Assembly: GCF_001543245.1 (NCBI RefSeq)
Contig: NZ_CP014163.1
Coordinates: forward strand, 434,001 to 498,000
DNA length: 64,000 nt
Source: Aerococcus urinaehominis
GTDB lineage: Bacteria > Bacillota > Bacilli > Lactobacillales > Aerococcaceae
Reading direction: 5' to 3'
Positions 1 through 64,000 of the stretch are shown here, one piece after another (the first letter of the stretch is position 1; each line of letters begins with the position of its first letter). Under the pieces are notes generated by a model. That model saw only the letters and a program-made list of their open reading frames with translations. It made no database searches and was not told the DNA's origin. The translations under genes and the position numbers were made by a program.

Positions 1-179
1 CTGAAGATCTTAAATAAACTGGCTTGCAGGGGTTTAGGAAAACGAAAGACGAACTGCCAAATCCGTGATTGGGTATGAACTGTAACATTATCGATTTGGC
101 CAGCTAAAAAATTGGCATCTTCAATTTGCCAATCAATGTGCGTTAATAAAGCTTTAAATAATTCTTGGGGTGATGACAT
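1..179 (-). CDS. polC: DNA polymerase III, PolC type (N-terminal fragment)
   Basis: PolC is the replicative DNA polymerase of low-GC Firmicutes, with polymerase and 3'-5' exonuclease activity. Only the first 59 codons lie in the window; the gene runs off the left edge. The peptide begins MSSPQELFKALLTHI and continues with VHTQSRIWQFVFRFP, resembling the PolC amino-terminal domain that precedes the OB fold. The ATG sits just downstream of a strong AGGAGGT site (about 184-190). The position directly after rseP fits the Firmicute order cdsA-rseP-(proS)-polC, here without proS between them. The family is assigned from this short N-terminus plus context, so the call is good but not certain. Confidence 0.75.
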   Translation of the reverse strand, partial: MSSPQELFKALLTHIDWQIEDANFLAGQIDNVTVHTQSRIWQFVFRFPKPLQASLFKIF

Positions 180-204
180 AAAAACCTCCTGATATAAATA
201 AGCC

Positions 205-232
205 AAGGTCGAAGTAATCAAACTTCGACCTT
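205..232 (-). terminator. Hairpin between rseP and polC
   Basis: Perfect 11-bp inverted repeat AAGGTCGAAGT / ACTTCGACCTT with a 6-nt loop, directly after the rseP stop. The following minus-strand sequence is only modestly T-rich, so it may attenuate transcription rather than end it before polC. Confidence 0.5.
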
Positions 233-241
233 GCTAAAAAC

Positions 242-1507
242 TTATCCAAACAATCTTAAAATATCATTCCAGGTGATCATTACCATTAAAATAAATACTA
301 AGGCCACACCGATCAAAGATACAATACTCTGAGTTTTTTCACTTACAGGCTTACCACGTATACCTTCAATAACATTAAACACCAGCTTGCCTCCATCCAA
401 GGCTGGAATAGGCAGGAGATTAACGATACCTAGGTTTACACTAAGCGCGCCTAGCCAGGACAGCAGACCAGTAAATCCCAGTCCAACGACTTGACTGGTT
501 GCTTGATACATATATACTGGACCACCAAAATAGTTGATATTAAAACCAGTAGTGAAAATCTCTTTAAATACTGCAAAAATGCCTGTAATAATTGCCCAAG
601 TTTGGCTAAAACCAAAGGCTATCTTAGCCCAAAAAGACGTATTTTTAGGACGATACACACCAATTTGCTTAACTGTCTGGCCATTTTGGCCCTGCTCCAC
701 ATCAGGTGTAACTGTGATGGATCTTTGTGACCCGTTTCTATCAATAGTTAAGTCAATCGTCTCCTGGTTGCTAGCCTGTACCTGGCTGATAAAGTTATCG
801 AAACTGCTAATATCTTGACCATCTACGGCAAGCAGTTGATCTCCTGCTTGTAAACCAGCTGCTTGGGCCGGCGAATTTGCTACAATCTCACCAGCAACAG
901 GCTGGTTAGTCATCACGCCACCTTGAACAAAAGCTAGAATAATAAAGGTAACAATCGCTAAAATAAAGTTATTCATGGGGCCGGCAAAATTTACCATCAT
1001 GCGCTGACCTAGGCTAGCCGCCTGGAATTGCCGATAACGTGGTGCAATTCGGACACGCGTGCCGTCAACTTCCTCGATAATCGCATCTTCGGCCAGATGA
1101 AATTTTTTCACTTGACTGTCGCCATAAGCAATACCAGCAATAAATAAGTCATCTTCTAAATCTGCCTGGTGGACCTCAAGAGGCAAACCTTCCGTATGAT
1201 TAGCTTCAGCATCCATGGAAATAAAATTAACTAGTCCTGAATCATTTTGGCGAATGAGTATTTGTTGACCAACCGCAAGTTCTTCGGCCATCTCTTCCAT
1301 ACCGGCCATCCGGACATAGCCGCCCAAGGGTAACATCCGCACAGTATACGTGGTTTCTTGGCCGCGATGGGAAAAAAGTTTAGGTCCCATACCAATTGCA
1401 AATTCTCTGACCAGAATACCGGCCCGTTTGGCAAAATAAAAATGGCCAAATTCATGAATAATAACTATTAAACAAAATATAAAAATAAAAGCAATAATTG
1501 CTTGCAT
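242..1507 (-). CDS. rseP: RseP/RasP site-2 intramembrane zinc metalloprotease
   Basis: Membrane-embedded site-2 protease that cleaves anti-sigma factors and remnant signal peptides within the bilayer. The 421-residue length is normal for the family. The zinc motif HEFGH is at residues 18-22 inside the first membrane helix. A PDZ domain lies at about 205-280. The second active-site motif, NLLPIPALDGG, starts near residue 363 and its Asp (about 371) is the third zinc ligand. Further hydrophobic helices occupy about 170-195 and the C-terminus. It follows cdsA by 17 bp in the uppS-cdsA-rseP lipid/envelope cluster. The dxr gene often found between cdsA and rseP in Bacillus is absent. Confidence 0.95.
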   Translation of the reverse strand: MQAIIAFIFIFCLIVIIHEFGHFYFAKRAGILVREFAIGMGPKLFSHRGQETTYTVRMLPLGGYVRMAGMEEMAEELAVGQQILIRQNDSGLVNFISMDAEANHTEGLPLEVHQADLEDDLFIAGIAYGDSQVKKFHLAEDAIIEEVDGTRVRIAPRYRQFQAASLGQRMMVNFAGPMNNFILAIVTFIILAFVQGGVMTNQPVAGEIVANSPAQAAGLQAGDQLLAVDGQDISSFDNFISQVQASNQETIDLTIDRNGSQRSITVTPDVEQGQNGQTVKQIGVYRPKNTSFWAKIAFGFSQTWAIITGIFAVFKEIFTTGFNINYFGGPVYMYQATSQVVGLGFTGLLSWLGALSVNLGIVNLLPIPALDGGKLVFNVIEGIRGKPVSEKTQSIVSLIGVALVFILMVMITWNDILRLFG

Positions 1508-1524
1508 CAGTTCACCTCAAACTG

Positions 1525-2319
1525 CTAATTAAGATAAGAGAGGACAAAGTAAAAAAGGGGCATAACAATTAATAAATTGTCGAAACGGTCTACTAAACCA
1601 CCATGACCCGGCAAAATATGGCCGGAATCTTTAACCTGGTAGTAGCGTTTCATTGTAGATTCAATTAAATCCCCCATTTGACCAGCCAAAGCCAGAATTA
1701 AGACTAAAATAATATTTTGGCCTGCAGAAATATTGAGACTAGGCGTCAATAGGAGAAAAATTGTACTTAAGGTGTAGGCCCCCACGATGCCACCTATTGA
1801 ACCTTCAATTGTCTTATTTGGAGATACTTCAGGAGCTAACTTGTGCTTACCAACGGCACGACCAACTAGGTAGGCAAAACTATCATTTGCAAAAATAATT
1901 ATTAAGCCTAAAAATAAGTAGCTAAGCCCCATATCACGAATCATCAATAAATAATGATAACCCATGCCTAAATATATGGCAAAAAAACTAACAGCTGCTA
2001 CATCTTCCACATTAATCTGGTGCGGACGCCTCACCATGTGAATAAGCATTAAGACAACACCCGCATAAAAAACTAAAAATTTATCAATTTCTTGGTTCAT
2101 AAAGAAAAGATAATTGCTAGGCAATAAAATCACCAGCATACAAAATAATCCAGCTAGACTAAGAAAACTCACTAGAGGTTGTTTACGCATTTTCAATAAC
2201 TCAAACATGGAGACTACACCAATTAAAGCCATGAGCAGCTCCAATGCCCAGCCTCCTAGTAAGAGAATCGGAATAAAAATGGCCAAAGCTACTAGAGCCG
2301 TAATTACGCGCTGTTGCAT
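1525..2319 (-). CDS. cdsA: Phosphatidate cytidylyltransferase
   Basis: Makes CDP-diacylglycerol from phosphatidic acid and CTP, the branch point for membrane phospholipids. The protein has 264 residues and several hydrophobic helices. The C-terminal CdsA signature is clear: SPNKTIEGSIGG, then GDLIESTMKRYYQVKDSG, then LPGHGGLVDRFDN, containing the conserved acidic residues. The start ATG lies 10 bp after the uppS stop behind a TAGGAGG-like site, so the two genes are one transcription unit. The conserved neighbours uppS and rseP support the assignment. Confidence 0.95.
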   Translation of the reverse strand: MQQRVITALVALAIFIPILLLGGWALELLMALIGVVSMFELLKMRKQPLVSFLSLAGLFCMLVILLPSNYLFFMNQEIDKFLVFYAGVVLMLIHMVRRPHQINVEDVAAVSFFAIYLGMGYHYLLMIRDMGLSYLFLGLIIIFANDSFAYLVGRAVGKHKLAPEVSPNKTIEGSIGGIVGAYTLSTIFLLLTPSLNISAGQNIILVLILALAGQMGDLIESTMKRYYQVKDSGHILPGHGGLVDRFDNLLIVMPLFYFVLSYLN

Positions 2320-2328
2320 GACGACCTC

Positions 2329-3072
2329 CTAGGATACATCGCCAAAACGACGATGGCGGTGCTGGTAAACAGCAATACATGATTCAAATACCGATTGGTC
2401 AAAATCTGGCCACATGGTATCAACGAAATACATCTCGCTGTATGCTAGTTGCCATAACAGGTAATTACTTAAACGCACTTCTCCGCTTGACCTGATTAAA
2501 AAATCTGGATCTTGCAAATCATTGAGAAAAGCTGTTTGTAAAGAACGGGAGAAAAGCTCCTCATCTATATCTCCAACAGCAAGTTGCCCTTCTGCTACCT
2601 GTTGGGCTATAGATTGGCTAGCCTTGACTATTTCCGCACGGCTACCGTAATTAAAAGCAATATTAAGTATAAGGCCTTTGTTGTCCTTAGTCTTAGCAAT
2701 TGCTTCATTAATATAGGCTTGAGTCGTTCGATTTACCCCTTCTAAACTACCAGTAATAGTTATTTTAACATCATTGGCCATCAACTCTGGTAGTACGTCA
2801 TCGTTGAGCAACTTGGGTAAGGACATCAAATAGCTGATTTCCTCTTGTGGGCGCCGCCAGTTTTCAGTTGAAAAGGCATAGGCGGTAATTACCTTAATAC
2901 CCATTTGTGCTGCTGCTATAGCCACTCGGCGCAAGGCGTTAAGGCCTTCACGGTGGCCAGCCGTCCGCTTCAATCCCTGGGCCTGGGCCCAACGTCCATT
3001 ACCATCCATAATTACTGCCACATGCTGAGGAACTGGTAATTCAGGATTGAAGACTAAATTTTCTTGTATCAT
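2329..3072 (-). CDS. uppS: Isoprenyl transferase (undecaprenyl diphosphate synthase)
   Basis: Cis-prenyltransferase that extends farnesyl diphosphate with isopentenyl diphosphate to C55 undecaprenyl diphosphate, the lipid carrier for cell-wall synthesis. It has 247 residues. The active-site motif HVAVIMDGNGRWA starts at residue 17, with the Mg-binding Asp at 23. RTAGHREG follows, and the C-terminal RSSGEVRLSNYLLWQ motif binds the isopentenyl substrate. The start codon overlaps the stop of the upstream sirtuin-like gene by one base (TAATG), implying translational coupling to a gene that is not normally in this cluster. Confidence 0.96.
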   Translation of the reverse strand: MIQENLVFNPELPVPQHVAVIMDGNGRWAQAQGLKRTAGHREGLNALRRVAIAAAQMGIKVITAYAFSTENWRRPQEEISYLMSLPKLLNDDVLPELMANDVKITITGSLEGVNRTTQAYINEAIAKTKDNKGLILNIAFNYGSRAEIVKASQSIAQQVAEGQLAVGDIDEELFSRSLQTAFLNDLQDPDFLIRSSGEVRLSNYLLWQLAYSEMYFVDTMWPDFDQSVFESCIAVYQHRHRRFGDVS

Positions 3073-3980
3073 TAATGGTCACCCACTTCTTTATTATTGT
3101 CATAACTTGCTGCTAAATTAGACATCAAAACCTTAATATCCTGATTAATCCATAGGCTACGATCTCTAATTGCATGAGGAATATGGTAATCCTTTAAATT
3201 AACAGTCACGTATAAGACATTATTAAAGGCTTCGGTAAATTGTTGGAAAGGATGTTTAATAACTTGGGGCGCCATATAACCGCAACCTAGCTCTAAAAGC
3301 ACCAACCTCTTTTGCTTAGCAGCTTGCAGAAAATCAATAAATCGCGCCTGGTCTTGATAAAATTTCTGGTCTTCTACCATCCAATCTGTATGATTTCGGC
3401 GGTTAAGAGCCATTGGTGCCCCACATTTAGGACAGTAAGGGACTAGTTCACTAGGAACTAGCATCTTATCTTGACTGGCAAGCATTTTTTTCATTAAAGC
3501 TTCATTAGGATAGCGCTTGGCATGGCAGCCACGACTACACTGCAGCAGATTATATTTACCCTGGACATCAAATACCTGGTTAGCATCAAAACCAGCCGCT
3601 TCAAAAGCATTGTCAGCATTGGAAGTAATGACATGGCTAGGGTAACGACTAGCGAGCTCTTTTAAAGCTAAATAAGAAGGACCAACTGGCTGAGACAAGT
3701 AATTCAAGTCAACAAAGCGCGAAAAAAATGCCCATTCTTCTTCTAAAGTTGGAAACTCAAAAACTGAAGCTTGAAAAAGATCGAACCAACCATATTTATT
3801 GATAAAATCTGCAAAGTTTTCAGTAAAACGGGGACCAACATAGCTAAACCCATCGGCAGCCCCCATACCAGCACCAACTCCAAATAATACGTAATCACTT
3901 TGGTCTAATAAATACTTAAGACGCAAGTGATCCGCTAAACCTGCGCTCGCCGCTAGCTCTGATTGCCAAGTCCAAGTCAC
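3072..3980 (-). CDS. SirTM-like (class M) sirtuin, probable protein ADP-ribosyltransferase
   Basis: Sirtuin-fold protein of 302 residues. The NAD-binding glycine segment GVGAGMGAADGFSY is at about 34-47. TSNADNAF is at 119-126, and the position of the sirtuin catalytic His is Gln (VQG, Q140). A zinc site is formed by C148/C152 and C183/C186. In the SirTM class described from streptococci and staphylococci, Asn and Gln at matching positions catalyse ADP-ribosylation of lipoylated GcvH-like protein. Those enzymes usually sit beside a macrodomain, a GcvH-like protein and a lipoate ligase; none is next to this gene. The start is GTG after GGAAGGAAG. It is translationally coupled to uppS. The class is well supported; substrate and role are inference. 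Confidence 0.8.
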   Translation of the reverse strand: MTWTWQSELAASAGLADHLRLKYLLDQSDYVLFGVGAGMGAADGFSYVGPRFTENFADFINKYGWFDLFQASVFEFPTLEEEWAFFSRFVDLNYLSQPVGPSYLALKELASRYPSHVITSNADNAFEAAGFDANQVFDVQGKYNLLQCSRGCHAKRYPNEALMKKMLASQDKMLVPSELVPYCPKCGAPMALNRRNHTDWMVEDQKFYQDQARFIDFLQAAKQKRLVLLELGCGYMAPQVIKHPFQQFTEAFNNVLYVTVNLKDYHIPHAIRDRSLWINQDIKVLMSNLAASYDNNKEVGDH

Positions 3981-4008
3981 ATGCCAACTTCCTTCCTCTT
4001 TTAATACC

Positions 4009-4036
4009 TATCTAGTGTAGCGAATTTTTCTGCCAA
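4009..4036 (-). promoter_or_regulatory. Candidate promoter for the sirtuin-uppS-cdsA-rseP operon
   Basis: On the minus strand TTGGCA (4031-4036) is followed after 16 bp by TAGATA (4009-4014). The -10 match is weak, but it lies between the upstream terminator hairpin and the sirtuin start. Confidence 0.35.
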
Positions 4037-4044
4037 AAACAACA

Positions 4045-4074
4045 TAAGAGGTTAGGAAAACTCCTAACCTCTTA
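4045..4074 (-). terminator. Original frr terminator, now displaced by the IS
   Basis: Perfect 13-bp stem TAAGAGGTTAGGA / TCCTAACCTCTTA with a 4-nt loop; on the minus strand it is followed by TGTTGTTTTTG. Without the insertion sequence it would lie about 13 bases after the frr stop. The 8-bp target duplication overlaps the outer stem, so the element inserted at the foot of this terminator. Confidence 0.7.
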
Positions 4075-4078
4075 TTTA
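4071..4078. repeat. Target site duplication, left copy
   Basis: CTTATTTA directly flanks the left end of the insertion sequence and is repeated exactly at 5860-5867. Eight bases is the duplication length known for ISL3-family elements. Confidence 0.92.
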
Positions 4079-4104
4079 GGTTCTATACTTTTTGGTGTTG
4101 GTGA
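4079..4104 (+). repeat. IS left terminal inverted repeat
   Basis: Begins GGTTCTAT and includes GGTGTTGGTGA. It pairs with the right end 5834-5859, and its inner part is also the left arm of the inward-facing terminator. Confidence 0.88.
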
Positions 4105-4130
4105 GTAAAAACTCACTGACACCTTTTTTT
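4094..4130 (+). terminator. Inward-facing terminator at IS left end
   Basis: 13-bp stem GGTGTTGGTGAGT / ACTCACTGACACC with two G-U pairs on the plus-strand RNA, loop AAAA, then seven T residues (4124-4130). It would stop read-through from outside before it reaches the transposase gene. Confidence 0.75.
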
Positions 4131-4161
4131 ATTTGGAATCACAAAAAGCCAGTGAATTCTT

Positions 4162-4195
4162 TATAATTAAGTTGTCAGACAAAACTACAAAGGAG
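4162..4195 (+). promoter_or_regulatory. Transposase promoter -10 and ribosome site
   Basis: TATAAT at 4162-4167, without a convincing -35 box, and AAAGGAG at 4189-4195, 7 bp before the transposase ATG. The promoter lies inside the element, downstream of the left-end terminator. Confidence 0.55.
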
Positions 4196-4202
4196 AATTC
4201 AC

Positions 4203-5555
4203 ATGGCTCAAAATGATTGTATCAAAAACCTATTAAGTATTACAGACGAAAATATTAAATTAGAGGACAAGGTAACGATTAAAAAGATTAAACAAGTGAC
4301 TCATAAAGTAATCTACGGCACACTAACTTATCAACCAGACAGCTGTCCAAATTGCCTCCATAAGGAGGCTGACCAAGCTAGTATTATTAAGCATGGTTAT
4401 AAACTATCGCGCATTTTAATAGGTGAATTCAACACACAACCAATCTCTTTAGTATTAAAAAAACAGCGATTTTTCTGTAAAAATTGCCAAATTACGTTTA
4501 CAGCCTCTTCTAATCTAGTTGCTAAAAATTGCTTTATTAGTCGCCAAATCAAGTGTTTAGCGATACAAGAATTATCAGAGTCGCAAAGTATGTCCTTAAT
4601 CGCTAAAAAACTTAATATTTCAAATTCTACTGTTATTCGTCTGCTTGAATCGACTGCTAAACAATTCAAACAAAGTTACCGGCAACTACCTAGGCATTTA
4701 TCTATTGATGAGTTTAAATCTGTTAAAAATGTCTCAGGCGCTATGTCTTGCATCCTAGTGGATGCAGCTAATCATCGTTTATTTGATATATTAGAAGATC
4801 GGACGCAAGCTTATTTAAGAGATTATTTTATGCGTTTCCCTCTGGAAAAGAGAAAGCTAGTTGAAACGATTACCATGGATATGTACTCACCTTATTATGA
4901 TTTTTTACAACAAATCTTTCCAAATGCGAAAATTATTATTGACCGATTCCATATTGTCCAACTACTGAATCAGACTTTGAATAGCCAACGGATTCTTGTG
5001 ATGAATCAACAACCTAAGCAATCAACACACTATCGGAAATTGAAACAGTTATGGAAGCTGATTTTAAAGAACCAAGAAGCACTGAATAGTGTTAATTACC
5101 GCACACATCGCTTATTTGATGGCCTTATAACAGAAGCAGGTATAGTTGAATTTATGCTTAATATCGACAGTAAATTTAGAAAAGTCTATGATGTCGTCAA
5201 TGAGCTCAAATATCACCTTAAAACAGGGAATATCAATGCTTTCCTACATACAATTAGTCGCAATAAGAGCCAACGGCTCCCGAAGAATTTGAGAAAAACG
5301 ATGAATACTCTGCTCAAATACTTACCTGCTATTATCAATAGCTTTCGTTATACACTTTCCAATGGGCCAATTGAGGGTATGAATAATAAAATTAAGAATA
5401 TTAAGCGTTCCGGATTTGGTTACCGCAATTTTTATCATTTAAGGGCAAGGGCTTTTCTTTCCTTTAAATCATATGAGGTAAAGAGGGAAAATAAACCTAC
5501 CATAAATAGAAAGATTGAAAAGCTAGATACAGAATCTAGGGCCCTATGTGCCTAA
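4203..5555 (+). CDS. ISL3-family transposase
   Basis: DDE transposase of 450 residues that moves the insertion sequence. An N-terminal zinc-finger-like region has cysteine pairs C48/C51 and C92/C95. A helix-turn-helix region lies at about 128-150. The catalytic core shows D169 in SIDEFKSV, D226 in TMDMYSPYYDF and E391 in GPIEGMNNKIK, followed by the typical GFGYRNFYHLRARAFL tail. The reading frame is uninterrupted and full length, so the element could be active. The ATG follows AAAGGAG. No second gene lies within the ends; a small reverse ORF in the tail is explained by the structured region. Confidence 0.96.
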   Translation: MAQNDCIKNLLSITDENIKLEDKVTIKKIKQVTHKVIYGTLTYQPDSCPNCLHKEADQASIIKHGYKLSRILIGEFNTQPISLVLKKQRFFCKNCQITFTASSNLVAKNCFISRQIKCLAIQELSESQSMSLIAKKLNISNSTVIRLLESTAKQFKQSYRQLPRHLSIDEFKSVKNVSGAMSCILVDAANHRLFDILEDRTQAYLRDYFMRFPLEKRKLVETITMDMYSPYYDFLQQIFPNAKIIIDRFHIVQLLNQTLNSQRILVMNQQPKQSTHYRKLKQLWKLILKNQEALNSVNYRTHRLFDGLITEAGIVEFMLNIDSKFRKVYDVVNELKYHLKTGNINAFLHTISRNKSQRLPKNLRKTMNTLLKYLPAIINSFRYTLSNGPIEGMNNKIKNIKRSGFGYRNFYHLRARAFLSFKSYEVKRENKPTINRKIEKLDTESRALCA

Positions 5556-5800
5556 GTTAAAAGATATTTTTTACTAGAGGCGGAAGAGAATGGGCATCTG
5601 TTAGCCATGTTAAGCACGCCAAAGAAATACAAGCTGTGACAATCCTAGAGCCGTAGGAGCAACGCGACGTACGGATATAGCGATTGACTACAGCTTGTTT
5701 GAGGCTGGCGAGGTGAGAGACCTTGGCTCGAACCGGTGCCATGGCTGTTGAACAGATGACCAATTCTCTGGAGACTCTAGCCTATGGCTAGAAAAAATAA
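5556..5800 (+). other. Structured non-coding 3' tail of the IS (nested dyad 5574-5780)
   Basis: No gene is supported here. Eight nested Watson-Crick helices can be read directly: 5574-5579 with 5775-5780; 5585-5591 with 5763-5769; 5595-5602 with 5751-5758; 5603-5609 with 5740-5746; 5614-5617 with 5736-5739; 5629-5637 with 5690-5698; 5640-5644 with 5682-5686; 5651-5655 with 5670-5674. That is about 51 bp, capped by a 14-nt loop at 5656-5669. A side hairpin AGGT/ACCT sits at 5711-5723. If transcribed it would form the 3' UTR of the transposase mRNA. It could be a structured RNA or a DNA cruciform; function unknown. Pairing by eye is clear, but no folding energy was computed. Confidence 0.7.
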
Positions 5801-5829
5801 AAAAGACCGAAGTCAAAACTTCGATCTTT
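5790..5829 (-). terminator. Inward-facing terminator at IS right end
   Basis: Stem AAAGACCGAAGT / ACTTCGATCTTT (5802-5813 with 5818-5829). The single mismatch is a G-U pair on the minus-strand RNA, and the stem is followed there by TTTTTTATTTTTT. It now terminates transcripts leaving frr and keeps them out of the element. Confidence 0.77.
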
Positions 5830-5833
5830 AATA

Positions 5834-5859
5834 TCACCAACACTATTTGACAAAGAGCC
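5834..5859 (-). repeat. IS right terminal inverted repeat
   Basis: Read on the minus strand it begins GGCTCTTTG and contains GTGTTGGTGA, matching the left end at 18 of 26 positions. Confidence 0.88.
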
Positions 5860-5867
5860 CTTATTTA
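5860..5867. repeat. Target site duplication, right copy
   Basis: CTTATTTA, identical to 4071-4078 and directly abutting the right end of the element. Confidence 0.92.
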
Positions 5868-5873
5868 TCAAAA

Positions 5874-6434
5874 CTAAACTTCTAAAATTTCTTTTTCCTT
5901 GTCCTTAGCCATAGCATCCATACGACTGATACTTTCATCAGTCAATTTTTGGATATCTTTTTCATAGTCACGTAAGTCATCTTCAGAAATTTCAGCAGCC
6001 TTTTCAGCTTTCTTAACAATGTCCAGCGCATCACGGCGAATATTTCTAACGGCTACCTTGGCAGCTTCAAGTTCTTTACCGACATTTTTGCTTAATTCCT
6101 GGCGACGTTCCTTGGTCAGGGCTGGGATAACCAAACGAATGACATTGCCATCATTAGTAGGCGGAATACCAATATCTGACATTTGTAAGGCCCGGTCAAT
6201 TTCTGCCAAGGCCGTCTTGTCGTATGGTGTAATTAAAAGCATACGAGGCTCAGGGACTGTGATATTAGCCAATTGATTAAGTGGCGTTGGGGCACCATAG
6301 TACTCCACCATTACACCATCTAATAAACTAGCATTGGCTACGCCAGCCCGAATACGGGCTAACTGATTCTGTAAAGAGTTTTCCGATTTAGCCATCCGCT
6401 CTTTAGTTTCTTTTAAAACAGTATCTACTGACAT
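5874..6434 (-). CDS. frr: Ribosome recycling factor
   Basis: With EF-G it splits the post-termination ribosome. The 186 residues match the family length of about 185. The N-terminal helix carries [14 protein letters not shown] with the conserved arginines, followed by [26 protein letters not shown] and the second-domain stretch FDLN-free [22 protein letters not shown]. It begins 1 bp after the pyrH stop, in the conserved rpsB-tsf-pyrH-frr order. The insertion sequence begins only 14 bp beyond its stop, so its transcript now ends at a terminator inside the element. Confidence 0.97.
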
Positions 6435-6435
6435 C

Positions 6436-7228
<793 letters not shown>

Positions 7229-7278
7229 CACTTGTTTCTATAAGCCTATATATGATATACGTGCTAGTAGAGTTTAGA

Positions 7279-8154
7279 TTATTTCATTTGTTGAGCAACT
7301 TCATCTGCGAAGTTTTCTTCCCGTTTTTCGATACCTTCGCCTACTTCATAACGACGGAAGAAGTCAATCTTAGCGCCAGCCTCTTTAGCTACTTCGCCGA
7401 CTGTCTTGCTGTCATCTAATAAGTAGTCTTGATCTACTAAGCAAATTTCAGAGAAGAATTTACGTAAACGACCAGCAATCATTTTTTCAACAATATTAGC
7501 TGGCTTACCTTCGTTTAAGGCTTGTTCAGTTAAAACTTCTTTTTCATGTTCACGGACATCAGCTGGTACAGATTCTTCATCTAAGAAACGTGGATTTAAA
7601 CCACCGATATGCATGGCAATACCGTTGGCTAAGTCTTGGTCCCCACCAGTTAATTGAACTAAAACTGAAATACGGCCACCTTGGTGAGCGTAATGACCAA
7701 ATTCTTGATCGTCTGTCTTAGTGAAGATTTCGAAACGACGGAAATCTAGTTTCTCACCAATAACAGATGTTTTTTCAGCAATGTGCTCTGAAAGTTTTTG
7801 ACCTTCAATTGTCACATTTTCCATAGCCGCTTCTACTGATTCTGGTTTTTGGTCTAGGATAGCAAATGCCAAACTGTCTAATAGGTTAATAAATTGTTCG
7901 TTTTTAGCTACGAAGTCAGTTTCAGAGTTTAATTCTAAAATAACCGCTTCATTACCGCGAACAACCACTTTAGTTAAACCTTCAGCAGCGATTCTGTCAG
8001 ATTTTTTTGCTGCCTTAGCTAAACCATTTTCACGTAGGAAGTCGATTGCTTTATCCATATCTCCGTCAGTTTCAACTAATGCTTTTTTAGCATCCATCAT
8101 ACCAACGCCAGTACGGTCACGTAATTCTTTTACTTCTTTTGCAGTTACAGCCAT
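7279..8154 (-). CDS. tsf: Elongation factor Ts
   Basis: Guanine nucleotide exchange factor for EF-Tu. The 291 residues match the family. The N-terminal UBA-like module contains VKELRDRTGVGMMDAKKALV. The core begins with ELNSETDFVAKNEQF, and the TDFVA segment contacts EF-Tu. It lies downstream of rpsB in the universal rpsB-tsf pair, separated by 120 bp that contain a strong terminator-like hairpin. The start ATG follows TAGGAGG. Confidence 0.97.
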   Translation of the reverse strand: MAVTAKEVKELRDRTGVGMMDAKKALVETDGDMDKAIDFLRENGLAKAAKKSDRIAAEGLTKVVVRGNEAVILELNSETDFVAKNEQFINLLDSLAFAILDQKPESVEAAMENVTIEGQKLSEHIAEKTSVIGEKLDFRRFEIFTKTDDQEFGHYAHQGGRISVLVQLTGGDQDLANGIAMHIGGLNPRFLDEESVPADVREHEKEVLTEQALNEGKPANIVEKMIAGRLRKFFSEICLVDQDYLLDDSKTVGEVAKEAGAKIDFFRRYEVGEGIEKREENFADEVAQQMK

Positions 8155-8190
8155 GTGTAAGATTCCTCCTAAATTATATGGGTTTCCAGT

Positions 8191-8240
8191 AAAAAAGCTA
8201 TCTAATAAAGTAAAGCCAACGCTTAAAATTATCAGATAGC
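8191..8240 (-). terminator. rpsB-tsf intergenic terminator/attenuator
   Basis: Minus-strand RNA forms GCTATCTGATAA / TTATTAGATAGC (8229-8240 with 8197-8208) followed by six U residues. It sits between rpsB and tsf and should lower read-through into tsf. Confidence 0.8.
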
Positions 8241-8274
8241 CTCCTTTTATACTTTTATAATACTATGACTTGAA

Positions 8275-9048
8275 TTAATCTTCAACTGATTCAGTATCTT
8301 CTTCAACTAATTCATCAATGTTTTCTTCAAAGTCATTGCTGGCTTCAAATTGAACATCGTTGTCAGTACCTTGTTGTCCTTCAATAACCGCTTCAGCGAT
8401 GGTTGCTGAAATTAATTTAACAGCACGAATAGCATCGTCATTTGAAGGGATCACATAATCTACTTCATCTGGGTCACAGTTGGTATCAACCATTGCAACT
8501 ACAGGAATATTTAATTTTTGTGCTTCTTGAATGGCAATCCGTTCTTTACGCGGATCAACAACGAACATCATGTCTGGAATACGAGGCATATCTTCGATAC
8601 CACCTAAGAATTTTTCAAGACGTTCACGTTCTTTGATTAAGCCCGCAACTTCTTTCTTAGGAAGTACATCAAAAGTACCATCTTCTTCCATATTTTTAAT
8701 GTCTTTCAAACGTTGGATACGTTTTTGGATGGTTTCCCAGTTAGTCAAGGTACCACCTAACCAACGATGGTTGATGTAATATTGACCAGCACGTTCTGCT
8801 TCTTCTTTGATTGAATCTTGGGCTTGTTTTTTTGTACCCACAAATAAAACAACGCCGTTGTCAGCAGCTACTTCACGAACAGCGTCGTAGGCTTCATCGA
8901 TTAACTTAACAGTTTTTTGTAGGTCAATGATGTAGATACCATTACGCTCAGTAAAGATATACTTATCCATTTTTGGATTCCAGCGACGTGTTTGGTGACC
9001 GAAGTGGACACCTGCTTCTAATAATTGTTTCATGCTTACTACTGCCAT
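8275..9048 (-). CDS. rpsB: 30S ribosomal protein S2
   Basis: Primary small-subunit ribosomal protein S2. The start chosen is ATG of [19 protein letters not shown], behind GGAGGAATT. An 18-codon upstream extension lies within the leader and has no ribosome site. The predicted protein has 257 residues. Hallmarks are [39 protein letters not shown] and [25 protein letters not shown]. The C-terminal tail (after the last motif) is long and acidic, rich in Asp and Glu. A consensus promoter and a roughly 117-nt structured leader precede it. Confidence 0.97.
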
Positions 9049-9166
9049 GAATAAATTCCTCCATTTGGTTTTATTTTCCGCCCCAAGTTCTAAAATACGC
9101 AACTCCTCTTAGGAGCACCAAGCGTCTTCATCCCTTGGGTGTGAAATGATGTGCATTTCGAGCACC
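9049..9166 (-). promoter_or_regulatory. Structured 5' leader of rpsB, probable S2 autoregulatory leader
   Basis: Between the promoter and the rpsB start the minus-strand RNA can form three hairpins in series: GAAATG/CATTTC (9143-9159), CCAAG/CTTGG (9118-9138) and CTCCT/AGGAG (9103-9115). The heptamer GGTGCTC occurs twice, at 9160-9166 and 9113-9119, flanking the first two. Ribosomal protein operons often have autogenous leaders. That role here is inference from layout, not a match to a specific model. Confidence 0.55.
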
Positions 9167-9171
9167 AAATT

Positions 9172-9200
9172 ATCATACCATAAGATATTTTTTTTAGCAA
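9172..9200 (-). promoter_or_regulatory. Promoter of rpsB-tsf
   Basis: Minus strand TTGCTA (9195-9200), 17-bp A/T-rich spacer, TATGAT (9172-9177). Near consensus for the housekeeping sigma factor; transcription would start near 9165. Confidence 0.8.
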
Positions 9201-9204
9201 GCAA

Positions 9205-12200
9205 TTATTGCGGGATATCTAGAATATAACGCAGGTCCTCAATAGTGATTTTATGATTAACCTGACTATCTTCTTGATTAAAGAGAGAATCAAAGAGCTG
9301 GCGTTTTTCTTCCTGGAGTTCACTCATCCGTTGCTCAATTGTTCCTTCAGATATAAAGCGGTAAACTGATACCTCTTTAGTCTGGCCAATCCGGTGAGCA
9401 CGACCAATTGCTTGTTCTTCAACCGCCGGATTCCACCATAAATCATACATAAAGACCGTATCGGCCCCTGTTAAGTTAATCCCTGCGCCACCCGCCTTGA
9501 GCGAAATCAGATAAACATCACCATGGCCTTGATTAAAAGCATCGATATCAGCCTGGCGCTGCGTCTTTTTTGTTTGTCCAGTCAAGGTCATGTAGGCAAT
9601 CTCTTCCTGATCTAGATATTGAGCAATAATTTCTAGCATGGCCGTAAATTGAGAGAAAACAAGAATGCGGCGGCCTTCATTTAGAGCTCTGGATAAATAT
9701 TCTTTAAAATATTCAAACTTACCGGAACTAGCTTCATAGTCAGGATTAACTAGTTTAGGATGGCAGCAAATTTGCCGCAGGCGGGTAATACCAGCCAATA
9801 ATTCCATGGTCACCTTTTGCGGGCCCTGTTCATGGTTGAGTTGGCTTTGAATATCTTTGAGGTAGGCTAAGTAGATGGATTTTTGTTCCTTGCTTAACTG
9901 GGTGTACTTATCAAAAACTTCCTTACCAGGCAATTGCAAAGCCACTTCTTGCTTAGTTCGACGTAAGACAAAGGGCCGGGTTAATTGCTTGATTTCATCA
10001 ATTGAAAGGGTTTTATAGTGGCGTTTATCAGGCAATAAACCTGGCAGGACGATATTCATCAAGGCCCAAAACTCATCTAGATGATTTTCTAAGGGTGTCC
10101 CTGATAGTGCGATTCTAGTTTTAGCCGCCTGCTGTTTTAAGGCCTGGTAGAGTAAGGTAGAATCATTTTTTATTGCTTGGGCTTCATCGATGATTAGCAG
10201 ATCAAAATGCAAAGCCTGGTAGGCTGCTTGATCATTACGATAACTTTGGTAAGAGGTGATCCAAATTTTCTCCGCATTATCCCGGCGTAAATTCTCGCGC
10301 TCATCAATATCGCCATCAATAACCTGACTGGCTAAACTTGGTGCAAATCGTTTAATTTCATGGTCCCAATTATATAAAACGGAAGCTGGGCCAACGACTA
10401 AAACACTTAAATCAGGCTGTTTATCCTTTAAGGCCAGAATAAATGCAATCATCTGGACTGTCTTCCCTAAGCCCATTTCATCAGCTAACAGCCCACCAAG
10501 CTGATACTTAGCCAAGCTCATTAGCCATTGTAGCGCATATTGTTGGTAGTCAGCTAAGGCTGTTTGGAAGCCTAGTGCTTGGATATCAATTGGATAGCTT
10601 GGATTAACTAAATCCTGATAGAGATTTTGAAAGGCTTGGCTATCGCTTAGCATATCAGCAAAACCGATGGCCTGATAGACTGGTATGGCCTGACCATTTT
10701 CCCAAGCCTGATCATTTTGATAAAGACGGCTCAATATCTGGTGTTGGTCTTGGGCTACTACCTGGTCGATATTAATTAATTGACCATCCTCTAAACGCAG
10801 ATAACGGTCTTCTTGCTCAATTGCTTTTAAGATATAATCAACATCCCTTGGATTAACATCTGTAACCGAAAAATTAATCGATAAGAGGCGGTTAGTTTGA
10901 TCTTGGTCAACCTTAATCTGACTCTGGAAAGATCGTTTATTAAGGTAACGAAGGTTATTAGTTAAGACAAGTTGGTAGCTAGCCGGTACTAATTGCCTGA
11001 TATCATTAATTTTGCCCACTATGTCTTCTAAACTATCCCCTTGCCACTGTAGCTGGCGATTATGCCAAGTGAAACCGAGCATTTTCATAATATTTTCAGC
11101 TTCAAATTCAGCGCGGATATCTCTAACTACTAGTTGCTGGTCATCAATTTTTTCTAATTGGTAATCTTCGGAAAAACGAGTCCTCCCATATTGGTAGACC
11201 AACTGCGCTTGTAGACCATGGCCGATACTATCCAAATACACTAAAACATCTAACTTATCTTGGTTTAATATCGGAGGCGAAAGCAAGTCTAGACCTTTGA
11301 TTGTCCCAAATTTTAATACGGGGCGCCCAAAGAGGCTGGTAAAGTGATCCAGACCCTCCTGGTCTAGTTCGAGTTGGTAATTTACTTCCTCCAGATTTTG
11401 GCGCACAAATAGCAAATCCTGAAAGTCTGGATAGTGAAGCTGGTCATATAGGTATATATGGTTATCAATTCGCAACATGCCATAATATATAAATATTTTT
11501 ATCTGTTTAGGCATTGTGATTAAAAAATTATTTTCAGCTAATTGTTGATAGTCAAGCAGATTGGGCGCACCACGGTCTAATACTTGGATATCAACTCTAT
11601 CATCATCTACAAAATAACTGACTTGGTACTTTCCTTGGCTATAATAATTCAAAATCTTCCTGAGTTGGCTATGATTTAAGTAGTAGAATTGCCTGATTTG
11701 CTTGCTCGATCCAGCATGAGCGACATCAGTTAAGTAATCTAATTCGTGCAAGTAGTCCTGGGCTAAAGTCTTTAGTAATCGATAGCTGTCTTCATCAAAG
11801 GCAGACGCTTTAAGTAGTACCATACTTTGCTTACGCTTTGATAAAAGATAGAGGCCTTCCTGGCTAAAACTTTTAAAGAAGTCTTCAAAATCCTGGATGT
11901 AATAGTGAGCACCTCCCTTGAGGCCTAGTTTGAGGCGCATATAGATATGATTTGTGGCTAAGTCCAGATAATCATACTGGCCAGATTCATAAAGCTCAAT
12001 CTTAATTGTCAAGGGGGCTAGCCCAGCCTTATCATGATTTGAAAATTGATAGTTTGTCTTCAGTAAATTGTGATAGTTTTCTAAGATGACATCCAGGCCA
12101 GCTGTCTGATCGTTTTCATCAATTTCAGGATAGCGGAAGAGCGGCTGCTGAGAAAATTTCATCACCCGCACCACATCATGGTCGCGCATAAACAGTTCGA

Positions 12201-12423
12201 CCGCTACTGTATGGGGACAAAACCCCCGCTTTTCCCAGATGTCACACTGGCACTGGTCATGCTCTTTGGGTCCTCCATCTAAGGCCACATAATACAATTT
12301 ATTATCCAAGACTTCGCCTTGCCATATTTGATCTGTTTCATTCGGTACCACTTTTAGCACCCGACCATCATCTACTAGACCACGCGCTTCATCAATAATA
12401 TGACTGGGAATTGACCACTTCAT
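9205..12423 (-). CDS. SNF2-family DNA translocase/helicase with SWIM zinc finger
   Basis: Large ATP-dependent DNA translocase of the Swi2/Snf2 group, 1072 residues. An N-terminal SWIM finger is visible: C58-x-C60-x8-C69-x-H71. The middle region (about 100-600) is lineage-specific. The ATPase core has ADEMGLGKTVQM (Walker A, about residue 650), the DEAQ box in LLIIDEAQAIKND, and SGTPLENHLDEFW. The C-terminal lobe has QFTAMLEI and GGAGINLTGADTVFMYDLWWNPAVEEQAIGRAHRIGQ. Bacterial members are linked to transcription or repair, but their substrate is generally unknown. It has its own extended -10 promoter and lies downstream of an acyltransferase terminator. Confidence 0.92.
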   Translation of the reverse strand: MKWSIPSHIIDEARGLVDDGRVLKVVPNETDQIWQGEVLDNKLYYVALDGGPKEHDQCQCDIWEKRGFCPHTVAVELFMRDHDVVRVMKFSQQPLFRYPEIDENDQTAGLDVILENYHNLLKTNYQFSNHDKAGLAPLTIKIELYESGQYDYLDLATNHIYMRLKLGLKGGAHYYIQDFEDFFKSFSQEGLYLLSKRKQSMVLLKASAFDEDSYRLLKTLAQDYLHELDYLTDVAHAGSSKQIRQFYYLNHSQLRKILNYYSQGKYQVSYFVDDDRVDIQVLDRGAPNLLDYQQLAENNFLITMPKQIKIFIYYGMLRIDNHIYLYDQLHYPDFQDLLFVRQNLEEVNYQLELDQEGLDHFTSLFGRPVLKFGTIKGLDLLSPPILNQDKLDVLVYLDSIGHGLQAQLVYQYGRTRFSEDYQLEKIDDQQLVVRDIRAEFEAENIMKMLGFTWHNRQLQWQGDSLEDIVGKINDIRQLVPASYQLVLTNNLRYLNKRSFQSQIKVDQDQTNRLLSINFSVTDVNPRDVDYILKAIEQEDRYLRLEDGQLINIDQVVAQDQHQILSRLYQNDQAWENGQAIPVYQAIGFADMLSDSQAFQNLYQDLVNPSYPIDIQALGFQTALADYQQYALQWLMSLAKYQLGGLLADEMGLGKTVQMIAFILALKDKQPDLSVLVVGPASVLYNWDHEIKRFAPSLASQVIDGDIDERENLRRDNAEKIWITSYQSYRNDQAAYQALHFDLLIIDEAQAIKNDSTLLYQALKQQAAKTRIALSGTPLENHLDEFWALMNIVLPGLLPDKRHYKTLSIDEIKQLTRPFVLRRTKQEVALQLPGKEVFDKYTQLSKEQKSIYLAYLKDIQSQLNHEQGPQKVTMELLAGITRLRQICCHPKLVNPDYEASSGKFEYFKEYLSRALNEGRRILVFSQFTAMLEIIAQYLDQEEIAYMTLTGQTKKTQRQADIDAFNQGHGDVYLISLKAGGAGINLTGADTVFMYDLWWNPAVEEQAIGRAHRIGQTKEVSVYRFISEGTIEQRMSELQEEKRQLFDSLFNQEDSQVNHKITIEDLRYILDIPQ

Positions 12424-12453
12424 ACTGCCACCCTTTTCCTTTTTGTTCCCTAC

Positions 12454-12459
12454 ATTATA
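12454..12459 (-). promoter_or_regulatory. Extended -10 promoter of the SNF2 gene
   Basis: Minus strand TGTTATAAT gives the TG-n-TATAAT extended -10 form, 31 bp before the start codon. No good -35 box is seen, as is common for extended -10 promoters. Confidence 0.5.
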
Positions 12460-12507
12460 ACATATATCAAAAGTTACTCAGCTAAATAGGATATAATAGT
12501 TCGTACC

Positions 12508-12534
12508 AAAAAAGACCCAGACTAAGCTGAGTCT
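12508..12534 (-). terminator. Terminator of the ABC exporter-acyltransferase unit
   Basis: Minus-strand stem AGACTCAG / CTGGGTCT with one G-U pair and a 6-nt loop, followed by six T residues, directly after the acyltransferase stop. Confidence 0.75.
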
Positions 12535-12544
12535 CTAAGTTTTT

Positions 12545-13207
12545 CTATTTTCGCTTATATTTTCGATCACGTTTAGCTAGCGCCGCTTCCATATCATAAT
12601 GATAATCCGGATTTAACGCCTTATCTGTTTCCACAAAGGCCTGGGCAATTTGAGCTTCCAAATCACTTATTTCTGTTTTAGTTAAGCGTTTTTTATCGGG
12701 CAAGATAATTGGCTTACCAATTCTTACCCTAGCCCGGTTAGCCTGCTTCCAGGAAAATAAGCCAGAAATTTCCAAGGGGCCTTGGTATACTGCTGGCAAA
12801 AGATTCACCTGACCCATTTTAGCCAGATTGACTGCCCCTGGTTTAATTTTTGTGGAGTAACGTGACCCTGTTGGGAAGATACCCAAATGGCGATCAGTTT
12901 TTTTAAGCACATTGACTGAAGTCTTGAGTGTTTCCATAGCCGGTGCTTGCCGGTCTACTGGAATCACATGGACTTTCTTCAACAACCAAGCCACAAAAGC
13001 TGGTTTAAATAATTCCTTTTTAGCCATATAGGAAATCTTGTGGGGTAATAAGGCCAAAGCAATCATAGGCGGGTCCAAAATAGTCCGATGTGGTGATATC
13101 ACTAGATATTGTTGGTTCGCATCATAGTCCGGATGATATTCAAAATGGGTCGGCCCGTTAACTAAAAAAAGTAGCCCTTTTACCAAGTAAATTAAAAAGT
13201 TGTACAT
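12545..13207 (-). CDS. 1-acyl-sn-glycerol-3-phosphate acyltransferase family protein
   Basis: PlsC/LPLAT-type acyltransferase of 220 residues, expected to acylate lysophosphatidic acid or a related lysolipid at the membrane. The catalytic H-x4-D motif is SPHRTILD (H40, D45). A second block reads GIFPTGSR at about 109-116, where the family consensus is FPEGTR, so the usual Glu is Thr. An N-terminal hydrophobic stretch (about 3-17) may anchor it. It starts 9 bp after the ABC exporter stop, so the two are likely cotranscribed. The exact lipid substrate cannot be read from sequence. Confidence 0.85.
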   Translation of the reverse strand: MYNFLIYLVKGLLFLVNGPTHFEYHPDYDANQQYLVISPHRTILDPPMIALALLPHKISYMAKKELFKPAFVAWLLKKVHVIPVDRQAPAMETLKTSVNVLKKTDRHLGIFPTGSRYSTKIKPGAVNLAKMGQVNLLPAVYQGPLEISGLFSWKQANRARVRIGKPIILPDKKRLTKTEISDLEAQIAQAFVETDKALNPDYHYDMEAALAKRDRKYKRK

Positions 13208-13216
13208 ATTCTTCCT

Positions 13217-16200
13217 CTAATCAACTAAATGGTCTGTAAAATTCTGTAACTGATACATATCGTAGTAAGTACCGCCAAGGGCAATTAGGTCATCATGATT
13301 ACCCGCTTCAATAATGCGTCCCTGCTTGAGTACAAATATCTGGTCAGCATCCTTAATGGTAGATAAGCGGTGAGCAATCATAATCGTCGTGCGGCCCCTG
13401 CGCATATTAGCTAGTCCTGATTGGATATGTGCCTCAGTTTCAGTATCGATATTAGCAGTTGCTTCATCCAAAATCAAGAGGCTGGGTTCTCTAAGAATTG
13501 TACGGGCGAAACTTAACAATTGTTTTTGGCCTGTTGAAAAGGCAGCGCCACCCTCAATCACCTGGCTGTCATAGCCATCAGGTAAATCTTCAATAAAACC
13601 ATCAGCATGAACGAAGCGAGCTGCTGCTTGGACCATGGCATCGTCATAATCGCCGTGGAGTCGAATATTATCAGCCACACTTCCATAGAACATAAAGGAG
13701 TCTTGTAAAACCAAACCGACTTGGTTACGCAGATTCGTCATACTAATATCGCGCAAATCATGACCATCAATTCTTATTTCCCCGGACTGGTAATCATAAA
13801 AACGCATCAGCACATTAATAATGGATGACTTTCCTGAGCCTGTTTGTCCAACAAAGGCTACTGTTTGTCCAGCTGGCACTTCAAAGGAGATATCCTTAAG
13901 TACCTGGTGGTCACCATCATAAGAAAAGTTTAGGTTTTTAACTGATAAACCTGCTTGACCAATCTTAGCCTGACTACCAGGACGGCTGGTTGGCGCATAA
14001 GCATCATAAGCTAATAAATCACGAATCCGGTAACCAGACACCAAGCCATCCTGGAAAATAGACAAGCTATCCATCATTTGCCCCATCGGCCTAAAGAATG
14101 ACCCTGCGTATGAAGTAAAGGCATATAATACACCAATATCAACTGCCAAGCCCTGCAAATCTTGTAATCCAAAAATATAAAGTACCAAGACAAGTGCTAG
14201 GGCCTCCAATAAACTAATAGCAGGATTTAATAGCAAGGCATTCATGGCGAACATAGCCTTCCTAGCTACCACATAAGTTTGATTGACTTCATCAAAGGCT
14301 TGTCGCATCCGGTCTTCTTGGCCAAATTGTTGAATAATCCCCATACCTGAAATTGATTCACTCAAACGTGCATTAAGTTGGCTGAGGGCTTCGCGCATCC
14401 GGCCATATATTACGGTTGAATATTTTTGATAGAGGTAAATTAATAGGACCATGATGGGCGTAAAGGCTACAAAGAGCCAAGCCAAATCCTGATCTAAACT
14501 AAACATAGCAATCATGATTGATATGATATTAAAAAAGCCACTTAAGAAAGTTAAAAAGACATTCCAGAATTGCTTGATGGTTTCTGTGTCATTGGTAACT
14601 CGGGAAACAATTGTGCCATTGGATACCTGGTCAAAAAACCGCATCCCTAATTGGGTGACATGTTGATAAACTCGGTTACGAATACTGGCAACCGTATTCT
14701 CAGCTGCTAATTTAAAACTGTAATCCTGAATATAAGTTGCTAGGCTTTGGACTAGAGTCAGTCCCAAATATAGGCTCGAAAAAATCAAACTGATTCTCAA
14801 GCTAACAGACTGGGTCACAATATAGTCATCCAAGTAAGTTTGTATAATCATCGGCAAAACAGCTGTAACAGTTGATACGATAACCATCATTGCCAGGGCT
14901 AAGAGGAAACCTGGCCAATAAGCTTTAGCAAAATTAAATAGCAGGCTTAAAATTTGGCCCTGGTCTTTCAGGCTAAACTTTACTGGTTTACGCGCCATTG
15001 CATCCCCTCCTATCTGGTCTTCTAATTGCTGTTGGTGATACATCTGACTATACCAACCAGCCTGGTCGATTAAGTCCTGGTGGCTACCTCTTTCGACAAT
15101 TGCCCCCTGGTCAAGCACAATAATTTCATCGGCATGCATCAGGGAAGATAAGCGATGAGCAGCAATGAGGGTAGTTTTACCAGCTCGATTTTCTTTGAGA
15201 TGGTCCAGAATTTCTTGCTCAGTTTTAGCATCTACAGCCGATAAGGAATCATCTAATATTAGACAATCTGCTTCTATGGCTAGGGCTCTGGCGATTGCAA
15301 TACGTTGTTTTTGCCCCCCAGATAAGGAAACACCACGTTCGCCTACTTCGGTATCGTAACCTTGTTCAAAACCAAGAATATCCTGGTGCACACCAGCTAA
15401 CTTAGCATAGTGTTCTACCTGGTCTTGACTCATTTCAGGGCGTCCAAAGCGGATGTTATCCCTAATAGTCGTTGAAAAGAGAAAATTGTCTTGGGGTACA
15501 CTAGCTATGGCCTGACTTAAGCTATCCAAACTATAATCTTGGATCTGGTAACCGCCTAATTTAATCTGACCTTGATAATTATCATATTGTCTTTGTAGTA
15601 ATTTAAAAATCGTCGTTTTACCGCTACCAGTTTTACCAACAATTCCTAAGCTTTTACCAGCTGGTAAATAAAAATGCACATCACGTAAGGTAGGCGTTTG
15701 GTCATCAGGGTAGGTAAAACTAGTAATTTGAAAATCAATATCCCCGGCTGGTACCTGTCTAATTGGATTTTCCTTTTCGACAATAGCAGCTTGATAACTT
15801 AGCAAATCAGCTATCCGGTCGTACGAGGCATTGCCTCGCTCTAGTGTATTTACAAGATTGCCTACTGCTAGCAATGGCCAGGCCATCATACCTAGGTAGG
15901 AAAAGAAAGCAATTAGCTGGCCAATACTAATTCGGCCATTGGCCACATAGTAAGAGCCAGCAAACAAGGCAATAATGTAGGAAAAGCCAGTAATCAGCGT
16001 AATAATTGGCCGATAGGCGGCTTCTACTTGATAGACTAAGCGGTTTTTTTCTACCACATTAGCTGTCTCTGCCTCAAAATCAGCTTGATTATCTAACTCT
16101 TCACCAAAAGCCTTGATGACCTTCATGCCACCAACCGATTCTTGGACCCGGTCGTTCATGGCTGAAAAAGATTCTAAAGACACGCGAAAACGGCGGTTGA

Positions 16201-16747
16201 TTAGGCGACCAAGGAAACGAGAGGCAATAATCAGGAGTGGAAAGGGCAAAATTGTGATCAAGGTTAATTGCCAATCCACCATTAAAAACATCGAAGCTAA
16301 CGTAACAATTGAAATAGAAATCGAATCAGTCAAGGTAAGTATGCCCCCACCTGCTACAAAACGTAGGGCAGCTAAATCATTAGTCGCATGGGCCATCAAG
16401 TCACCCGTACGGTAGTGGTGGAAAAATTCTGCATCCATCTGAGTAAAATGTTTAAACAATCGATTCCTTAGTATGGACTCCAATAAGGTAGAGTTACCAA
16501 AGATTGCAGTTCGCCAGCCATAACGTAGGGCGTACATTAATATAGCAAAAAATAAAATTAATCCTGTATATGTAAATAAAATTGGCCAGGTGAGTTGACC
16601 TTGGGCAATCACATCTATAAGCTGACCAATAATTCTAGGTGTGGCCGCAGATAAGATTGCGCAGATAATGAGGGCGATCACCCCAAATCCGTAAGACTTC
16701 CACCTTAACTTAAAAAACCAAGATAGCTTTTTAAAGATGGCAAACAT
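13217..16747 (-). CDS. Double-length ABC exporter: two fused half-transporters
   Basis: Multidrug/lipid-type ABC exporter of 1176 residues with order TM-NBD-TM-NBD. The first NBD has GIVGKTGSGKTT, LSGGQKQRIAIARAL and LILDDSLSAVDA. The second has AFVGQTGSGKSS, FSTGQKQLLSFARTI and LILDEATANID. In first-signature position, site one ends LDD rather than LDE, a common asymmetry in heterodimeric exporters. Bacterial relatives (YheI/YheH, LmrC/LmrD) are usually two adjacent genes. Here M584 (ATG at 14996-14998) has an in-frame AGGAGG 7 nt upstream, exactly where the second gene would start. So the stop of the first gene appears lost, and the second half may still be made separately (593 residues). 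The substrate is unknown. Confidence 0.9.
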   Translation of the reverse strand: MFAIFKKLSWFFKLRWKSYGFGVIALIICAILSAATPRIIGQLIDVIAQGQLTWPILFTYTGLILFFAILMYALRYGWRTAIFGNSTLLESILRNRLFKHFTQMDAEFFHHYRTGDLMAHATNDLAALRFVAGGGILTLTDSISISIVTLASMFLMVDWQLTLITILPFPLLIIASRFLGRLINRRFRVSLESFSAMNDRVQESVGGMKVIKAFGEELDNQADFEAETANVVEKNRLVYQVEAAYRPIITLITGFSYIIALFAGSYYVANGRISIGQLIAFFSYLGMMAWPLLAVGNLVNTLERGNASYDRIADLLSYQAAIVEKENPIRQVPAGDIDFQITSFTYPDDQTPTLRDVHFYLPAGKSLGIVGKTGSGKTTIFKLLQRQYDNYQGQIKLGGYQIQDYSLDSLSQAIASVPQDNFLFSTTIRDNIRFGRPEMSQDQVEHYAKLAGVHQDILGFEQGYDTEVGERGVSLSGGQKQRIAIARALAIEADCLILDDSLSAVDAKTEQEILDHLKENRAGKTTLIAAHRLSSLMHADEIIVLDQGAIVERGSHQDLIDQAGWYSQMYHQQQLEDQIGGDAMARKPVKFSLKDQGQILSLLFNFAKAYWPGFLLALAMMVIVSTVTAVLPMIIQTYLDDYIVTQSVSLRISLIFSSLYLGLTLVQSLATYIQDYSFKLAAENTVASIRNRVYQHVTQLGMRFFDQVSNGTIVSRVTNDTETIKQFWNVFLTFLSGFFNIISIMIAMFSLDQDLAWLFVAFTPIMVLLIYLYQKYSTVIYGRMREALSQLNARLSESISGMGIIQQFGQEDRMRQAFDEVNQTYVVARKAMFAMNALLLNPAISLLEALALVLVLYIFGLQDLQGLAVDIGVLYAFTSYAGSFFRPMGQMMDSLSIFQDGLVSGYRIRDLLAYDAYAPTSRPGSQAKIGQAGLSVKNLNFSYDGDHQVLKDISFEVPAGQTVAFVGQTGSGKSSIINVLMRFYDYQSGEIRIDGHDLRDISMTNLRNQVGLVLQDSFMFYGSVADNIRLHGDYDDAMVQAAARFVHADGFIEDLPDGYDSQVIEGGAAFSTGQKQLLSFARTILREPSLLILDEATANIDTETEAHIQSGLANMRRGRTTIMIAHRLSTIKDADQIFVLKQGRIIEAGNHDDLIALGGTYYDMYQLQNFTDHLVD
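14996..15011 (-). promoter_or_regulatory. Internal ribosome binding site and start inside the fused exporter
   Basis: On the minus strand AGGAGG (15006-15011), 7 nt, then ATG encoding MARKPVKFS, in frame with the long ORF. It marks the ancestral start of the second half-transporter. Confidence 0.7.
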
Positions 16748-16779
16748 ATAGACTCCTTTCTTAAATTGAGCAAAAAGTT

Positions 16780-16814
16780 AAAATAAGGTTGAAGACTAGC
16801 CCCAACCTTATTTT
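16780..16814 (-). terminator. Terminator after yneF
   Basis: 12-bp stem AAAATAAGGTTG / CAACCTTATTTT with an 11-nt loop, then AACTTTTTG on the minus strand. It lies between yneF and the ABC exporter start and separates the two units at least partly. Confidence 0.65.
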
Positions 16815-16825
16815 AATTATCATAT

Positions 16826-17050
16826 CTATTTTTTACGACCTTGGCCGCGCATGGACTGGGTAATTTGTCTTACCCGTTTAGCTGATGGTTTTTGACCCAT
16901 CTGCGTTAACATGGATGCGATCATTTCTTCTGAAATCGGAGGATTTTCTTGGAAATAATTCATCATATAGCGACGCGCTAGGAAAAAGCCACCAGCGGCA
17001 CCGGCAATTAGCGCCACAATTACTAATAATGTCCAAGTAAATGTTGTCAT
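16826..17050 (-). CDS. yneF: YneF/UPF0154 family small membrane protein
   Basis: Small protein of 74 residues with one N-terminal membrane helix (about 5-25) rich in Ala and Gly. It is followed by the family segment FFLARRYMMNYFQENPPISEEMIASML, MGQKPSAKRVRQ and a basic tail ending in GRKK. These are the hallmarks of UPF0154 (B. subtilis YneF), a family of unknown function. It stands alone between the rluD-lspA group and the ABC exporter, with a terminator behind it and AAAGGAG before the ATG. A -10-like TATAAT is at about 17095-17100. Confidence 0.88.
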   Translation of the reverse strand: MTTFTWTLLVIVALIAGAAGGFFLARRYMMNYFQENPPISEEMIASMLTQMGQKPSAKRVRQITQSMRGQGRKK

Positions 17051-17118
17051 CTTGCCACTCCTTTCTGGTCAATTCATCTTTTCTATTCTACTAAATTATA
17101 GGCCCAGATGCAAAAAAC

Positions 17119-18057
17119 TTATCCCTTGACTACTAGCTGGGCTAAAATATCCTGAAAGTGTTCAGGCAATTCTGCCTTTACGGTTAATCTTCGTCCAGTG
17201 ACCGGGTGGTCAAAACTTAAACCATAAGCATGGAGCAACTGGCCTTGCTGGTCAAAAAATTGGGGTTGGTAGGCCCGGGCATAAGTTGGGTCATCAACTA
17301 GGGGATGACCAATAAATTGACTGTGCACTCTGATTTGATGGGTCCGACCTGTCTCTAGCCGGAAGTCTAGTAAGGAAAAGCCCTGGTAACGCTTGAGTAA
17401 GTTAAAATGGGTACGGGCTGGCCGACCATCGCGAGCCACAGTAAACCTGGTCCGATCTTTAGGATGACGAGCTAATGGTGCATCAATCAGGCCTTGCTGG
17501 TCAAAAACTTCCCCATAAACCAAACCTTGGTAACGTCGTTCAATACTGTGGGCTTGAATTTGTTGTTGCAAGCTAGTCAGCGCCTGGTTGGTTTTAGCAA
17601 TTAGCAAGAGACCAGATGTGTCCTTGTCCAGTCGATGAACGACTCCTGGACGGAAGGCCTCGGTATTGTCAGCAAGCTGACTTCCCTGGTTAGCAACGTA
17701 GGCTAGTAACCCATTAACTAGACTATCCTGATTATGGCCCATGGATGGATGAACTACCAAGCCCTGGGGTTTATTAACAACAATTAAATCATCGTCTTCA
17801 TAAGCAATGTCTAAGGGCATTTCCTGAGGGATTAGTTTGATTTCTTCAGATACTGGTTGAGGCATACTGACTTGAACTTGATCATTAACAACCAACTTAT
17901 AAGCGGCCTTGGCTGGCTGCTGGTTAACTAGGACTAGGCCTTCCTTTATCCAAGTTTTTATTTCAGTTCGGCTATAGCCAGTTAGGCGCTGGCTCAGAAA
18001 TTGATCAAGCCTATGTCCGGCCTGGTCAGTCACCTGAAAATTTTTGATGTCAGGCAT
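17119..18057 (-). CDS. RluA/RluD-family rRNA pseudouridine synthase
   Basis: Converts uridine to pseudouridine in RNA, most likely 23S rRNA for this subfamily. It has 312 residues. An N-terminal S4 RNA-binding domain (about 15-65) includes DQFLSQRL. The catalytic domain has NKPQGLVVHPS and the active-site motif HRLDKDTSGLLL with catalytic Asp at 144, then LETGRTHQIRVH. It abuts lspA (stop and start contiguous), the common Firmicute lspA-rluD pairing. Exact target uridines cannot be deduced. Confidence 0.93.
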   Translation of the reverse strand: MPDIKNFQVTDQAGHRLDQFLSQRLTGYSRTEIKTWIKEGLVLVNQQPAKAAYKLVVNDQVQVSMPQPVSEEIKLIPQEMPLDIAYEDDDLIVVNKPQGLVVHPSMGHNQDSLVNGLLAYVANQGSQLADNTEAFRPGVVHRLDKDTSGLLLIAKTNQALTSLQQQIQAHSIERRYQGLVYGEVFDQQGLIDAPLARHPKDRTRFTVARDGRPARTHFNLLKRYQGFSLLDFRLETGRTHQIRVHSQFIGHPLVDDPTYARAYQPQFFDQQGQLLHAYGLSFDHPVTGRRLTVKAELPEHFQDILAQLVVKG

Positions 18058-18507
18058 TTAGTCTACCTCCTTGTGGACAAACAGTAAGTAGATAACTAGT
18101 AGGCCTACACCCAGGGTCAAACAGATGTCGGCAACATTGAATATGGGAAAATTAATAAATTCTAAACGGAACATGTCCACCACATAATTTAAATGGAGTC
18201 GATCAATTAAATTACCGATAGCGCCAGCAATAATCAAGGAGAGCCCCCAGCCCATTAGTGGCTGGTTAAAACCTTCATCGTGAAGCATTTTGATTAAAAC
18301 AACCAAAATGACCACGGTAATGATGTAAAAGAGCCACATCTGCCCTGATAACATTCCCCAAGCTGCCCCATCATTTTGGATGTAATAGAGGGATAGCAAG
18401 CCAGAGATTAGGGGCTGGCCAGTATGCAAGTCAAGATTATTAACAGTCCATAGTTTGACGATTTGGTCTAGACCAACTAAAAGCGCAATTATTAAATAGT
18501 AGAGCAT
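18058..18507 (-). CDS. lspA: Lipoprotein signal peptidase (signal peptidase II)
   Basis: Aspartic membrane protease that removes the signal peptide of prolipoproteins after lipidation. It has 149 residues and four hydrophobic helices. The catalytic dyad is D102 in GAIGNLIDRL and D127 in FNVADICL. LDQIVKLW near the N-terminus and NDGAAWGML at about 45-53 are also conserved. It precedes the pseudouridine synthase without a gap and follows the RNase H gene by 9 bp. One likely substrate in this window is the lipoprotein UgpB. Confidence 0.96.
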   Translation of the reverse strand: MLYYLIIALLVGLDQIVKLWTVNNLDLHTGQPLISGLLSLYYIQNDGAAWGMLSGQMWLFYIITVVILVVLIKMLHDEGFNQPLMGWGLSLIIAGAIGNLIDRLHLNYVVDMFRLEFINFPIFNVADICLTLGVGLLVIYLLFVHKEVD

Positions 18508-18516
18508 CCTTTCCTC

Positions 18517-19140
18517 CTAATTCTTTAGAGCTTGGCGAATTGCTAGCTTGGCTAACCTATCCGCCTCCTCATTATATTGGTCCCCAGTATGAGCTTGTAC
18601 CTTATGGAAGCTAATAGCTAGGTCTTGACTGGCAGCCTGCATATAGTCACGGTAAGCCTGGGTATAAGGATTTTTAGCCTGCCATTCTTCTAAGGTCCAC
18701 TTACTGATTCCCTGATAGTCGTAATAAATAGCTAGAGACTTGGCACCGGCTTGCTTGGCCAGCTTGACCGCTTGCATGGCGCCGATAATTTCCCCAGCAA
18801 CATTTCGCATGTCTTGGAGACCAGGCTTGTTTTGACTACCCTTATAAATTTGTTTTTGCCCTTGGAAAAAGACCACACCGCCATAACCATAGTAGCCTGA
18901 TTGGGCGTCATAAGAACCATCGACATACACAGTCATCTCTTGACCTTTATCGGCCTCTTCATTTCCTGGACTTGAACCAAGTCTGTTGCTCCCTCCTGCC
19001 ATAAAAGCCTGAGCCTGGTCTGGGTCAGTAAAAGATTTAAACTCGGCTTGGCTATAACCCTGGACTTGGGCTTTGGCCTGGTCCCAGGTTCTATAAATGC
19101 CCGGCTTGCGTCCGCGTCGAACGGCATAGTATTTGGCCAT
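18517..19140 (-). CDS. rnhA: Ribonuclease HI with N-terminal hybrid-binding domain
   Basis: Degrades RNA in RNA-DNA hybrids. The 207 residues comprise an N-terminal viroplasmin/HBD-type domain (about 1-48: KYYAVRRGRKPGIYRTWDQAKAQV) and a C-terminal RNase HI fold. The catalytic acidic residues are all present: D74 in VYVDGSY, E117 in AGEIIGA, D141 in YYDYQG and D194 in NEEADRLA; H184 lies in the flexible loop QAHTGDQYNEE. It is the eukaryote-like domain layout seen in many Firmicutes. It sits 77 bp after addA, possibly in the same transcript. Confidence 0.93.
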   Translation of the reverse strand: MAKYYAVRRGRKPGIYRTWDQAKAQVQGYSQAEFKSFTDPDQAQAFMAGGSNRLGSSPGNEEADKGQEMTVYVDGSYDAQSGYYGYGGVVFFQGQKQIYKGSQNKPGLQDMRNVAGEIIGAMQAVKLAKQAGAKSLAIYYDYQGISKWTLEEWQAKNPYTQAYRDYMQAASQDLAISFHKVQAHTGDQYNEEADRLAKLAIRQALKN

Positions 19141-19217
19141 GATTAATTCCTCCTCAGCTAATTAAAGAGCCCTCTTACTTTAGCACAAGTCAAATGGCCT
19201 TGCCAACTGTTAACCGC

Positions 19218-22200
19218 TTAAGCGTAGACGGTAATCAAAGTGTCTAAACCGATAATGATACGATCTTTCACCGGCTTTTGGAAAATGGTCTCCAAGGCTT
19301 CCGCATACAAATCGATTTGGGTCTGATAACGCTGCCTTAATAAATCAGCTTGTTGGTCTTGACTGAGATAGGCAATCCGGTCAGTTTTGAAATCATAAAG
19401 TAAAATCTCATCTGGATAAAGAATAAAACCATCAATAGTTCCGTGTACCAGTAATTGGTCCTTAGCTGGTGTCTCAGGGAATATTTTTTTAGCGGGTAAA
19501 GTCAACGAGAAAGATTCTTCTCGCTTAACCAAGTCAGCCTGTCTAATCAACTCTTGACCGATGGCCGTCTTAAAAAAGGCAGCTAAGTGGTCAAAATCAA
19601 TATGGTCTGCTAACTGTGATCTAATCAAGCCTCGACTTTGGAGCTGGTCAAATAGGACTCTAAAATCCTGACTACTTGGCTGGTAATCAAAAGAGATAGT
19701 CTGCATCAGCAAGTGGTTGGCGGTCCCAATTTCAGCTGCACTCACACCCTGGTCTTCCTGAAGAAATTTAGGCACTAAGCGATCCTCTTCAACGTATCTG
19801 ACCTGTCTTTGCTGGCTAGGTCGACCCATTAACTGATGATCAAGTCGGAGGTCATCTGGATCATAGAGGAGACGTTTTAACTCAGAAACTGACTGGTAAG
19901 AGGTTGTTTCACTAGCATTCTGATAAGGATAGCTAAATTTTCTAGGACCAAGCTCTACCACCCCTTGGTCTAGGTGGTCATTAGATAGACAGGCCGCCAA
20001 ATCAATCTCCTGATTACTAGTTACTTGTTCTTGAGGGCGTTGGCTGATAATATCAGCCGCAGTTAACCTAGCCAGCTGCAACTTAAAAGCCTGTCCTGGC
20101 TTAGCAGGCATGGTTTCTAGATGGACACTATGATTAATTTGGCCAAAATCTTTATGACGCATAAGGGCCGGCCCAATCCAATCCAAGGGCGAGCGCACTT
20201 CTAAGCGACTCGCATAAGGTAAGAGACGCTGGCCACCTTGAATCTTTGATTGCCATTTAAGTAGGGTAGCTTCCCACTTGTCAATACTTGCCAGCATGAT
20301 TAGCTTTTGCTCAGCCCGGGTTAGGGCAACATACAACTTTCTCATCTCTTCAGCCATCATATCCTGGTGGACCTGATCACGACTAGCTTGAAAAGCTAGG
20401 TTAGGGTAAGTCATATGCAGTTCATGGTTATTAATTTTAACACCCAAACCGGCCCCATCAGAAACCACCAAACCTCCCTTAAGATCTTCCTGGTTAAACT
20501 GACGGGAAAGATTTAAGTAAAAAACAATGGGACTTTCCAAACCTTTAGAAGCATGAATGGTCATCAAACGGACCCGATTGCCCTCAATATCCTGGTGTTT
20601 AACCTCCTCCAAATCATTATCACTGGCCTGCATTAATTCAATAAAGCGAATAAATTGGAACAGACCTTTGAAGTTAGTTTTTTCGAAGTCACTAGCCCGT
20701 AGGTATAAACCATGCAGGTTAGCCTGGCGCTGCAAGCCGTTAGGCATACCTGCTGCAAATTCTAAAAAGCCCGTGTCATTATAAATTTGCCAGATTAGTT
20801 GGCTGAGCGATTGGTCGCGGGCCATATCCCGCCACTTTTCATGCCAGGCTACTAATTGACCAAGCTTTTGGGCCAAAACTGTGCGTGGATCAGCCTGGTC
20901 GATATAAGCTAGCATGGCCTGGTAATAAGTCATATTAGGCCCAGCTAATCTTATCTTGGCTAGGTCAGACTCTGACAAGCCCATAATCGGCGACCTGAGC
21001 ACTGAAGCCAAGGGGATATCCTGGTAGGGGTTATCAATAAATTTCATAACGCTCAGTATGGTTGTAATTTCAGACCGGGTAAAATAATTAGTTAAGTTAT
21101 CCATTTCCAAAGGAATTTGATAATCCGCAAAGATTTTTTCAACAGCCAAATGGTGGCCACGTGTTGCCGATAAGATGACAATGTCACCATAGTCAATTTT
21201 ACGCCACTTATCTGGGCCACCATCATTAATCTGCTCGCCCTGATCAATCATTTGACGAATGCGCTGGGCAATCATTTCCACCTGGGCCTCATCACTATCC
21301 TTAACCAAGGACTGGTCGGCCAAACTATCCTTATCAAAGAGTAGTAATTCAACTGGCATATCCTGGTCCAAGTCATAGTTTGTAGAGCCTAGTTTAAATT
21401 CAGCCTCCTGGTTATAATCAATCTTACCAAGGCTAGTGTCCATAATTTGTTGGAAAATATAGTTGGTCAGATATAAAATTTCTGGTCGTGACCGGAAATT
21501 TTCTGCTAATAGAATCCGTTCACCCTGATTCCCATCTGCAAAAGCATCAAATTTATCAACAAACAGCTGGGGCTCGGCAAAACGAAAGCGATATATTGAT
21601 TGCTTGATATCCCCCACCATAAACATATTCTGGTCGGAATCCTGGTGGGAAACGGCCTGTAAAATAGCTTCTTGGAGGGCATTAACGTCCTGATATTCAT
21701 CAACCATGACTTCTTCAAATTTTGCCTGGTAATAAGCGCTGGCCTCATTTAGACTATCTGGTTGGCTGCTCTCATTTAATATTTGTAAGGTATAGTATTC
21801 CACATCAGCAAAGTCCATCAGCCTCTGGTCTGTCTTAAAGGCAGTCATAGCTTGCATGAACTCTTTTTCAACGGCAACTAAAGCATGGGCTAAGCGACTA
21901 GCCTCCTTGAGAAAGTTTAACTGGGTCTCCTCATCAAAAGCAAAATACTTATCAATTATTTTGTCATAATTATCCTTGATAAGTTTAAGTTGGTCGCGCA
22001 ATTGGTCCCGATAATCAAGCATGGCCTGGTCGTCAGCATAATCTTTTTTTACTTTATTGCGGACCTTAGCCAGGGGCTGATTAAAGGCCTGGTACAAGTC
22101 GCTATAAGTGCCTACTTGCACTAGGTCCATAAGCTTGACCAACTGGTCGCGTCGCTGTTTAACATCTGCGCTAAACTTAGCAAAGCCCACCGCCTCTTGA

Positions 22201-22928
22201 CTAGGGGTTATGGCAATTAAATTATCATACTGGGTGAGCAATTGCTGTAATTGGCTAACTAGTTCTGGTTTAATTAAATCTTGGTAGAGGCGACTGGTAG
22301 TCAACTGATCGCTTGGCTGGTAATAGACCAAAAGTTGATCAAGCCAGGCTGACGGGTTAGCATGAGATCTGGCTTTATCATAAAGGTCAAAAATAATCTC
22401 GTCCAAGCCCTGGTCGCCCCGGCCACTCGCATAGTTATCAGCCACGACCAAGTAATAAGGATTATCTTGCCCCAATAGGTCTTCTTTTAAATCCTCCCAG
22501 ATATCCTGGCGATTCATTATTTCTTCTGTTTGATCGGTGACCAAGCGGTAAACCGGGTCTAGGTCAATTAAATAGTAATAAGACTGGATGACCTGGCGGC
22601 AAAAGGCATCGATGGTTGAAATGTGAGCTGATGGTAAACGGTGGATTTGAGATAAATAATGGTCTCTTAATTCAGAATCCTGGCATTCGACTACTAAATC
22701 TTTAAGACTGGTCTCTAGCCTTTCCTTCATCTCCTTGGCCGCCTTCTCGGTAAAGGTGACCACCAAGAGTTGGTCAACAGAAATACCCTTTTTTATTTTT
22801 TCTAAAATACGAGTAACTAATACCCGCGTCTTACCTGAACCAGCTGAAGCAGAAACTAGAATATGCTTACCATCAGCTTGAATAGCCTGCCACTGGCTAT
22901 CAGTATAATTACTAGGCGTCTTGGTCAT
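19218..22928 (-). CDS. addA: ATP-dependent helicase/nuclease subunit A (AddA/RexA)
   Basis: Motor and nuclease subunit of AddAB, which resects double-strand breaks for recombination. The start chosen is ATG of MTKTPSNYTDSQWQAI behind GAGGAGG, giving 1236 residues; a start 7 codons upstream lacks a ribosome site. Motifs: HILVSASAGSGKTRVLV (Walker A, K33), AHISTIDAFCRQV, VMVDEYQDVNALQ, FMVGDIKQSIYRFR, LLAENFRSRPE and RLMTIHASKGLESPIVF, then the C-terminal RecB-type nuclease with LLYDFKTDR (D1179, K1181). The gene overlaps the end of addB by 17 bp, so the two are coupled. Confidence 0.96.
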   Translation of the reverse strand: MTKTPSNYTDSQWQAIQADGKHILVSASAGSGKTRVLVTRILEKIKKGISVDQLLVVTFTEKAAKEMKERLETSLKDLVVECQDSELRDHYLSQIHRLPSAHISTIDAFCRQVIQSYYYLIDLDPVYRLVTDQTEEIMNRQDIWEDLKEDLLGQDNPYYLVVADNYASGRGDQGLDEIIFDLYDKARSHANPSAWLDQLLVYYQPSDQLTTSRLYQDLIKPELVSQLQQLLTQYDNLIAITPSQEAVGFAKFSADVKQRRDQLVKLMDLVQVGTYSDLYQAFNQPLAKVRNKVKKDYADDQAMLDYRDQLRDQLKLIKDNYDKIIDKYFAFDEETQLNFLKEASRLAHALVAVEKEFMQAMTAFKTDQRLMDFADVEYYTLQILNESSQPDSLNEASAYYQAKFEEVMVDEYQDVNALQEAILQAVSHQDSDQNMFMVGDIKQSIYRFRFAEPQLFVDKFDAFADGNQGERILLAENFRSRPEILYLTNYIFQQIMDTSLGKIDYNQEAEFKLGSTNYDLDQDMPVELLLFDKDSLADQSLVKDSDEAQVEMIAQRIRQMIDQGEQINDGGPDKWRKIDYGDIVILSATRGHHLAVEKIFADYQIPLEMDNLTNYFTRSEITTILSVMKFIDNPYQDIPLASVLRSPIMGLSESDLAKIRLAGPNMTYYQAMLAYIDQADPRTVLAQKLGQLVAWHEKWRDMARDQSLSQLIWQIYNDTGFLEFAAGMPNGLQRQANLHGLYLRASDFEKTNFKGLFQFIRFIELMQASDNDLEEVKHQDIEGNRVRLMTIHASKGLESPIVFYLNLSRQFNQEDLKGGLVVSDGAGLGVKINNHELHMTYPNLAFQASRDQVHQDMMAEEMRKLYVALTRAEQKLIMLASIDKWEATLLKWQSKIQGGQRLLPYASRLEVRSPLDWIGPALMRHKDFGQINHSVHLETMPAKPGQAFKLQLARLTAADIISQRPQEQVTSNQEIDLAACLSNDHLDQGVVELGPRKFSYPYQNASETTSYQSVSELKRLLYDPDDLRLDHQLMGRPSQQRQVRYVEEDRLVPKFLQEDQGVSAAEIGTANHLLMQTISFDYQPSSQDFRVLFDQLQSRGLIRSQLADHIDFDHLAAFFKTAIGQELIRQADLVKREESFSLTLPAKKIFPETPAKDQLLVHGTIDGFILYPDEILLYDFKTDRIAYLSQDQQADLLRQRYQTQIDLYAEALETIFQKPVKDRIIIGLDTLITVYA

Positions 22929-25900
22929 GGTTGGCCTCCTCTTCATCATCTTCCGCCTGATCTGCTTTTAATCGTTGGAAGAATTGTTCTTTGGTCATTT
23001 TTTCAAGTGGCCGATAATGGTTTAAATAATCACTGGCATCAAAAAAGGAAACGGCACGATAAGGTTCCCGAATAGAAGGAACGTAAGGATCTTCTTCCAG
23101 GGGTTGCAAACTGATGTCGCCTGACATCATCTGTTCAACCGTTGTTATAATTTTAGCCTGAGTAAAGTCAAGAATAGTCTGAAAGTCAGCTAGACTGACC
23201 ACCTTGGACCGGCCTTGGTGAAAATTACCCTGCTTGGTTAATTGGGCGGGATAAATGAGTGACCGATCTTCCCTAGCAAAATGTTGGTCAGCCTGACTGA
23301 TCAAGCCGGCATCTGCCAAGACATACCCCTCCAAACGATAGCTTTCTAAATATTGTTGGTCACGATTTGCTTCAAAAGTTGCCTGATTAGTCACCTTAAT
23401 TAAGGGGCTCTTAACTTCCTCATAAAAGGCCCCCAAAGGTAAGGCGGGCTGGTCGGCCTGCTTATTAAAATAGGCTAAAGCAACTAGCAAGTAAGTATAT
23501 AACTGCAGGCTAGTCCCGCTATAAATTTGACTAAAATCTACTTTATGGGCAGACGACTTATAGTCAACGATTTGAATATAAGTCTTACCCGCCTCAGGCA
23601 AGCAGTCTAGGCGATCAATCCGCCCCCGTAAATTGATATTATGGCCGTCACTAGTCCGTAGATTCAAGGGCTGGCTAATATCAGCGTTTACAAAACCAAA
23701 GGAGAGTTCATTCTTGTAGTTCTCAAGATGAGATAGCCGGTACTGGTTAACCAGCTCCCTTAAGGTTTGGTATAGGCTGTGGTCTAAGCGCTGTTGGCGG
23801 TATTTGTGGCGGTTATTAACCTTAAAAATATGATAACTAGGGTATTGATCCTCATTTAACAAATCTTGACTGGTCTGCCTAAAGAGCTGGTCAAACTGCT
23901 TAGCATCCAGTTGACTAATTTTGAGCTGGGCCTGGTTGGCTAACTGGAAGAAATGCTCAATAGCGTCATGATAGTAATTACCCGTTTCCCGCGCATCCAG
24001 GGTAAAAAGTTCCCGTTCCTTGAGCTTTAAACCGTGGACCAAAAAGTAAGAAAAGGGGTCACGATTATACATTTCAAGACGAGAAACTGAAGCAGAGAAA
24101 TCTTTGCCATATAAGTCTTGAGCTAGTGATGGCTCGAGATTTTCTACCCGGTTATGGAAAGTTAAGCTTTTTAGCAGGGGCTTAAATATTGGTAGCAAAT
24201 CGGTATCAGCCAGTAAATCCTGGTAAAGTTGCAACCAAAACTTATCTAGAATCCGTCCCTCATCAAAGGCCTGGCGGATTTTCATCAATAAATGATAAAT
24301 TTGTGACTGGTAATTGCCCAGACTCAGGGCATCACGACTGGTTAAATTAATTTGATTATGACGTTTAAAAACAGCTGACAAGGCAAAAGCCTGACAGAGG
24401 CGGTCAATATAAGGTGAAGGCTGGCCCGATGATGCCGATAAACTATTATAAGGTACTGTTAAAAAGACTTGCTGACTAGCTGAGGTAAAGGCTTTAAAGG
24501 CTACAAAATTTTCATTTGCCCGCAAATCAAGTTCATTTGGAGCTAGTGCCTGGTCTGGAGCTAAGACTTGACCAACGAGGTCGCGATCTTCTAAGTTAAG
24601 CAAACTGCGATTCTGGTAGTTCTTTGGCAGAACTTGGTCTGTTAAACCAATGACAAAACTTACCTTGGCCTTCTGCACCCGTTGGCTATCCATACCAGTT
24701 ATGGTGACAGCATCTAAACTAGGTGGCACAATAGCGTAAGTAGCCTGGTTCATGGCCAACTGGAGAATTTCAAAAAAAACATCCATATCAAAGGTCTGGT
24801 CAGCAAATAGGGTGACATAATCGTCCAATAAATCAACTAAGCTTTGCCAAGCTTGCTCATGATGACGAGCTTGTTCTAGCTGGCTTTGGTCCAGTAACTG
24901 GTCACGCCAACTAAAGAGCTGGTCCACCACCCCTGCTTGGTTAAGAAATTGATATAAAACAGTCATGGCAGCCCGATTATCCTCAGCCTGGTCTAATTTA
25001 TCAAATAGTGCCTCTAAGCTACCCGCCACAAAACTTTTGACCTCATTGGCAATTTTTTCGACAGCTTGGTCAGTTTGGGAGCCAATTTTCTCGCCATTTT
25101 CATCAACTCGTAAGTAGCGCCACTGGGCCTGAGGTCGCCACCACTTCTTGCCCTCATAGCCGTACTTCAGGACGACATTTTCGGTTAAATCAACTTGACG
25201 GCGGAAACTAGGCAAATCCATAGCTTCTTGGTCATGAGTTTTAGGAAGCAATAATTCCGACCTTAAGAGGTCAAAAATATCTTGATAACGCCAGTTATAA
25301 CGATAAATCCGATAAAGCGCCTTGAGAAAACGATACAATGGGTGGCCGGCCATAGTTTCTTCATCATCGACAAAATAAGGGATGCCCTGCCTTTGTAATT
25401 GAGGCAAGAGTTGCTGGCGGTAATGGTCCATGTCCCGGGTTAGAATCAAAATATCCTGGTAGCGATAGCCTGCTTTGGCTACCAGATTATAAATTTTATT
25501 GGCTACTTGTTCACTTTCAATATAAGTCGACTCACACATCCAAACCTGATAAGCTTCCCTAACACTAGCCTTTTCACTCTCAGAGACTACTTGTTGATTA
25601 TTTTCAAAATAACTAACCATGTTAGCTAGTCCAGTTGAGAGCTGCTGGCTGACCTGGCCATAAGCATCTGACCGTATGGTAATTTGGTGGGCCTGAGCGA
25701 ATTGATAGAGCTGGTAATATATTTCCCCACTATAGCGGTAAATATGTCCTGAATCAGGCAGATTTTGGCGGTAGGTCTGGTCTAATTCAAGGCAAACCAC
25801 TACTTCCCCAGCAGCCGCTATTAAGGCCTGGACAATCTGTAATTCGCGACGATTGAGGTTGATAAAACCATCAATCACAACCATGGTTTTTCCTAGATCA

Positions 25901-26526
25901 ACCTGACTAATGGCCTGGTCTAATTGATCATAAATTAGGGTCTGACTGTAGGCTTGGTCAGCCATGGCGCGATCATAGGCTTGATAGATTTTAGCTAGCT
26001 CATTTAGCTTATCCACTTGCTTAGTTTTTAAAAGGTCACCCTGAACGTGGTCAGCCAGGTCTGTCGTTAGACCAGCTAAATCTGAACCTGATATATTACC
26101 CTCTTGAAATTCCTTGAATAACTCGGCTAATTGGTTGATAAAGCCGATATTGTTTACTTCGCCACGAAAAATCACTAAATCATCCGCCAATTGGCCTAGC
26201 ACTTTGGCCAAGAGCATGACCACTGCAATCTGACTGAGGCTAGTGCTTAGTTGAGCTTGGTCAGCTGGTCGCAAATACCAGGCCAAACGCTGAAAAGAAA
26301 AGACTTGCAGCCGCATCCCCCCCGAATTAGCGGGATGGTATGCGGCTGTTTGTCTCACCTGTTTCATGGCTTGAAAAACCTCTAGCTCCATATCAAACTT
26401 CATATGGTTAGGAACCAAATAAAAAACTTGGTGGTCTGGACTAGCCGCCAGGTGTTGGTCAATAGCTTGGTACAAGCTAGTTTTATCCTGGTGGGTCAGT
26501 CGTGTATTAAAAAATTGTAAGGCCAC
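22912..26526 (-). CDS. addB: ATP-dependent nuclease subunit B (AddB/RexB type)
   Basis: Partner of AddA, carrying the second nuclease domain. It has 1204 residues. The N-terminus (FFNTRLTHQDKTSLYQAI) lacks a Walker A motif, and the nuclease entry reads SRLEMYNRDPFSYF, with Asn where Fe-S-type AddB has Cys. Both features fit the RexB (type 2) form known from Lactobacillales. The nuclease motif is QIVDYKSSA near residue 1000, after GRIDRLDCL. It lies in a compact run yqfO-pepT-addB-addA with gaps of about 14 bp, and its stop overlaps the addA start. Confidence 0.93.
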   Translation of the reverse strand: MALQFFNTRLTHQDKTSLYQAIDQHLAASPDHQVFYLVPNHMKFDMELEVFQAMKQVRQTAAYHPANSGGMRLQVFSFQRLAWYLRPADQAQLSTSLSQIAVVMLLAKVLGQLADDLVIFRGEVNNIGFINQLAELFKEFQEGNISGSDLAGLTTDLADHVQGDLLKTKQVDKLNELAKIYQAYDRAMADQAYSQTLIYDQLDQAISQVDLGKTMVVIDGFINLNRRELQIVQALIAAAGEVVVCLELDQTYRQNLPDSGHIYRYSGEIYYQLYQFAQAHQITIRSDAYGQVSQQLSTGLANMVSYFENNQQVVSESEKASVREAYQVWMCESTYIESEQVANKIYNLVAKAGYRYQDILILTRDMDHYRQQLLPQLQRQGIPYFVDDEETMAGHPLYRFLKALYRIYRYNWRYQDIFDLLRSELLLPKTHDQEAMDLPSFRRQVDLTENVVLKYGYEGKKWWRPQAQWRYLRVDENGEKIGSQTDQAVEKIANEVKSFVAGSLEALFDKLDQAEDNRAAMTVLYQFLNQAGVVDQLFSWRDQLLDQSQLEQARHHEQAWQSLVDLLDDYVTLFADQTFDMDVFFEILQLAMNQATYAIVPPSLDAVTITGMDSQRVQKAKVSFVIGLTDQVLPKNYQNRSLLNLEDRDLVGQVLAPDQALAPNELDLRANENFVAFKAFTSASQQVFLTVPYNSLSASSGQPSPYIDRLCQAFALSAVFKRHNQINLTSRDALSLGNYQSQIYHLLMKIRQAFDEGRILDKFWLQLYQDLLADTDLLPIFKPLLKSLTFHNRVENLEPSLAQDLYGKDFSASVSRLEMYNRDPFSYFLVHGLKLKERELFTLDARETGNYYHDAIEHFFQLANQAQLKISQLDAKQFDQLFRQTSQDLLNEDQYPSYHIFKVNNRHKYRQQRLDHSLYQTLRELVNQYRLSHLENYKNELSFGFVNADISQPLNLRTSDGHNINLRGRIDRLDCLPEAGKTYIQIVDYKSSAHKVDFSQIYSGTSLQLYTYLLVALAYFNKQADQPALPLGAFYEEVKSPLIKVTNQATFEANRDQQYLESYRLEGYVLADAGLISQADQHFAREDRSLIYPAQLTKQGNFHQGRSKVVSLADFQTILDFTQAKIITTVEQMMSGDISLQPLEEDPYVPSIREPYRAVSFFDASDYLNHYRPLEKMTKEQFFQRLKADQAEDDEEEANHDQDA

Positions 26527-26539
26527 AAAGTCCCTCCTC

Positions 26540-27796
26540 TTATAAGTCTTGATAGTTACCAGCTAGTTCAGCAATACGGATAATCACCTGGCAAGCCTGG
26601 CACATCACTTGCAAAGACACATATTCAAAGCGGCCATGCATGTTTTCTCCACCAGCAAATATATTGGGTGTTGGCAGACCCATATAGGTTAGTTTAGAAC
26701 CATCAGTGCCACCACGTACTGGTTGGATAACCGGCTCAATAGCTAAATCAACCATGGCTTGTTTGGCCAAAGAAACTGGCCGCATATCCTGGCTAATAAT
26801 TTCACCCATATTATAGTATTGGTCGTTTACGCTGGCTTCAATAACATTGCTAGGATAACAATCGTTGATAGCTGTCACCAGGTCTATAAATTTCTGTTTT
26901 CGAGCCTCAAATTGGTCACGATCATGGTCGCGAATGATATAACTAGCCTGGGCTTCATCAACAACCCCCGATAAACTAAGTAAGTGGAAAAATCCTTGTC
27001 GACCTTCAGTTTTTTCCGGTCGGTCATCCACTGGTAGGGATTGGTGAAAATCGATGGCTACTTGCAGGGCATTAATCATCTGTCCCTTAGCCGTACCAGG
27101 GTGCACATTCTTCCCTTTTATTTCCAGTTTGGCAGCCGCTGCATTAAATGTTTCGTATTGTAATTCACCCAAAGGTCCACCATCCATGGTATAAGCAAAA
27201 TCAGCCCCGAAGCGGTCGACATCAAAGCGGTCAGCACCTACACCAATTTCTTCGTCCGGTCCAAAAGCAACCTTGATAGGTCCATGCTTAATTTCCGGGT
27301 GGTCTTTTAAATAAGCAACTGCCGTCATAATCTCTGCAATACCTGACTTATCATCAGCTCCTAGGAGGGTCCGTCCATCCGTTGTAATTAAGGTATGGCC
27401 ATGATAGTTATTTAATGAGGGAAATTCTTTTGGAGATAATTGGTAACCGGAGTCACTTAAATTAATTTCTCCGCCTTGATAATCATCGATTATTTGAGGC
27501 TGGACATTTTTGGCATTAAAATCCGCGGTATCTAGATGAGCAATAAAGCCAATTGTCGGGTATTCATGGCTGCTATCATTCCCTGGTAAACAAGCTGTCA
27601 CATAGCCATCTTTGCTATTATAGAAAACATCCACTAGGCCTAGCTCATCTAATTCATGGGCTAGACTTTGGGCAAAAACGACCTGGCTGTCAGTTGAGGG
27701 CACCCGGTCTGTCTGGTTTTCATCTGAGCGGGTTTCTGTTTTGACATAGCGAATAAAACGAGTTAGTAAGGCCTCTTTGTCAATACTATATGCCAT
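26540..27796 (-). CDS. pepT: Peptidase T (aminotripeptidase)
   Basis: Cytoplasmic M20-family zinc aminopeptidase that removes the N-terminal residue of tripeptides. It has 418 residues, close to the family's 410. Zinc-site motifs: IAHLDTADF (H87, D89), [13 protein letters not shown] (D148), [13 protein letters not shown] (E182/E183) and [14 protein letters not shown] (D205). Family-specific [28 protein letters not shown] is near the C-terminus. It sits between yqfO and addB, 13-14 bp from each. Confidence 0.96.
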
Positions 27797-27810
27797 CTTA
27801 ATCTTCCTTT

Positions 27811-28929
27811 CTATACAAAACTAAAGGGATCAGTATTTAATTGGCTCATAAAAATTTCTACTGGCCAACCATCTTCTGCCTGCCAATTTTTAAATAGGTC
27901 AAGCAAGTGCGGCTTGCAAATTGATTCAAAATGATGGCCAGGATCAATTACATTAAGACCAGCTGCCTGCATGTCATGAGCAGTATGATAATAGACATCA
28001 CCAGTAATAAAGGTATCGGCCCCTTTAGCTAAGGCATCTTGATAATATTTTTCACCAGCACCGCCTAAAACAGCGACCCGCTTAACTGGTCGGTCAGGGT
28101 CAGCTACTACTAGGCGTAAGCCTGATAGATTAGATTTTTCTTTAATTAATTGGGCATAATCAGCCAGGGGCATGGCTTTCTCTAAATTACCAACACGACC
28201 AATGCCGACTGGTTTAGCCATATTTTCCAGCGTCACAACATCTGTCACTGCTTCTTCATAGGGGTGACTGGCTTGGATAGTCGCCAAGGCACGGTTAAGG
28301 TCAAATTTTGAACAAACAAAAGAAAAGGCTACTTCATTTACTTTTTCCTGCTGGTCTAGCTGGCCCCTGGCTGGCTGAGCTGCCGCTTGCGGTTTAAAAG
28401 TTCCAATGCCTAAATGTTGATAAGCCACATTGGCATAATTTTCACTATCAGTTATCCCGCTGGCAAAAATAGCAGCTTTAACTGCAGCTAAATCATCAGT
28501 TGGCACATAAGTCGTCACCCGGTAGTAAGGAATAGCAGTATGACTATTAAGAATTTCTGTATCCCTAATCTCATATAAATCCGACAACCAGTCATTCATC
28601 CCACCTGCCACAGCATCTAGATTGGTGTGGGCGGCATAAACAGCAATACCATGCTGGATAATTTTGTTATACATGGCTTGTTGGGGTTGGTCTTGGTCAA
28701 GCCGGCTAGCTGGACGAAAGATGGGTGGATGGTGGGCAAAAATAAAATCCACGCCCAGGTCAATCGCCTCGTCCACAACTTCAGGTCTAACGTCTAGAGT
28801 AACCAAAATCTTGCTAATGGCTTGCTGGCGTGAGCCAAAATGCAAACCAATCGGATCTCCTGACACAGCAAGAGTTGGGGGCGCAAATCGTTCAAATCGT
28901 TCAATAAAATCTGCTACTGTAAAAGTCAT
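27811..28929 (-). CDS. Nif3-like dinuclear metal-centre hexameric protein (YqfO type)
   Basis: Nif3/GTP-cyclohydrolase-I-type-2-like protein of 372 residues, the length of B. subtilis YqfO. Metal ligands are visible in [10 protein letters not shown] (H66, H67), [33 protein letters not shown] and [12 protein letters not shown]/CutA-like insert occupies about 125-235, between the two halves of the metal-binding fold. The biochemical role is not settled in the family. Its start overlaps the trmK stop by one base (TAATG), matching the conserved trmK-yqfO pair. Confidence 0.92.
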
Positions 28930-29642
28930 TAGTCTGCCTCCTCGATTTCATTCAATCTTTCCTGAATCAAGTTTAATTGGTGACCAAAATGGTCCAGGCC
29001 TTCCTGATTAGCCCCATATTGAATTTGGTCAATAATTTTTTGATGATGGGCCAACTCTGCCTGCCACTTTTCCTTAAAGACTTGCGGATTAGCCTGATAG
29101 GTATATGGGCCAAAAAGCAAATCACTTTCGGATAAGGCCGGTTCATGGTGGCCAGCTTGAGCAACGATTACCTCATAAATTTTACCCTTCTCTTGGATAA
29201 TATCCTCAGCAACAATTTTATAATCATGTTCAACCAACCATGACCTCACTTGATCACTAGCTAGGTTAGGCTGTAAAATTAGCTTGGGTTGGTTTTGCAG
29301 CTTACCATCTGCCAAGCCTCGCTCTAAGATATCAACTATTAGTGCCCCGCCCATACCGCAAATTGTAATCGTATCAACCTGGTCCTCTGGCTGAATAACC
29401 GCTAGACCGTCACCTAAACGAGCCTGAACCTGGTCAGCTAGCTCCCATCTTGCAATCTCTTTTTTTGCTGAAGCTAACGGGCCTGCGACCACCTCGCCAG
29501 CAATGGCAAAGTTAATTTGCTTGTTAAGCACCAAATGACATGGCAAGTAAGCATGATCTGAACCAATATCTGCCAAGCGACTATCTTGGTCGATAAAGCT
29601 AGCAACAGCTTCTAAGCGTTTTGATAATTTTTTTGAATTCAT
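28929..29642 (-). CDS. trmK: tRNA (adenine(22)-N1)-methyltransferase TrmK
   Basis: SAM-dependent methyltransferase that makes m1A22 in the tRNA D-arm. The start chosen is ATG of MNSKKLSKRLEAVASF with AGAGGTG upstream, giving 237 residues; an in-frame extension of 22 codons runs over the promoter. The SAM loop is LADIGSDHAYLPCHL, the catalytic-side motif is ICGMGGALIVDIL, and LILQPNLASDQVRSWL is family-typical. The C-terminal part (about 195-237) is a helical coiled-coil-like segment. A near-consensus promoter lies just upstream; rpoD, its neighbour in Bacillus, is absent. Confidence 0.93.
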   Translation of the reverse strand: MNSKKLSKRLEAVASFIDQDSRLADIGSDHAYLPCHLVLNKQINFAIAGEVVAGPLASAKKEIARWELADQVQARLGDGLAVIQPEDQVDTITICGMGGALIVDILERGLADGKLQNQPKLILQPNLASDQVRSWLVEHDYKIVAEDIIQEKGKIYEVIVAQAGHHEPALSESDLLFGPYTYQANPQVFKEKWQAELAHHQKIIDQIQYGANQEGLDHFGHQLNLIQERLNEIEEAD

Positions 29643-29669
29643 AGGACACCTCTTTTTTTCTACCCTTCC

Positions 29670-29698
29670 ATTATAGCAATCTCTTATCTCAGCAACAA
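29670..29698 (-). promoter_or_regulatory. Promoter of trmK-yqfO-pepT-addBA
   Basis: Minus strand TTGTTG (29693-29698), 17-bp spacer, TATAAT (29670-29675). It faces away from the promoter at 29723-29751, so trmK and the small HTH gene are divergent. Confidence 0.75.
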
Positions 29699-29722
29699 AC
29701 TTATTCAAACTGAGCGTTTTCT

Positions 29723-29751
29723 TTGTTAAAAAAATGGCCTCACTATATAAT
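29723..29751 (+). promoter_or_regulatory. Promoter of the small HTH gene
   Basis: TTGTTA (29723-29728), 17-bp spacer, TATAAT (29746-29751). The AGGAGG ribosome site is at 29762-29767 and the GTG start at 29776. Confidence 0.8.
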
Positions 29752-29775
29752 TATTAGTAATAGGAGGCGGATATC

Positions 29776-29976
29776 GTGCAGGCTAATACAAAAAAGATCC
29801 ATGACTTACTCCACAGCCAAATTTCTGTCGCTACAATTGCAGCAGACACTGGCATTAGTGAGAGTAATTTATATAAATTAAAAAATGGTGAAGTTAAAAT
29901 TGAAAACATGACCATGAAGAATGCTGCCCGCTTGACCGACTACTATCAAGCTAGGCAAGCAGAAATTCAGATGTAA
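29776..29976 (+). CDS. Small helix-turn-helix protein of unknown function
   Basis: 66-residue protein starting with GTG, 8 nt after a perfect AGGAGG. The central segment ISVATIAADTGISESNLYKLKNGEVKIENMTMKNAARLTDYY has the spacing of an Xre-like helix-turn-helix (about residues 17-38), followed by a helix that may dimerise. There is no membrane segment or other domain. It is a single-gene unit with its own consensus promoter and a strong terminator, divergent from trmK and convergent with an MFS gene. I do not recognise a named family. A DNA-binding regulator is the likely role, target unknown. Confidence 0.8.
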   Translation: MQANTKKIHDLLHSQISVATIAADTGISESNLYKLKNGEVKIENMTMKNAARLTDYYQARQAEIQM

Positions 29977-30007
29977 AAAAGGTTGGAACATTTTCCAACC
30001 TTTTTTT
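29975..30007. terminator. Bidirectional terminator between the HTH gene and the MFS gene
   Basis: A-run, stem GGTTGGAA / TTCCAACC (29981-29988 with 29993-30000), T-run 30001-30007. It serves both convergent genes. Confidence 0.87.
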
Positions 30008-30010
30008 GTC

Positions 30011-31159
30011 CTATTTATTTGTAAAAGTTCTAGGTGATTTATAAATTACCACACTAGCTAGTATAAAAACGGCAATTGATAAATAAAGGGTGCCTGATAA
30101 ACCGATAGCTGTTAAGGTTAACCCACCAATCATTGAGCCCAACATTATGGCGATATCGTATGAGGTAGCACTTAGGGAGTTGGCTAAAGCTTTACCCCGG
30201 TCTACCTGTTGGGTACAGGCAGTCTGTAGAACTGTTGTCATCGGCGCAAAGCTCAAGCCCCACATGACAAAAGCCAAATAAACTAGCAGGCTGGACTGAG
30301 ATAGTACATTCAGTATCAAGAGTGCAAGACCGGCCAAAATAGCAATGGCTATAGCTAAACCATGTAAACGCTGGTCAATAAAGCGGGCCACGACAAAGAT
30401 TGACACCAGAGCGCCAACACCAAAGGCTAATTGGGCAGACCCAACCGCTACGCCAGCCTGTTCACTAATCAATTGAATGTAAATATATGACATGTAGTGG
30501 GCTAAAACCAGCAGGATAGTCACTAAACTAACAATAAGGATGTCCTTATTCTTAAGTAGAATCAGATAGTTGTTTTCAGCACTATAAGCTTCACCGGCGA
30601 CACTTGGAAACAGCTTTAATCCTAATAAAGCACAGACCGTAAATAAACTAGCTACTAACATAAAGCCAGCCTGCCAGGTTACAGCTTTGGCAAAGGCAGT
30701 CGCTAAAGGGAGGCCAATGCTTAAACCAATGGTAACCCCTCCTAAAACAATTGTTGTACCTCGGCCAGCTAGGTGGTGAGGTAAGAAACTCACCGGGTAT
30801 GAGCCCAACATGGCCCACAAGGCACCCGCACTTGACCCAGCTACTAGCCGTGCTACAAAAGCTAAAATAAAATTGGGGGCCCAAGCAATCACAAAATTTG
30901 CGGCAGCATAAGCCAAACACACTGCAATCAAATAATAGCGCCGGTTAACATGGCTGAATAAGCGAGTAACTGGAATACCGACCACCGCAGACATGATCGC
31001 ATAAGTCCCAATAAATAAACTCATTTGACCAAGGGGCACCTGGTATTGTCCAGCCATCTCCTGCAAAAATCCAGCTGGTAGTAATTCCGAAATCATAGCA
31101 ATACAGGCCACAAATGCGAGTAAAAGCAAGGATGGCCATGGCATCTTATTTGTCTTCAT
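30011..31159 (-). CDS. MFS transporter, drug/sugar-efflux (DHA1/AraJ-like) type
   Basis: Major facilitator protein of 382 residues with about 12 hydrophobic helices. The N-terminal half has the family pattern SELLPAGFLQEMAGQYQVPLGQMSLFIGTYA, then VTRLFSHVNRRYYL (motif A-like loop between helices 2 and 3) and ARLVAGSSAGALWAMLGSYPVSFLP. This resembles AraJ/YdhP-type exporters of sugars, purines or drugs. The substrate cannot be read. It forms a probable single-gene unit ending at the bidirectional terminator; the upstream gene ends about 60 bp away. Confidence 0.85.
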   Translation of the reverse strand: MKTNKMPWPSLLLLAFVACIAMISELLPAGFLQEMAGQYQVPLGQMSLFIGTYAIMSAVVGIPVTRLFSHVNRRYYLIAVCLAYAAANFVIAWAPNFILAFVARLVAGSSAGALWAMLGSYPVSFLPHHLAGRGTTIVLGGVTIGLSIGLPLATAFAKAVTWQAGFMLVASLFTVCALLGLKLFPSVAGEAYSAENNYLILLKNKDILIVSLVTILLVLAHYMSYIYIQLISEQAGVAVGSAQLAFGVGALVSIFVVARFIDQRLHGLAIAIAILAGLALLILNVLSQSSLLVYLAFVMWGLSFAPMTTVLQTACTQQVDRGKALANSLSATSYDIAIMLGSMIGGLTLTAIGLSGTLYLSIAVFILASVVIYKSPRTFTNK

Positions 31160-31218
31160 ATTTCATTCTCCTTTTACTCTATTTTAAGTAACCATTAAAC
31201 TTTTTGCTAGGTCATTTT

Positions 31219-32016
31219 TCAAAAGTTTTCATAACCCTCAGCTAGGCTATAGGGTGCTAATAACTCAGCCAATTCATCATAACAAGATTGACTGGCAATA
31301 ATAAAATTAGACGGTTGCGTGATATCAGGCTGGGTTCCATCTAGGCGGGAAAAATGCAATCCCTGCTCTTGGGCCATTAATATTAACGGACTATAGTCCC
31401 AAGGGCCAGCACCTGGATTAATGAAGGCACCATATTGACCTTTTATAACACTGATGCCGTCTAAGGAAGAGCAGCCGTAGTTGCGTATATCAAACGCCTG
31501 GTCGAGAAGATAGGAAAAATAGGCTTTGCCCTTGACGTGTCGCGGAGAAATGCCAACTAAGGAATCTTGTAAACTTAGGTTTTCAGGAATAGGCATTTTT
31601 TCGTCGTTCAAATATACCCCCTGCCCTTGCCTGGCCCAGTAAAGATCATCGCGATAAATATCATAGATATACGATAGGATCGGCTGCCCCTTAGAAAAAT
31701 AGGCAATCATAGTCGCATAGTTTTCTGCTTGCTTAACAAAGTTAGCAGTACCATCAATCGGGTCAATTAGCCAGAGATTATCAGCCTGACCATCTTGACC
31801 GCTAGCTTGATAAGTTTCCTCGCCAATAATTACTTGGTCGCCTGGTAACTGCTTAATTTTTGACTCAATCAGCTGTTGAACAGCGATATCAACCTCTGTA
31901 GCTAAATCACGAAAGTCTCGTTTGGTCTTCATTTTATAGGCGGCAGATTCCATTACCAAATCTCTTATTTGGGGAAACCAGGATTTTACCGTATAGTCCA
32001 ACTTATTTATATCCAT
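31219..32016 (-). CDS. Inositol monophosphatase family protein
   Basis: Mg-dependent phosphatase of the IMPase/SuhB/CysQ fold, 265 residues. Metal-site motifs are IIGEETY (E66, E67), LWLIDPIDGTANFV (D85, D88) and GAGPWDYSPLILMAQEQG near residue 205. Possible substrates include inositol phosphates, NADP or 3'-phosphoadenosine phosphates; Firmicute YktC is the closest kind. It is separated from the ugp operon by a strong hairpin, so is probably its own unit. The start ATG follows AAGGAG. No clear sigma-A promoter was found in the 136 bp upstream (32017-32152). Confidence 0.9.
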   Translation of the reverse strand: MDINKLDYTVKSWFPQIRDLVMESAAYKMKTKRDFRDLATEVDIAVQQLIESKIKQLPGDQVIIGEETYQASGQDGQADNLWLIDPIDGTANFVKQAENYATMIAYFSKGQPILSYIYDIYRDDLYWARQGQGVYLNDEKMPIPENLSLQDSLVGISPRHVKGKAYFSYLLDQAFDIRNYGCSSLDGISVIKGQYGAFINPGAGPWDYSPLILMAQEQGLHFSRLDGTQPDITQPSNFIIASQSCYDELAELLAPYSLAEGYENF

Positions 32017-32102
32017 ATAAATTACTCCTTAATTAACAGTGAACATTTTAGTTAAGATAACTATAATCTAGGTTTATGCTTATTATTAGTCCTACTGCTA
32101 AG

Positions 32103-32138
32103 TTAAAGGACCTAGGCTACTCGTCCTAGGTCCTTTAA
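32103..32138 (-). terminator. Terminator of the ugp operon
   Basis: Perfect 14-bp stem TTAAAGGACCTAGG / CCTAGGTCCTTTAA with an 8-nt loop, just after the ugpQ stop. The T-run is short, but the stem is very stable. Confidence 0.62.
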
Positions 32139-32152
32139 AAGACTACCTGCAG

Positions 32153-32890
32153 CTATATTGCGATACTAGCTATAGCTAATTCAACATCATCAGTAATTAG
32201 GGCATTAATATTTTTTGCAGCTAGTTTCTGCATATCTTCGGCTTGATTGACAGTGTATGTATTAACTAAAACACTATTTTTTGCTAAGTCTTCCAGACCC
32301 GATTGGCTCAAAGTTATATAATACGGGTGATAATATTGCACACCATTGCGGGCACAATAATCTCCAGCTTGGTATAGCTGCTGCGCCGTTAAGAAACCTA
32401 GCTTAACATGAGGTGCTAGTTCTTTAAAGGTCATCAAGCTTTCATGATTGAATGAGGAGACAATCGTACGATCAGCTAGACCGTATTGGTCAATCAATTG
32501 AGCCACCTTTTTTTCAATGCCTGGATACGAATACAGATTAGTCTTCAATTCAATATTTATGATCAGAGGATGTGGCTGGATCCAAGCCAAAAATTCATCC
32601 AATGTTGGAATCGTTATATCCTCATGTACCTGGCCTTGCGCGCTAGCCATACCCTTATCGAAAGTTAGCTCTTTTAACTCATTAATGGTCAAGTCTTTAA
32701 TTTCACCCTGACCATTAGAAGTCCGTTCGACGGATTCATCATGACAAATAACTACAGTCCCATCCTTAGACAATTGAACATCTAATTCAATCCCATAAAT
32801 ATCATATTCAGCAGCTTTTTTAAAAGCCAACATAGTATTTTCTGGGTATAATTTACTATAACCTCTATGTGCAATAACTTTAGTCATCAT
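32153..32890 (-). CDS. ugpQ: Glycerophosphodiester phosphodiesterase
   Basis: Hydrolyses glycerophosphodiesters to glycerol-3-phosphate and an alcohol. It has 245 residues with no signal peptide, so it is cytoplasmic. The GDPD active site is clear: VIAHRGYSKLYPENT (H8, R9, E17), GIELDVQLSKDG (E35, D37) and VICHDESVERTSNG (H50). It overlaps the end of the ABC ATPase gene by 4 bp and has GAGGAAATTCT before the ATG, so it is the last gene of the ugp operon. The arrangement implies that imported glycerophosphodiesters are split inside the cell. Confidence 0.94.
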   Translation of the reverse strand: MMTKVIAHRGYSKLYPENTMLAFKKAAEYDIYGIELDVQLSKDGTVVICHDESVERTSNGQGEIKDLTINELKELTFDKGMASAQGQVHEDITIPTLDEFLAWIQPHPLIINIELKTNLYSYPGIEKKVAQLIDQYGLADRTIVSSFNHESLMTFKELAPHVKLGFLTAQQLYQAGDYCARNGVQYYHPYYITLSQSGLEDLAKNSVLVNTYTVNQAEDMQKLAAKNINALITDDVELAIASIAI

Positions 32891-34017
32891 AGAATTTCCT
32901 CTACTGGTCTTTTATCAAGTAAAGATTCTTCACTTTGCTTATCAAAAATAAATATTTCATCCATATCGATGGCTACAAAAATTTCAGAGTTATAAGGAAC
33001 TGGACGAGCTGGGTTAAAACGAGCAGCTAATTCCTTATCGGCCGAATGGAAATCGAAGTAAACGAAAGTATCTGACCCTACTTGCTCAACATTATTAGTT
33101 TGAATTTTAATCACATTATTGTCGTAGCGTGTATCGGCATAACTTAGATTTTCAGGGCGAATCCCAATGTAAACTTCACGTCCATCAGCCTCTACCTTCA
33201 AGCGTTTCTGATTTTCAGGCGAAAGGAGAAAGACCTCATTTGCTGATGCCAGAGCAGGGCCATTTTCAGTCATTATCAGACGTCCATTGATCATATTCAT
33301 TTGTGGACTACCGATAAATTCCGCTACGAACTTATTAGCAGGATTCCGGTATAGATTGCCTGGTGTATCAAATTGTTCAATCTGGCCAGCATTTAATACA
33401 GCAATTCGCGTTCCCATAGTCATCGCTTCTGTTTGATCATGGGTAACATAAATAAAGGTTGTCTCTAATTCTCTATGTAATTGGACAATTTCAGAACGCA
33501 TGGTTACCCGTAATTTGGCATCTAGGTTAGATAAGGGCTCATCGAGTAAGAAAACTTTAGGCTTTCTTACCATAGCACGTCCTAGAGCCACACGTTGTCG
33601 TTGCCCACCAGAAAGTGCCCCGGGTTTCTTATCTAAAAGCGGCGTTAATTGTAAAATTTCAGCAACTTCTTCCACTCGTTTATAACGTTCTTCTTTACTC
33701 ACACCTGCTAATTTTAATGCAAACGCCATGTTATCACGACAATTCATATGCGGGTAGAGCGCATATGACTGGAATACCATCGCAATGTCTCGATCTTTAG
33801 GCGGCACATTGTTCACTAATTCGTCACCAATATATAACTCACCTTCAGAAATATCTTCTAACCCGGCAATCATCCGTAAGGTAGTCGATTTACCACAACC
33901 TGATGGCCCAACAAAAACAATAAATTCTTTATCCTTGATATCAAGATCAATATTTTTAACAGCCTTAAAGCCGTCTTCATAAATTTTAGCTACTTTTTTT
34001 AATTTTACGTCTGCCAT
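32887..34017 (-). CDS. ugpC: Carbohydrate ABC transporter ATPase, UgpC/MsmK/MalK type
   Basis: Energising subunit of the importer. It has 376 residues. The nucleotide-binding domain has FVGPSGCGKSTTLRMIAG (Walker A), the signature ALSGGQRQRVALGRAMV, and VFLLDEPLSNLDAKLR (Walker B and D-loop), then TFIYVTHDQTEAMTMG. The C-terminal regulatory/TOBE-like region (about 240-376) is typical of the MalK group. Its position directly after two permeases and before ugpQ assigns it to this operon, though such ATPases can serve several importers. Confidence 0.93.
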   Translation of the reverse strand: MADVKLKKVAKIYEDGFKAVKNIDLDIKDKEFIVFVGPSGCGKSTTLRMIAGLEDISEGELYIGDELVNNVPPKDRDIAMVFQSYALYPHMNCRDNMAFALKLAGVSKEERYKRVEEVAEILQLTPLLDKKPGALSGGQRQRVALGRAMVRKPKVFLLDEPLSNLDAKLRVTMRSEIVQLHRELETTFIYVTHDQTEAMTMGTRIAVLNAGQIEQFDTPGNLYRNPANKFVAEFIGSPQMNMINGRLIMTENGPALASANEVFLLSPENQKRLKVEADGREVYIGIRPENLSYADTRYDNNVIKIQTNNVEQVGSDTFVYFDFHSADKELAARFNPARPVPYNSEIFVAIDMDEIFIFDKQSEESLLDKRPVEEIL

Positions 34018-34026
34018 TATTTTCTC

Positions 34027-34884
34027 CTAACCTTTAACTGCTCCAGCTGTTAAGCCTTTGACCATATTCCGTTGACCGATAATAAAGATTGCTAAACTTG
34101 GAATCATACAGATAACAACACCGGCAACCATTAAAACCATCGATTGTGAATCAACACTATTTAACATACCGATACCAATCTGTACAGTACGCACATTATC
34201 ATTATTTGTCGTTAGTAACGGCCACATGTACATATTCCAACCACCTAGGAATGATTGTACTGCCATAGCCCCTAAGGTAGGTTTCATCAACGGTAATAGT
34301 ACGGTGAATACAAACCGTAGATTAGAACAGCCATCAATTTTAGCTGCTTCATAGATTTCCATTGGGAAACTTTCTAATGATTGACGGCAAAGAAAAATAT
34401 TAAAGGCCGAAACTGCAAATGGAATAATTAATACCCGCAAACTATCTGTCCATCCCCATGAAGATACCATTAAAAACTGAGAAATAATAACCGATTCGCC
34501 AGGAATCATCATAGTTGCCATGATTAAAGCATACAGAATACCTGAACCCTTAAAATGTAAGAATTTAAAAGCAAAGGCAGATAGGACTGAAGTAATAATC
34601 TGAATAATTGTAATAGAAGTCGCTACAATTAAAGAGTTCCTTATGTACAAACCAATAGGAGCTAAATCAAAAACATCCGAAAAGTTTTTTAAAGTAGGAT
34701 GCTGTGGAAATAACACACTCTCAGGGTTATATAAATCTGCAGGGGGCTTTATCGCCATTAAAAAAGCATAAATAAGGGGGAACATCACTATCAGCCACAT
34801 GATAATATTTAAGCAAAGCAAGCCTATCCGGCTCCAATTAATGGGTTTTTTGACTTTGTCAACTTGTTGAACATTTTGAGCCAT
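34027..34884 (-). CDS. ugpE: Glycerol-3-phosphate/sugar ABC permease, UgpE type
   Basis: Inner-membrane permease of 285 residues with six hydrophobic helices. The coupling motif EAAKIDGCSNLRFVFTVLLPLMKPTL fits the EAA loop that docks the ATPase. The family start MWLIVMFPLIYAFLMAIKP and the ending IGQRNMVKGLTAGAVKG are typical of the MalG/UgpE group. It overlaps the ugpA stop by one base. The substrate is inferred from ugpQ and the SBP in the operon. Confidence 0.9.
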   Translation of the reverse strand: MAQNVQQVDKVKKPINWSRIGLLCLNIIMWLIVMFPLIYAFLMAIKPPADLYNPESVLFPQHPTLKNFSDVFDLAPIGLYIRNSLIVATSITIIQIITSVLSAFAFKFLHFKGSGILYALIMATMMIPGESVIISQFLMVSSWGWTDSLRVLIIPFAVSAFNIFLCRQSLESFPMEIYEAAKIDGCSNLRFVFTVLLPLMKPTLGAMAVQSFLGGWNMYMWPLLTTNNDNVRTVQIGIGMLNSVDSQSMVLMVAGVVICMIPSLAIFIIGQRNMVKGLTAGAVKG

Positions 34885-35780
34885 TAAGAATTACCCCTTT
34901 CATTACGGAAATAGAACATGATAATAGTTAGAATCATTACGATTACAAAAAGAACTACTGACTCCGCTGAAGCAAATCCGTAGCGATAGTTCATAAAAGC
35001 GTTACGGTAAATATCATAAACAATAACGTTAGTTGCCTCACCTGGACCACCCTTAGTCAGTAAATGAATTTGACCAAATCCCTGAAAAGCATTAATCACA
35101 TTAGTGACAATTACAAAAAACATTGTGGGTTTAAGTGATGGCAAAGTGATATAAAGAAATTGTTGCCAGGAATTAGCACCATCTATAGCGGCGCTTTCGT
35201 ATAAACTATCATCAATACCAGCTAATCCAGATGAGAAATATAGAAAATTCATGCCGGAATTTAGCCAACCTGTTAAAACTGCCACGGTTAAAAGGGCTAA
35301 AGTCGGATGAGTTAAAAAGTTAATATTAGTTGGAAAAATCCGATTTATAATGCCAATTGAAGGATTTAGCATAACTTGGAAAATCATTGCCATCCCAGCT
35401 GAAGCTATCGCCATAGGCATCGCATAAGATGTCGAGAAAAGCTTAATACCTGGGAAAGTTTTTTGACACAGTAGAGCCGTAGCAAACCCTAATAGTACAC
35501 CCACTAAGACAACAAAAAACACAAACTGTAAAGTCACTAGGATTGAATTCCAAAAGCTAGAACTAGCAAATAGTTCCATATAGTTACCTAAACCTAAGAA
35601 TTTAGCATTTTGACCAAAAGAATCGGTTAAGTATAGAGAGCGAATTAATGTTTGGATAAATGGCCAAAACATAAAAGTTGCTAGAATTAAAATTGCTGGC
35701 AGTAGGTAAAGCCAAGGGCTAATACGTTCTGCAAATGATTTTTCTTTTTTTACGATTATCACATCGTCTGCTCTTTGCAT
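34884..35780 (-). CDS. ugpA: Glycerol-3-phosphate/sugar ABC permease, UgpA type
   Basis: Permease partner of UgpE, 298 residues and six hydrophobic helices. The EAA motif reads ESAAIDGANSWQQFLYITLPSLKPT. The N-terminal segment WLYLLPAILILATFMFWPFIQTLIRSL and the domain TKGGPGEATNVIVYDIYRNAF are typical of MalF/UgpA proteins. The start ATG follows AAGGAG. A stable hairpin separates it from the binding-protein gene, likely lowering its expression relative to ugpB. Confidence 0.9.
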   Translation of the reverse strand: MQRADDVIIVKKEKSFAERISPWLYLLPAILILATFMFWPFIQTLIRSLYLTDSFGQNAKFLGLGNYMELFASSSFWNSILVTLQFVFFVVLVGVLLGFATALLCQKTFPGIKLFSTSYAMPMAIASAGMAMIFQVMLNPSIGIINRIFPTNINFLTHPTLALLTVAVLTGWLNSGMNFLYFSSGLAGIDDSLYESAAIDGANSWQQFLYITLPSLKPTMFFVIVTNVINAFQGFGQIHLLTKGGPGEATNVIVYDIYRNAFMNYRYGFASAESVVLFVIVMILTIIMFYFRNERGNS

Positions 35781-35805
35781 AATTTACTCCTTACTTTCAT
35801 AAATA

Positions 35806-35833
35806 TAAGGCTGGAACAAATGCTCCAGCCTTA
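35806..35833 (-). terminator. Intercistronic hairpin between ugpB and ugpA
   Basis: Stem TAAGGCTGGA / TCCAGCCTTA with an 8-nt loop and only a weak T-run on the minus strand. It probably attenuates transcription or protects the 3' end of the ugpB mRNA, so that the binding protein exceeds the permeases. Confidence 0.6.
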
Positions 35834-35851
35834 ATCTTATGGCACTTAAAA

Positions 35852-37222
35852 TTAGTTACCTTGAATAGCGTTATAGTTTTCTAGAGCTGCATTTGTTTGA
35901 TCAGCCATATTCTTAACAGCTTCTTCCACTGTTACTTGACCATTTAATAATTTTTCTAGTTCAGCTTCATAGTATTGACGCGCTTCTTGGTTTACACCTG
36001 AAAGAGCTCCTTGGTCTTCTGGTGTAGAATCATGCAACTGATCAATTGCTGTCTGGAATTGTGGGAACTCTTCAATATTTTTCTTGAAGGTTTCAGTTTC
36101 ATGTGCATCTACGTTAACAGGGAAATAACCCGTATCAGCATTCCATGTTGCTTGTGTTTCTGCTTCTAATAAGAATTGGATAAAGTTCCAAGTCGCTTCT
36201 TTTTTAGCATCATCACCTGATTCAATCATCCATAATGACGCACCACCAATAGACACACCATGAGTGTCTTTGGCATCTACACCTGGGAAGTAAGCAGTAC
36301 CGACCTCAAAACGGCCACCAACCTCTTCCAAAATAGAGCGCAGGTTAGCAGTTGAACCAACTGTAATCGCTGATTGACCAGATACGAATTCAGGTTGACC
36401 TCCCTCACGACCAACATTAGGTAGAACCCCTTCATCTAAACCTTTTTTCCACATTTCTAAAGTCTTAGCCATTGAGCCATTTTCATCAAAAACTACCTCA
36501 GTTGGATGACCAGCGCGGCCATTTTCATTATTAAACATGTGCTCGCCTTGTTTAATAATAAACTGTTCTAAGTACCAGCCATAGATACCCATAGACATTG
36601 GCATGGCTGCACCGCCCTCACCAGTTAACTTGTCAGCGTTAGCTATAATTGCCTCTAAGTTAGTCAATTCTTCAGGCTTGACACCAGCTTTATCAAAAAT
36701 ATCTTTATTATAGTAAAGAATTGGTGTTGAAGAGTTAAATGGCATTGAATGGAGGGCACCATCGATTGTATAATAAGCTCTTAAATTTGGTTCTAGTTTT
36801 TCAAGATCAAAATCTGAATTATCCACATATTGTTGCACCGGTACTGTCAGACCTGAGTCAATCATGAAAGTTGTACCTTGCTCAAAGACTTGCACCAAGT
36901 CAGCACCAACATCTGATCCAGAAGCTGAAGACCGTAATTTAGTTAAAGTTTCATCATAAGAGCCTTGGTATTGGGCATTAACGAATACTTCATCTTGAGA
37001 TTCGTTATACTGGTCAACTAATTTTTGTAAAGCTTCACCAGTTGATCCACCCATGGCATGCCAGAATACTAATTCAGTTTTCCCTTCTGCCGCTGCATTA
37101 TTAGAAGAGCTGTTGTCTGAAGACCCGCCGGCATTGTTACCACCGCCTCCACCACAAGCTGCTAATAGAGTTGTTGCTGCTAAAGCAACTAAACTCAATT
37201 TTTTAAATTCTTCAATCGACAT
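35852..37222 (-). CDS. ugpB: Lipoprotein substrate-binding protein of the Ugp-type ABC importer
   Basis: Extracellular binding protein of 456 residues, family 1 (maltose/glycerol-3-phosphate type). The signal peptide ends in the lipobox LAAC with C23 as lipid-attachment site. A Gly/Asn/Ser-rich linker follows, then TELVFWHAMGGSTGEALQKLVDQYNESQ, matching UgpB-like proteins. LHSMPFNSSTPILYYNKDIFDKAGV and GGASLWMIESGDDAKKEATWNFIQFLL are family features. The ligand is inferred as glycerol-3-phosphate or a glycerophosphodiester because the operon ends in ugpQ and starts with a Pho-box array. A sugar ligand remains possible. Confidence 0.88.
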   Translation of the reverse strand: MSIEEFKKLSLVALAATTLLAACGGGGGNNAGGSSDNSSSNNAAAEGKTELVFWHAMGGSTGEALQKLVDQYNESQDEVFVNAQYQGSYDETLTKLRSSASGSDVGADLVQVFEQGTTFMIDSGLTVPVQQYVDNSDFDLEKLEPNLRAYYTIDGALHSMPFNSSTPILYYNKDIFDKAGVKPEELTNLEAIIANADKLTGEGGAAMPMSMGIYGWYLEQFIIKQGEHMFNNENGRAGHPTEVVFDENGSMAKTLEMWKKGLDEGVLPNVGREGGQPEFVSGQSAITVGSTANLRSILEEVGGRFEVGTAYFPGVDAKDTHGVSIGGASLWMIESGDDAKKEATWNFIQFLLEAETQATWNADTGYFPVNVDAHETETFKKNIEEFPQFQTAIDQLHDSTPEDQGALSGVNQEARQYYEAELEKLLNGQVTVEEAVKNMADQTNAALENYNAIQGN

Positions 37223-37285
37223 AATTTTCCCTCCGAAAGATTAATTTATTTACATTTTTATTCTAGCCATCGTTTATTAATTTCC

Positions 37286-37334
37286 TGTAAATTTAATGTT
37301 AATCTATGTAAGTTTTGCGTAAATTTTATGTAAA
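37286..37334 (-). promoter_or_regulatory. Pho-box array upstream of the ugp operon
   Basis: On the minus strand five hexamers follow each other: TTTACA (37329-37334), TTTACG (37318-37323), CTTACA (37307-37312), TTAACA (37297-37302) and TTTACA (37286-37291). Their start-to-start spacing is 11, 11, 10 and 11 bp. PhoP of Bacillus binds TT(A/T/C)ACA repeats with about 5-bp gaps, on one face of the helix. The array lies 64-112 bp before ugpB. A possible -10, TAGAAT, is at 37260-37265. This predicts induction under phosphate starvation. Confidence 0.72.
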
Positions 37335-37367
37335 TACAGTTAGTCTACTGGTCCTATATTTTTAACC

Positions 37368-37397
37368 TTGACTTTCTTAGCTAAAAATAGTTATAAT
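37368..37397 (+). promoter_or_regulatory. Promoter of tRNA-Arg
   Basis: TTGACT (37368-37373), 18-bp spacer, TATAAT (37392-37397), 16 bp before the tRNA. It diverges from the ugp operon. Confidence 0.8.
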
Positions 37398-37413
37398 GTA
37401 ATAGTTGTAGCCT

Positions 37414-37487
37414 CTCGGGTTAGCTCAGCTGGATAGAGCAACGGTCTTCTAAACCGTAGGTCGGGCGTTCGAATCGCCCACTCGAGA
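37414..37487 (+). tRNA. tRNA-Arg (anticodon TCT)
   Basis: Full cloverleaf: acceptor 37414-37420 with 37480-37486 (one G-U pair), D-stem GCTC/GAGC, anticodon stem ACGGT/ACCGT with loop CTTCTAA giving anticodon TCT, variable AGGTC, T-stem GGGCG/CGCCC with TTCGAAT, and discriminator A. No CCA is encoded, so the CCA-adding enzyme is needed. It reads AGA/AGG arginine codons. The gene has its own promoter and terminator. Confidence 0.95.
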
Positions 37488-37493
37488 TACAAT

Positions 37494-37545
37494 AAAACCG
37501 GCAAACTTTGCTTAATAGCAAGGCTTGCCGGTTTTTCTTTTTATC
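37494..37545 (+). terminator. Terminator of tRNA-Arg
   Basis: Stem AAAACCGGCAA / TTGCCGGTTTT (37494-37504 with 37525-37535), with an inner CTTTGC/GCAAGG extension, followed by T-rich sequence. Confidence 0.82.
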
Positions 37546-37550
37546 CGTTC

Positions 37551-37620
37551 TGTTCCTAGTTGTTCCTATATATTCCTATGACTAGGGGGAAATCTAGGGG
37601 GACTTTTATCGCCCCCCTAT
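37551..37620. repeat. Direct and inverted repeat cluster downstream of tRNA-Arg
   Basis: Three tandem 10-bp units (TGTTCCTAGT, TGTTCCTATA, TATTCCTATG; 37551-37580) are followed by two copies of CTAGGGGGA 12 bp apart (37582, 37594) and an inverted CCCCCTA (37613-37619). The last copy and the inverted one can form a hairpin after the hflX stop, but there is no T-run. The arrangement resembles integrase arm sites next to a tRNA target, but no integrase or element is present. Function not established. Confidence 0.5.
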
Positions 37621-37645
37621 AAGGTAAAGCAGGCTGGTTGTTATC

Positions 37646-38845
37646 TTAACGACGGTATCCAGATAACCAATAGACTTGTTCATCATCATCAAAACTCATA
37701 TCCGCTATATATATATAGTCCTGCTTGGCTATCCAGTTACCTATTTCTGCCGGCGCAACTTTCATCTTGAAAGGCTGATAAATTGTCTTTATCTGTTCAA
37801 TAATCGCTGCTTTTAACTTATTCATGCCGGTCTCATCCCGGGCTGAAATAGCCACATAGGGTGGTCTAAAGAGGTGGTCCTGACCCTCATCAACCAGGTC
37901 CATCTTATTATAAACGAATAAATGAGGTGTTTGATTCATTTCCAATTCAGCTAGTAAATCCAAAACAACTTCTTGTTGCTCACTAGCATATGGCGATGAT
38001 GCATCAATCACGATAAGCATTAAATCAACATCCCGACTCTCTTCCAAGGTCGAGTGAAAGGCATCGATCACTTGAGGCGGTAGATCCTGAATAAAACCGA
38101 CCGTATCAGTGATAGTTAATTTAAATTTATTTTCTAAATCGAACTGACGCGTTAAAGGTGTCAGAGTAGCGAACAACTTGTTATCTTCCTGAGCACCTCC
38201 TGCTGATATTTGGTTTAAAATAGTAGATTTACCTACGTTGGTGTAACCAAATAGGGCAATTTGAAAGGTTGGGCTATCTTGACGCTTGAGCCGGGTTCTT
38301 TGCCTGTGATCTTCCACAGCTTTAAGTTCTCTTTTGATTTTTTGAATCTCATGACGCAATACCCGACGATCCATTTCTAACTTAGTTTCACCTGGACCTC
38401 TAGTGCCAATCCCCCCACCCAAGCGAGATAGGCTAGTACCTTGCCCAGCCAAGCGAGGTAGTAGGTATTCATTTTGCGCCAAAGCTACTTGTAGCTTACC
38501 CTCCTTGGAGCTAGCATGTTGGGCAAAGATATCTAAAATTAATTGCACGCGGTCAATCACTGGCATATCTAATTCTTCTTGAATATTGCGCCCTTGGGAA
38601 GGTGATAGGGGTTGGTAAAAGACTACTAAGTCTGCTTCATGAGCATCCGCCATCGCTTTAATTTCAGCGACTTTCCCCTTACCTACTAAGGTCCGATTAT
38701 CATAGCGGTCGCGCTTTTGAATAATAGTTTTTTTTAACTGACCGCCGGCGGTACGGACCAGCTCGCTCAGTTCTTCTAATTGCATATCTAAACGCCGGTC
38801 GTCAACATCTGGTGTTTGCACATACACGGCAATAACACGCTCCAT
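37646..38845 (-). CDS. hflX: GTPase HflX
   Basis: Ribosome-associated GTPase that splits stalled or stressed 70S ribosomes. It has 399 residues. The N-terminal HflX domain (about 1-170) ends in GTSLSRLGGGIGTRGPGETKLEMDRR. The G domain has ALFGYTNVGKST (G1, 200-208), LTITDTVGFIQDLP (G3), VYNKMDL (G4) and AISARDETG (G5). It abuts miaA (stop next to start), a pairing also seen in other bacteria (miaA-hfq-hflX). It is the last gene of the long nusB-recN-miaA run. Confidence 0.95.
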   Translation of the reverse strand: MERVIAVYVQTPDVDDRRLDMQLEELSELVRTAGGQLKKTIIQKRDRYDNRTLVGKGKVAEIKAMADAHEADLVVFYQPLSPSQGRNIQEELDMPVIDRVQLILDIFAQHASSKEGKLQVALAQNEYLLPRLAGQGTSLSRLGGGIGTRGPGETKLEMDRRVLRHEIQKIKRELKAVEDHRQRTRLKRQDSPTFQIALFGYTNVGKSTILNQISAGGAQEDNKLFATLTPLTRQFDLENKFKLTITDTVGFIQDLPPQVIDAFHSTLEESRDVDLMLIVIDASSPYASEQQEVVLDLLAELEMNQTPHLFVYNKMDLVDEGQDHLFRPPYVAISARDETGMNKLKAAIIEQIKTIYQPFKMKVAPAEIGNWIAKQDYIYIADMSFDDDEQVYWLSGYRR

Positions 38846-39793
38846 TTAAGCATGGCCTCCTTTTAAATATTCATCTAGGTCTGCTTCAATATCTGCCAAC
38901 CTATCCCTACCAGTTACTAAGTCATAATAGTGAACACCTGTCAGCCGGTTACGGATCCAGGTTAACTGGCGCTTGGCATAGCGACGTGAAGCTTGTTTAA
39001 GGTCTTGACTGGCAGCATCCAGGCTAATTTCTCCTTTAAGATAAGGAAAAATTTCCTTATAGCCGATTGCCTTCATACTCTGTTGGTCAGCTGGTAAATC
39101 CTGGTTTAAGAGCCACTGGGCCTCGTCTAAGAGACCTTGGTCTAGCATCAAATCTACACGTTGATTGATGCGTTCATATAGAAGCTGTCGATCGGTATTT
39201 AGACCAATAATAAAGAGGTCATAGGGACTCTGGTGGTTATGGTGGGTTTCTTGCTGGTCAGAAAATTTTTGTCCAGTCGCTTTGCATACCTCCAAAGCTC
39301 TAATCACCCGTCTGACGTTGTTGACATGAATTTTATCAGCTGCTTGGGGATCTAGTGACTGCAGTTTATCATGTAGCGCTTGGTTGCCGTGGTTGTTGGC
39401 ATAGTCTGTGAGTTGCTGGCGATAGTCTGGATCTTCAGCAGCCTTGTTACCTAGGGAAAGGTCATAAATCAAAGCTTCCAAATAGAGTCCGGTCCCGCCT
39501 ACCACGATGGGCAGGTGGTTCCTTTGACTAATTTCATGAATCTTGGTCTGACCGTCAGCCTTGAATTCCGCTACGGAATAATTTTGGTCGACCTGACGAA
39601 TATCAAGCAGATGGTGAGGAACCCCTTGACGCTCAGCCAAACTAGCCTTAGCGGTAGCGATATCTAAATGTTGGTATATTTGCATAGCGTCCCCATTAAT
39701 AACTTCACCATCAAATTTTTTTGCCAGTTGGATACTTAATTGTGTCTTGCCGACAGCTGTTGGGCCACATATCACAATTACTTTTTCTCTCAT
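38846..39793 (-). CDS. miaA: tRNA dimethylallyltransferase
   Basis: Transfers the dimethylallyl group to A37 of tRNAs that read codons beginning with U. It has 315 residues. The P-loop GPTAVGKTQLS is at 10-20, followed by EVINGDAMQIYQHLDIATAK (conserved Asp for A37) and HHLLDIRQVDQNYSVAEF. GGTGLYLEALIYDL and RRYAKRQLTWIRN complete the signature. The start overlaps the recN stop by 4 bp and the stop abuts hflX. Confidence 0.96.
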   Translation of the reverse strand: MREKVIVICGPTAVGKTQLSIQLAKKFDGEVINGDAMQIYQHLDIATAKASLAERQGVPHHLLDIRQVDQNYSVAEFKADGQTKIHEISQRNHLPIVVGGTGLYLEALIYDLSLGNKAAEDPDYRQQLTDYANNHGNQALHDKLQSLDPQAADKIHVNNVRRVIRALEVCKATGQKFSDQQETHHNHQSPYDLFIIGLNTDRQLLYERINQRVDLMLDQGLLDEAQWLLNQDLPADQQSMKAIGYKEIFPYLKGEISLDAASQDLKQASRRYAKRQLTWIRNRLTGVHYYDLVTGRDRLADIEADLDEYLKGGHA

Positions 39794-41505
39794 GAACTTA
39801 CACCACCCTGGCCTCTAGCTAATTGGCGGTAGTCAGCCGATTCCTCTAACTGCTCTCTAGCTGCTTGGCGCGAACTGTCCGTAATATGGTCACCGGTAAT
39901 CATGCGCGCCACTTCATCCACTCGCTCTTCTGGTGCCAGGCTAGCTAAGCTAGTTACAGTACGATTCTCTTTCTCTGTCTTTGAAATATAGAGATGGTGG
40001 TCAGCCATGGCAGCGACTTGGGGAAGGTGACTGATACATAGTACTTGAGTACCAATGGCAATAGCAAACATTTTATTAGCAATTGCTTGAGCAACCCGTC
40101 CTGAAACCCCTGTGTCCACCTCATCAAAAATGATAGCAGTCGCACCATAATTCTGTTGAAAAATAGTCTTCATAGCTAACATTAAACGTGACAATTCGCC
40201 CCCTGAAGCCACTTTAACCAATGGTTTAAGCGGCTCACCAGGATTTGTAGCAATATAAAATTCCACACTATCTAGACCTTGACTGGTCAACTTATCTTGT
40301 TGGTCAAAATTTACCTGAAAATCGGCTTGAGCCATATATAATTCGGCTAATTGCGCATTAACTGCCTGGTTTAGATCCTGGCTGGCAGCTTGACGGGCTA
40401 GGTGCAATTGATTAGCTAACTTTTTAGCAATCTGGTACTTGTCAGCTACTTTCTGGGCAAGTTTTTCTTGGTGGCTCTCCTTATTCTCCAGCTGAGCTAA
40501 CTCCTGTTTGGCAGCCTCGCCATAACTAATAACATCTGTAATTTCCGGGCCATACTTGCGTTTCAAGAGGTTAAAATGGTTTAACCGCTCTTCGATCATG
40601 TCTAATGCTTGTGGGTCATAGGTCAGACCTTCCAAATAATCGGTGAGCTCATAACTTAATTCTTGCAAGCCATAGTAGTGTGTTTGCATCTGGTCAAAAA
40701 GTTGATTATAAACTGTTTCAATGTCGGCGATGGCCTCCAAAGATTGGCTAGCCTGGGCCAGCTGATCTAAAATATTAGCATCAGCCTGCATTAATAATAA
40801 TCGCGCTTGACCTAAATTATCAGCTAACTTTTGATAATTTTGCATCACTTTTCTCTGTTCCAATAAATCTTCCTCTTCACCAAGTTTCAATTGGCTAGCG
40901 TCAATTTCTTCAATTTGAAACTTTAGGAGATCGATGCGTTGGGCTACCTCTTGGTCATTCAGATTAAGTTCGTCTAGATCCTGCTTAGCCTGCCGATAAT
41001 CCTGGTAGGCTTCTTGGTAAGCCTGCTTTTTGGTTTGGACCGGCTGACCCGCAAAACGATCGAGCAAATCAAGGTGGTTACTAGCTTGCATTAACGACTG
41101 GTGCTCATTTTGGCCGTGGATATCGACGATATACTGGCCTATTTGTCGCAGCAAAGCCACGGTCAGCGATTTGCCGTTCACCTTAATCACATTTTTACCT
41201 GACTGGTAGAGATCTCGTCTAATCAATAATTGGTCATCCGCAAAATCAATGTTTAGCTCCTCTAATAATTGTTTGGCGGCTGGATTCAAATTAGGCATGT
41301 AAAATATTCCGATCAGGCTAAATTTATCTGTACCATAACGAATAAAATCGGTGGCGCCCCGGCCACCGACAAGTAGACTGACGGCATCAATAATAATAGA
41401 CTTACCAGCCCCTGTTTCACCAGTTAAAACAGTCATACCATTGTCAAAATCCACTGTCAAGGATTCGATAATGGCAAAATTTTCTATGCTGAGATGCTGT
41501 AGCAT
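39790..41505 (-). CDS. recN: DNA repair protein RecN
   Basis: SMC-like ATPase that acts early at double-strand breaks. It has 571 residues. The N-terminal ATPase half has LSIENFAIIESL and VLTGETGAGKSIIIDAV (Walker A, 29-36). The centre (about 150-390) is coiled coil. The C-terminal half has ASGGELSRLMLAMKTIF (signature), AIIFDEVDTGVSGRVAQAI (Walker B) and VLCISHLPQVAAMADHH. It follows tlyA by 10 bp; ahrC/argR, commonly placed between them, is absent. Confidence 0.96.
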   Translation of the reverse strand: MLQHLSIENFAIIESLTVDFDNGMTVLTGETGAGKSIIIDAVSLLVGGRGATDFIRYGTDKFSLIGIFYMPNLNPAAKQLLEELNIDFADDQLLIRRDLYQSGKNVIKVNGKSLTVALLRQIGQYIVDIHGQNEHQSLMQASNHLDLLDRFAGQPVQTKKQAYQEAYQDYRQAKQDLDELNLNDQEVAQRIDLLKFQIEEIDASQLKLGEEEDLLEQRKVMQNYQKLADNLGQARLLLMQADANILDQLAQASQSLEAIADIETVYNQLFDQMQTHYYGLQELSYELTDYLEGLTYDPQALDMIEERLNHFNLLKRKYGPEITDVISYGEAAKQELAQLENKESHQEKLAQKVADKYQIAKKLANQLHLARQAASQDLNQAVNAQLAELYMAQADFQVNFDQQDKLTSQGLDSVEFYIATNPGEPLKPLVKVASGGELSRLMLAMKTIFQQNYGATAIIFDEVDTGVSGRVAQAIANKMFAIAIGTQVLCISHLPQVAAMADHHLYISKTEKENRTVTSLASLAPEERVDEVARMITGDHITDSSRQAAREQLEESADYRQLARGQGGVSS

Positions 41506-41515
41506 AGTCTCCCTC

Positions 41516-42337
41516 CTACTTTCCTAATAGATTCTGGTGGGCCTGGTCAACTAAAGCTGGGATATCGAGTTGGGGATTGAATTGGCCTAATCCCGCCTGA
41601 GTCCGTTCCAAATGTGCTAAAAACTCTATATTGCCTGTCCCACCCGTGATTGGTGAGTAATCTAAATTATTAAAATTGAAACCTTCTTGACAGGCCAGCT
41701 CAGCTACCTTATGAATCACTTCAATATGCACTTTTTTATCTCGTACTAACCCCTTTTTGCCAACTTGGTCGCGTCCCGCCTCAAACTGAGGTTTAATTAA
41801 AGCAACAACCTGTCCACCAGGGGCAATAATGTGACTAAGATTAGGTAAAATCAAGGCTAAAGAGATAAAGGAGACATCAATAGTAGCAATTTCAGGTTGG
41901 CCATGCGTAAAATCAGCAAGTTGGCTATAGCGAAAATTAGTCTGCTCCATTACAATTACCCGGTCATCATTGCGGAGTTTCCAGGCTAATTGGTTAGTAC
42001 CAACATCTAGGGCATAAGATAATTGTGCACCATTTTGAAGGGCTACATCAGTAAAGCCACCGGTAGATGAGCCGATATCTAAAACAATTTTATCAATAAA
42101 GTCAATGCCAAAGACCTGTCTGGCCTTGTCCAATTTAAGGCCACCGCGAGAAACATATGGCATTTCTTCACCTTTTAATTGTAGTTGTACTTGGCTATCA
42201 ATTTTTTCGCCAGCCTTATCAATGCGCTGTTGCTTGTCATCATAAACTTGACCCGCCATAATATAACGCTTGGCTTTTTCACGGCTGTCAGCCAAGCCTT
42301 GTTGGACCAGTAATAGATCAGCTCTTTCCTTTACCAA
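41516..42337 (-). CDS. TlyA-family rRNA 2'-O-methyltransferase (YqxC)
   Basis: S4-domain plus FtsJ-like methyltransferase of 273 residues. Mycobacterial TlyA methylates the 2'-hydroxyl of specific cytidines in 16S and 23S rRNA. The S4 domain is at about 4-60 (ERADLLLVQQGLADSREKAKR). The methyltransferase has YVSRGGLKLDKA, VLDIGSSTGGFTDVAL (SAM loop) and LIKPQFEAGRDQVGKKGLVRD. The start appears to be TTG, 5 nt after GGAGAGGG. It sits between ispA and recN as in Bacillus. The old name haemolysin A does not describe its function. Confidence 0.9.
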   Translation of the reverse strand: MVKERADLLLVQQGLADSREKAKRYIMAGQVYDDKQQRIDKAGEKIDSQVQLQLKGEEMPYVSRGGLKLDKARQVFGIDFIDKIVLDIGSSTGGFTDVALQNGAQLSYALDVGTNQLAWKLRNDDRVIVMEQTNFRYSQLADFTHGQPEIATIDVSFISLALILPNLSHIIAPGGQVVALIKPQFEAGRDQVGKKGLVRDKKVHIEVIHKVAELACQEGFNFNNLDYSPITGGTGNIEFLAHLERTQAGLGQFNPQLDIPALVDQAHQNLLGK

Positions 42338-42349
42338 TAAAACCCTCTC

Positions 42350-43225
42350 CTAAATCTTCAAATAAGTAATAAATTCAGCTAATAATTGGCCTGAAAAAGT
42401 AGGAACACTAGCTTCGATTTTAGCTAAGATATCCTGGCATTTATCAATTTCCTGATCCAAGGCTACCAGTGCCTGGTCAGTTCCTAAAATACCAGGATAG
42501 GTGTTTTTGCCCGCCTCTTGGTCCCCAGCATTCTTTTTACCCCGTTTTTCATCTGTCCACAAAACTTCTTGCAAATCATTCTGGATTTGATAAGCCAATC
42601 CATAGCAATAAGCAAAATCTCTCAACATAGCTAAAACAGCCTGATCCTGCTGGCAAACCCTGCCCCCAGCTACTAAAGCAAAGGCCATTAGCGCACCTGT
42701 TTTTTTACGGTGGATATCTTTAAGAGCCTCAAGCTGTAATGCTATACCCTCAGCTTCAATATCAGCTTCCTGACCACCAATCATACCGGCCAAACCAGCA
42801 TAATGGCTGAGATCTTGACAAAGTGCTAATTTAGCTTGGGAGTCAAGACAATTTACTGCTAGTATCTTGCTAAATGCAGCAGTCAGCAAGGCATCACCTG
42901 CTAAAATGGCAGTTGCTTCATCAAATTTTTTATGGTTAGCTAGTTGACCACGCCGGTAATCATCATCATCCATGGCCGGTAGATCATCGTGAATCAGCGA
43001 ATAGGTGTGAATATATTCAATAGCTGCTGCCGGGCCTAGCCCTAGCTGCCAGTCTTGGCCAAAGCTATGAATAGTGGCTAGTAAAAGTAAGGGGCGAACC
43101 CGCTTACCGCCATTAGCTAGAGAGTAGGTCATAGCCTGACCAACTCGGCTACTGGCATGGTCCACTTGCAAACTTGTCAGTAAATCTGCTTGGATTTCGT
43201 TTTGAAAGTCTTTTAATTTAGTCAT
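42350..43225 (-). CDS. ispA: Geranylgeranyl/farnesyl diphosphate synthase (IspA type)
   Basis: Trans-prenyltransferase joining isopentenyl units to allylic diphosphates; the product feeds UppS. It has 291 residues. NGGKRVRPLLLLA is the substrate-binding segment and the first Asp-rich motif is intact (SLIHDDLPAMDDDDYRRG). The second motif, normally DDxxD after QI, reads QIQNDLQEV, so two of its three acidic positions are Asn and Glu. GKNTYPGILG follows as usual. It lies between xseB and tlyA. The missing dxs neighbour fits a mevalonate-pathway organism. Activity is likely retained but should be tested. Confidence 0.9.
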   Translation of the reverse strand: MTKLKDFQNEIQADLLTSLQVDHASSRVGQAMTYSLANGGKRVRPLLLLATIHSFGQDWQLGLGPAAAIEYIHTYSLIHDDLPAMDDDDYRRGQLANHKKFDEATAILAGDALLTAAFSKILAVNCLDSQAKLALCQDLSHYAGLAGMIGGQEADIEAEGIALQLEALKDIHRKKTGALMAFALVAGGRVCQQDQAVLAMLRDFAYCYGLAYQIQNDLQEVLWTDEKRGKKNAGDQEAGKNTYPGILGTDQALVALDQEIDKCQDILAKIEASVPTFSGQLLAEFITYLKI

Positions 43226-43233
43226 AAATACTC

Positions 43234-43527
43234 CTAGAAGGGCAAAATCTCTTGATCTACTTGGTTATCACTTTCAGTTGCCGGGCTCTTTTCCGACTTG
43301 TGACTCGCTAAATCTATTTTTTGACCATCTTCTTGAATCAACTTGGTCATAGTTTCTTCAGCTTCCTGTAATTGGTCAGCACAGTACTTACTCAAAGCCA
43401 TCCCTTCCTTAAAGGCAGTCATCGACTCCTCTAGGGAAATTTGGCCTTGCTGTAGTTTGCTAACCGTTTGTTCTAACTGGGTTAGAGCCTCTTCAAAACT
43501 CAGTTTTTCTAATGCTTGTTTGTCCAC
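43234..43527 (-). CDS. xseB: Exodeoxyribonuclease VII small subunit
   Basis: Small subunit of exonuclease VII, which degrades single-stranded DNA. It has 97 residues. The family helical hairpin LSFEEALTQLEQTVSKLQQGQISLEESMTAF is at 8-38, followed by KYCADQLQEAEETM. The C-terminal 30 residues are polar and probably disordered. The start overlaps the xseA stop by one base, so the two subunits are coupled. Confidence 0.94.
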   Translation of the reverse strand: MDKQALEKLSFEEALTQLEQTVSKLQQGQISLEESMTAFKEGMALSKYCADQLQEAEETMTKLIQEDGQKIDLASHKSEKSPATESDNQVDQEILPF

Positions 43528-44891
43528 TACTTATCGTCCTCTCTTAATTGCTGGTGGTGGCTAGATAAAATTTGACCAGTCGCCTGACCATCCTTTAATT
43601 GAATGGTCACTTGGTCGCCCTTGGCTAAATCGTTGATGGTATCTATCTTATTGCCTGCCTTGCTTAGATAGACATAGCCCTGACTAAGCCGTTTAAGGGG
43701 AGACAATAAATCAAGGCTAACAATCAGTTGTTTAACTTGCTGGCCAAGTTGATCCAAATAACGGGCTTGCGCCTGCTGTAGACCCTGGTCATGGAGAGAT
43801 AATTGCCGCTTAGCCTCTGCAATTAGCAGCTGGGGATTAGCTCCTGCTAACTTGGCTTGCTGGTTATTTAAGGCCTGCTGACTAGTTTTTAAATAGGCTT
43901 CTTGGCTAGTCTGCAAGCTATAATCAGCCATAGCTAGACGTTGTCGGTGGGCATCATATAGACTTTGGGGCTTAGCTAAAACGTTGCTAGCTCTGACATA
44001 ATCCAATCTTTTACGGTAAGCTGTCAAACGCTGAACCATCAAACTCGTTAGATTTTGCCGCGCTTGATTAATTTTTTGAATTTCTTCGACCAAGACCGGC
44101 GTCGCAATTTCAGCAGCAGCGGTTGGTGTTGCGGCTCGCACATCAGCCACAAAATCAGTTAGAGTCGTATCGGTTTCATGCCCCACTGAGGAGATAACTG
44201 GCGTTTGCATTTTAGCAATTTGATAAACAACTGCCTCTTCATTGAAGGGCCAGAGGTCTTCAATTGAGCCCCCACCCCGACCAACAATTACCAAGTCATA
44301 CTGGCCGTCAGCTTCTACCCTAGTTAAGTTTTTGACAATATCAGCTGCACTCTTGTCTCCTTGAACGACCGTCGGATAAAGATCCACTTGAACTATTGGA
44401 TAGCGGCGACGGATAGTTGTTTCAATATCACGAATAACAGCGCCACTGGCAGAAGTAACGACTGCTATCCGCTTGGGAAAACGTGGTATCGCCTTAGGGG
44501 TAAAATCAAAAATTCCTTCCTTAATTAGTCGCGCCTTGAGTTGCTCATAACGGACCTGTAGGGCACCCTTACCATCAGGAATCAGCTGGTCGATATAAAT
44601 TTGATAACTACCGTGTTTTTCATACAAGCCCAGGCGGCCGATCGCATATACCTGCATCCCCTCTTCAAGTTCAAAGTCCAATTTCTGAAATGTCGACTTA
44701 AACATCATTGCCGATATAACAGCCTCTTCATCTTTTAGGGAAAAGTATTGGTGACCATTACTGCGTTTACGATAGTTAGAAACTTGTCCAGTTAGATATA
44801 CTTTTTTTAGGTAGGGATCACGGTCAAACTTGGCCTTTAAGTAGCGCGTTAGCTGACCAACACTGAGATAATTTTTACTATCGACTGCCAT
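43527..44891 (-). CDS. xseA: Exodeoxyribonuclease VII large subunit
   Basis: Catalytic subunit of exonuclease VII. The start chosen is ATG of MAVDSKNYLSVGQLTRYLK (454 residues), with AAGGAT upstream; a longer reading starts 9 codons before without a ribosome site. The N-terminal OB fold (about 10-100) includes VYLTGQVSNYRKRSNGHQYFSLKDEEA. The catalytic domain has RIAVVTSASGAVIRDIETTIRRRYP, DLVIVGRGGGSIEDLWPFNEE and SSVGHETDTTLTDFVADVRAATPTAAAE. The C-terminal half is a long coiled coil. The gene overlaps the folD end by 14 bp. Confidence 0.95.
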   Translation of the reverse strand: MAVDSKNYLSVGQLTRYLKAKFDRDPYLKKVYLTGQVSNYRKRSNGHQYFSLKDEEAVISAMMFKSTFQKLDFELEEGMQVYAIGRLGLYEKHGSYQIYIDQLIPDGKGALQVRYEQLKARLIKEGIFDFTPKAIPRFPKRIAVVTSASGAVIRDIETTIRRRYPIVQVDLYPTVVQGDKSAADIVKNLTRVEADGQYDLVIVGRGGGSIEDLWPFNEEAVVYQIAKMQTPVISSVGHETDTTLTDFVADVRAATPTAAAEIATPVLVEEIQKINQARQNLTSLMVQRLTAYRKRLDYVRASNVLAKPQSLYDAHRQRLAMADYSLQTSQEAYLKTSQQALNNQQAKLAGANPQLLIAEAKRQLSLHDQGLQQAQARYLDQLGQQVKQLIVSLDLLSPLKRLSQGYVYLSKAGNKIDTINDLAKGDQVTIQLKDGQATGQILSSHHQQLREDDK

Positions 44892-45735
44892 AGCCCAGAT
44901 CCTTGTCAATTTGGTCATAAAGCTGCTTAAATAACATTAAATTAGTTAAAGGACCCACGCCACCCGGTACGGGTGTAATAGCAGACAGCTTATCTTTCAA
45001 TTCTGAATAAGCAGCATCCCCAACTAACTTGCCGTTCTGATCATAGTTAGTCCCGATATCTACTAGGACAGCACCCTCTTTAACCATGTCACCAGTAATA
45101 TAACCTGGACGACCGATAGCAACGCAGATGATGTCTGCTTGGCGGGTATAATTTGCCAAATCTTTAGTCTGGCTATGACAAACAGTTACTGTTGCGCCGG
45201 CTTGGGACATTAACTCGGCCAAGGGTTTACCCACGATTAGCGACCGCCCCACCATGACAGCTTGCTTACCAACAAGGTCGATGCCATATTCTGCCATTAA
45301 GGTCATACTAGCTAGCGCTGTATTAGGAATCTTACTAGCCTGACCAGCTAGTAAATTGCCTAGATGGACAGGGTTCAGGGCATCAACGTCTTTTTTAGGG
45401 TTAATTCGGCTAACAATTGCATGTTGGTCAAGCGTTTTTGGCAGTGGCAACTCTAGCATAATGCCGTGAACACTTGGGTCTTCGTTTAAATTATCAATTT
45501 CTTGCAAAAGTTCGGTTGTCGTGATGCTTGGAAAAAGCTTGAGGCTAAACTGAGCCCCGATTTGATCTGCTAATTTTTGCTTACTTTTAGCATAGCTAAT
45601 ACTAGCTGCATCGTTACCTACTAAAATTGTTACTAAATGCGGTCTAATCCCCCGCTCTCTAAAAGCTTGCGCCTGGCTGGCCAAATCTGTTTTTATTCTG
45701 CTAACTAGGTCCTTTGAGCGCATTTCTACTACCAC
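44878..45735 (-). CDS. folD: Bifunctional methylenetetrahydrofolate dehydrogenase/cyclohydrolase
   Basis: Interconverts methylene-, methenyl- and formyl-tetrahydrofolate for purine and fMet synthesis. The start chosen is GTG, 7 nt after GGAGG, giving 285 residues, the family norm. An in-frame ATG 16 codons upstream lies within the preceding hairpin. Motifs: VGNDAASISYAKSKQKLADQIG (catalytic Lys and Tyr), GIMLELPLPK, VMVGRSLIVGKPLAEL (NADP site) and ITPVPGGVGPLTNLML. The neighbours nusB and xseA are the usual ones. Confidence 0.95.
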   Translation of the reverse strand: MVVEMRSKDLVSRIKTDLASQAQAFRERGIRPHLVTILVGNDAASISYAKSKQKLADQIGAQFSLKLFPSITTTELLQEIDNLNEDPSVHGIMLELPLPKTLDQHAIVSRINPKKDVDALNPVHLGNLLAGQASKIPNTALASMTLMAEYGIDLVGKQAVMVGRSLIVGKPLAELMSQAGATVTVCHSQTKDLANYTRQADIICVAIGRPGYITGDMVKEGAVLVDIGTNYDQNGKLVGDAAYSELKDKLSAITPVPGGVGPLTNLMLFKQLYDQIDKDLGYGSR

Positions 45736-45762
45736 TTTACTACCTCCATTATAGATAGAAAG

Positions 45763-45792
45763 AGGACTCAAATGAATCATCATTCCAGTCCT
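45763..45792 (-). terminator. Hairpin between nusB and folD
   Basis: Minus-strand stem AGGACT / AGTCCT with an inner AATGA/TCATT extension, then CTTTCT. A weak terminator or attenuator directly after the nusB stop. Confidence 0.4.
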
Positions 45793-45799
45793 GTCTTCT

Positions 45800-46363
45800 C
45801 TATTTTGCTGTTAATTCATCCATGACACTAGACAACACACCATTGATAAAACGACGTGATTTCTCATCGGTATAAAGCTTGGCTAATTCCAAGCCCTGGT
45901 CAATGGAAACAACTAATGGTGTGACATCATTATCAACAAACAGCATCTCATATACCGCAATACGTAAGATCTGCAAATTGATGTTTTCCAGACGACTAAC
46001 TGACCAGGATCCTTTAATGTGCTTATTGATCATCTGATCAATTTCTTCCTGGTGGTCTAAAATATCTGTGACTAAGGCAGCTAATTCTATCTGATCTTGT
46101 TCAGTCAGGCTAACCTGGTTAAAAGGATCATGCTTACCATAGACTTCTACATGCTGTTTTAACTGCTGGGCCTGGTTTTCAATCTGAGTAAATTCTTCTG
46201 TCAACTCTTCAAAACTAGTTTCGTAATTTAACTCAGATAAATTATCTTCAATATGATCGATTGCTGCATCTACATCAAAAGGTGATTGAAATTGCTTTTC
46301 ATAAAGGACCAGCATAGCAATTTCCCGACGTTGACTCTGTTTTAATCCCATCTTAACACCCAT
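45800..46363 (-). CDS. nusB: Transcription antitermination factor NusB
   Basis: RNA-binding antitermination factor for rRNA operons. The start chosen is ATG of MGVKMGLKQSQRREIAMLVLY behind AGGA, giving 187 residues, against roughly 130-150 for most NusB proteins. The N-terminal helix SQRREIAMLVLYEKQFQ and the C-terminal half (SVSRLENINLQILRIAVYEMLF, VVSIDQGLELAKLYTDEKSRRFINGVL) are conserved. The extra length is an acidic insertion at about 35-85. It starts 1 bp after the Gls24-family gene stop, as in Bacillus yqhY-nusB. Confidence 0.93.
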   Translation of the reverse strand: MGVKMGLKQSQRREIAMLVLYEKQFQSPFDVDAAIDHIEDNLSELNYETSFEELTEEFTQIENQAQQLKQHVEVYGKHDPFNQVSLTEQDQIELAALVTDILDHQEEIDQMINKHIKGSWSVSRLENINLQILRIAVYEMLFVDNDVTPLVVSIDQGLELAKLYTDEKSRRFINGVLSSVMDELTAK

Positions 46364-46364
46364 T

Positions 46365-46742
46365 CTATCCTGCGACTTGCGTATTAAAGCCAACTACATG
46401 CACATTAACATGTGATAGTTCATAATCTGTCATAAACAATACCTGTTCAATCACATGTTGTTGCAGAGCTAGACAAAGTTTAGGTACTGATAGCCCATAA
46501 TTAATCATCACATGAATATCTAGCACAATTTGGTCTTGCGCGTTCTGATAGAGGGCTACTCCCCGCCTCCGTGAAAAGATACCTTGCAGGTAATTGCCAG
46601 AGCCGTTAACCACTTGGATATCTTTAAATTGGCGGGCAGCCTCATAGGCAATCGTTTCAATAACATCCGGGGCAATTTCAATCGAACCCGCTACACTAGA
46701 TGTTTGGGTGATATTTGATTGTGTTTTTGTATAAGCTGACAT
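46365..46742 (-). CDS. Asp23/Gls24 family envelope stress protein (YqhY type)
   Basis: Asp23/Gls24-domain protein of 125 residues. The start chosen is ATG of MSAYTKTQSNITQ, 6 nt after AGGAGTG; the GTG three codons upstream overlaps the ribosome site. The domain runs from GSIEIAPDVIETIAYEAARQ through RGVALYQNAQDQIVLDIHVMINYGLSVPKLC to VNVHVVGF. In Bacillus, YqhY lies at the head of the nusB-folD cluster and is linked to fatty-acid metabolism (accBC). No acc genes are adjacent here. The molecular function is unknown. Confidence 0.9.
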   Translation of the reverse strand: MSAYTKTQSNITQTSSVAGSIEIAPDVIETIAYEAARQFKDIQVVNGSGNYLQGIFSRRRGVALYQNAQDQIVLDIHVMINYGLSVPKLCLALQQHVIEQVLFMTDYELSHVNVHVVGFNTQVAG

Positions 46743-46803
46743 AGCTATCACTCCTGTTTTACATTTCCTTTATTTTACCATACCTTATGCAAAAGACCCA
46801 TCC

Positions 46804-47889
46804 TTAAGATAAGACAATCAGTTCACGTGGCGCGTGGGTAAGCACTTGATTTCCTGTCGCCGTTAAAAGCAGGTCGTCCTCGATTCGGACACCTGCTTGA
46901 CCGTGCAGGTAAATGCCTGGTTCGTCGGTAATAACACTATTTGCTTTCAGCTCACGATTATTATTTTTGCTAATTTGCGGCCCTTCGTGAATTTCTAAAC
47001 CAATGCCATGGCCCAAAGAGTGACCAAAACAATCACCATAGCCATGCTGGCTAATAAAATCTCTGGCTAACCCATCTAGTTTTTGACCGGTTAGACCAGG
47101 TCGGGCCTCATCACGTACCAATTGATTAGCCTCTAAAACAATTTGATAAATTTCCTGTTCCTGCTGACTGACTGGTCCCATGGCAAAGGTGCGGGTAATA
47201 TCTGAGGTATAACCTTGATAATAACAGCCAAAATCAAGGGTCACTAAATCATTTGCTTCAATAATTTTTCCAGAAGCTACCCCATGAGGCATGGCCGACC
47301 GATAACCTGAGGCTACAATTGTATCAAAAGAAACACCACTAGCACCCTGCTTGCGCATATAAAAATCTAATTCATTAGCAACTTCAATCTCAGTCATGCC
47401 AGGTTTAATAAAACCAAGAATATGATCAAAGGCCGCATCTGCAATTTGACAAGCCTTTTGGATATGGGCTATTTCCTTGCTGTCTTTTTCCTCTCTTTGT
47501 ACCTCTATAAGTCCAGAGGCTGGTATCAGACGCTGGTCATCCACCACATCCACCAATTGGTCATAATAAGCTACAGTCACAAATTCTTCTTCGTAACCTA
47601 TGCTTAAAATATTTTCATCCCTAATCAATTGTCCAATAAAAACCATGGGACTTTTTACCGTGGATTGGCCACCAGCAATAACCACCTCAAATTCCGGACA
47701 TTCCTTGCGAGCTTGCTCTTGATAGCGGAAATCAGTTATAAAATAGGCATGATTTTGGGTCACCAAAGCTTGGCCTGAGCTCCCGGTAAAACCAGTAATA
47801 TAGCGCAAATTATAGGGATTGTTTATCAGATATGCCCCCATATTTTCATTGATGAGGCTTTCTTGCAGTAAATTAAGCCGTCTATCCAT
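46804..47889 (-). CDS. Xaa-Pro aminopeptidase/dipeptidase (M24 family)
   Basis: Cytoplasmic metallopeptidase cutting next to proline. It has 361 residues. The N-terminal creatinase-like domain spans 1-125 (NPYNLRYITGFTGSSGQALV). The pita-bread domain carries the metal ligands in LVTLDFGCYYQGYTSDITRTFAMG (two Asp), FGHSLGHGIGLEIHEGP (His), and VITDEPGIYL and GVRIEDDLLL (two Glu). Length and context (near the nusB cluster) match B. subtilis YqhT/PapA. Whether it prefers dipeptides (PepQ) or longer peptides (PepP) cannot be decided. Confidence 0.93.
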   Translation of the reverse strand: MDRRLNLLQESLINENMGAYLINNPYNLRYITGFTGSSGQALVTQNHAYFITDFRYQEQARKECPEFEVVIAGGQSTVKSPMVFIGQLIRDENILSIGYEEEFVTVAYYDQLVDVVDDQRLIPASGLIEVQREEKDSKEIAHIQKACQIADAAFDHILGFIKPGMTEIEVANELDFYMRKQGASGVSFDTIVASGYRSAMPHGVASGKIIEANDLVTLDFGCYYQGYTSDITRTFAMGPVSQQEQEIYQIVLEANQLVRDEARPGLTGQKLDGLARDFISQHGYGDCFGHSLGHGIGLEIHEGPQISKNNNRELKANSVITDEPGIYLHGQAGVRIEDDLLLTATGNQVLTHAPRELIVLS

Positions 47890-47910
47890 AATTTCTCCTT
47901 ATCTCCCACA

Positions 47911-47934
47911 ATGTTATATTGATAAGTATAACAT
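47911..47934. promoter_or_regulatory. Perfect dyad upstream of the Xaa-Pro peptidase gene
   Basis: ATGTTATA / TATAACAT with an 8-bp spacer, between comGG and the peptidase start. It overlaps a possible -10 (TATACT on minus). It could be an operator or a weak hairpin. Confidence 0.4.
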
Positions 47935-47959
47935 ACTATTTTTATTGAAGTCGCGGAGA

Positions 47960-48535
47960 CTAGAAGCTATAGCTATGACCATCTGTGTCTAAGTATACCT
48001 GGTAAGTAATTTCCTGATTATCCTGATTAACCACATTAACCACAACCTGGCCTTGATTAAAATAATAGGTGTGCTTATCTGGTAAATGGATAGATTCACC
48101 ACTACTTTCCTGGTTAAGTTGACGCTCCTGATTTTGACTCGTCACCTGGTCAGCTTCCGATTGGTCGATAACCAATTTTTGCTCGCTCATCCCCACTTCG
48201 TCTTGTATCAATTGGCTACTTTCTTCTGGTCGTGCCCTCATATTTTCATTAGGCATAGACTCAGAAATTTCCTCATCGTTTAAATCCATATCTAGAGAAT
48301 CAGAATGAATCTCCGGATTCTCTATATTCTCTTTCTCTGCATTAGCTACATAAACAACAAAATCCTCATGATAGCGATGTCTAGCCATACTAGCCATAAT
48401 TTGAGCCCGATAATAATTCTGTAAATTAATGTGCTGGCTATATAAATGCTGATAAATCTGTAAATTTGCTAAAAAAAAGAGGCTTATCAAAGCCAAACTG
48501 ACCAAACTATGTAGCAGAATACTAGCGCGCTTCAT
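47960..48535 (-). CDS. comGG: Competence pseudopilus protein ComGG, unusually long
   Basis: Last gene of the comG operon by position. It has 191 residues, clearly longer than the roughly 120-130 usual for ComGG. The N-terminal membrane helix (ILLHSLVSLALISLFFLANLQIYQHLY, residues 6-32) and the C-terminal YYFNQGQVVVNVVN/ITYQVYLDTDG part are typical. Between them (about 65-150) lies an acidic, Glu/Asp/Gln/Ser-rich stretch predicted disordered by eye. It overlaps comGF by 14 bp. Assigned mainly by synteny and the hydrophobic start. Confidence 0.75.
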   Translation of the reverse strand: MKRASILLHSLVSLALISLFFLANLQIYQHLYSQHINLQNYYRAQIMASMARHRYHEDFVVYVANAEKENIENPEIHSDSLDMDLNDEEISESMPNENMRARPEESSQLIQDEVGMSEQKLVIDQSEADQVTSQNQERQLNQESSGESIHLPDKHTYYFNQGQVVVNVVNQDNQEITYQVYLDTDGHSYSF

Positions 48536-49007
48536 TATTATTCGCCACCTTAAAATTTAATTGGCAGGTATAGACCTCCCCGTTAGTCATTTCTGTCGTC
48601 ATCATCACTGCATGTGGGCTAAGCTGTTGCACAGAAAAATTGGCCACCTGCATGAGAACGGGATGGTGTCCCTGACCTTTCTTTCTACGACGAATCATCT
48701 GGCTATTTACATTTTGATAGTGTTCAAAACTAATTAATTCTTGATCTGTTGTTTTAAAAGACAAAACATGCGGTCCAGCTCCAGTCAGATAAGCTGTCTG
48801 ACTAGCAGCAATCACCTGAGCTTCAAATAAGGCGTAATCAGCCAGATAATTTTGTGACAAACTTTGATTAAAGTTAATTTGCCCCTGCAGAGTTTGACCT
48901 AAACTCAACTGAATGATAGCAAAAACTGCTAAAGCAAATATACATTCAATTAAAGTAAAGGCTCTTTTATTCAATAAAGGATATAACTTCTTCAACTGGC
49001 TGACCAC
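48522..49007 (-). CDS. comGF: Competence pseudopilus protein ComGF
   Basis: Minor pseudopilin of the DNA-uptake machine, 161 residues. The type III (prepilin) signal is seen in NKRAFTLIECIFALAVFAIIQ, with Glu at +5 after the expected cleavage site. FSVQQ and VYTCQLNFKV in the C-terminal half match ComGF. The start is GTG shortly after GGAG. It overlaps comGE by 41 bp and comGG by 14 bp, as is common in comG operons. Confidence 0.82.
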   Translation of the reverse strand: MVSQLKKLYPLLNKRAFTLIECIFALAVFAIIQLSLGQTLQGQINFNQSLSQNYLADYALFEAQVIAASQTAYLTGAGPHVLSFKTTDQELISFEHYQNVNSQMIRRRKKGQGHHPVLMQVANFSVQQLSPHAVMMTTEMTNGEVYTCQLNFKVANNNEAR

Positions 49008-49260
49008 CTTTCTCCAAAGTAACAGTTACAGCTTCACTACTACCGGTTTGGCTTAAGGTATTGAGACTGGCTTGTCTAAAGTGTCCTGTATTGGTCTGAC
49101 ATTCTCTTAACTTGTCCACTTGGATAATTAAACTGGGAATAATAAGACTCAAACATATGGTCAAAACCAATAAGGCTAACAAGGATTCCGTCATTAAATA
49201 GGCGTTTTTGTTCTGTAGATTCACTAGAAAAAATTTAACGTGCTGTTTTATGTCTAACAT
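48967..49260 (-). CDS. comGE: Competence pseudopilus protein ComGE
   Basis: Small protein of about 97 residues from the chosen ATG (MLDIKQHVKFFLVNLQ); 11 further codons are open upstream. A prepilin-like helix NAYLMTESLLALLVLTICLSLIIPSL with the conserved Glu begins near residue 19. Position between comGD and comGF, with overlaps on both sides, identifies it as ComGE. Sequence conservation in this family is low, so this is assignment by synteny. Confidence 0.75.
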   Translation of the reverse strand: MLDIKQHVKFFLVNLQNKNAYLMTESLLALLVLTICLSLIIPSLIIQVDKLRECQTNTGHFRQASLNTLSQTGSSEAVTVTLEKGGQPVEEVISFIE

Positions 49261-49666
49261 ATTGACCACTTCCCATCTGGAATACAATTTCATGCTTATA
49301 ATGCGGATCCACGATCACCCAGGTAAAAGGACTAATATACCCAGTTTGTGACATAATAATAAATTTCCGGTAATGGGCAAAATAAATCCGGTCAGGTAGA
49401 TGATAATGCCAAACTTCTTGGCCGTCGCCAAGGTCAACTACTCTCAAATCCTGCTGATATGACTGAACCTGGTAAGTCTTACCCTGTAGGATTGCTTGAT
49501 TTTGTAACTTTTTAACCTGGTGGGTTATTTCCTGGACTGCAAGTTCACTAGCCATCAAATCCTGGCCATAATTTGAAAAGACCAAGCCAGCTATCATAAT
49601 CAGACTCACCACCATTAATACTAGAAGTGACTCTAGTAATGTAAATCCTTGCTTAGTTAATTTCAT
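49235..49666 (-). CDS. comGD: Competence pseudopilus protein ComGD
   Basis: Minor pseudopilin of 143 residues. The prepilin motif is KQGFTLLESLLVLMVVSLIM, with Glu at +5. A GspH-like C-terminal domain follows, rich in beta strands (VQSYQQDLRVVDLGDGQEVWHYHLP). It starts 35 bp after the comGC stop and overlaps comGE. Confidence 0.85.
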   Translation of the reverse strand: MKLTKQGFTLLESLLVLMVVSLIMIAGLVFSNYGQDLMASELAVQEITHQVKKLQNQAILQGKTYQVQSYQQDLRVVDLGDGQEVWHYHLPDRIYFAHYRKFIIMSQTGYISPFTWVIVDPHYKHEIVFQMGSGQYVRHKTAR

Positions 49667-49701
49667 ATTTACCTCCTAGAGCCACTCTAATTTAACTCAA
49701 A

Positions 49702-50004
49702 CTACTGGGGACGATTTTGATAACGTTCGACCTGTTCCTTGGTCAGATAGCCGCCACTTTGTAATTCAGCTAAGCTACCTTCCTTCCCATTGTTATCAAG
49801 ACGATAGAGCTCCTGTTGGGTTTCAACAGTTTTCACTAAAGCATCATCCCCCTTTTTTTCAATATTTACACGGCGGTCAGCAATATTAGGGACAATTAGC
49901 AGCAAGAGCACAGCTATAATTAAAAGAACTAAAACCATTTCTAATAGGGTAAAGGCAATGGGATTATCCACTTTTTTTCTTAATTGACTTAATTTAGCAA
50001 TCAT
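49702..50004 (-). CDS. comGC: Major competence pseudopilin ComGC
   Basis: Major subunit of the transformation (pseudo)pilus, exported through ComGA/ComGB and processed by ComC. The start chosen is ATG of MIAKLSQLRK behind AAAGGAG, giving 100 residues. The signal FTLLEMVLVLLIIAVLLLLIVPN at about 19-41 is the ComGC hallmark. NGKEGSLAELQSGGYLTKEQ is the conserved C-terminal segment. Neighbours comGB and comGD confirm the call. Confidence 0.93.
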   Translation of the reverse strand: MIAKLSQLRKKVDNPIAFTLLEMVLVLLIIAVLLLLIVPNIADRRVNIEKKGDDALVKTVETQQELYRLDNNGKEGSLAELQSGGYLTKEQVERYQNRPQ

Positions 50005-50046
50005 ATTTTCTCCTTTCCATAGCAAACATATCTCAGTTTATCTTCC

Positions 50047-51129
50047 TTATATTTGCCCCAACATATTTAACATGGGCAGCATGAGAACCAAATAAACTAA
50101 TACAACTACCATCGATACCGCCAAGAACATGATATTTTTTAATTGATTCGTCAACCTAGTCAGTTCTTGATAGTAGCAATCAAGGCATTTCCTACTGTAG
50201 AAACGCATTTTAATAGCCAATTGACTCACTAATTCCCCGTGGGCCACAATCTCTGGGAATATTATGGTAAAAATCCCTAGCTTAGCTAAACTTTCTACAA
50301 AAGGAATCCCCGCCTTATAATTACTCTCTAAATAAGTACCAAATTCACTTAAAAAAGCAACCTGGTCTTGTTCGGCAAAAACCGTCATTATTTGTTGACT
50401 GGAATAACCGATAGCAAATAGTTGGCTAAATTCGTGAGCAAAGTAGTAGGTATAATACAAGCGAAAATACTTACCTAAAAATGGTAAGACCACATAAGTT
50501 TGGGCCCGCCGCAAGGGCGTGGTTAGCCGGTGATAAACATAGCTTAATATCGCAAGTAGGCTAACTAAAGCTAGTAAAATGACAAGCGTTTGCGGCAAAT
50601 TTTCTAGAAAGTGAATTAAGGCATAAGTCACCTGGTCCAAATCTTGGTCTGCTAGCATAGCCTGCAATTGGGGTAACAAGAAAACTCTTAAAACAAGCAT
50701 TAAACCAATCATAAGCACTACCAAGGCCAAGGGGTAGGCCAGGGTCTGCTTGATTTTTTGCTGGTTTTGAGCACTTCTTCGTATATAGTCGGCAATCTCC
50801 CCCAATCCGCTAGCCAGATCATCATAGTTCTCAACTAATTTAATTTGAAAAATAATTTTGTCTGACAAGTTAATAGCATCCAATACCTGATAAAAATAAG
50901 CCCCTTGGCTTAAGTCAGCTTGCATGTCTCGGTATATATTTTGAAATTTGCGGTCCAGTGTTTCTAAAAAATCCAGAGCCTGAGCCAGCGTAAAACCTTC
51001 TAATAATAATTCACTGACTTGCTCTAAAAACTCAGCTTGCTTTTTGGCTGTCCAAGAGGACTTAATTTCATAATTTAGCAGTCTCTTCCAATCGATAGGG
51101 TTGGGCCGCTGCTCTTGAGATTTTTCCAT
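50047..51129 (-). CDS. comGB: Competence pilus inner-membrane protein ComGB
   Basis: GspF/PilC-type polytopic membrane protein on which the pseudopilus is assembled. It has 360 residues. The two GspF domains are visible: the first around FLEQVSELLLEGFTLAQALDFLE, the second around FAHEFSQLFAIGYSSQQIMTVF. Hydrophobic helices lie near 140-160, 180-200 and the C-terminus. The start overlaps the comGA end by 62 bp; its ATG follows AGGCGGTG. Confidence 0.9.
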   Translation of the reverse strand: MEKSQEQRPNPIDWKRLLNYEIKSSWTAKKQAEFLEQVSELLLEGFTLAQALDFLETLDRKFQNIYRDMQADLSQGAYFYQVLDAINLSDKIIFQIKLVENYDDLASGLGEIADYIRRSAQNQQKIKQTLAYPLALVVLMIGLMLVLRVFLLPQLQAMLADQDLDQVTYALIHFLENLPQTLVILLALVSLLAILSYVYHRLTTPLRRAQTYVVLPFLGKYFRLYYTYYFAHEFSQLFAIGYSSQQIMTVFAEQDQVAFLSEFGTYLESNYKAGIPFVESLAKLGIFTIIFPEIVAHGELVSQLAIKMRFYSRKCLDCYYQELTRLTNQLKNIMFLAVSMVVVLVYLVLMLPMLNMLGQI

Positions 51130-52084
51130 CAGTCACCGCCTGTTCGATATTTTGGTTTAGAGTACGAAAGTTATCGGTTACCTGTTTATCACTTAAATAG
51201 GTCTGAAGGTCAGCTCCCGCTAACCACTCAAAGACAGGCCAAGCCACTTCCCTAATCCCTGGAATCAGACGCTGGCTAGAAACTAGCAGTAGCGTCTGGT
51301 GCAGCTGTAGGTCAGTCACCTCCAATTCTTTCAAACGCTCAATGACCCCAAAGCAATTTTTAGCATGAATCGTTGCAACAACTAGGTGGCCGGTTAGGGC
51401 TGCCCGCATCATCATCCGAGCAGTATGGACATCGCGCACCTCCCCAATAACTAAAATATCCGGATGGTGGCGGAGGGCTGCCTTAATGAGTTGGTCAAAA
51501 CCGATACCAGCCTTATCATTAATCTCTGTTTGCAAAAAATTAGCTTCTCTAATTTCTACCGGGTCTTCAATACAAATGATTTGACGCTTAGTCTTTTGAA
51601 AAACTTGACGCAGTAGATAATAGATAGTTGTCGTTTTTCCTGAAGCCACCGGACCTGAAAAAATAATAAGGCCAGACTTTTTCTGTAAATACGCCTTGGC
51701 AAGATGACTAAAAATCGTATCTAGCCCAACTTGGTTAAGCTCCTTGTCTTCTTGGTACAGCAGCCTAACTACCATTGACTCCAACAATTGATAGTTAGCC
51801 ATAGTTGATAGCCGTAACTCATACTCGCGGTCAGCTAGTTGAAAAAAGACGCGACCATCTTGAGGCTGTCGGCGTTCACCCACGTCCATATGACCCATAT
51901 ATTTTAAATAACGAATTAACTGACTCCCTTCCTCTTGGCTCAATTCTCTAATTTTTCTGAGTTGACCAAGGTCTCGTAGTAAGACATCATATTTATTATT
52001 TTTAGGTTGAATATGAATATCAGCAGATTGACTAGCCGTTGCTTCAGTCATTATTTCAGTCATCAGGGCTTCTATCTTGCCCAC
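51068..52084 (-). CDS. comGA: Competence pilus assembly ATPase ComGA
   Basis: Cytoplasmic secretion ATPase that drives pseudopilus assembly for DNA uptake. It has 338 residues as read. Motifs: ASDIH-like SQSADIHIQPKNN, FSGPVASGKTTTIYYL (Walker A, 144-151), ICIEDPVEI (Asp box), LRHHPDILVIGEVRD (Walker B) and TGHLVVATIHAKN (His box). The start is uncertain. The listed GTG overlaps AGGAGGTG, the first ATG is 20 nt away, and an ATA codon lies at ideal distance (8 nt). It heads the comG operon. Confidence 0.92.
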   Translation of the reverse strand: MGKIEALMTEIMTEATASQSADIHIQPKNNKYDVLLRDLGQLRKIRELSQEEGSQLIRYLKYMGHMDVGERRQPQDGRVFFQLADREYELRLSTMANYQLLESMVVRLLYQEDKELNQVGLDTIFSHLAKAYLQKKSGLIIFSGPVASGKTTTIYYLLRQVFQKTKRQIICIEDPVEIREANFLQTEINDKAGIGFDQLIKAALRHHPDILVIGEVRDVHTARMMMRAALTGHLVVATIHAKNCFGVIERLKELEVTDLQLHQTLLLVSSQRLIPGIREVAWPVFEWLAGADLQTYLSDKQVTDNFRTLNQNIEQAVTDGKISRAAAQPYRLEETAKL

Positions 52085-52289
52085 CTCCTTGAATTTATTA
52101 ACCGGTCACTTATAGATACGTAGACCAACCTAAAAATCTTCTTTTTCAAAAAATTTTCATGCAAATAATAGCGATTTAATATTTATTGCTCTTTTTTGCA
52201 TGAATTTTTTATCTAGGCATGGTCAGGATTTTTGGAAGTCGTATAATAATTTTATGCACAGCAATGTGTAAGTAATTAAAGGGGAGGGA
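52085..52289. promoter_or_regulatory. Divergent control region between comG and V-ATPase operons
   Basis: Contains a perfect 10-bp dyad TTCATGCAAA / TTTGCATGAA (52156-52165 with 52195-52204) enclosing an imperfect dyad centred on AATATT (52170-52190). TACGTATC on the minus strand (52115-52122) resembles the ComX/SigH cin-box TACGAATA, with two mismatches, about 30-40 bp before comGA. No small gene is seen. Confidence 0.5.
52220..52247 (+). promoter_or_regulatory. Promoter of the V-ATPase operon
   Basis: TGGTCA (52220-52225), 16-bp spacer, TATAAT (52242-52247); a GGGGAGGG ribosome site follows before ntpF. Confidence 0.65.
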
Positions 52290-52625
52290 ATGCCAATGAA
52301 TAAAACAATTGACCAGCTCTATCAAATTGAACAAGATGCTGATGAAAAGTTAGCTCAGGTTCAAAATGAAAAGCAAAAATTGAAAGCTAACTATGAGCAA
52401 AAACGTCGTGATTATCAAACTCAGCTTGAAAATGATTTTCATAATAATTTGGCTAGTTATCAAGATCAGATAGCAGCTAAGCAAGCAAATGAGTTAGCAG
52501 CTGACCAAGCTAAATATCAGGCTGCCTTGAACAGTATTCAAGAAATTATTGACCACCATCAAAGCAACTATATTCAGTATTTGGTTGACCAAGCTAAAAA
52601 AATAGGGGTAGATGAATATGAGTAA
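52290..52625 (+). CDS. ntpF: V-type ATPase peripheral stalk subunit (NtpF / subunit G-H)
   Basis: 111-residue, highly charged and almost entirely helical protein with heptad-like repeats (EKLAQVQNEKQKLKANYEQKRRDYQTQLE), as expected for the stalk subunit pairing with NtpE. It is the first gene of the operon, like ntpF in Enterococcus hirae. The start could be the ATG at 52290 or the next in-frame Met two codons on; GGGGAGGG fits either. It overlaps the next gene by 14 bp. Confidence 0.8.
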   Translation: MPMNKTIDQLYQIEQDADEKLAQVQNEKQKLKANYEQKRRDYQTQLENDFHNNLASYQDQIAAKQANELAADQAKYQAALNSIQEIIDHHQSNYIQYLVDQAKKIGVDEYE

Positions 52626-53652
52626 ATTCACTGCCTTAAAGACTAAAATTCAAGCTATGTCTAAGGATATGCTGAGCCAGGAAACACTTAATGACCTGGT
52701 GGCCGGTGAAAAACTGAATGATATGATTAATTATTTAAAAACTAGTCCTAGTTATAGCTTGGCCAGTAAAGATTTATCACTTCAAGCAATTAACCGACGT
52801 GATATTGAGCTGGCGGTCCAACGTGGGGTCTACCATGATTTCTTAAAAATATACAAGTTCGCTAACTTTGACCAACGCAAGTTACTCCAGGTTTATGGAC
52901 GTCGCTATGAACTTGAAATTATTAAGTCAGCTATCCGTCAAGTTAACGAACAGGGACAACATGACCTAGAGCATGGTGAATTTGCCGACTATCTCGCCCA
53001 AAAACGCCATTTTGATATTGATCAATTAATGACTGCTCGGTCGATGACGGAAATCGTCCAGGCCTTAAGTCGGACAGACTATGCGCGCATTTTTAACCTT
53101 TATCAGGCCCATGAAGAAACTGGTTACCAGCTCTTTATCTTGGAGAACGCCTTAGACGCTTATGTCATCAGAAAAATGTGGCAGACCTATAAAAAAACTT
53201 TACCTAGTCAGCAACTTCAAGCTGCAAAACGTTTAATTAGTCGGGATGTTGATATCAGCAATTTGATGTCTATCTATCGGCTTAAATTCTACTACCACCT
53301 TGAAGAAGCGGAGATTTCAGCTGCACTAATCGACCTTGGCAAGCTCCAGGACGAAAGCATTCGCAGCCAGCTATTATTTATTAACGATAGTCCCAGCTTC
53401 ATCCGCCTGGCCCAAAGTCTTGGCTATGGCGAGATTTTCGACCAGGTTGATGACTCCATGGCCTTAATCCATAATGAGCACCGCTACTTGCGCCGTTTAC
53501 AGGATCGAGTTGCAAGACAGTGGCCCCAGTCTATGCTCGCTATCTTTAATTATTTAGACAAACGAGCAGGTGAGGCCGATAGTATTACTCAAGCCATTGA
53601 AGAAATGATGGCCCGACAAAAAGAAAATTTTAGAAAGGACAGCGTGATATGA
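52612..53652 (+). CDS. ntpC: V-type ATPase subunit C/d (NtpC)
   Basis: 346-residue AC39/d-type subunit that sits on the membrane ring and links it to the central stalk. The protein is helical and has the family hallmark YGRRYELEIIKSAIRQV near residue 100. GYGEIFDQV and the C-terminal repeat of the fold are also consistent. In E. hirae ntpC follows ntpE; here it is the second gene, before the a-subunit. The stop overlaps the ntpI start (ATGA). Confidence 0.85.
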   Translation: MNMSKFTALKTKIQAMSKDMLSQETLNDLVAGEKLNDMINYLKTSPSYSLASKDLSLQAINRRDIELAVQRGVYHDFLKIYKFANFDQRKLLQVYGRRYELEIIKSAIRQVNEQGQHDLEHGEFADYLAQKRHFDIDQLMTARSMTEIVQALSRTDYARIFNLYQAHEETGYQLFILENALDAYVIRKMWQTYKKTLPSQQLQAAKRLISRDVDISNLMSIYRLKFYYHLEEAEISAALIDLGKLQDESIRSQLLFINDSPSFIRLAQSLGYGEIFDQVDDSMALIHNEHRYLRRLQDRVARQWPQSMLAIFNYLDKRAGEADSITQAIEEMMARQKENFRKDSVI

Positions 53653-55607
53653 TCAAGAAAATGAGTCTGGTAAATATCACCGGCCCACGTGATGATATTG
53701 ACCGCATGGCCGACAAATATTTAACTGACTATGAAATCCACCTCGAAAATGCACTCAAAGAACTTTCAGAAATTAAGACGCTACGCAGTTATACTTCACC
53801 CAACCCTTATGAAGCATGGTTGGAGCGTTTAGACAAACTGCTAGCCCAAATAGACTGTCAAGATTTGGCTAGTCATGATGCAAAAGAAGCTGAAAAACAT
53901 AGCTTTGCTGATTTGCAAACGATCATTCGGCGGACTGAAGAAACAATGGCTAATCACTCACAAGCTATCCAGGCTAATGAGGATAAGCACCAGGAAATTG
54001 AAAAGAATATTGAACTTTTTCAACCCTTTATCGGTCTAGATTATCCCTTGGATAAAATTTTGAGTATGTCGCATATAAAATTCCGTTTTGGGCGCTTTAC
54101 CAAAAACAATTATCGCAAGTTCATTAAGTATATCGATAGCATGACACCTTCAATATTTATGCCTGCTCAAGAAACTGACGAATATATATATGGTGTTTAT
54201 TTCACACCTAAGGCTGTACGGCAACGGGTTGATACCCTCTATTATTCCTTGGCTTGGGAGCGGATTTACCTACCTGAAGGCCAAGGCTTAATCAGTGAAA
54301 TCGTTGATGATTACCGGCTAAAACTTGGCCACTTAGATCAAGATATGACTAAACAAAAAAATCAATTGGCCTATCTCATCGAGCCTATTTTGCCTCAACT
54401 CTTACAGATTAAAGCCCGACTTCAAGACCTATCTAAGGCCTTTTCTGTTAGGAAATATGCTGCCATCACCCGTGATGAATTTGCCCAAAAAGAAACCCGC
54501 TATCTTTTGATTGGCTGGATGCCAGCTGACCAAGCCTTAGCTTTTAGAGACAAGGTCAAAGATGATGATGATGTGACCATGTTTATTGAGGATGAGTCTG
54601 ATAACACCCATCTCAAACCGCCCACGCAAATGAAAAACAAGGTCTTATTTCGCCCCTTTGAGCTTTTAACCAAAATGTATGGCGTCCCTAACTATCATGA
54701 AATGGACCCTACTGCCCTAGTCGCTATCAGCTATTCGCTTTTATTTGGGGCGATGTTCGGCGATTTAGGTCAAGGCTTTGTACTATTTTTGGTTGGCTTA
54801 ATCGGTGTTTTTAATAAAAAATTCCGGGCACTTGGCATGGTAGCAGCCTGTGGTCTGTCATCTATGATTTTTGGTTTACTATTTGGAACTGTCTTTGGTT
54901 TTGAAGATGTCATACCAGCCCTCTGGCTACATCCCATGCATGATATGGTCACCATCCCCTTTTTCGGGACTTTAAATGCTGTTTTTGTTGTTGCCGTCGT
55001 TTTCGGTATGTTTATTATCCTAATGACAATGATTTTAAATGTCGTTTTGCGACTTAAAAATGGTGAAAAATGGGAAGCTATTTTAGATAAGAATGGGATA
55101 GCTGGTCTAGTCTTCTACGGTCTGCTAGTCTTGATGTTAATCCTATATATGTCAGGACAAACGATTCCAGCAACGGGCCTCTTAGTAGCACTATTGGTTA
55201 TCAGTTTCCTAACCATTGCTTTTAAAGAAGAGATTATGGCTTATCTGACAAAAAAACATGACAGCAATGAAGATGGTCCTGTTATTAAAGCACTAACAAT
55301 TTTCTTCGAGAGCTTTGAGACCCTACTGACCTATTTCTCAAACACTATTTCCTTTGTCCGGGTAGGTGCCTTCGCGATTTCCCATGGTGCCATGATGGGT
55401 GTTGTGATGATGTTTGCCGGTGCTGAAAATAGCGGTTCAATTAACTGGTTAGTTGTTATCTTAGGTAACCTCTTTGTAATGGGCTTTGAAGGCCTGATTG
55501 TTGCTATCCAAACCCTGCGGCTAGAATTTTATGAAATATTTAGTCACTTCTACGCTGGTAACGGGATTGAATTTGAAAATATTTGGTTAAATGAAGGAGA
55601 AAAATAA
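53649..55607 (+). CDS. ntpI: V-type ATPase subunit a/I (NtpI)
   Basis: Membrane stator subunit that forms the ion half-channels. It has 652 residues. The cytoplasmic N-terminal half (1-350) is coiled-coil-rich; from about 355 there are seven or eight membrane helices. Motifs: LLTKMYGVPNYHEMDPTALVAISYSLLFGAMFGDLGQG and, near the C-terminus, SFVRVGAFAISHGAM, with the essential channel Arg. AAAGGA precedes the ATG, which overlaps the ntpC stop. It is followed after 2 bp by ntpK. Confidence 0.94.
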   Translation: MIKKMSLVNITGPRDDIDRMADKYLTDYEIHLENALKELSEIKTLRSYTSPNPYEAWLERLDKLLAQIDCQDLASHDAKEAEKHSFADLQTIIRRTEETMANHSQAIQANEDKHQEIEKNIELFQPFIGLDYPLDKILSMSHIKFRFGRFTKNNYRKFIKYIDSMTPSIFMPAQETDEYIYGVYFTPKAVRQRVDTLYYSLAWERIYLPEGQGLISEIVDDYRLKLGHLDQDMTKQKNQLAYLIEPILPQLLQIKARLQDLSKAFSVRKYAAITRDEFAQKETRYLLIGWMPADQALAFRDKVKDDDDVTMFIEDESDNTHLKPPTQMKNKVLFRPFELLTKMYGVPNYHEMDPTALVAISYSLLFGAMFGDLGQGFVLFLVGLIGVFNKKFRALGMVAACGLSSMIFGLLFGTVFGFEDVIPALWLHPMHDMVTIPFFGTLNAVFVVAVVFGMFIILMTMILNVVLRLKNGEKWEAILDKNGIAGLVFYGLLVLMLILYMSGQTIPATGLLVALLVISFLTIAFKEEIMAYLTKKHDSNEDGPVIKALTIFFESFETLLTYFSNTISFVRVGAFAISHGAMMGVVMMFAGAENSGSINWLVVILGNLFVMGFEGLIVAIQTLRLEFYEIFSHFYAGNGIEFENIWLNEGEK

Positions 55608-55609
55608 TA

Positions 55610-56041
55610 ATGAATACAGAATTACTAATTAAATTAACCATGCTTGCTACTTTTATCCTTGGCTTTGTCCTACCTTTTTCTTATTTCTTTTCTGGTCAAC
55701 AAAACAAACGCCGTTTCAAAAAATCTTTTTACACTAATATTTTTGCTGTAGTTGCAGGCATTGCTGTCTCACTAATCCTTGCCTACCAACCAGTAATGGC
55801 TGCTGAAATGGCTACTGAAGCAGGCCTAGCTACTGGTCTAGGTTACATTGCTGCTGCCCTTTCAACAGGTTTATCTTGTATCGGTGGTGGTATTGCCGTT
55901 GCTAATGCTGCTTCTGCTGCCCTCGGTGCTATTAGTGAAGATGGTTCTATCTTTGGTCGTTCACTTATCTTCGTTGGTTTAGCAGAAGGGGTAGCCCTTT
56001 ACGGTTTAATTATTTCCTTCATGATTTTAGGTCGCCTATAA
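55610..56041 (+). CDS. ntpK: V-type ATPase rotor ring subunit K (NtpK), short form
   Basis: Ring proteolipid that carries ions across the membrane. It has 143 residues. The C-terminal part is one typical c-type hairpin: helix LGYIAAALSTGLSCIGGGIAVANAASAALGA (about 78-106), loop with ISEDGSIFGRS, and helix LIFVGLAEGVALYGLIISFMIL with the ion-binding E126. Unlike E. hirae NtpK (about 156 residues, two c-like hairpins), the N-terminal half here (two hydrophobic segments at about 7-28 and 44-62, joined by KRRFKK) is not a c-like repeat. No Gln is seen at the sodium-ligand position of the first helix, so proton coupling is possible. Confidence 0.88.
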   Translation: MNTELLIKLTMLATFILGFVLPFSYFFSGQQNKRRFKKSFYTNIFAVVAGIAVSLILAYQPVMAAEMATEAGLATGLGYIAAALSTGLSCIGGGIAVANAASAALGAISEDGSIFGRSLIFVGLAEGVALYGLIISFMILGRL

Positions 56042-56346
56042 TGAAACAATTTGTAATTGTTGATAATGCAGAAAGCTTAACAGGCATGCGTCTAGCTGGC
56101 ATTGAAGGGGTTTTAATTGATGATAAGCATGATTTTGATCAAGTCCTCGACCAGGTTCTAGAGAAAACTGAGATAGGTCTTATCCATATTTCTCCTAGCC
56201 TAATTGCTAGCCACCAGGAACGCATTAATGATATTCGCTTTAATCGCACCAGCCCTCTTTTAGTATCACTTAAAGGGCCAAATGATCATCAAGCTGACGA
56301 TAGTATCACTGATACTATTCAGCAAGCCATTGGCATTCAGCTTTAG
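56041..56346 (+). CDS. ntpG: V-type ATPase subunit F (NtpG)
   Basis: 101-residue central-stalk subunit of the F type. The family pattern is visible: MRLAGIEGVLI, a helix around DFDQVLDQVLEKTEIGLIHISPSLIA, and a strand near PLLVSLKGPND. It starts at the last base of the ntpK stop (TAATG) and is followed by ntpE after 15 bp. In E. hirae the matching gene lies after ntpC; here it precedes ntpE. Confidence 0.87.
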   Translation: MKQFVIVDNAESLTGMRLAGIEGVLIDDKHDFDQVLDQVLEKTEIGLIHISPSLIASHQERINDIRFNRTSPLLVSLKGPNDHQADDSITDTIQQAIGIQL

Positions 56347-56361
56347 GAAGGAGTCCTGTCA

Positions 56362-56955
56362 TTGGAATTACAAGAACGTCTACAGTATTTTGCCCAAGAG
56401 GTTAACCAAGATATCCAAGTAGACATTGATGAAGAACTTAAAAACTACCAAGCTAGTTTAGATAAAGATTTTGCCAATTATCAGGCTCAATTAGACCAAC
56501 GTTATCAAAAACAAGCTTTGGATGAACGTGTACAACTAGAAAAAGATAATAATAAAGTCATCGCGCAAGACCAGATTCGTCTGCAACGTGATCTTTACTT
56601 ACGTAATAATGAATTAAAGGCAGAAATTTTTGACCAACTAAAAGCTGCCTTAGCCGATTACAAACAAAGTCCTGCCTATTTTGACCAATTAGTTGCCATG
56701 GTGAAGTCGGTACAGAACTTCGCTGAGAATGAAGATTTTATCATCTACTTGGATAAAAGCGATTCAGGATTACTAGACCAACTTGAGGCAGCTAGCGGCC
56801 ATCCCATTAGGCCTTCAGACCGTGAGTTTTTTGGTGGCCTACGTGGCGTCTTAACTGATCGGCAAATTTTATTGGATTATTCTTTTGCCAGCTTTATCCA
56901 ACTTCAGGAAGAAAACTTTACAATCGAGGAGGTGGCCCAAGCATATGACCACTAA
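56362..56955 (+). CDS. ntpE: V-type ATPase subunit E (NtpE)
   Basis: 197-residue peripheral-stalk subunit. The N-terminal half (1-95) is a long charged helix (EELKNYQASLDKDFANYQAQLDQRYQ). The C-terminal half is globular, with EFFGGLRGVLTDRQILLDYSFASFIQLQEENF, close to the GG(L/V)..(D/N)....N..F signature of subunit E. The start is TTG shortly after AGGAAGGAG. It overlaps ntpA by 11 bp. Confidence 0.87.
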   Translation: MELQERLQYFAQEVNQDIQVDIDEELKNYQASLDKDFANYQAQLDQRYQKQALDERVQLEKDNNKVIAQDQIRLQRDLYLRNNELKAEIFDQLKAALADYKQSPAYFDQLVAMVKSVQNFAENEDFIIYLDKSDSGLLDQLEAASGHPIRPSDREFFGGLRGVLTDRQILLDYSFASFIQLQEENFTIEEVAQAYDH

Positions 56956-58708
56956 TCAAGTCTATGGCATTCAAGGGCCAATTGTTACTGTTAATGGAGA
57001 GACCGATCTCTCTATGCAAGAAATGGTCTATGTCGGGCAAGAACACCTTATTGGTGAAGTCATCCGCATTGACGATAAAAAAACCACTATCCAGGTTTAT
57101 GAAGAAACTGCTGGTTTAAAACCAGGTGAAATTATCCAAGCTACTGGCATGCCCATGAAAGTTGAATTGGGACCTGGCTTACTAAATAATATTTTTGATG
57201 GTATCGAACGACCACTTAAAGAAATTGAGAAACAATCTGGCTATGTTATTAGTCGAGGTGTCAACGTTCATTCCTTAGATCGGGAGAAAAAATGGACTGT
57301 TACACCCCTAGTAAAAGTAGGTGACCAGGTTAGAGGTGGTCAAATCCTAGCTGAAATACCTGAAACCAGTGCTGTCTCTCATAAAGTGCTCCTACCTGTG
57401 CAAATTACCGGAGAAGTGGTAGAAGTGGTTGCTAGTGGCGACTATACCATTGAAGATACCTTGGTTAAAGTTGAAGACTTCCAGGGACAAATTCATGAGG
57501 TTAAAGCCTACCAAGAATGGCCAATTCGGACACCACGCCCAGTAGACCGTCGTCATGAATCCACCCAACCGCTCTTGACCGGTCAAAGAATTATCGACAC
57601 CGCTTTCCCAATTGCTAAAGGAGGAACTGCCGCCATCCCTGGCGGTTTCGGAACCGGCAAGACGACCATGCAGCACCAAATTGCTAAATATGCCGATGCC
57701 GACATTATTGTCTACATTGGTTGTGGTGAACGTGGTAATGAAATGACCGAGGTTCTTGAAGATTTCTCTAAACTTGTTGACCCGAGAACAGGAGCTCCCC
57801 TTATGGAACGGACTGTTCTCATAGCTAACACATCAAATATGCCAGTGGCTGCTCGTGAAGCATCTATCTATACTGGCCTTACTATTGCTGAATATTATCG
57901 CGATATGGGCTATGACGTAGCAATTATGGCCGATTCTACCTCACGTTGGGCTGAGGCCTTGCGTGAACTATCTGGCCGTTTAGAAGAAATGCCAGCCGAA
58001 GAAGGATTCCCAGCCTACCTAGCGTCCCGCATTGCTACCTTCTATGAAAGAGCCGGTTATATGCAGACACTGAGTCAAAATGATGGTTCAGTTTCAATTA
58101 TTGGTGCCGTATCTCCTCAAGGTGGTGACTTCTCTGAACCTGTTACCCAAAACACCAAACGTTTTGTTCGATGCTTCTGGGGACTTGACGCCGACTTAGC
58201 AAGGCAACGCCACTACCCTGCTGTCTCTTGGACCAATTCCTACAGCCAGTATGTCGGTGATCTCTCTAGTTGGTACCGAGCTAATGTCTCCGATAATTTT
58301 GTCAATGACCGAGCTGAAATCATGCGCTTACTCCATGAAGAAGAGAATCTATTGGAGATTGTAAAATTAATCGGATCAGATGTCCTACCGGATAGTCAAA
58401 AGCTAATTTTGCAAATTGCTCGAGTTATTCGTTTAGGTTTCTTACAGCAGGCTTCCTTCCATGAGATTGACTGCGCCGTACCGATTAAAAAACAAGCCAA
58501 GATGATGGCTGTTATTTTATATCTCTATGAGCGGTGCAAGTCCCTAATTCAATGGGGCATGCCGATGTCTTATTTAAACCAGTCTAGTATCTTTGCGACT
58601 GTTATTAATATCAAATATGATGTGGCAAATGACCAGCTAGACCAGCTAGACAAATACTTCGATGAAATTGATCAATTTTATGACCGCGCTATAGCTGAAA
58701 ACGGATAA
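56945..58708 (+). CDS. ntpA: V-type ATPase catalytic subunit A (NtpA)
   Basis: Nucleotide-hydrolysing subunit. The start chosen is ATG of [18 protein letters not shown], giving 587 residues; AGGAGG lies 12 nt upstream within ntpE. A longer reading starting 20 codons earlier would overlap ntpE more and is not needed. It has the A-type non-homologous insertion (about 110-190), the P-loop [12 protein letters not shown] (233-240), [29 protein letters not shown] and [16 protein letters not shown]. It is directly followed by ntpB. Confidence 0.96.
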
Positions 58709-58721
58709 AGGAGGATGTTTA

Positions 58722-60113
58722 ATGGCAATTGAATATTTAGGTTTAAATGCGATTGAAGGACCACTTGTCGTAATTGATGGCGTGCGGGGGGCCCAATATA
58801 ATGAAATCGTTAAGTTCCGGGTTAATCGGACTGAGCAAAAATTAGGCCAGGTCATTGCAATCGAAGGAGACCAAGCCATGGTCCAAGTCTTTGACCAGAC
58901 AAGCGCCATGTCTTTGAATAATACCCATACCCAATTTACTGGTCATGGGATGGAGATTGAATTATCTCCAGAAATTTCCGGTCGTATTTTTGACGGTATT
59001 GGTCGCCCCCTAGATGGATTAGGTGAAATCCATTCCACTATCAAACGCGATGTGAATGGTGATCCGCTGAATCCAGTATCTCGGATCTATCCGCGCGACT
59101 TTATCGAGACTGGCTTTTCAGCTATTGATGGCTTGATGACACTCATTAGAGGGCAAAAATTACCAATTTTCTCTGGAGATGGGATGCCCCATGACCAACT
59201 AGCTGCCCAAATTGTTAAGCAAGCGCGCCTGGGTAAAGATTCAGGCGAAGAATTTGCTGTGGTCTTTGCTGCTATGGGTTTTAAACATGATGTCGCTGAC
59301 TTCTTCCGTCGTTCTTTTGAAGAATCAGGTGCCATTGACCACGTCACTATGTTTGTAAATACCGCTGATGATCCTGTTATGGAAAGACTCATCACACCTC
59401 GAGTTGCCTTAACAGCTGCAGAGTACCTGGCCTATGACCTAGGTAAACATGTCTTAGTTATCTTAACTGATATGACCTCCTTCTGTGAGGCCTTACGGGA
59501 AGTCTCTTCAGCCAAGCAGGAAATCCCTTCTCGTAAAGGTTATCCTGGTTATCTCTACTCAGAATTAGCTACTATTTATGAGCGGGCTGGCATTGTGAAA
59601 GGTAAGGATGGTTCAGTAACCCAAATTCCTATCTTAACTATGCCTAACGATGATATGACCCACCCTATTCCAGATTTAACTGGTTACATTACAGAGGGAC
59701 AAATTGTTCTTGACCGCCAACTAGTTGGTAAAAATATCTATCCGCCAATTGGTATCCTGCCCTCCCTTTCTCGTTTAATGAAGGATGGGATTGGGGCTGA
59801 GTATACCCGAGAAGACCATGCTGATGTGGCTAACCAGCTCTTTGCCGCTTATTCCGGTGCCTTTGAAGCCCGGTCGCTAGCTTCGGTAATTGGTGAAGAG
59901 GAACTTTCTGATATTGATAAGACCTACCTTGCTTTTGGTGAGGCCTTTGAAAAAGACTTTGTCGGCCAAGCTGCTGATGAAACACGGACCATAGCAGAAA
60001 CACTGGATTTGGCCTGGAAGCTCCTTAGTCAATTCCCACGCCAAGAATTGACACGAATTGATACGGCTATCCTAGACAAGTACTATCACCCTAAAACCGA
60101 AGGCGGTGAATAG
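58722..60113 (+). CDS. ntpB: V-type ATPase subunit B (NtpB)
   Basis: Regulatory, non-catalytic nucleotide-binding subunit forming the A3B3 ring with NtpA. It has 463 residues and no canonical P-loop ([18 protein letters not shown] instead, as is typical). Other motifs: [48 protein letters not shown] and [29 protein letters not shown] precedes the ATG and the stop lies 2 bp before ntpD. Confidence 0.96.
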
Positions 60114-60115
60114 GT

Positions 60116-60733
60116 ATGTATATTAACATGGCGCCAACTAAGGGTAATTTGATGCAAATTCAAAATACCCTAACCCTTTCTCAATCTGGCTACCAGTTAA
60201 TGGATCGTAAACGAATGATCCTCATGAACGAAATCATGGCAATTGTCAAGCAAGTACAGCAATTACAGGTTGAATTGGACCAAACTCTAACCAAAGCCTA
60301 CCAAGAATTAGCCGTAGCTAACGCCAGTCAGGGTATTCTTAGCGTCTATGAAGCGGCTAGTAATATTCCACTTTCAGATGGCCTAAGGGTACAAGTTAGG
60401 TCAGTCATGGGCTCAGAGGTTCCTAACTTAAAATATCGAGCTCAGGCTTTAAAACCAGCCTACTCCTTCGGCAATACTACCATTGCCATGGACCGAGCCC
60501 GACTAGCCTTTGAGGAAGTTAAGAAACTTCAGATCCAACTTGGCCAACTTGAGAATGCCGCATATCGGCTCGCCAATAATATTCAGAAAACCAAAAAGCG
60601 GGTTAATGCGCTACAAAATGTCACGATTCCCCAGTTGGAAAATGCTCAAAAAACAATTTCTTCAGCTCTTGAAGAAAAGGAAAGAGAAGAATTTACCCGA
60701 CTGAAAGTTGTCAAGCGAATTATTAATGCTTAA
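60116..60733 (+). CDS. ntpD: V-type ATPase subunit D (NtpD)
   Basis: Central rotor shaft of the V-type ATPase, 205 residues. The N-terminus MYINMAPTKGNLMQIQNTLTLSQSGYQLMDRKRMILMNEI aligns with subunit D of E. hirae from the first Met, so the first ATG is kept. The C-terminal helix RRVNALQNV-like KKRVNALQNVTIPQLENAQKTI is the family signature. The last gene of the operon; ntpH and ntpJ of E. hirae are absent. A bidirectional terminator follows. Confidence 0.93.
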   Translation: MYINMAPTKGNLMQIQNTLTLSQSGYQLMDRKRMILMNEIMAIVKQVQQLQVELDQTLTKAYQELAVANASQGILSVYEAASNIPLSDGLRVQVRSVMGSEVPNLKYRAQALKPAYSFGNTTIAMDRARLAFEEVKKLQIQLGQLENAAYRLANNIQKTKKRVNALQNVTIPQLENAQKTISSALEEKEREEFTRLKVVKRIINA

Positions 60734-60785
60734 TCATTTATAGCTGTTATCTCAGGTATTTAATACAATGATATAGCTAAATAGC

Positions 60786-60832
60786 AAAAATCGATCCTCT
60801 GGTCTATCTAAGACTAAAGGATCGATTTTTTT
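60786..60832. terminator. Bidirectional terminator between ntpD and glpF
   Basis: 13-bp stem AAAAATCGATCCT / AGGATCGATTTTT (60786-60798 with 60818-60830), with an inner GGTCT/AGACT helix; A-run on one side and T-run on the other serve both convergent operons. Confidence 0.88.
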
Positions 60833-60865
60833 ATTAACTCAATTGCAGTTTAATTCCAAATCAAT

Positions 60866-61573
60866 TTATTTAACAATAAGATAGGCCCAGGCGGCAAGCA
60901 TGGCTCCCAAGCAAGGCCCGATAATTGGAATCCAAGCATAAGCCCAATCTGAACTCCCCTTATGTTGCATAGGTAAGATAGCATGGGCTAGGCGAGGCCC
61001 TAAATCTCGGGCAGGATTAATCGCATAACCAGTTGGCCCACCGAGCGATACGCCAATAGCGATAATCAAGGCGCCAACGACACTTGTAGCTAGACCAGGT
61101 GCCATTTCAGTTAGGCCAAAAGTCATAATACCAAATGTCAAAATAAAGCTGCCGATAATCTCAGAGATTAGGTTATCAACCGTTGACCGGATAGCCGGAC
61201 CTGTGGCATAAACCCCTAGGATGGTCCCAGCATCTGGTGTTGCTTCAAAATGTGGCCGATAATGAAGCCAAACTAGGACAGCGCCTAGAAAGGCACCAGC
61301 CATTTGAGCCAGGGTATAAGCCCCCAGCTGACCCCAAGATAAGTCACCTGTCAAAACAAAGGCCAGGCTAACAGCCGGATTGAGATGGGCTGGTCCCATA
61401 AAGCCCGAAACATAGGCTGCTACCGCTACTGCTAAGCCCCAACCGATAGCGATTGTCAACCAGCCAGCATCTTGCCCCTTGCTTTTATTTAAAGAAACAT
61501 TGGCTTCCACCCCATCGCCTAGCAAGACTAGCATAGCAGTACCTATAAACTCTCCTAATACATCTACTGACAT
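60866..61573 (-). CDS. glpF: Glycerol uptake facilitator (aquaglyceroporin)
   Basis: Membrane channel of 235 residues in the MIP family. Both half-helix NPA motifs are intact: AHLNPAVSLAF (N65) and YAINPARDLGPRL near residue 183. The Asp after NPAR is typical of glycerol-conducting GlpF rather than water-only channels. Six hydrophobic helices are seen. It starts 2 bp after the glpO stop, making it the last gene of the glpK-glpO-glpF operon. Confidence 0.94.
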   Translation of the reverse strand: MSVDVLGEFIGTAMLVLLGDGVEANVSLNKSKGQDAGWLTIAIGWGLAVAVAAYVSGFMGPAHLNPAVSLAFVLTGDLSWGQLGAYTLAQMAGAFLGAVLVWLHYRPHFEATPDAGTILGVYATGPAIRSTVDNLISEIIGSFILTFGIMTFGLTEMAPGLATSVVGALIIAIGVSLGGPTGYAINPARDLGPRLAHAILPMQHKGSSDWAYAWIPIIGPCLGAMLAAWAYLIVK

Positions 61574-61575
61574 GG

Positions 61576-63420
61576 TTAGCCCTCCTGACTTTGGTCTGCT
61601 TTTAAGGCAACTAAATCATTTTTATCGATGACAGCTTGTAAACGCTCTTCTTGCTCGGCTTGGTCTGCTCGACTCCAATTAAACTGTTTAGCCATAACAG
61701 CTAATACAGGCTCAATCAAATGATCAATCTCATCTCGTTTAAAGAGCAAATAGTTAGTTCGACGTAAGAAATAATCAACAGGGTTTAAGACCATTTCATA
61801 GGCAATCGCATAATTAAGCATCAGATTTTCTTTAAGGGACAAGCCAACCTGCTCTTCAATCTCACCTGCTAGTTGGAAGACTTTTGGTGCATTTGACCCA
61901 TATAAGGAAGCAATTTCATAAGCATCTTCTTGGTTAAGCCCCCGACTCATACCCAGCTGAGCATAAGCAGCAAATTCTTTTTCGATATTAGCTGGATTCA
62001 ATTCACCACCAGAAACTGGGTAGGTTTTTGAATTAATGGCTTTAAAGGACCGATCAAAGTCAGCTTTGAGAATTTCAATAATTTTTGCTAAGGCACCAGC
62101 CGCCATCTTGCGGTAGTCAGTAATTTTACCACCAGCTAATGTGATTAGCCCATTCTCGTCAACTTCTAAACTAGACCCACGAGATACTTCAGAAGGATTG
62201 AGCTGCTGCTCAGAAAGTGACCCCTCTAAGTTAGCAACGACCTTCTCCACCTGATCACGGGTCTGTTCCTGGTTAAGATAGCCTTGGACGCTAGTTATTA
62301 ACTGATCAAAACTATCATCGGTTAACTTACCAGAATCACCACCATTATAATCAGAAGAAGAGTTGCCTGCTAATAATGGCCGTAAGCCTGCCCATGAACT
62401 CTCAATATCAGCCAAGCTAATATGGGCTTCAGGGAAACGTTGGTTCACTGCCCCTAATAAATAGTCCACGTCTGCTTGGGTGACTTCAGGATGTTTAAAG
62501 TCCCCTTGATAATCAGTATCGGTAGTACCAAAGTAGGTCTTATTCTCACGTGGAATAACAAATACCATACGGCCATCCCCATAACCTGTGTCAAAATAAA
62601 CTGGCTGCGATACCTTGAGGCGGCTGGCATCAACCACCAAGTGAACCCCCTTAGTTGGTCGCATTTGCTGGATTTTTTGACCCTCCTTGTCCAAGTTACG
62701 CGTCTTGTCAGACCATGGACCAGTAGTATTAATCACCACCCGGGCCTTAATCTCAAATTCTTCATCAGTTAGCAAATCTTTAGCCATTACCCCATTGACA
62801 CGACCATTGTCATTATAGGTAAAACCGACTGCTTGGACGCGGCTAGCAATTAAAGCACCATCGTGATGGGCCCGCTTAATATTTTCAATCACCAAACGAA
62901 TGTCACTATTATTAAAGTCCAAGTAGCGTCCGCCACCTAATAATCCCTCTTTTTTCAAGTCTGGCTCACGTTCTAATACCTGGTGGGCACTGAGAACTTG
63001 GTTAGCATAAGTTGAGTTTTGAATACCAGCCAATAAATCATAGAGGTCCATGGCTACTTTTAATCTAAACATATTAAAGGTAGCCCCCGGCTCATCATAT
63101 ACAGGTAGAATCATTGGATCCGGTTTAGGAATATGGGGCGCAATTTGTTGAACTACCGCCCGCTCTTGGACAGTATCAGCGACAACTTCAACATCAAAAT
63201 GTTTGAGATAGCGAATCCCTCCGTGAACTAGCTTGGTTGACCGGCTAGAGGTGCCTTCCGCAAAATCTTGCATCTCAATTAAGCCAGTTTCTAAACCAGA
63301 AGCTGCTGCTTGCAAGGCAACACCTGCACCAGTGATTCCCCCACCGATAATTAATAGGTCCAGTTCACGCTCTTGCATTTTTTGAATAGCTTGTTGACGA
63401 GTTTCAAATGAAAATTTCAT
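61576..63420 (-). CDS. glpO: Alpha-glycerophosphate oxidase (H2O2-forming)
   Basis: FAD enzyme oxidising glycerol-3-phosphate to dihydroxyacetone phosphate with O2, giving H2O2. It has 614 residues. The FAD loop LLIIGGGITGAG is at 22-33, followed by EGTSSRSTKLVHGGIRYL, TKGVHLVV, RMVFVIPRENKTYFGTTDTDY and SSWAGLRPLL. The segment at about 350-415, from GNSSSDYNGGDSG on, is the extra loop that separates GlpO from GlpD dehydrogenases. GlpD would feed electrons to the membrane, so this distinction matters. It lies 18 bp after glpK. Confidence 0.92.
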   Translation of the reverse strand: MKFSFETRQQAIQKMQERELDLLIIGGGITGAGVALQAAASGLETGLIEMQDFAEGTSSRSTKLVHGGIRYLKHFDVEVVADTVQERAVVQQIAPHIPKPDPMILPVYDEPGATFNMFRLKVAMDLYDLLAGIQNSTYANQVLSAHQVLEREPDLKKEGLLGGGRYLDFNNSDIRLVIENIKRAHHDGALIASRVQAVGFTYNDNGRVNGVMAKDLLTDEEFEIKARVVINTTGPWSDKTRNLDKEGQKIQQMRPTKGVHLVVDASRLKVSQPVYFDTGYGDGRMVFVIPRENKTYFGTTDTDYQGDFKHPEVTQADVDYLLGAVNQRFPEAHISLADIESSWAGLRPLLAGNSSSDYNGGDSGKLTDDSFDQLITSVQGYLNQEQTRDQVEKVVANLEGSLSEQQLNPSEVSRGSSLEVDENGLITLAGGKITDYRKMAAGALAKIIEILKADFDRSFKAINSKTYPVSGGELNPANIEKEFAAYAQLGMSRGLNQEDAYEIASLYGSNAPKVFQLAGEIEEQVGLSLKENLMLNYAIAYEMVLNPVDYFLRRTNYLLFKRDEIDHLIEPVLAVMAKQFNWSRADQAEQEERLQAVIDKNDLVALKADQSQEG

Positions 63421-63438
63421 AATCGATTCCTTTCTAGC

Positions 63439-64000
63439 CTAATCAAGTGGCTCGGTAAATACTTGTGTCGCTCTAACCGCTTGGCGCCAACCCTTATAAA
63501 GTTGTTCCTTGCGGGCATTGTTCATAGATGGTGTGAAAGTTTGGTCTACAGCATTAAGAGACTTAAGTTCTTCTAAGTCCTCCCAATAGCCAACTGCTAG
63601 GCCAGCTAAAAAGGCCGCTCCTAGAGCAGTAGTCTCCAAGTTAGCCGCTCTAGCGATTTCAATCCCTAAAATATCAGCTTGGAATTGCATGAGGTAGTCA
63701 TTCATAGCGGCGCCCCCATCAACTCTGAGCTCATTGATATCTATATCTGTGTCCAACTCCATCGTGTCAATAATATCTCGGGTTTGATAGGCCAACGATT
63801 GTAGGGTGGCCTTGACAAAGTCTTCCCGACTGGTGCCACGCGTTAAACCAAATACAGATCCTCGGGCATCCGAATTCCAATAAGGAGCACCTAGACCGGT
63901 AAAGGCCGGTACAACATAAACCTCATCGTCAGAAGTAGATTGCTTAGCCATCTCTTCAGACTGAGGTGAATTTTCAATAATTTTCAAGCCATCACGCAAC
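63439..64000 (-). CDS. glpK: Glycerol kinase (C-terminal fragment)
   Basis: Phosphorylates glycerol to glycerol-3-phosphate. Only the last 187 codons are inside the window; the gene continues past the right edge. Visible FGGY-kinase motifs are [53 protein letters not shown] and [18 protein letters not shown]. It is the first gene of the glpK-glpO-glpF operon; its promoter lies outside the window. Confidence 0.95.

What the first reader, a model, noticed from the sequence alone, without database searches (positions are those of the whole stretch)
5574..5780. Large nested dyad in the non-coding tail of an ISL3-family insertion sequence
Between the transposase stop and the right end, eight helices nest within one another over 207 nt, all with Watson-Crick pairs (about 51 bp; positions in the feature entry), ending in a 14-nt loop. 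This is far beyond chance for a stretch of this length. ISL3 elements are not known to me to carry such a structure. By analogy to the non-coding guide RNAs recently found in IS110-family elements, it could be a functional RNA in the transposase 3' UTR. It could instead be a DNA cruciform, a transposase-binding site or an mRNA stabiliser. The direction of transcription is inferred: read-in from the right is blocked by a terminator.
Basis: partly seen in the sequence, partly recalled or inferred. Interest (0 to 1): 0.8.

Follow-up and report, generated by a model that had tools for sequence, protein, structure and literature searches.

The report
Structured RNA carried by mobile elements
The hairpin behind this jumping gene is one copy of an apparently uncatalogued, highly conserved RNA shape that rides inside several kinds of bacterial jumping elements, in some genomes in dozens of copies; what it does is not yet known.

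Summary
The dyad is real (window 5574-5780; fold z -6.5 and -7.4 on the two strands; 67 nested Watson-Crick pairs against 43.4 +/- 2.8 in shuffles). It lies in the 3' tail of an intact ISL3-family element (4079-5859, 8-bp target duplication) but is not specific to it. Covariance models find the same branched structure in 37 of 395 Lactobacillales genomes (17 of 80 genera) and, in samples of the class and phylum, nowhere outside that order; Rfam 15 has no match. Some genomes hold dozens of copies. 27 of 29 base pairs change on both sides while some loop positions stay fixed. A tandem-GA motif, G-U over A-C and fold energies mark the transposase-sense strand as the folded one. The module sits sense, just behind the transposase, in three separate ISL3 lineages of one genus; two have 34% identical transposases but 89% identical RNA. 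It also fills transposase-less ISL3-type MITEs with perfect target duplications, and one MITE with unrelated ends. ISL3 elements without it are multi-copy, and no guide-like matches were found. I read it as a sense-strand structured RNA carried as cargo, probably acting through a host factor. Transcription and function are untested.

The parts
4071..4078 (.). 8-bp target-site duplication, left copy (CTTATTTA)
   Evidence: identical 8-mers flank the element; 8 of 8 intact copies in the genome have perfect 8-bp duplications
4079..5859 (+). complete ISL3-family insertion sequence, 1781 bp
   Evidence: terminal repeats and target duplication; 8 full-length copies plus one interrupted copy in the same genome
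4079..4104 (+). left terminal inverted repeat (GGTTCTATACTTTTTGGTGTTGGTGA)
   Evidence: read directly; outer boundary fixed by the duplication
4094..4123 (+). terminator-like hairpin with T-run facing transcription that enters from the left
   Evidence: 3 terminator-like sites found in 4060-5900, 1.3 +/- 1.3 in shuffles
4203..5555 (+). ISL3-family transposase, 450 aa
   Evidence: Pfam DDE_Tnp_ISL3 E 8.6e-53 and Zn_ribbon_ISL3 E 8.1e-9
5574..5780 (+). whole dyad: the RNA module with its outer stem
5599..5752 (+). core of the conserved RNA family (model R2 full-length match)
   Evidence: G000:C1:439599-439752, E 1.8e-25, positions 1-119 of 119
5604..5609 (+). P1 inner helix, 5' strand (GCCAUG), pairs with 5740-5745
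   Evidence: 6 of 6 pairs of this helix change on both sides on A5
5614..5616 (+). GCA, pairs with UGC 5737-5739
   Evidence: 2 of 3 pairs change on both sides on A5
5617..5620 (+). P2 5' strand (CGCC), pairs with GGCG 5707-5710
   Evidence: 5 of 5 model pairs of this helix change on both sides on A5
5621..5629 (+). 5' side of the internal loop (AAAGAAAUA here; family ..GAAUUA)
   Evidence: conserved unpaired columns
5630..5697 (+). P3 variable arm (CAAGCUGU/ACAGCUUG base; enlarged apical part in this element)
5698..5706 (+). 3' side of the internal loop (UUUGAGGCU)
5712..5734 (+). P4 hairpin GGU-GA-GAG[ACCUUGG]CUC-GA-ACC
   Evidence: tandem GA in 153 of 234 sequences, fully Watson-Crick in 59 of the other 81, TC/TC in 0
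5740..5745 (+). P1 inner helix, 3' strand (CAUGGC)
5802..5829 (-). terminator-like hairpin facing transcription that enters from the right; a weaker + strand one at 5808-5823 could end the transposase/RNA unit
5834..5859 (-). right terminal inverted repeat
   Evidence: read directly; outer boundary
5860..5867 (.). 8-bp target-site duplication, right copy (CTTATTTA)

Best explanation
The dyad is one copy of a family of structured RNA modules for which I found no catalogue entry. A long P1 stem leads to a junction with a P2/P3 arm that has an internal loop with conserved positions, and with a P4 hairpin that has tandem G-A pairs and a C(CNNG)G-like loop. The module is carried as non-coding cargo by some ISL3-family insertion sequences (transposase-sense in every case seen) and, much more often, by transposase-less MITEs with ISL3-type ends in Lactobacillales chromosomes. 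Shown by computation: the structure, its covariation, the folded strand, vehicles with 8-bp duplications, presence in unrelated elements, and no match outside one order in the samples searched. Inferred: in a full element the module lies in the 3' UTR of the transposase mRNA, and in MITEs in read-through transcripts. Inferred and uncertain: it works as RNA through a host factor shared by Lactobacillales (an RNase or RNA-binding protein that recognises P4 and the internal loop), stabilising, processing or insulating the transcript that contains the element. That would help any mobile element that carries it and explain why it occurs in unrelated vehicles.
For: Covariation: on A5 (29 distinct rows, fitted to the model) 27 of 29 pairs change on both sides, score 0.731 against at most 0.112 when slid, 0 of 500 shuffles; on the MAFFT alignment A2 (13 rows; structure drawn from these sequences by inspection) 18 of 29, 0.402 against at most 0.082. 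Strand: among 234 distinct sequences G-U 132, A-C 65 (binomial p 2e-6, which ignores relatedness); the 2x2 site in P4 is GA/GA in 153, fully Watson-Crick in 59 of the other 81, TC/TC in 0; the + strand folds better in 163 of 191 copies. Sense orientation: 9 matches in the window's genome, the nine placed all lie in ISL3 copies and are sense; 21 of 22 in G017 and 5 of 11 in G018 sit behind an ISL3 transposase, all sense. Mobility: MITE duplications in G112, perfect at 3 of 6 places scanned; a 281-bp empty-site difference with an imperfect (7 of 8) duplication. Transposase independence: 34% identical transposases with 88.8% identical RNA; three separate tree positions; non-ISL3 ends with duplication GGGGATTT. 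Order restriction. No fixed orientation to host genes, 1 of 62 between divergent genes.
Against: No transcript has been seen; the left flank is not conserved in G040 and no promoter was searched for systematically in the relatives. G-U pairs are few (132 against 5498 Watson-Crick), fewer than I would expect for an RNA, so a folded single DNA strand is not excluded. Over 22 site comparisons between two related Aerococcus genomes the core is no better conserved than its surroundings (0.867 core, 0.865 rest of MITE, 0.870 flank), which speaks against strong selection on each copy after insertion; some of those pairings hold masked stretches or may be wrong. Averaged over all columns of A5, unpaired columns are not more conserved than paired ones (0.68 and 0.66). 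Of the A5 measures, the number of further pair types was reached by 11 of 500 shuffles. No host factor is known.
Confidence: 0.45

Rival explanations
1. A strand-specific single-stranded DNA hairpin: the folded + strand (for instance on the lagging strand) is the functional form, used for transposition, target choice or recombination, as in other folded-ssDNA recombination sites.
For: Very low G-U share (132 of 5630 standard pairs); many copies lie between genes in both orientations in a genome with no ISL3 transposase hit (G007); tandem GA is also stable in DNA (own knowledge).
Against: ISL3 elements without it are multi-copy; different transposases and one unrelated pair of ends carry it; in full elements it was always sense to and just behind the transposase.
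Confidence: 0.2
2. A mobility RNA of the element: it guides or regulates the ISL3 transposase, as bridge RNAs do for IS110.
For: Recurrent position just downstream of ISL3 transposases in three lineages; ISL3-type ends on MITEs in several genera.
Against: No exact matches to ends or target sites above shuffles; each of 8 copies has a perfect duplication at a different, mostly AT-rich target; a perfect-duplication MITE without most of the module in the same genome (L012, 238 bp, a single copy); module-free ISL3 in many copies; the module in a MITE with other ends.
Confidence: 0.13
3. A neutral hitchhiker whose arms are kept complementary by template switching and copy-to-copy gene conversion rather than by selection.
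For: Few G-U intermediates; at several shared sites the two genomes carry different sequence variants of the core while the flanks look orthologous; core not better conserved than flanks over the 22 comparisons.
Against: Template switching would also repair the unpaired GA/GA site and the internal loop, which persist while stems turn over; strand asymmetry; presence across several families of an order.
Confidence: 0.12
4. Symmetric DNA cruciform or transposase-binding palindrome.
For: Length and perfection of the outer stem.
Against: GA/GA in 153 and TC/TC in 0 of 234 sequences at the P4 internal site, G-U over A-C, + strand folds better; branched structure with asymmetric loops.
Confidence: 0.05

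Closest known systems
Mobile/repeat sequence candidates, e.g. MRSC-65-2 motif (PMC11109978; passages seen)
   Same: Covarying structured motif, dozens of copies per genome, inconsistent orientation to genes, sometimes near a transposase; the authors also leave open whether the RNA or the DNA form matters.
   Different: MRSC-65-2 is described as a single long stem with UYCCGG repeats in diverse phyla; the module here is branched with conserved loop positions, lies inside defined ISL3-type ends with 8-bp duplications, and was found in one order only.
MITEs and small mobile repeats with secondary structure (RU-1/2/3 PMC2759123 and REP/BIME PMC2817692: abstract starts in the listing; NEMIS/CREE, ERIC, BOX recalled)
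   Same: Short, transposase-less, mostly intergenic, palindromic, many copies.
   Different: One branched structure kept across several families of an order, and presence in complete, unrelated IS lineages in the same place and orientation.
IS110 bridge RNA (PMC11208160, PMC11208158: abstract starts in the listing)
   Same: Conserved structured RNA encoded in the non-coding part of an insertion sequence.
   Different: ISL3 transposase instead of an IS110 recombinase, no matches to ends or targets found, not needed for ISL3 in general, shared by distant transposases.
ISL3-family insertion sequences and their MITEs
   Same: Transposase, terminal repeats and 8-bp duplications.
   Different: A carried structured RNA is not part of the family description that I know (recalled). 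28 of 30 other ISL3 transposase loci gave no match to the module (a few of these loci end near a contig end).

Membership tests
ISL3 insertion-sequence family (the vehicle in the window) | DDE transposase of the ISL3 type | tested here: met
   PF01610 E 8.6e-53
ISL3 insertion-sequence family (the vehicle in the window) | terminal inverted repeats and 8-bp target duplication | tested here: met
   8 of 8 intact copies
MITE (vehicle of many relatives) | short element with IS-type ends and target duplication, no transposase, moved in the recent past | tested here: met
   G112: 3 of 6 distinct places scanned show both ends and a perfect duplication, the other 3 did not match the end patterns; one clean empty site between G007 and G008 among 7 site pairs aligned. 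For many copies in G007 and G040 ends were not recognised.
IS110 bridge RNA / guide RNA | cognate recombinase of the IS110 type | tested here: not met
   ISL3 DDE transposase
IS110 bridge RNA / guide RNA | loops matching element ends and target | tested here: not met
   longest exact matches 6 and 6 (ends; shuffles mean 7.4) and mean 6.75 over 8 sites (14 of 60 shuffles as high); G-U pairing and mismatches not tested
Rfam families | match above gathering score, or E up to 5 | tested here: not met
   window at gathering: only a tRNA elsewhere; ten relative loci at E up to 5: seven matches, none over the module's core
Mobile/repeat structured motif (MRSC type) | covarying structure, many copies, inconsistent orientation, link to transposase genes | tested here: met
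DNA cruciform element | symmetry between strands | tested here: not met
   strand asymmetries
Functional small RNA | transcription as a discrete RNA | not testable with these tools
   no RNA-seq available here

The most novel reading that the evidence does not exclude
A new class of mobile structured RNA: a transposase-independent RNA module that passes between unrelated transposon families, has spread through an order of bacteria with (by extrapolation) up to hundreds of copies per genome, and works by engaging a host RNA-binding protein or by its own chemistry (for example as a ribozyme or a trans-acting RNA).
Probability: 0.25. Interest if true: 0.88.

Novelty: new variant of a known kind. 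Interest (0 to 1): 0.72.

Why it matters
A structured RNA that keeps its shape by compensatory change across a bacterial order, and that is found in three ISL3 lineages and in a MITE with other ends, probably gives mobile elements something useful that does not depend on their transposase. It is a defined, testable object for asking why non-coding cargo is kept in bacterial MITEs, and no match to it was found in Rfam 15. Genomes rich in copies, such as those of Aerococcus, would need it for correct annotation between genes.

Tried and rejected
Guide-RNA reading: an exact-match test of the module against element ends and 8 target sites gave nothing above shuffles. Cis-regulatory leader: rejected, because orientation to neighbouring genes (mechanically called ORFs) is even, and the ORFs beside single or rare copies in ten loci looked different by eye (not annotated). 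Known RNA: Rfam at gathering and at E up to 5 found none over the core. A virus-borne element: no match in viral contigs with one exact pattern or in phage records with the window sequence. A plasmid-borne element: five queries, three without a match and two that hit the same Aerococcus tenax record of 591,691 bases. Group II intron or self-cleaving ribozyme: compared with motifs from memory only, no likeness seen, not tested. A first model match for the window itself (5645-5752) was a misalignment caused by the long P3 arm; model R2 places it at 5599-5752. A de novo terminal-repeat search with a strict threshold found 1 of 275 entries, because ISL3 ends match each other too weakly for it. A profile scan for ISL3 ends was positive on both sides in 3 of 40 copies in G007 (control 0) and 0 of 22 in G040, so in those genomes most copies have decayed or unrecognised ends. 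A match of part of the P3 arm to tandem repeats in another genome (L031) was judged a separate small repeat. IS66 as source of the other MITE ends: two weak transposase matches in G020 exist, but the ends were not found in the fetched loci. Literature: searches found no description of this module in listings and passages; they cover open-licence PMC papers only.

Full report
What is there. The window holds a complete ISL3-family element at 4079-5859: terminal repeats, an 8-bp duplication CTTATTTA, and a 450-aa transposase with the Pfam ISL3 domains. Its genome has eight full-length copies and one interrupted copy; the eight have perfect 8-bp duplications. Between the transposase stop and the right end lies the dyad. 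It folds far better than shuffles on both strands and has 67 nested Watson-Crick pairs against 43.4 +/- 2.8 in 60 shuffles.

It is a family, and it is not tied to this element. A DNA search of 76 genomes of the same family found the core also in genomes that gave no ISL3 transposase hit (G006, G007, G008, G015). Copies lie between genes in G007, G040 and at one A. tenax place, though another A. tenax place lies under an annotated gene, and one G007 copy overlaps a mechanically called ORF. Named members are Aerococcus sp. HMSC062A02, A. kribbianus, A. tenax and two records titled Streptococcus sp. 263_SSPC and Carnobacterium maltaromaticum 757_CMAL. In the order, 37 of 395 genomes and 17 of 80 genera matched at E up to 1e-4. 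A second model matched 4 of 398 genomes drawn from the class, all of the same order, and 1 of 398 drawn from the phylum, the window's own; how many of those genomes lie outside the order is not shown. These scans score few candidates per genome and lose weak matches. In 220 kb of G007 and 180 kb of G040, stretches chosen because they were rich in hits, there were 40 and 22 copies (63 matches, one copy split at a piece boundary); a count in the hundreds per genome is an extrapolation.

Structure. Seen across relatives, P1 is a long stem, GCA/UGC extends it, P2 carries an internal loop (..GAAUUA / UUUGAGGCU) and a variable hairpin P3, and P4 is GGU-GA-GAG[ACCUUGG]CUC-GA-ACC. On alignment A5 (29 distinct rows, fitted to the model) 27 of 29 pairs change on both sides; the covariation score is 0.731, against at most 0.112 with the partners slid and a mean of 0.183 in shuffles, none of 500 as high; the count of further pair types was reached by 11 of 500 shuffles. 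On the MAFFT alignment A2 it is 18 of 29 and 0.402 (slid at most 0.082), but that structure was drawn from the same sequences. In A5 (27 of 30 rows used) 12 of 59 unpaired columns, among them UGA of the internal loop, A and C of the P4 loop and two G before the closing stem, are at least 90% conserved, against 8 of 58 paired columns; the means are equal (0.68 and 0.66).

Which strand. Among 234 distinct sequences, with two ill-defined P3 positions left out, there are 5498 Watson-Crick, 132 G-U, 65 A-C and 217 other cells. The two-by-two site in P4 is GA/GA in 153 sequences, fully Watson-Crick in 59 of the other 81, and TC/TC, which folding of the other strand would show as GA/GA, in none. The + strand folds better than the - strand in 163 of 191 copies; in 132 random stretches of G007 the split was 68 to 64. 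Related sequences are counted many times in all these figures. The folded strand is thus the transposase-sense strand. The low G-U share leaves a folded single DNA strand possible.

Vehicles. In the window's genome the model gave 9 matches with 48 candidates scored, and the nine places listed all lie in ISL3 copies. In G017, 21 of 22 module matches start 87-158 bases behind an ISL3 transposase match on the same strand, in two transposase groups; in G018, 5 of 11. The two G017 groups have transposases 34% identical but 125 bases of module 88.8% identical. In a tree of 46 transposases the module-bearing rows need 4 changes, well-supported branches force at least 3, and none of 200 bootstrap trees joins them (some branches are long, and labels follow the group each row belongs to). 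All three lineages are of the window's genus. Of 30 other ISL3 loci tested, 28 had no match. In G112 the module fills MITEs of 251 bp; 3 of 6 distinct places scanned show ISL3-type ends and perfect 8-bp duplications. The ISL3 transposase loci of G112 and G133 that I tested have no module match in their own tails; one of them (L236) has a match upstream, in a neighbouring copy. Copies in G076 and G098 have clear ISL3-type ends by eye. Of 7 site pairs aligned between G007 and G008, one is a clean empty site: a 281-bp difference, an 8-bp duplication with one mismatch (TAATAAAG/TAATAAAA) plus a 273-bp element with ISL3-like ends; a second is nearly clean. One MITE in G020 has unrelated ends (14 of 14 bases alike) and duplication GGGGATTT. 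Many copies have no recognisable ends: with a profile of ISL3 ends 3 of 40 in G007 and 0 of 22 in G040 score on both sides.

What it does. All 35 module copies that lie with an ISL3 transposase in G000, G017 and G018 are sense to it, which fits a 3' UTR RNA. Copies in G007 and G040 show no preferred orientation to neighbouring genes and 1 of 62 lies between divergent genes. The module is not needed for ISL3 mobility in general and shows no exact match to element ends or targets beyond shuffles. A 238-bp MITE in the window's genome that lacks most of the module has a perfect duplication. Because very different transposases and one unrelated set of ends carry it, I think it serves any vehicle by acting on the host side, as an RNA that stabilises, processes or insulates the transcript it lies in. 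That step is inference. Over 22 site comparisons between G007 and G008 the core is no more conserved than the flanks (0.867 against 0.870). Looked at afterwards, six pairs whose MITE remainder matches well have cores of 0.91-0.98 and flanks of 0.86-0.94, while others carry different variants, are masked, or may be wrongly paired. So selection may act while elements spread rather than on every resident copy.

What is known. Rfam 15 has no match over the module. Six literature searches found no description. The nearest published kind is the mobile/repeat sequence candidate, such as MRSC-65-2 (PMC11109978, passages). I file this as a new variant of that kind: structured, covarying, mobile, but branched, found in one order, and carried inside defined transposon ends.

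Noticed in passing
L011/L014 and L012/L013 (same genome as the window): Two short ISL3 derivatives without the RNA body; the 238-bp one (L012) has a perfect 8-bp duplication GTTTTTTT and keeps only the 3' end of the module.
   Followed up: partly
L009 and L010 (G000:C1:400398-403534): One ISL3 copy of the same genome is split by about 1.3 kb of other sequence.
   Followed up: no
window 4094-4123 (+) and 5829-5802 (-): Terminator-like hairpins at both ends of the element face incoming transcription, as if the element shields itself from read-in.
   Followed up: partly
L128-L138, L262-L301 (G007 and G008): At several shared sites the two Aerococcus genomes carry different sequence variants of the RNA core although the flanks look orthologous; gene conversion, replacement, inversion between copies or wrong pairing could explain it.
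   Followed up: partly
L031 960-1530: A roughly 170-bp tandem repeat in another genome contains a short stretch very like the enlarged top of the P3 arm in the window (about 5646-5679).
   Followed up: no
L018 1439-1755: A 317-bp MITE with ends GTAAGCGGTCGATAGCC and duplication GGGGATTT carries the same RNA; its transposase was not identified.
   Followed up: partly
L235 (G112): An ISL3 element seems to have inserted, with 8-bp duplication ACTATTCA, into a decayed RNA-bearing MITE (read by eye).
   Followed up: no
L149, L160, L171: Records titled Streptococcus sp. 263_SSPC and Carnobacterium maltaromaticum 757_CMAL carry the module in the form of a genus of the window's family; they may be mislabelled.
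   Followed up: no
L035 1498-1586 (G017): In this form of the module the P3 arm ends in the same ACCUUGG loop as P4, so the loop occurs twice.
   Followed up: no
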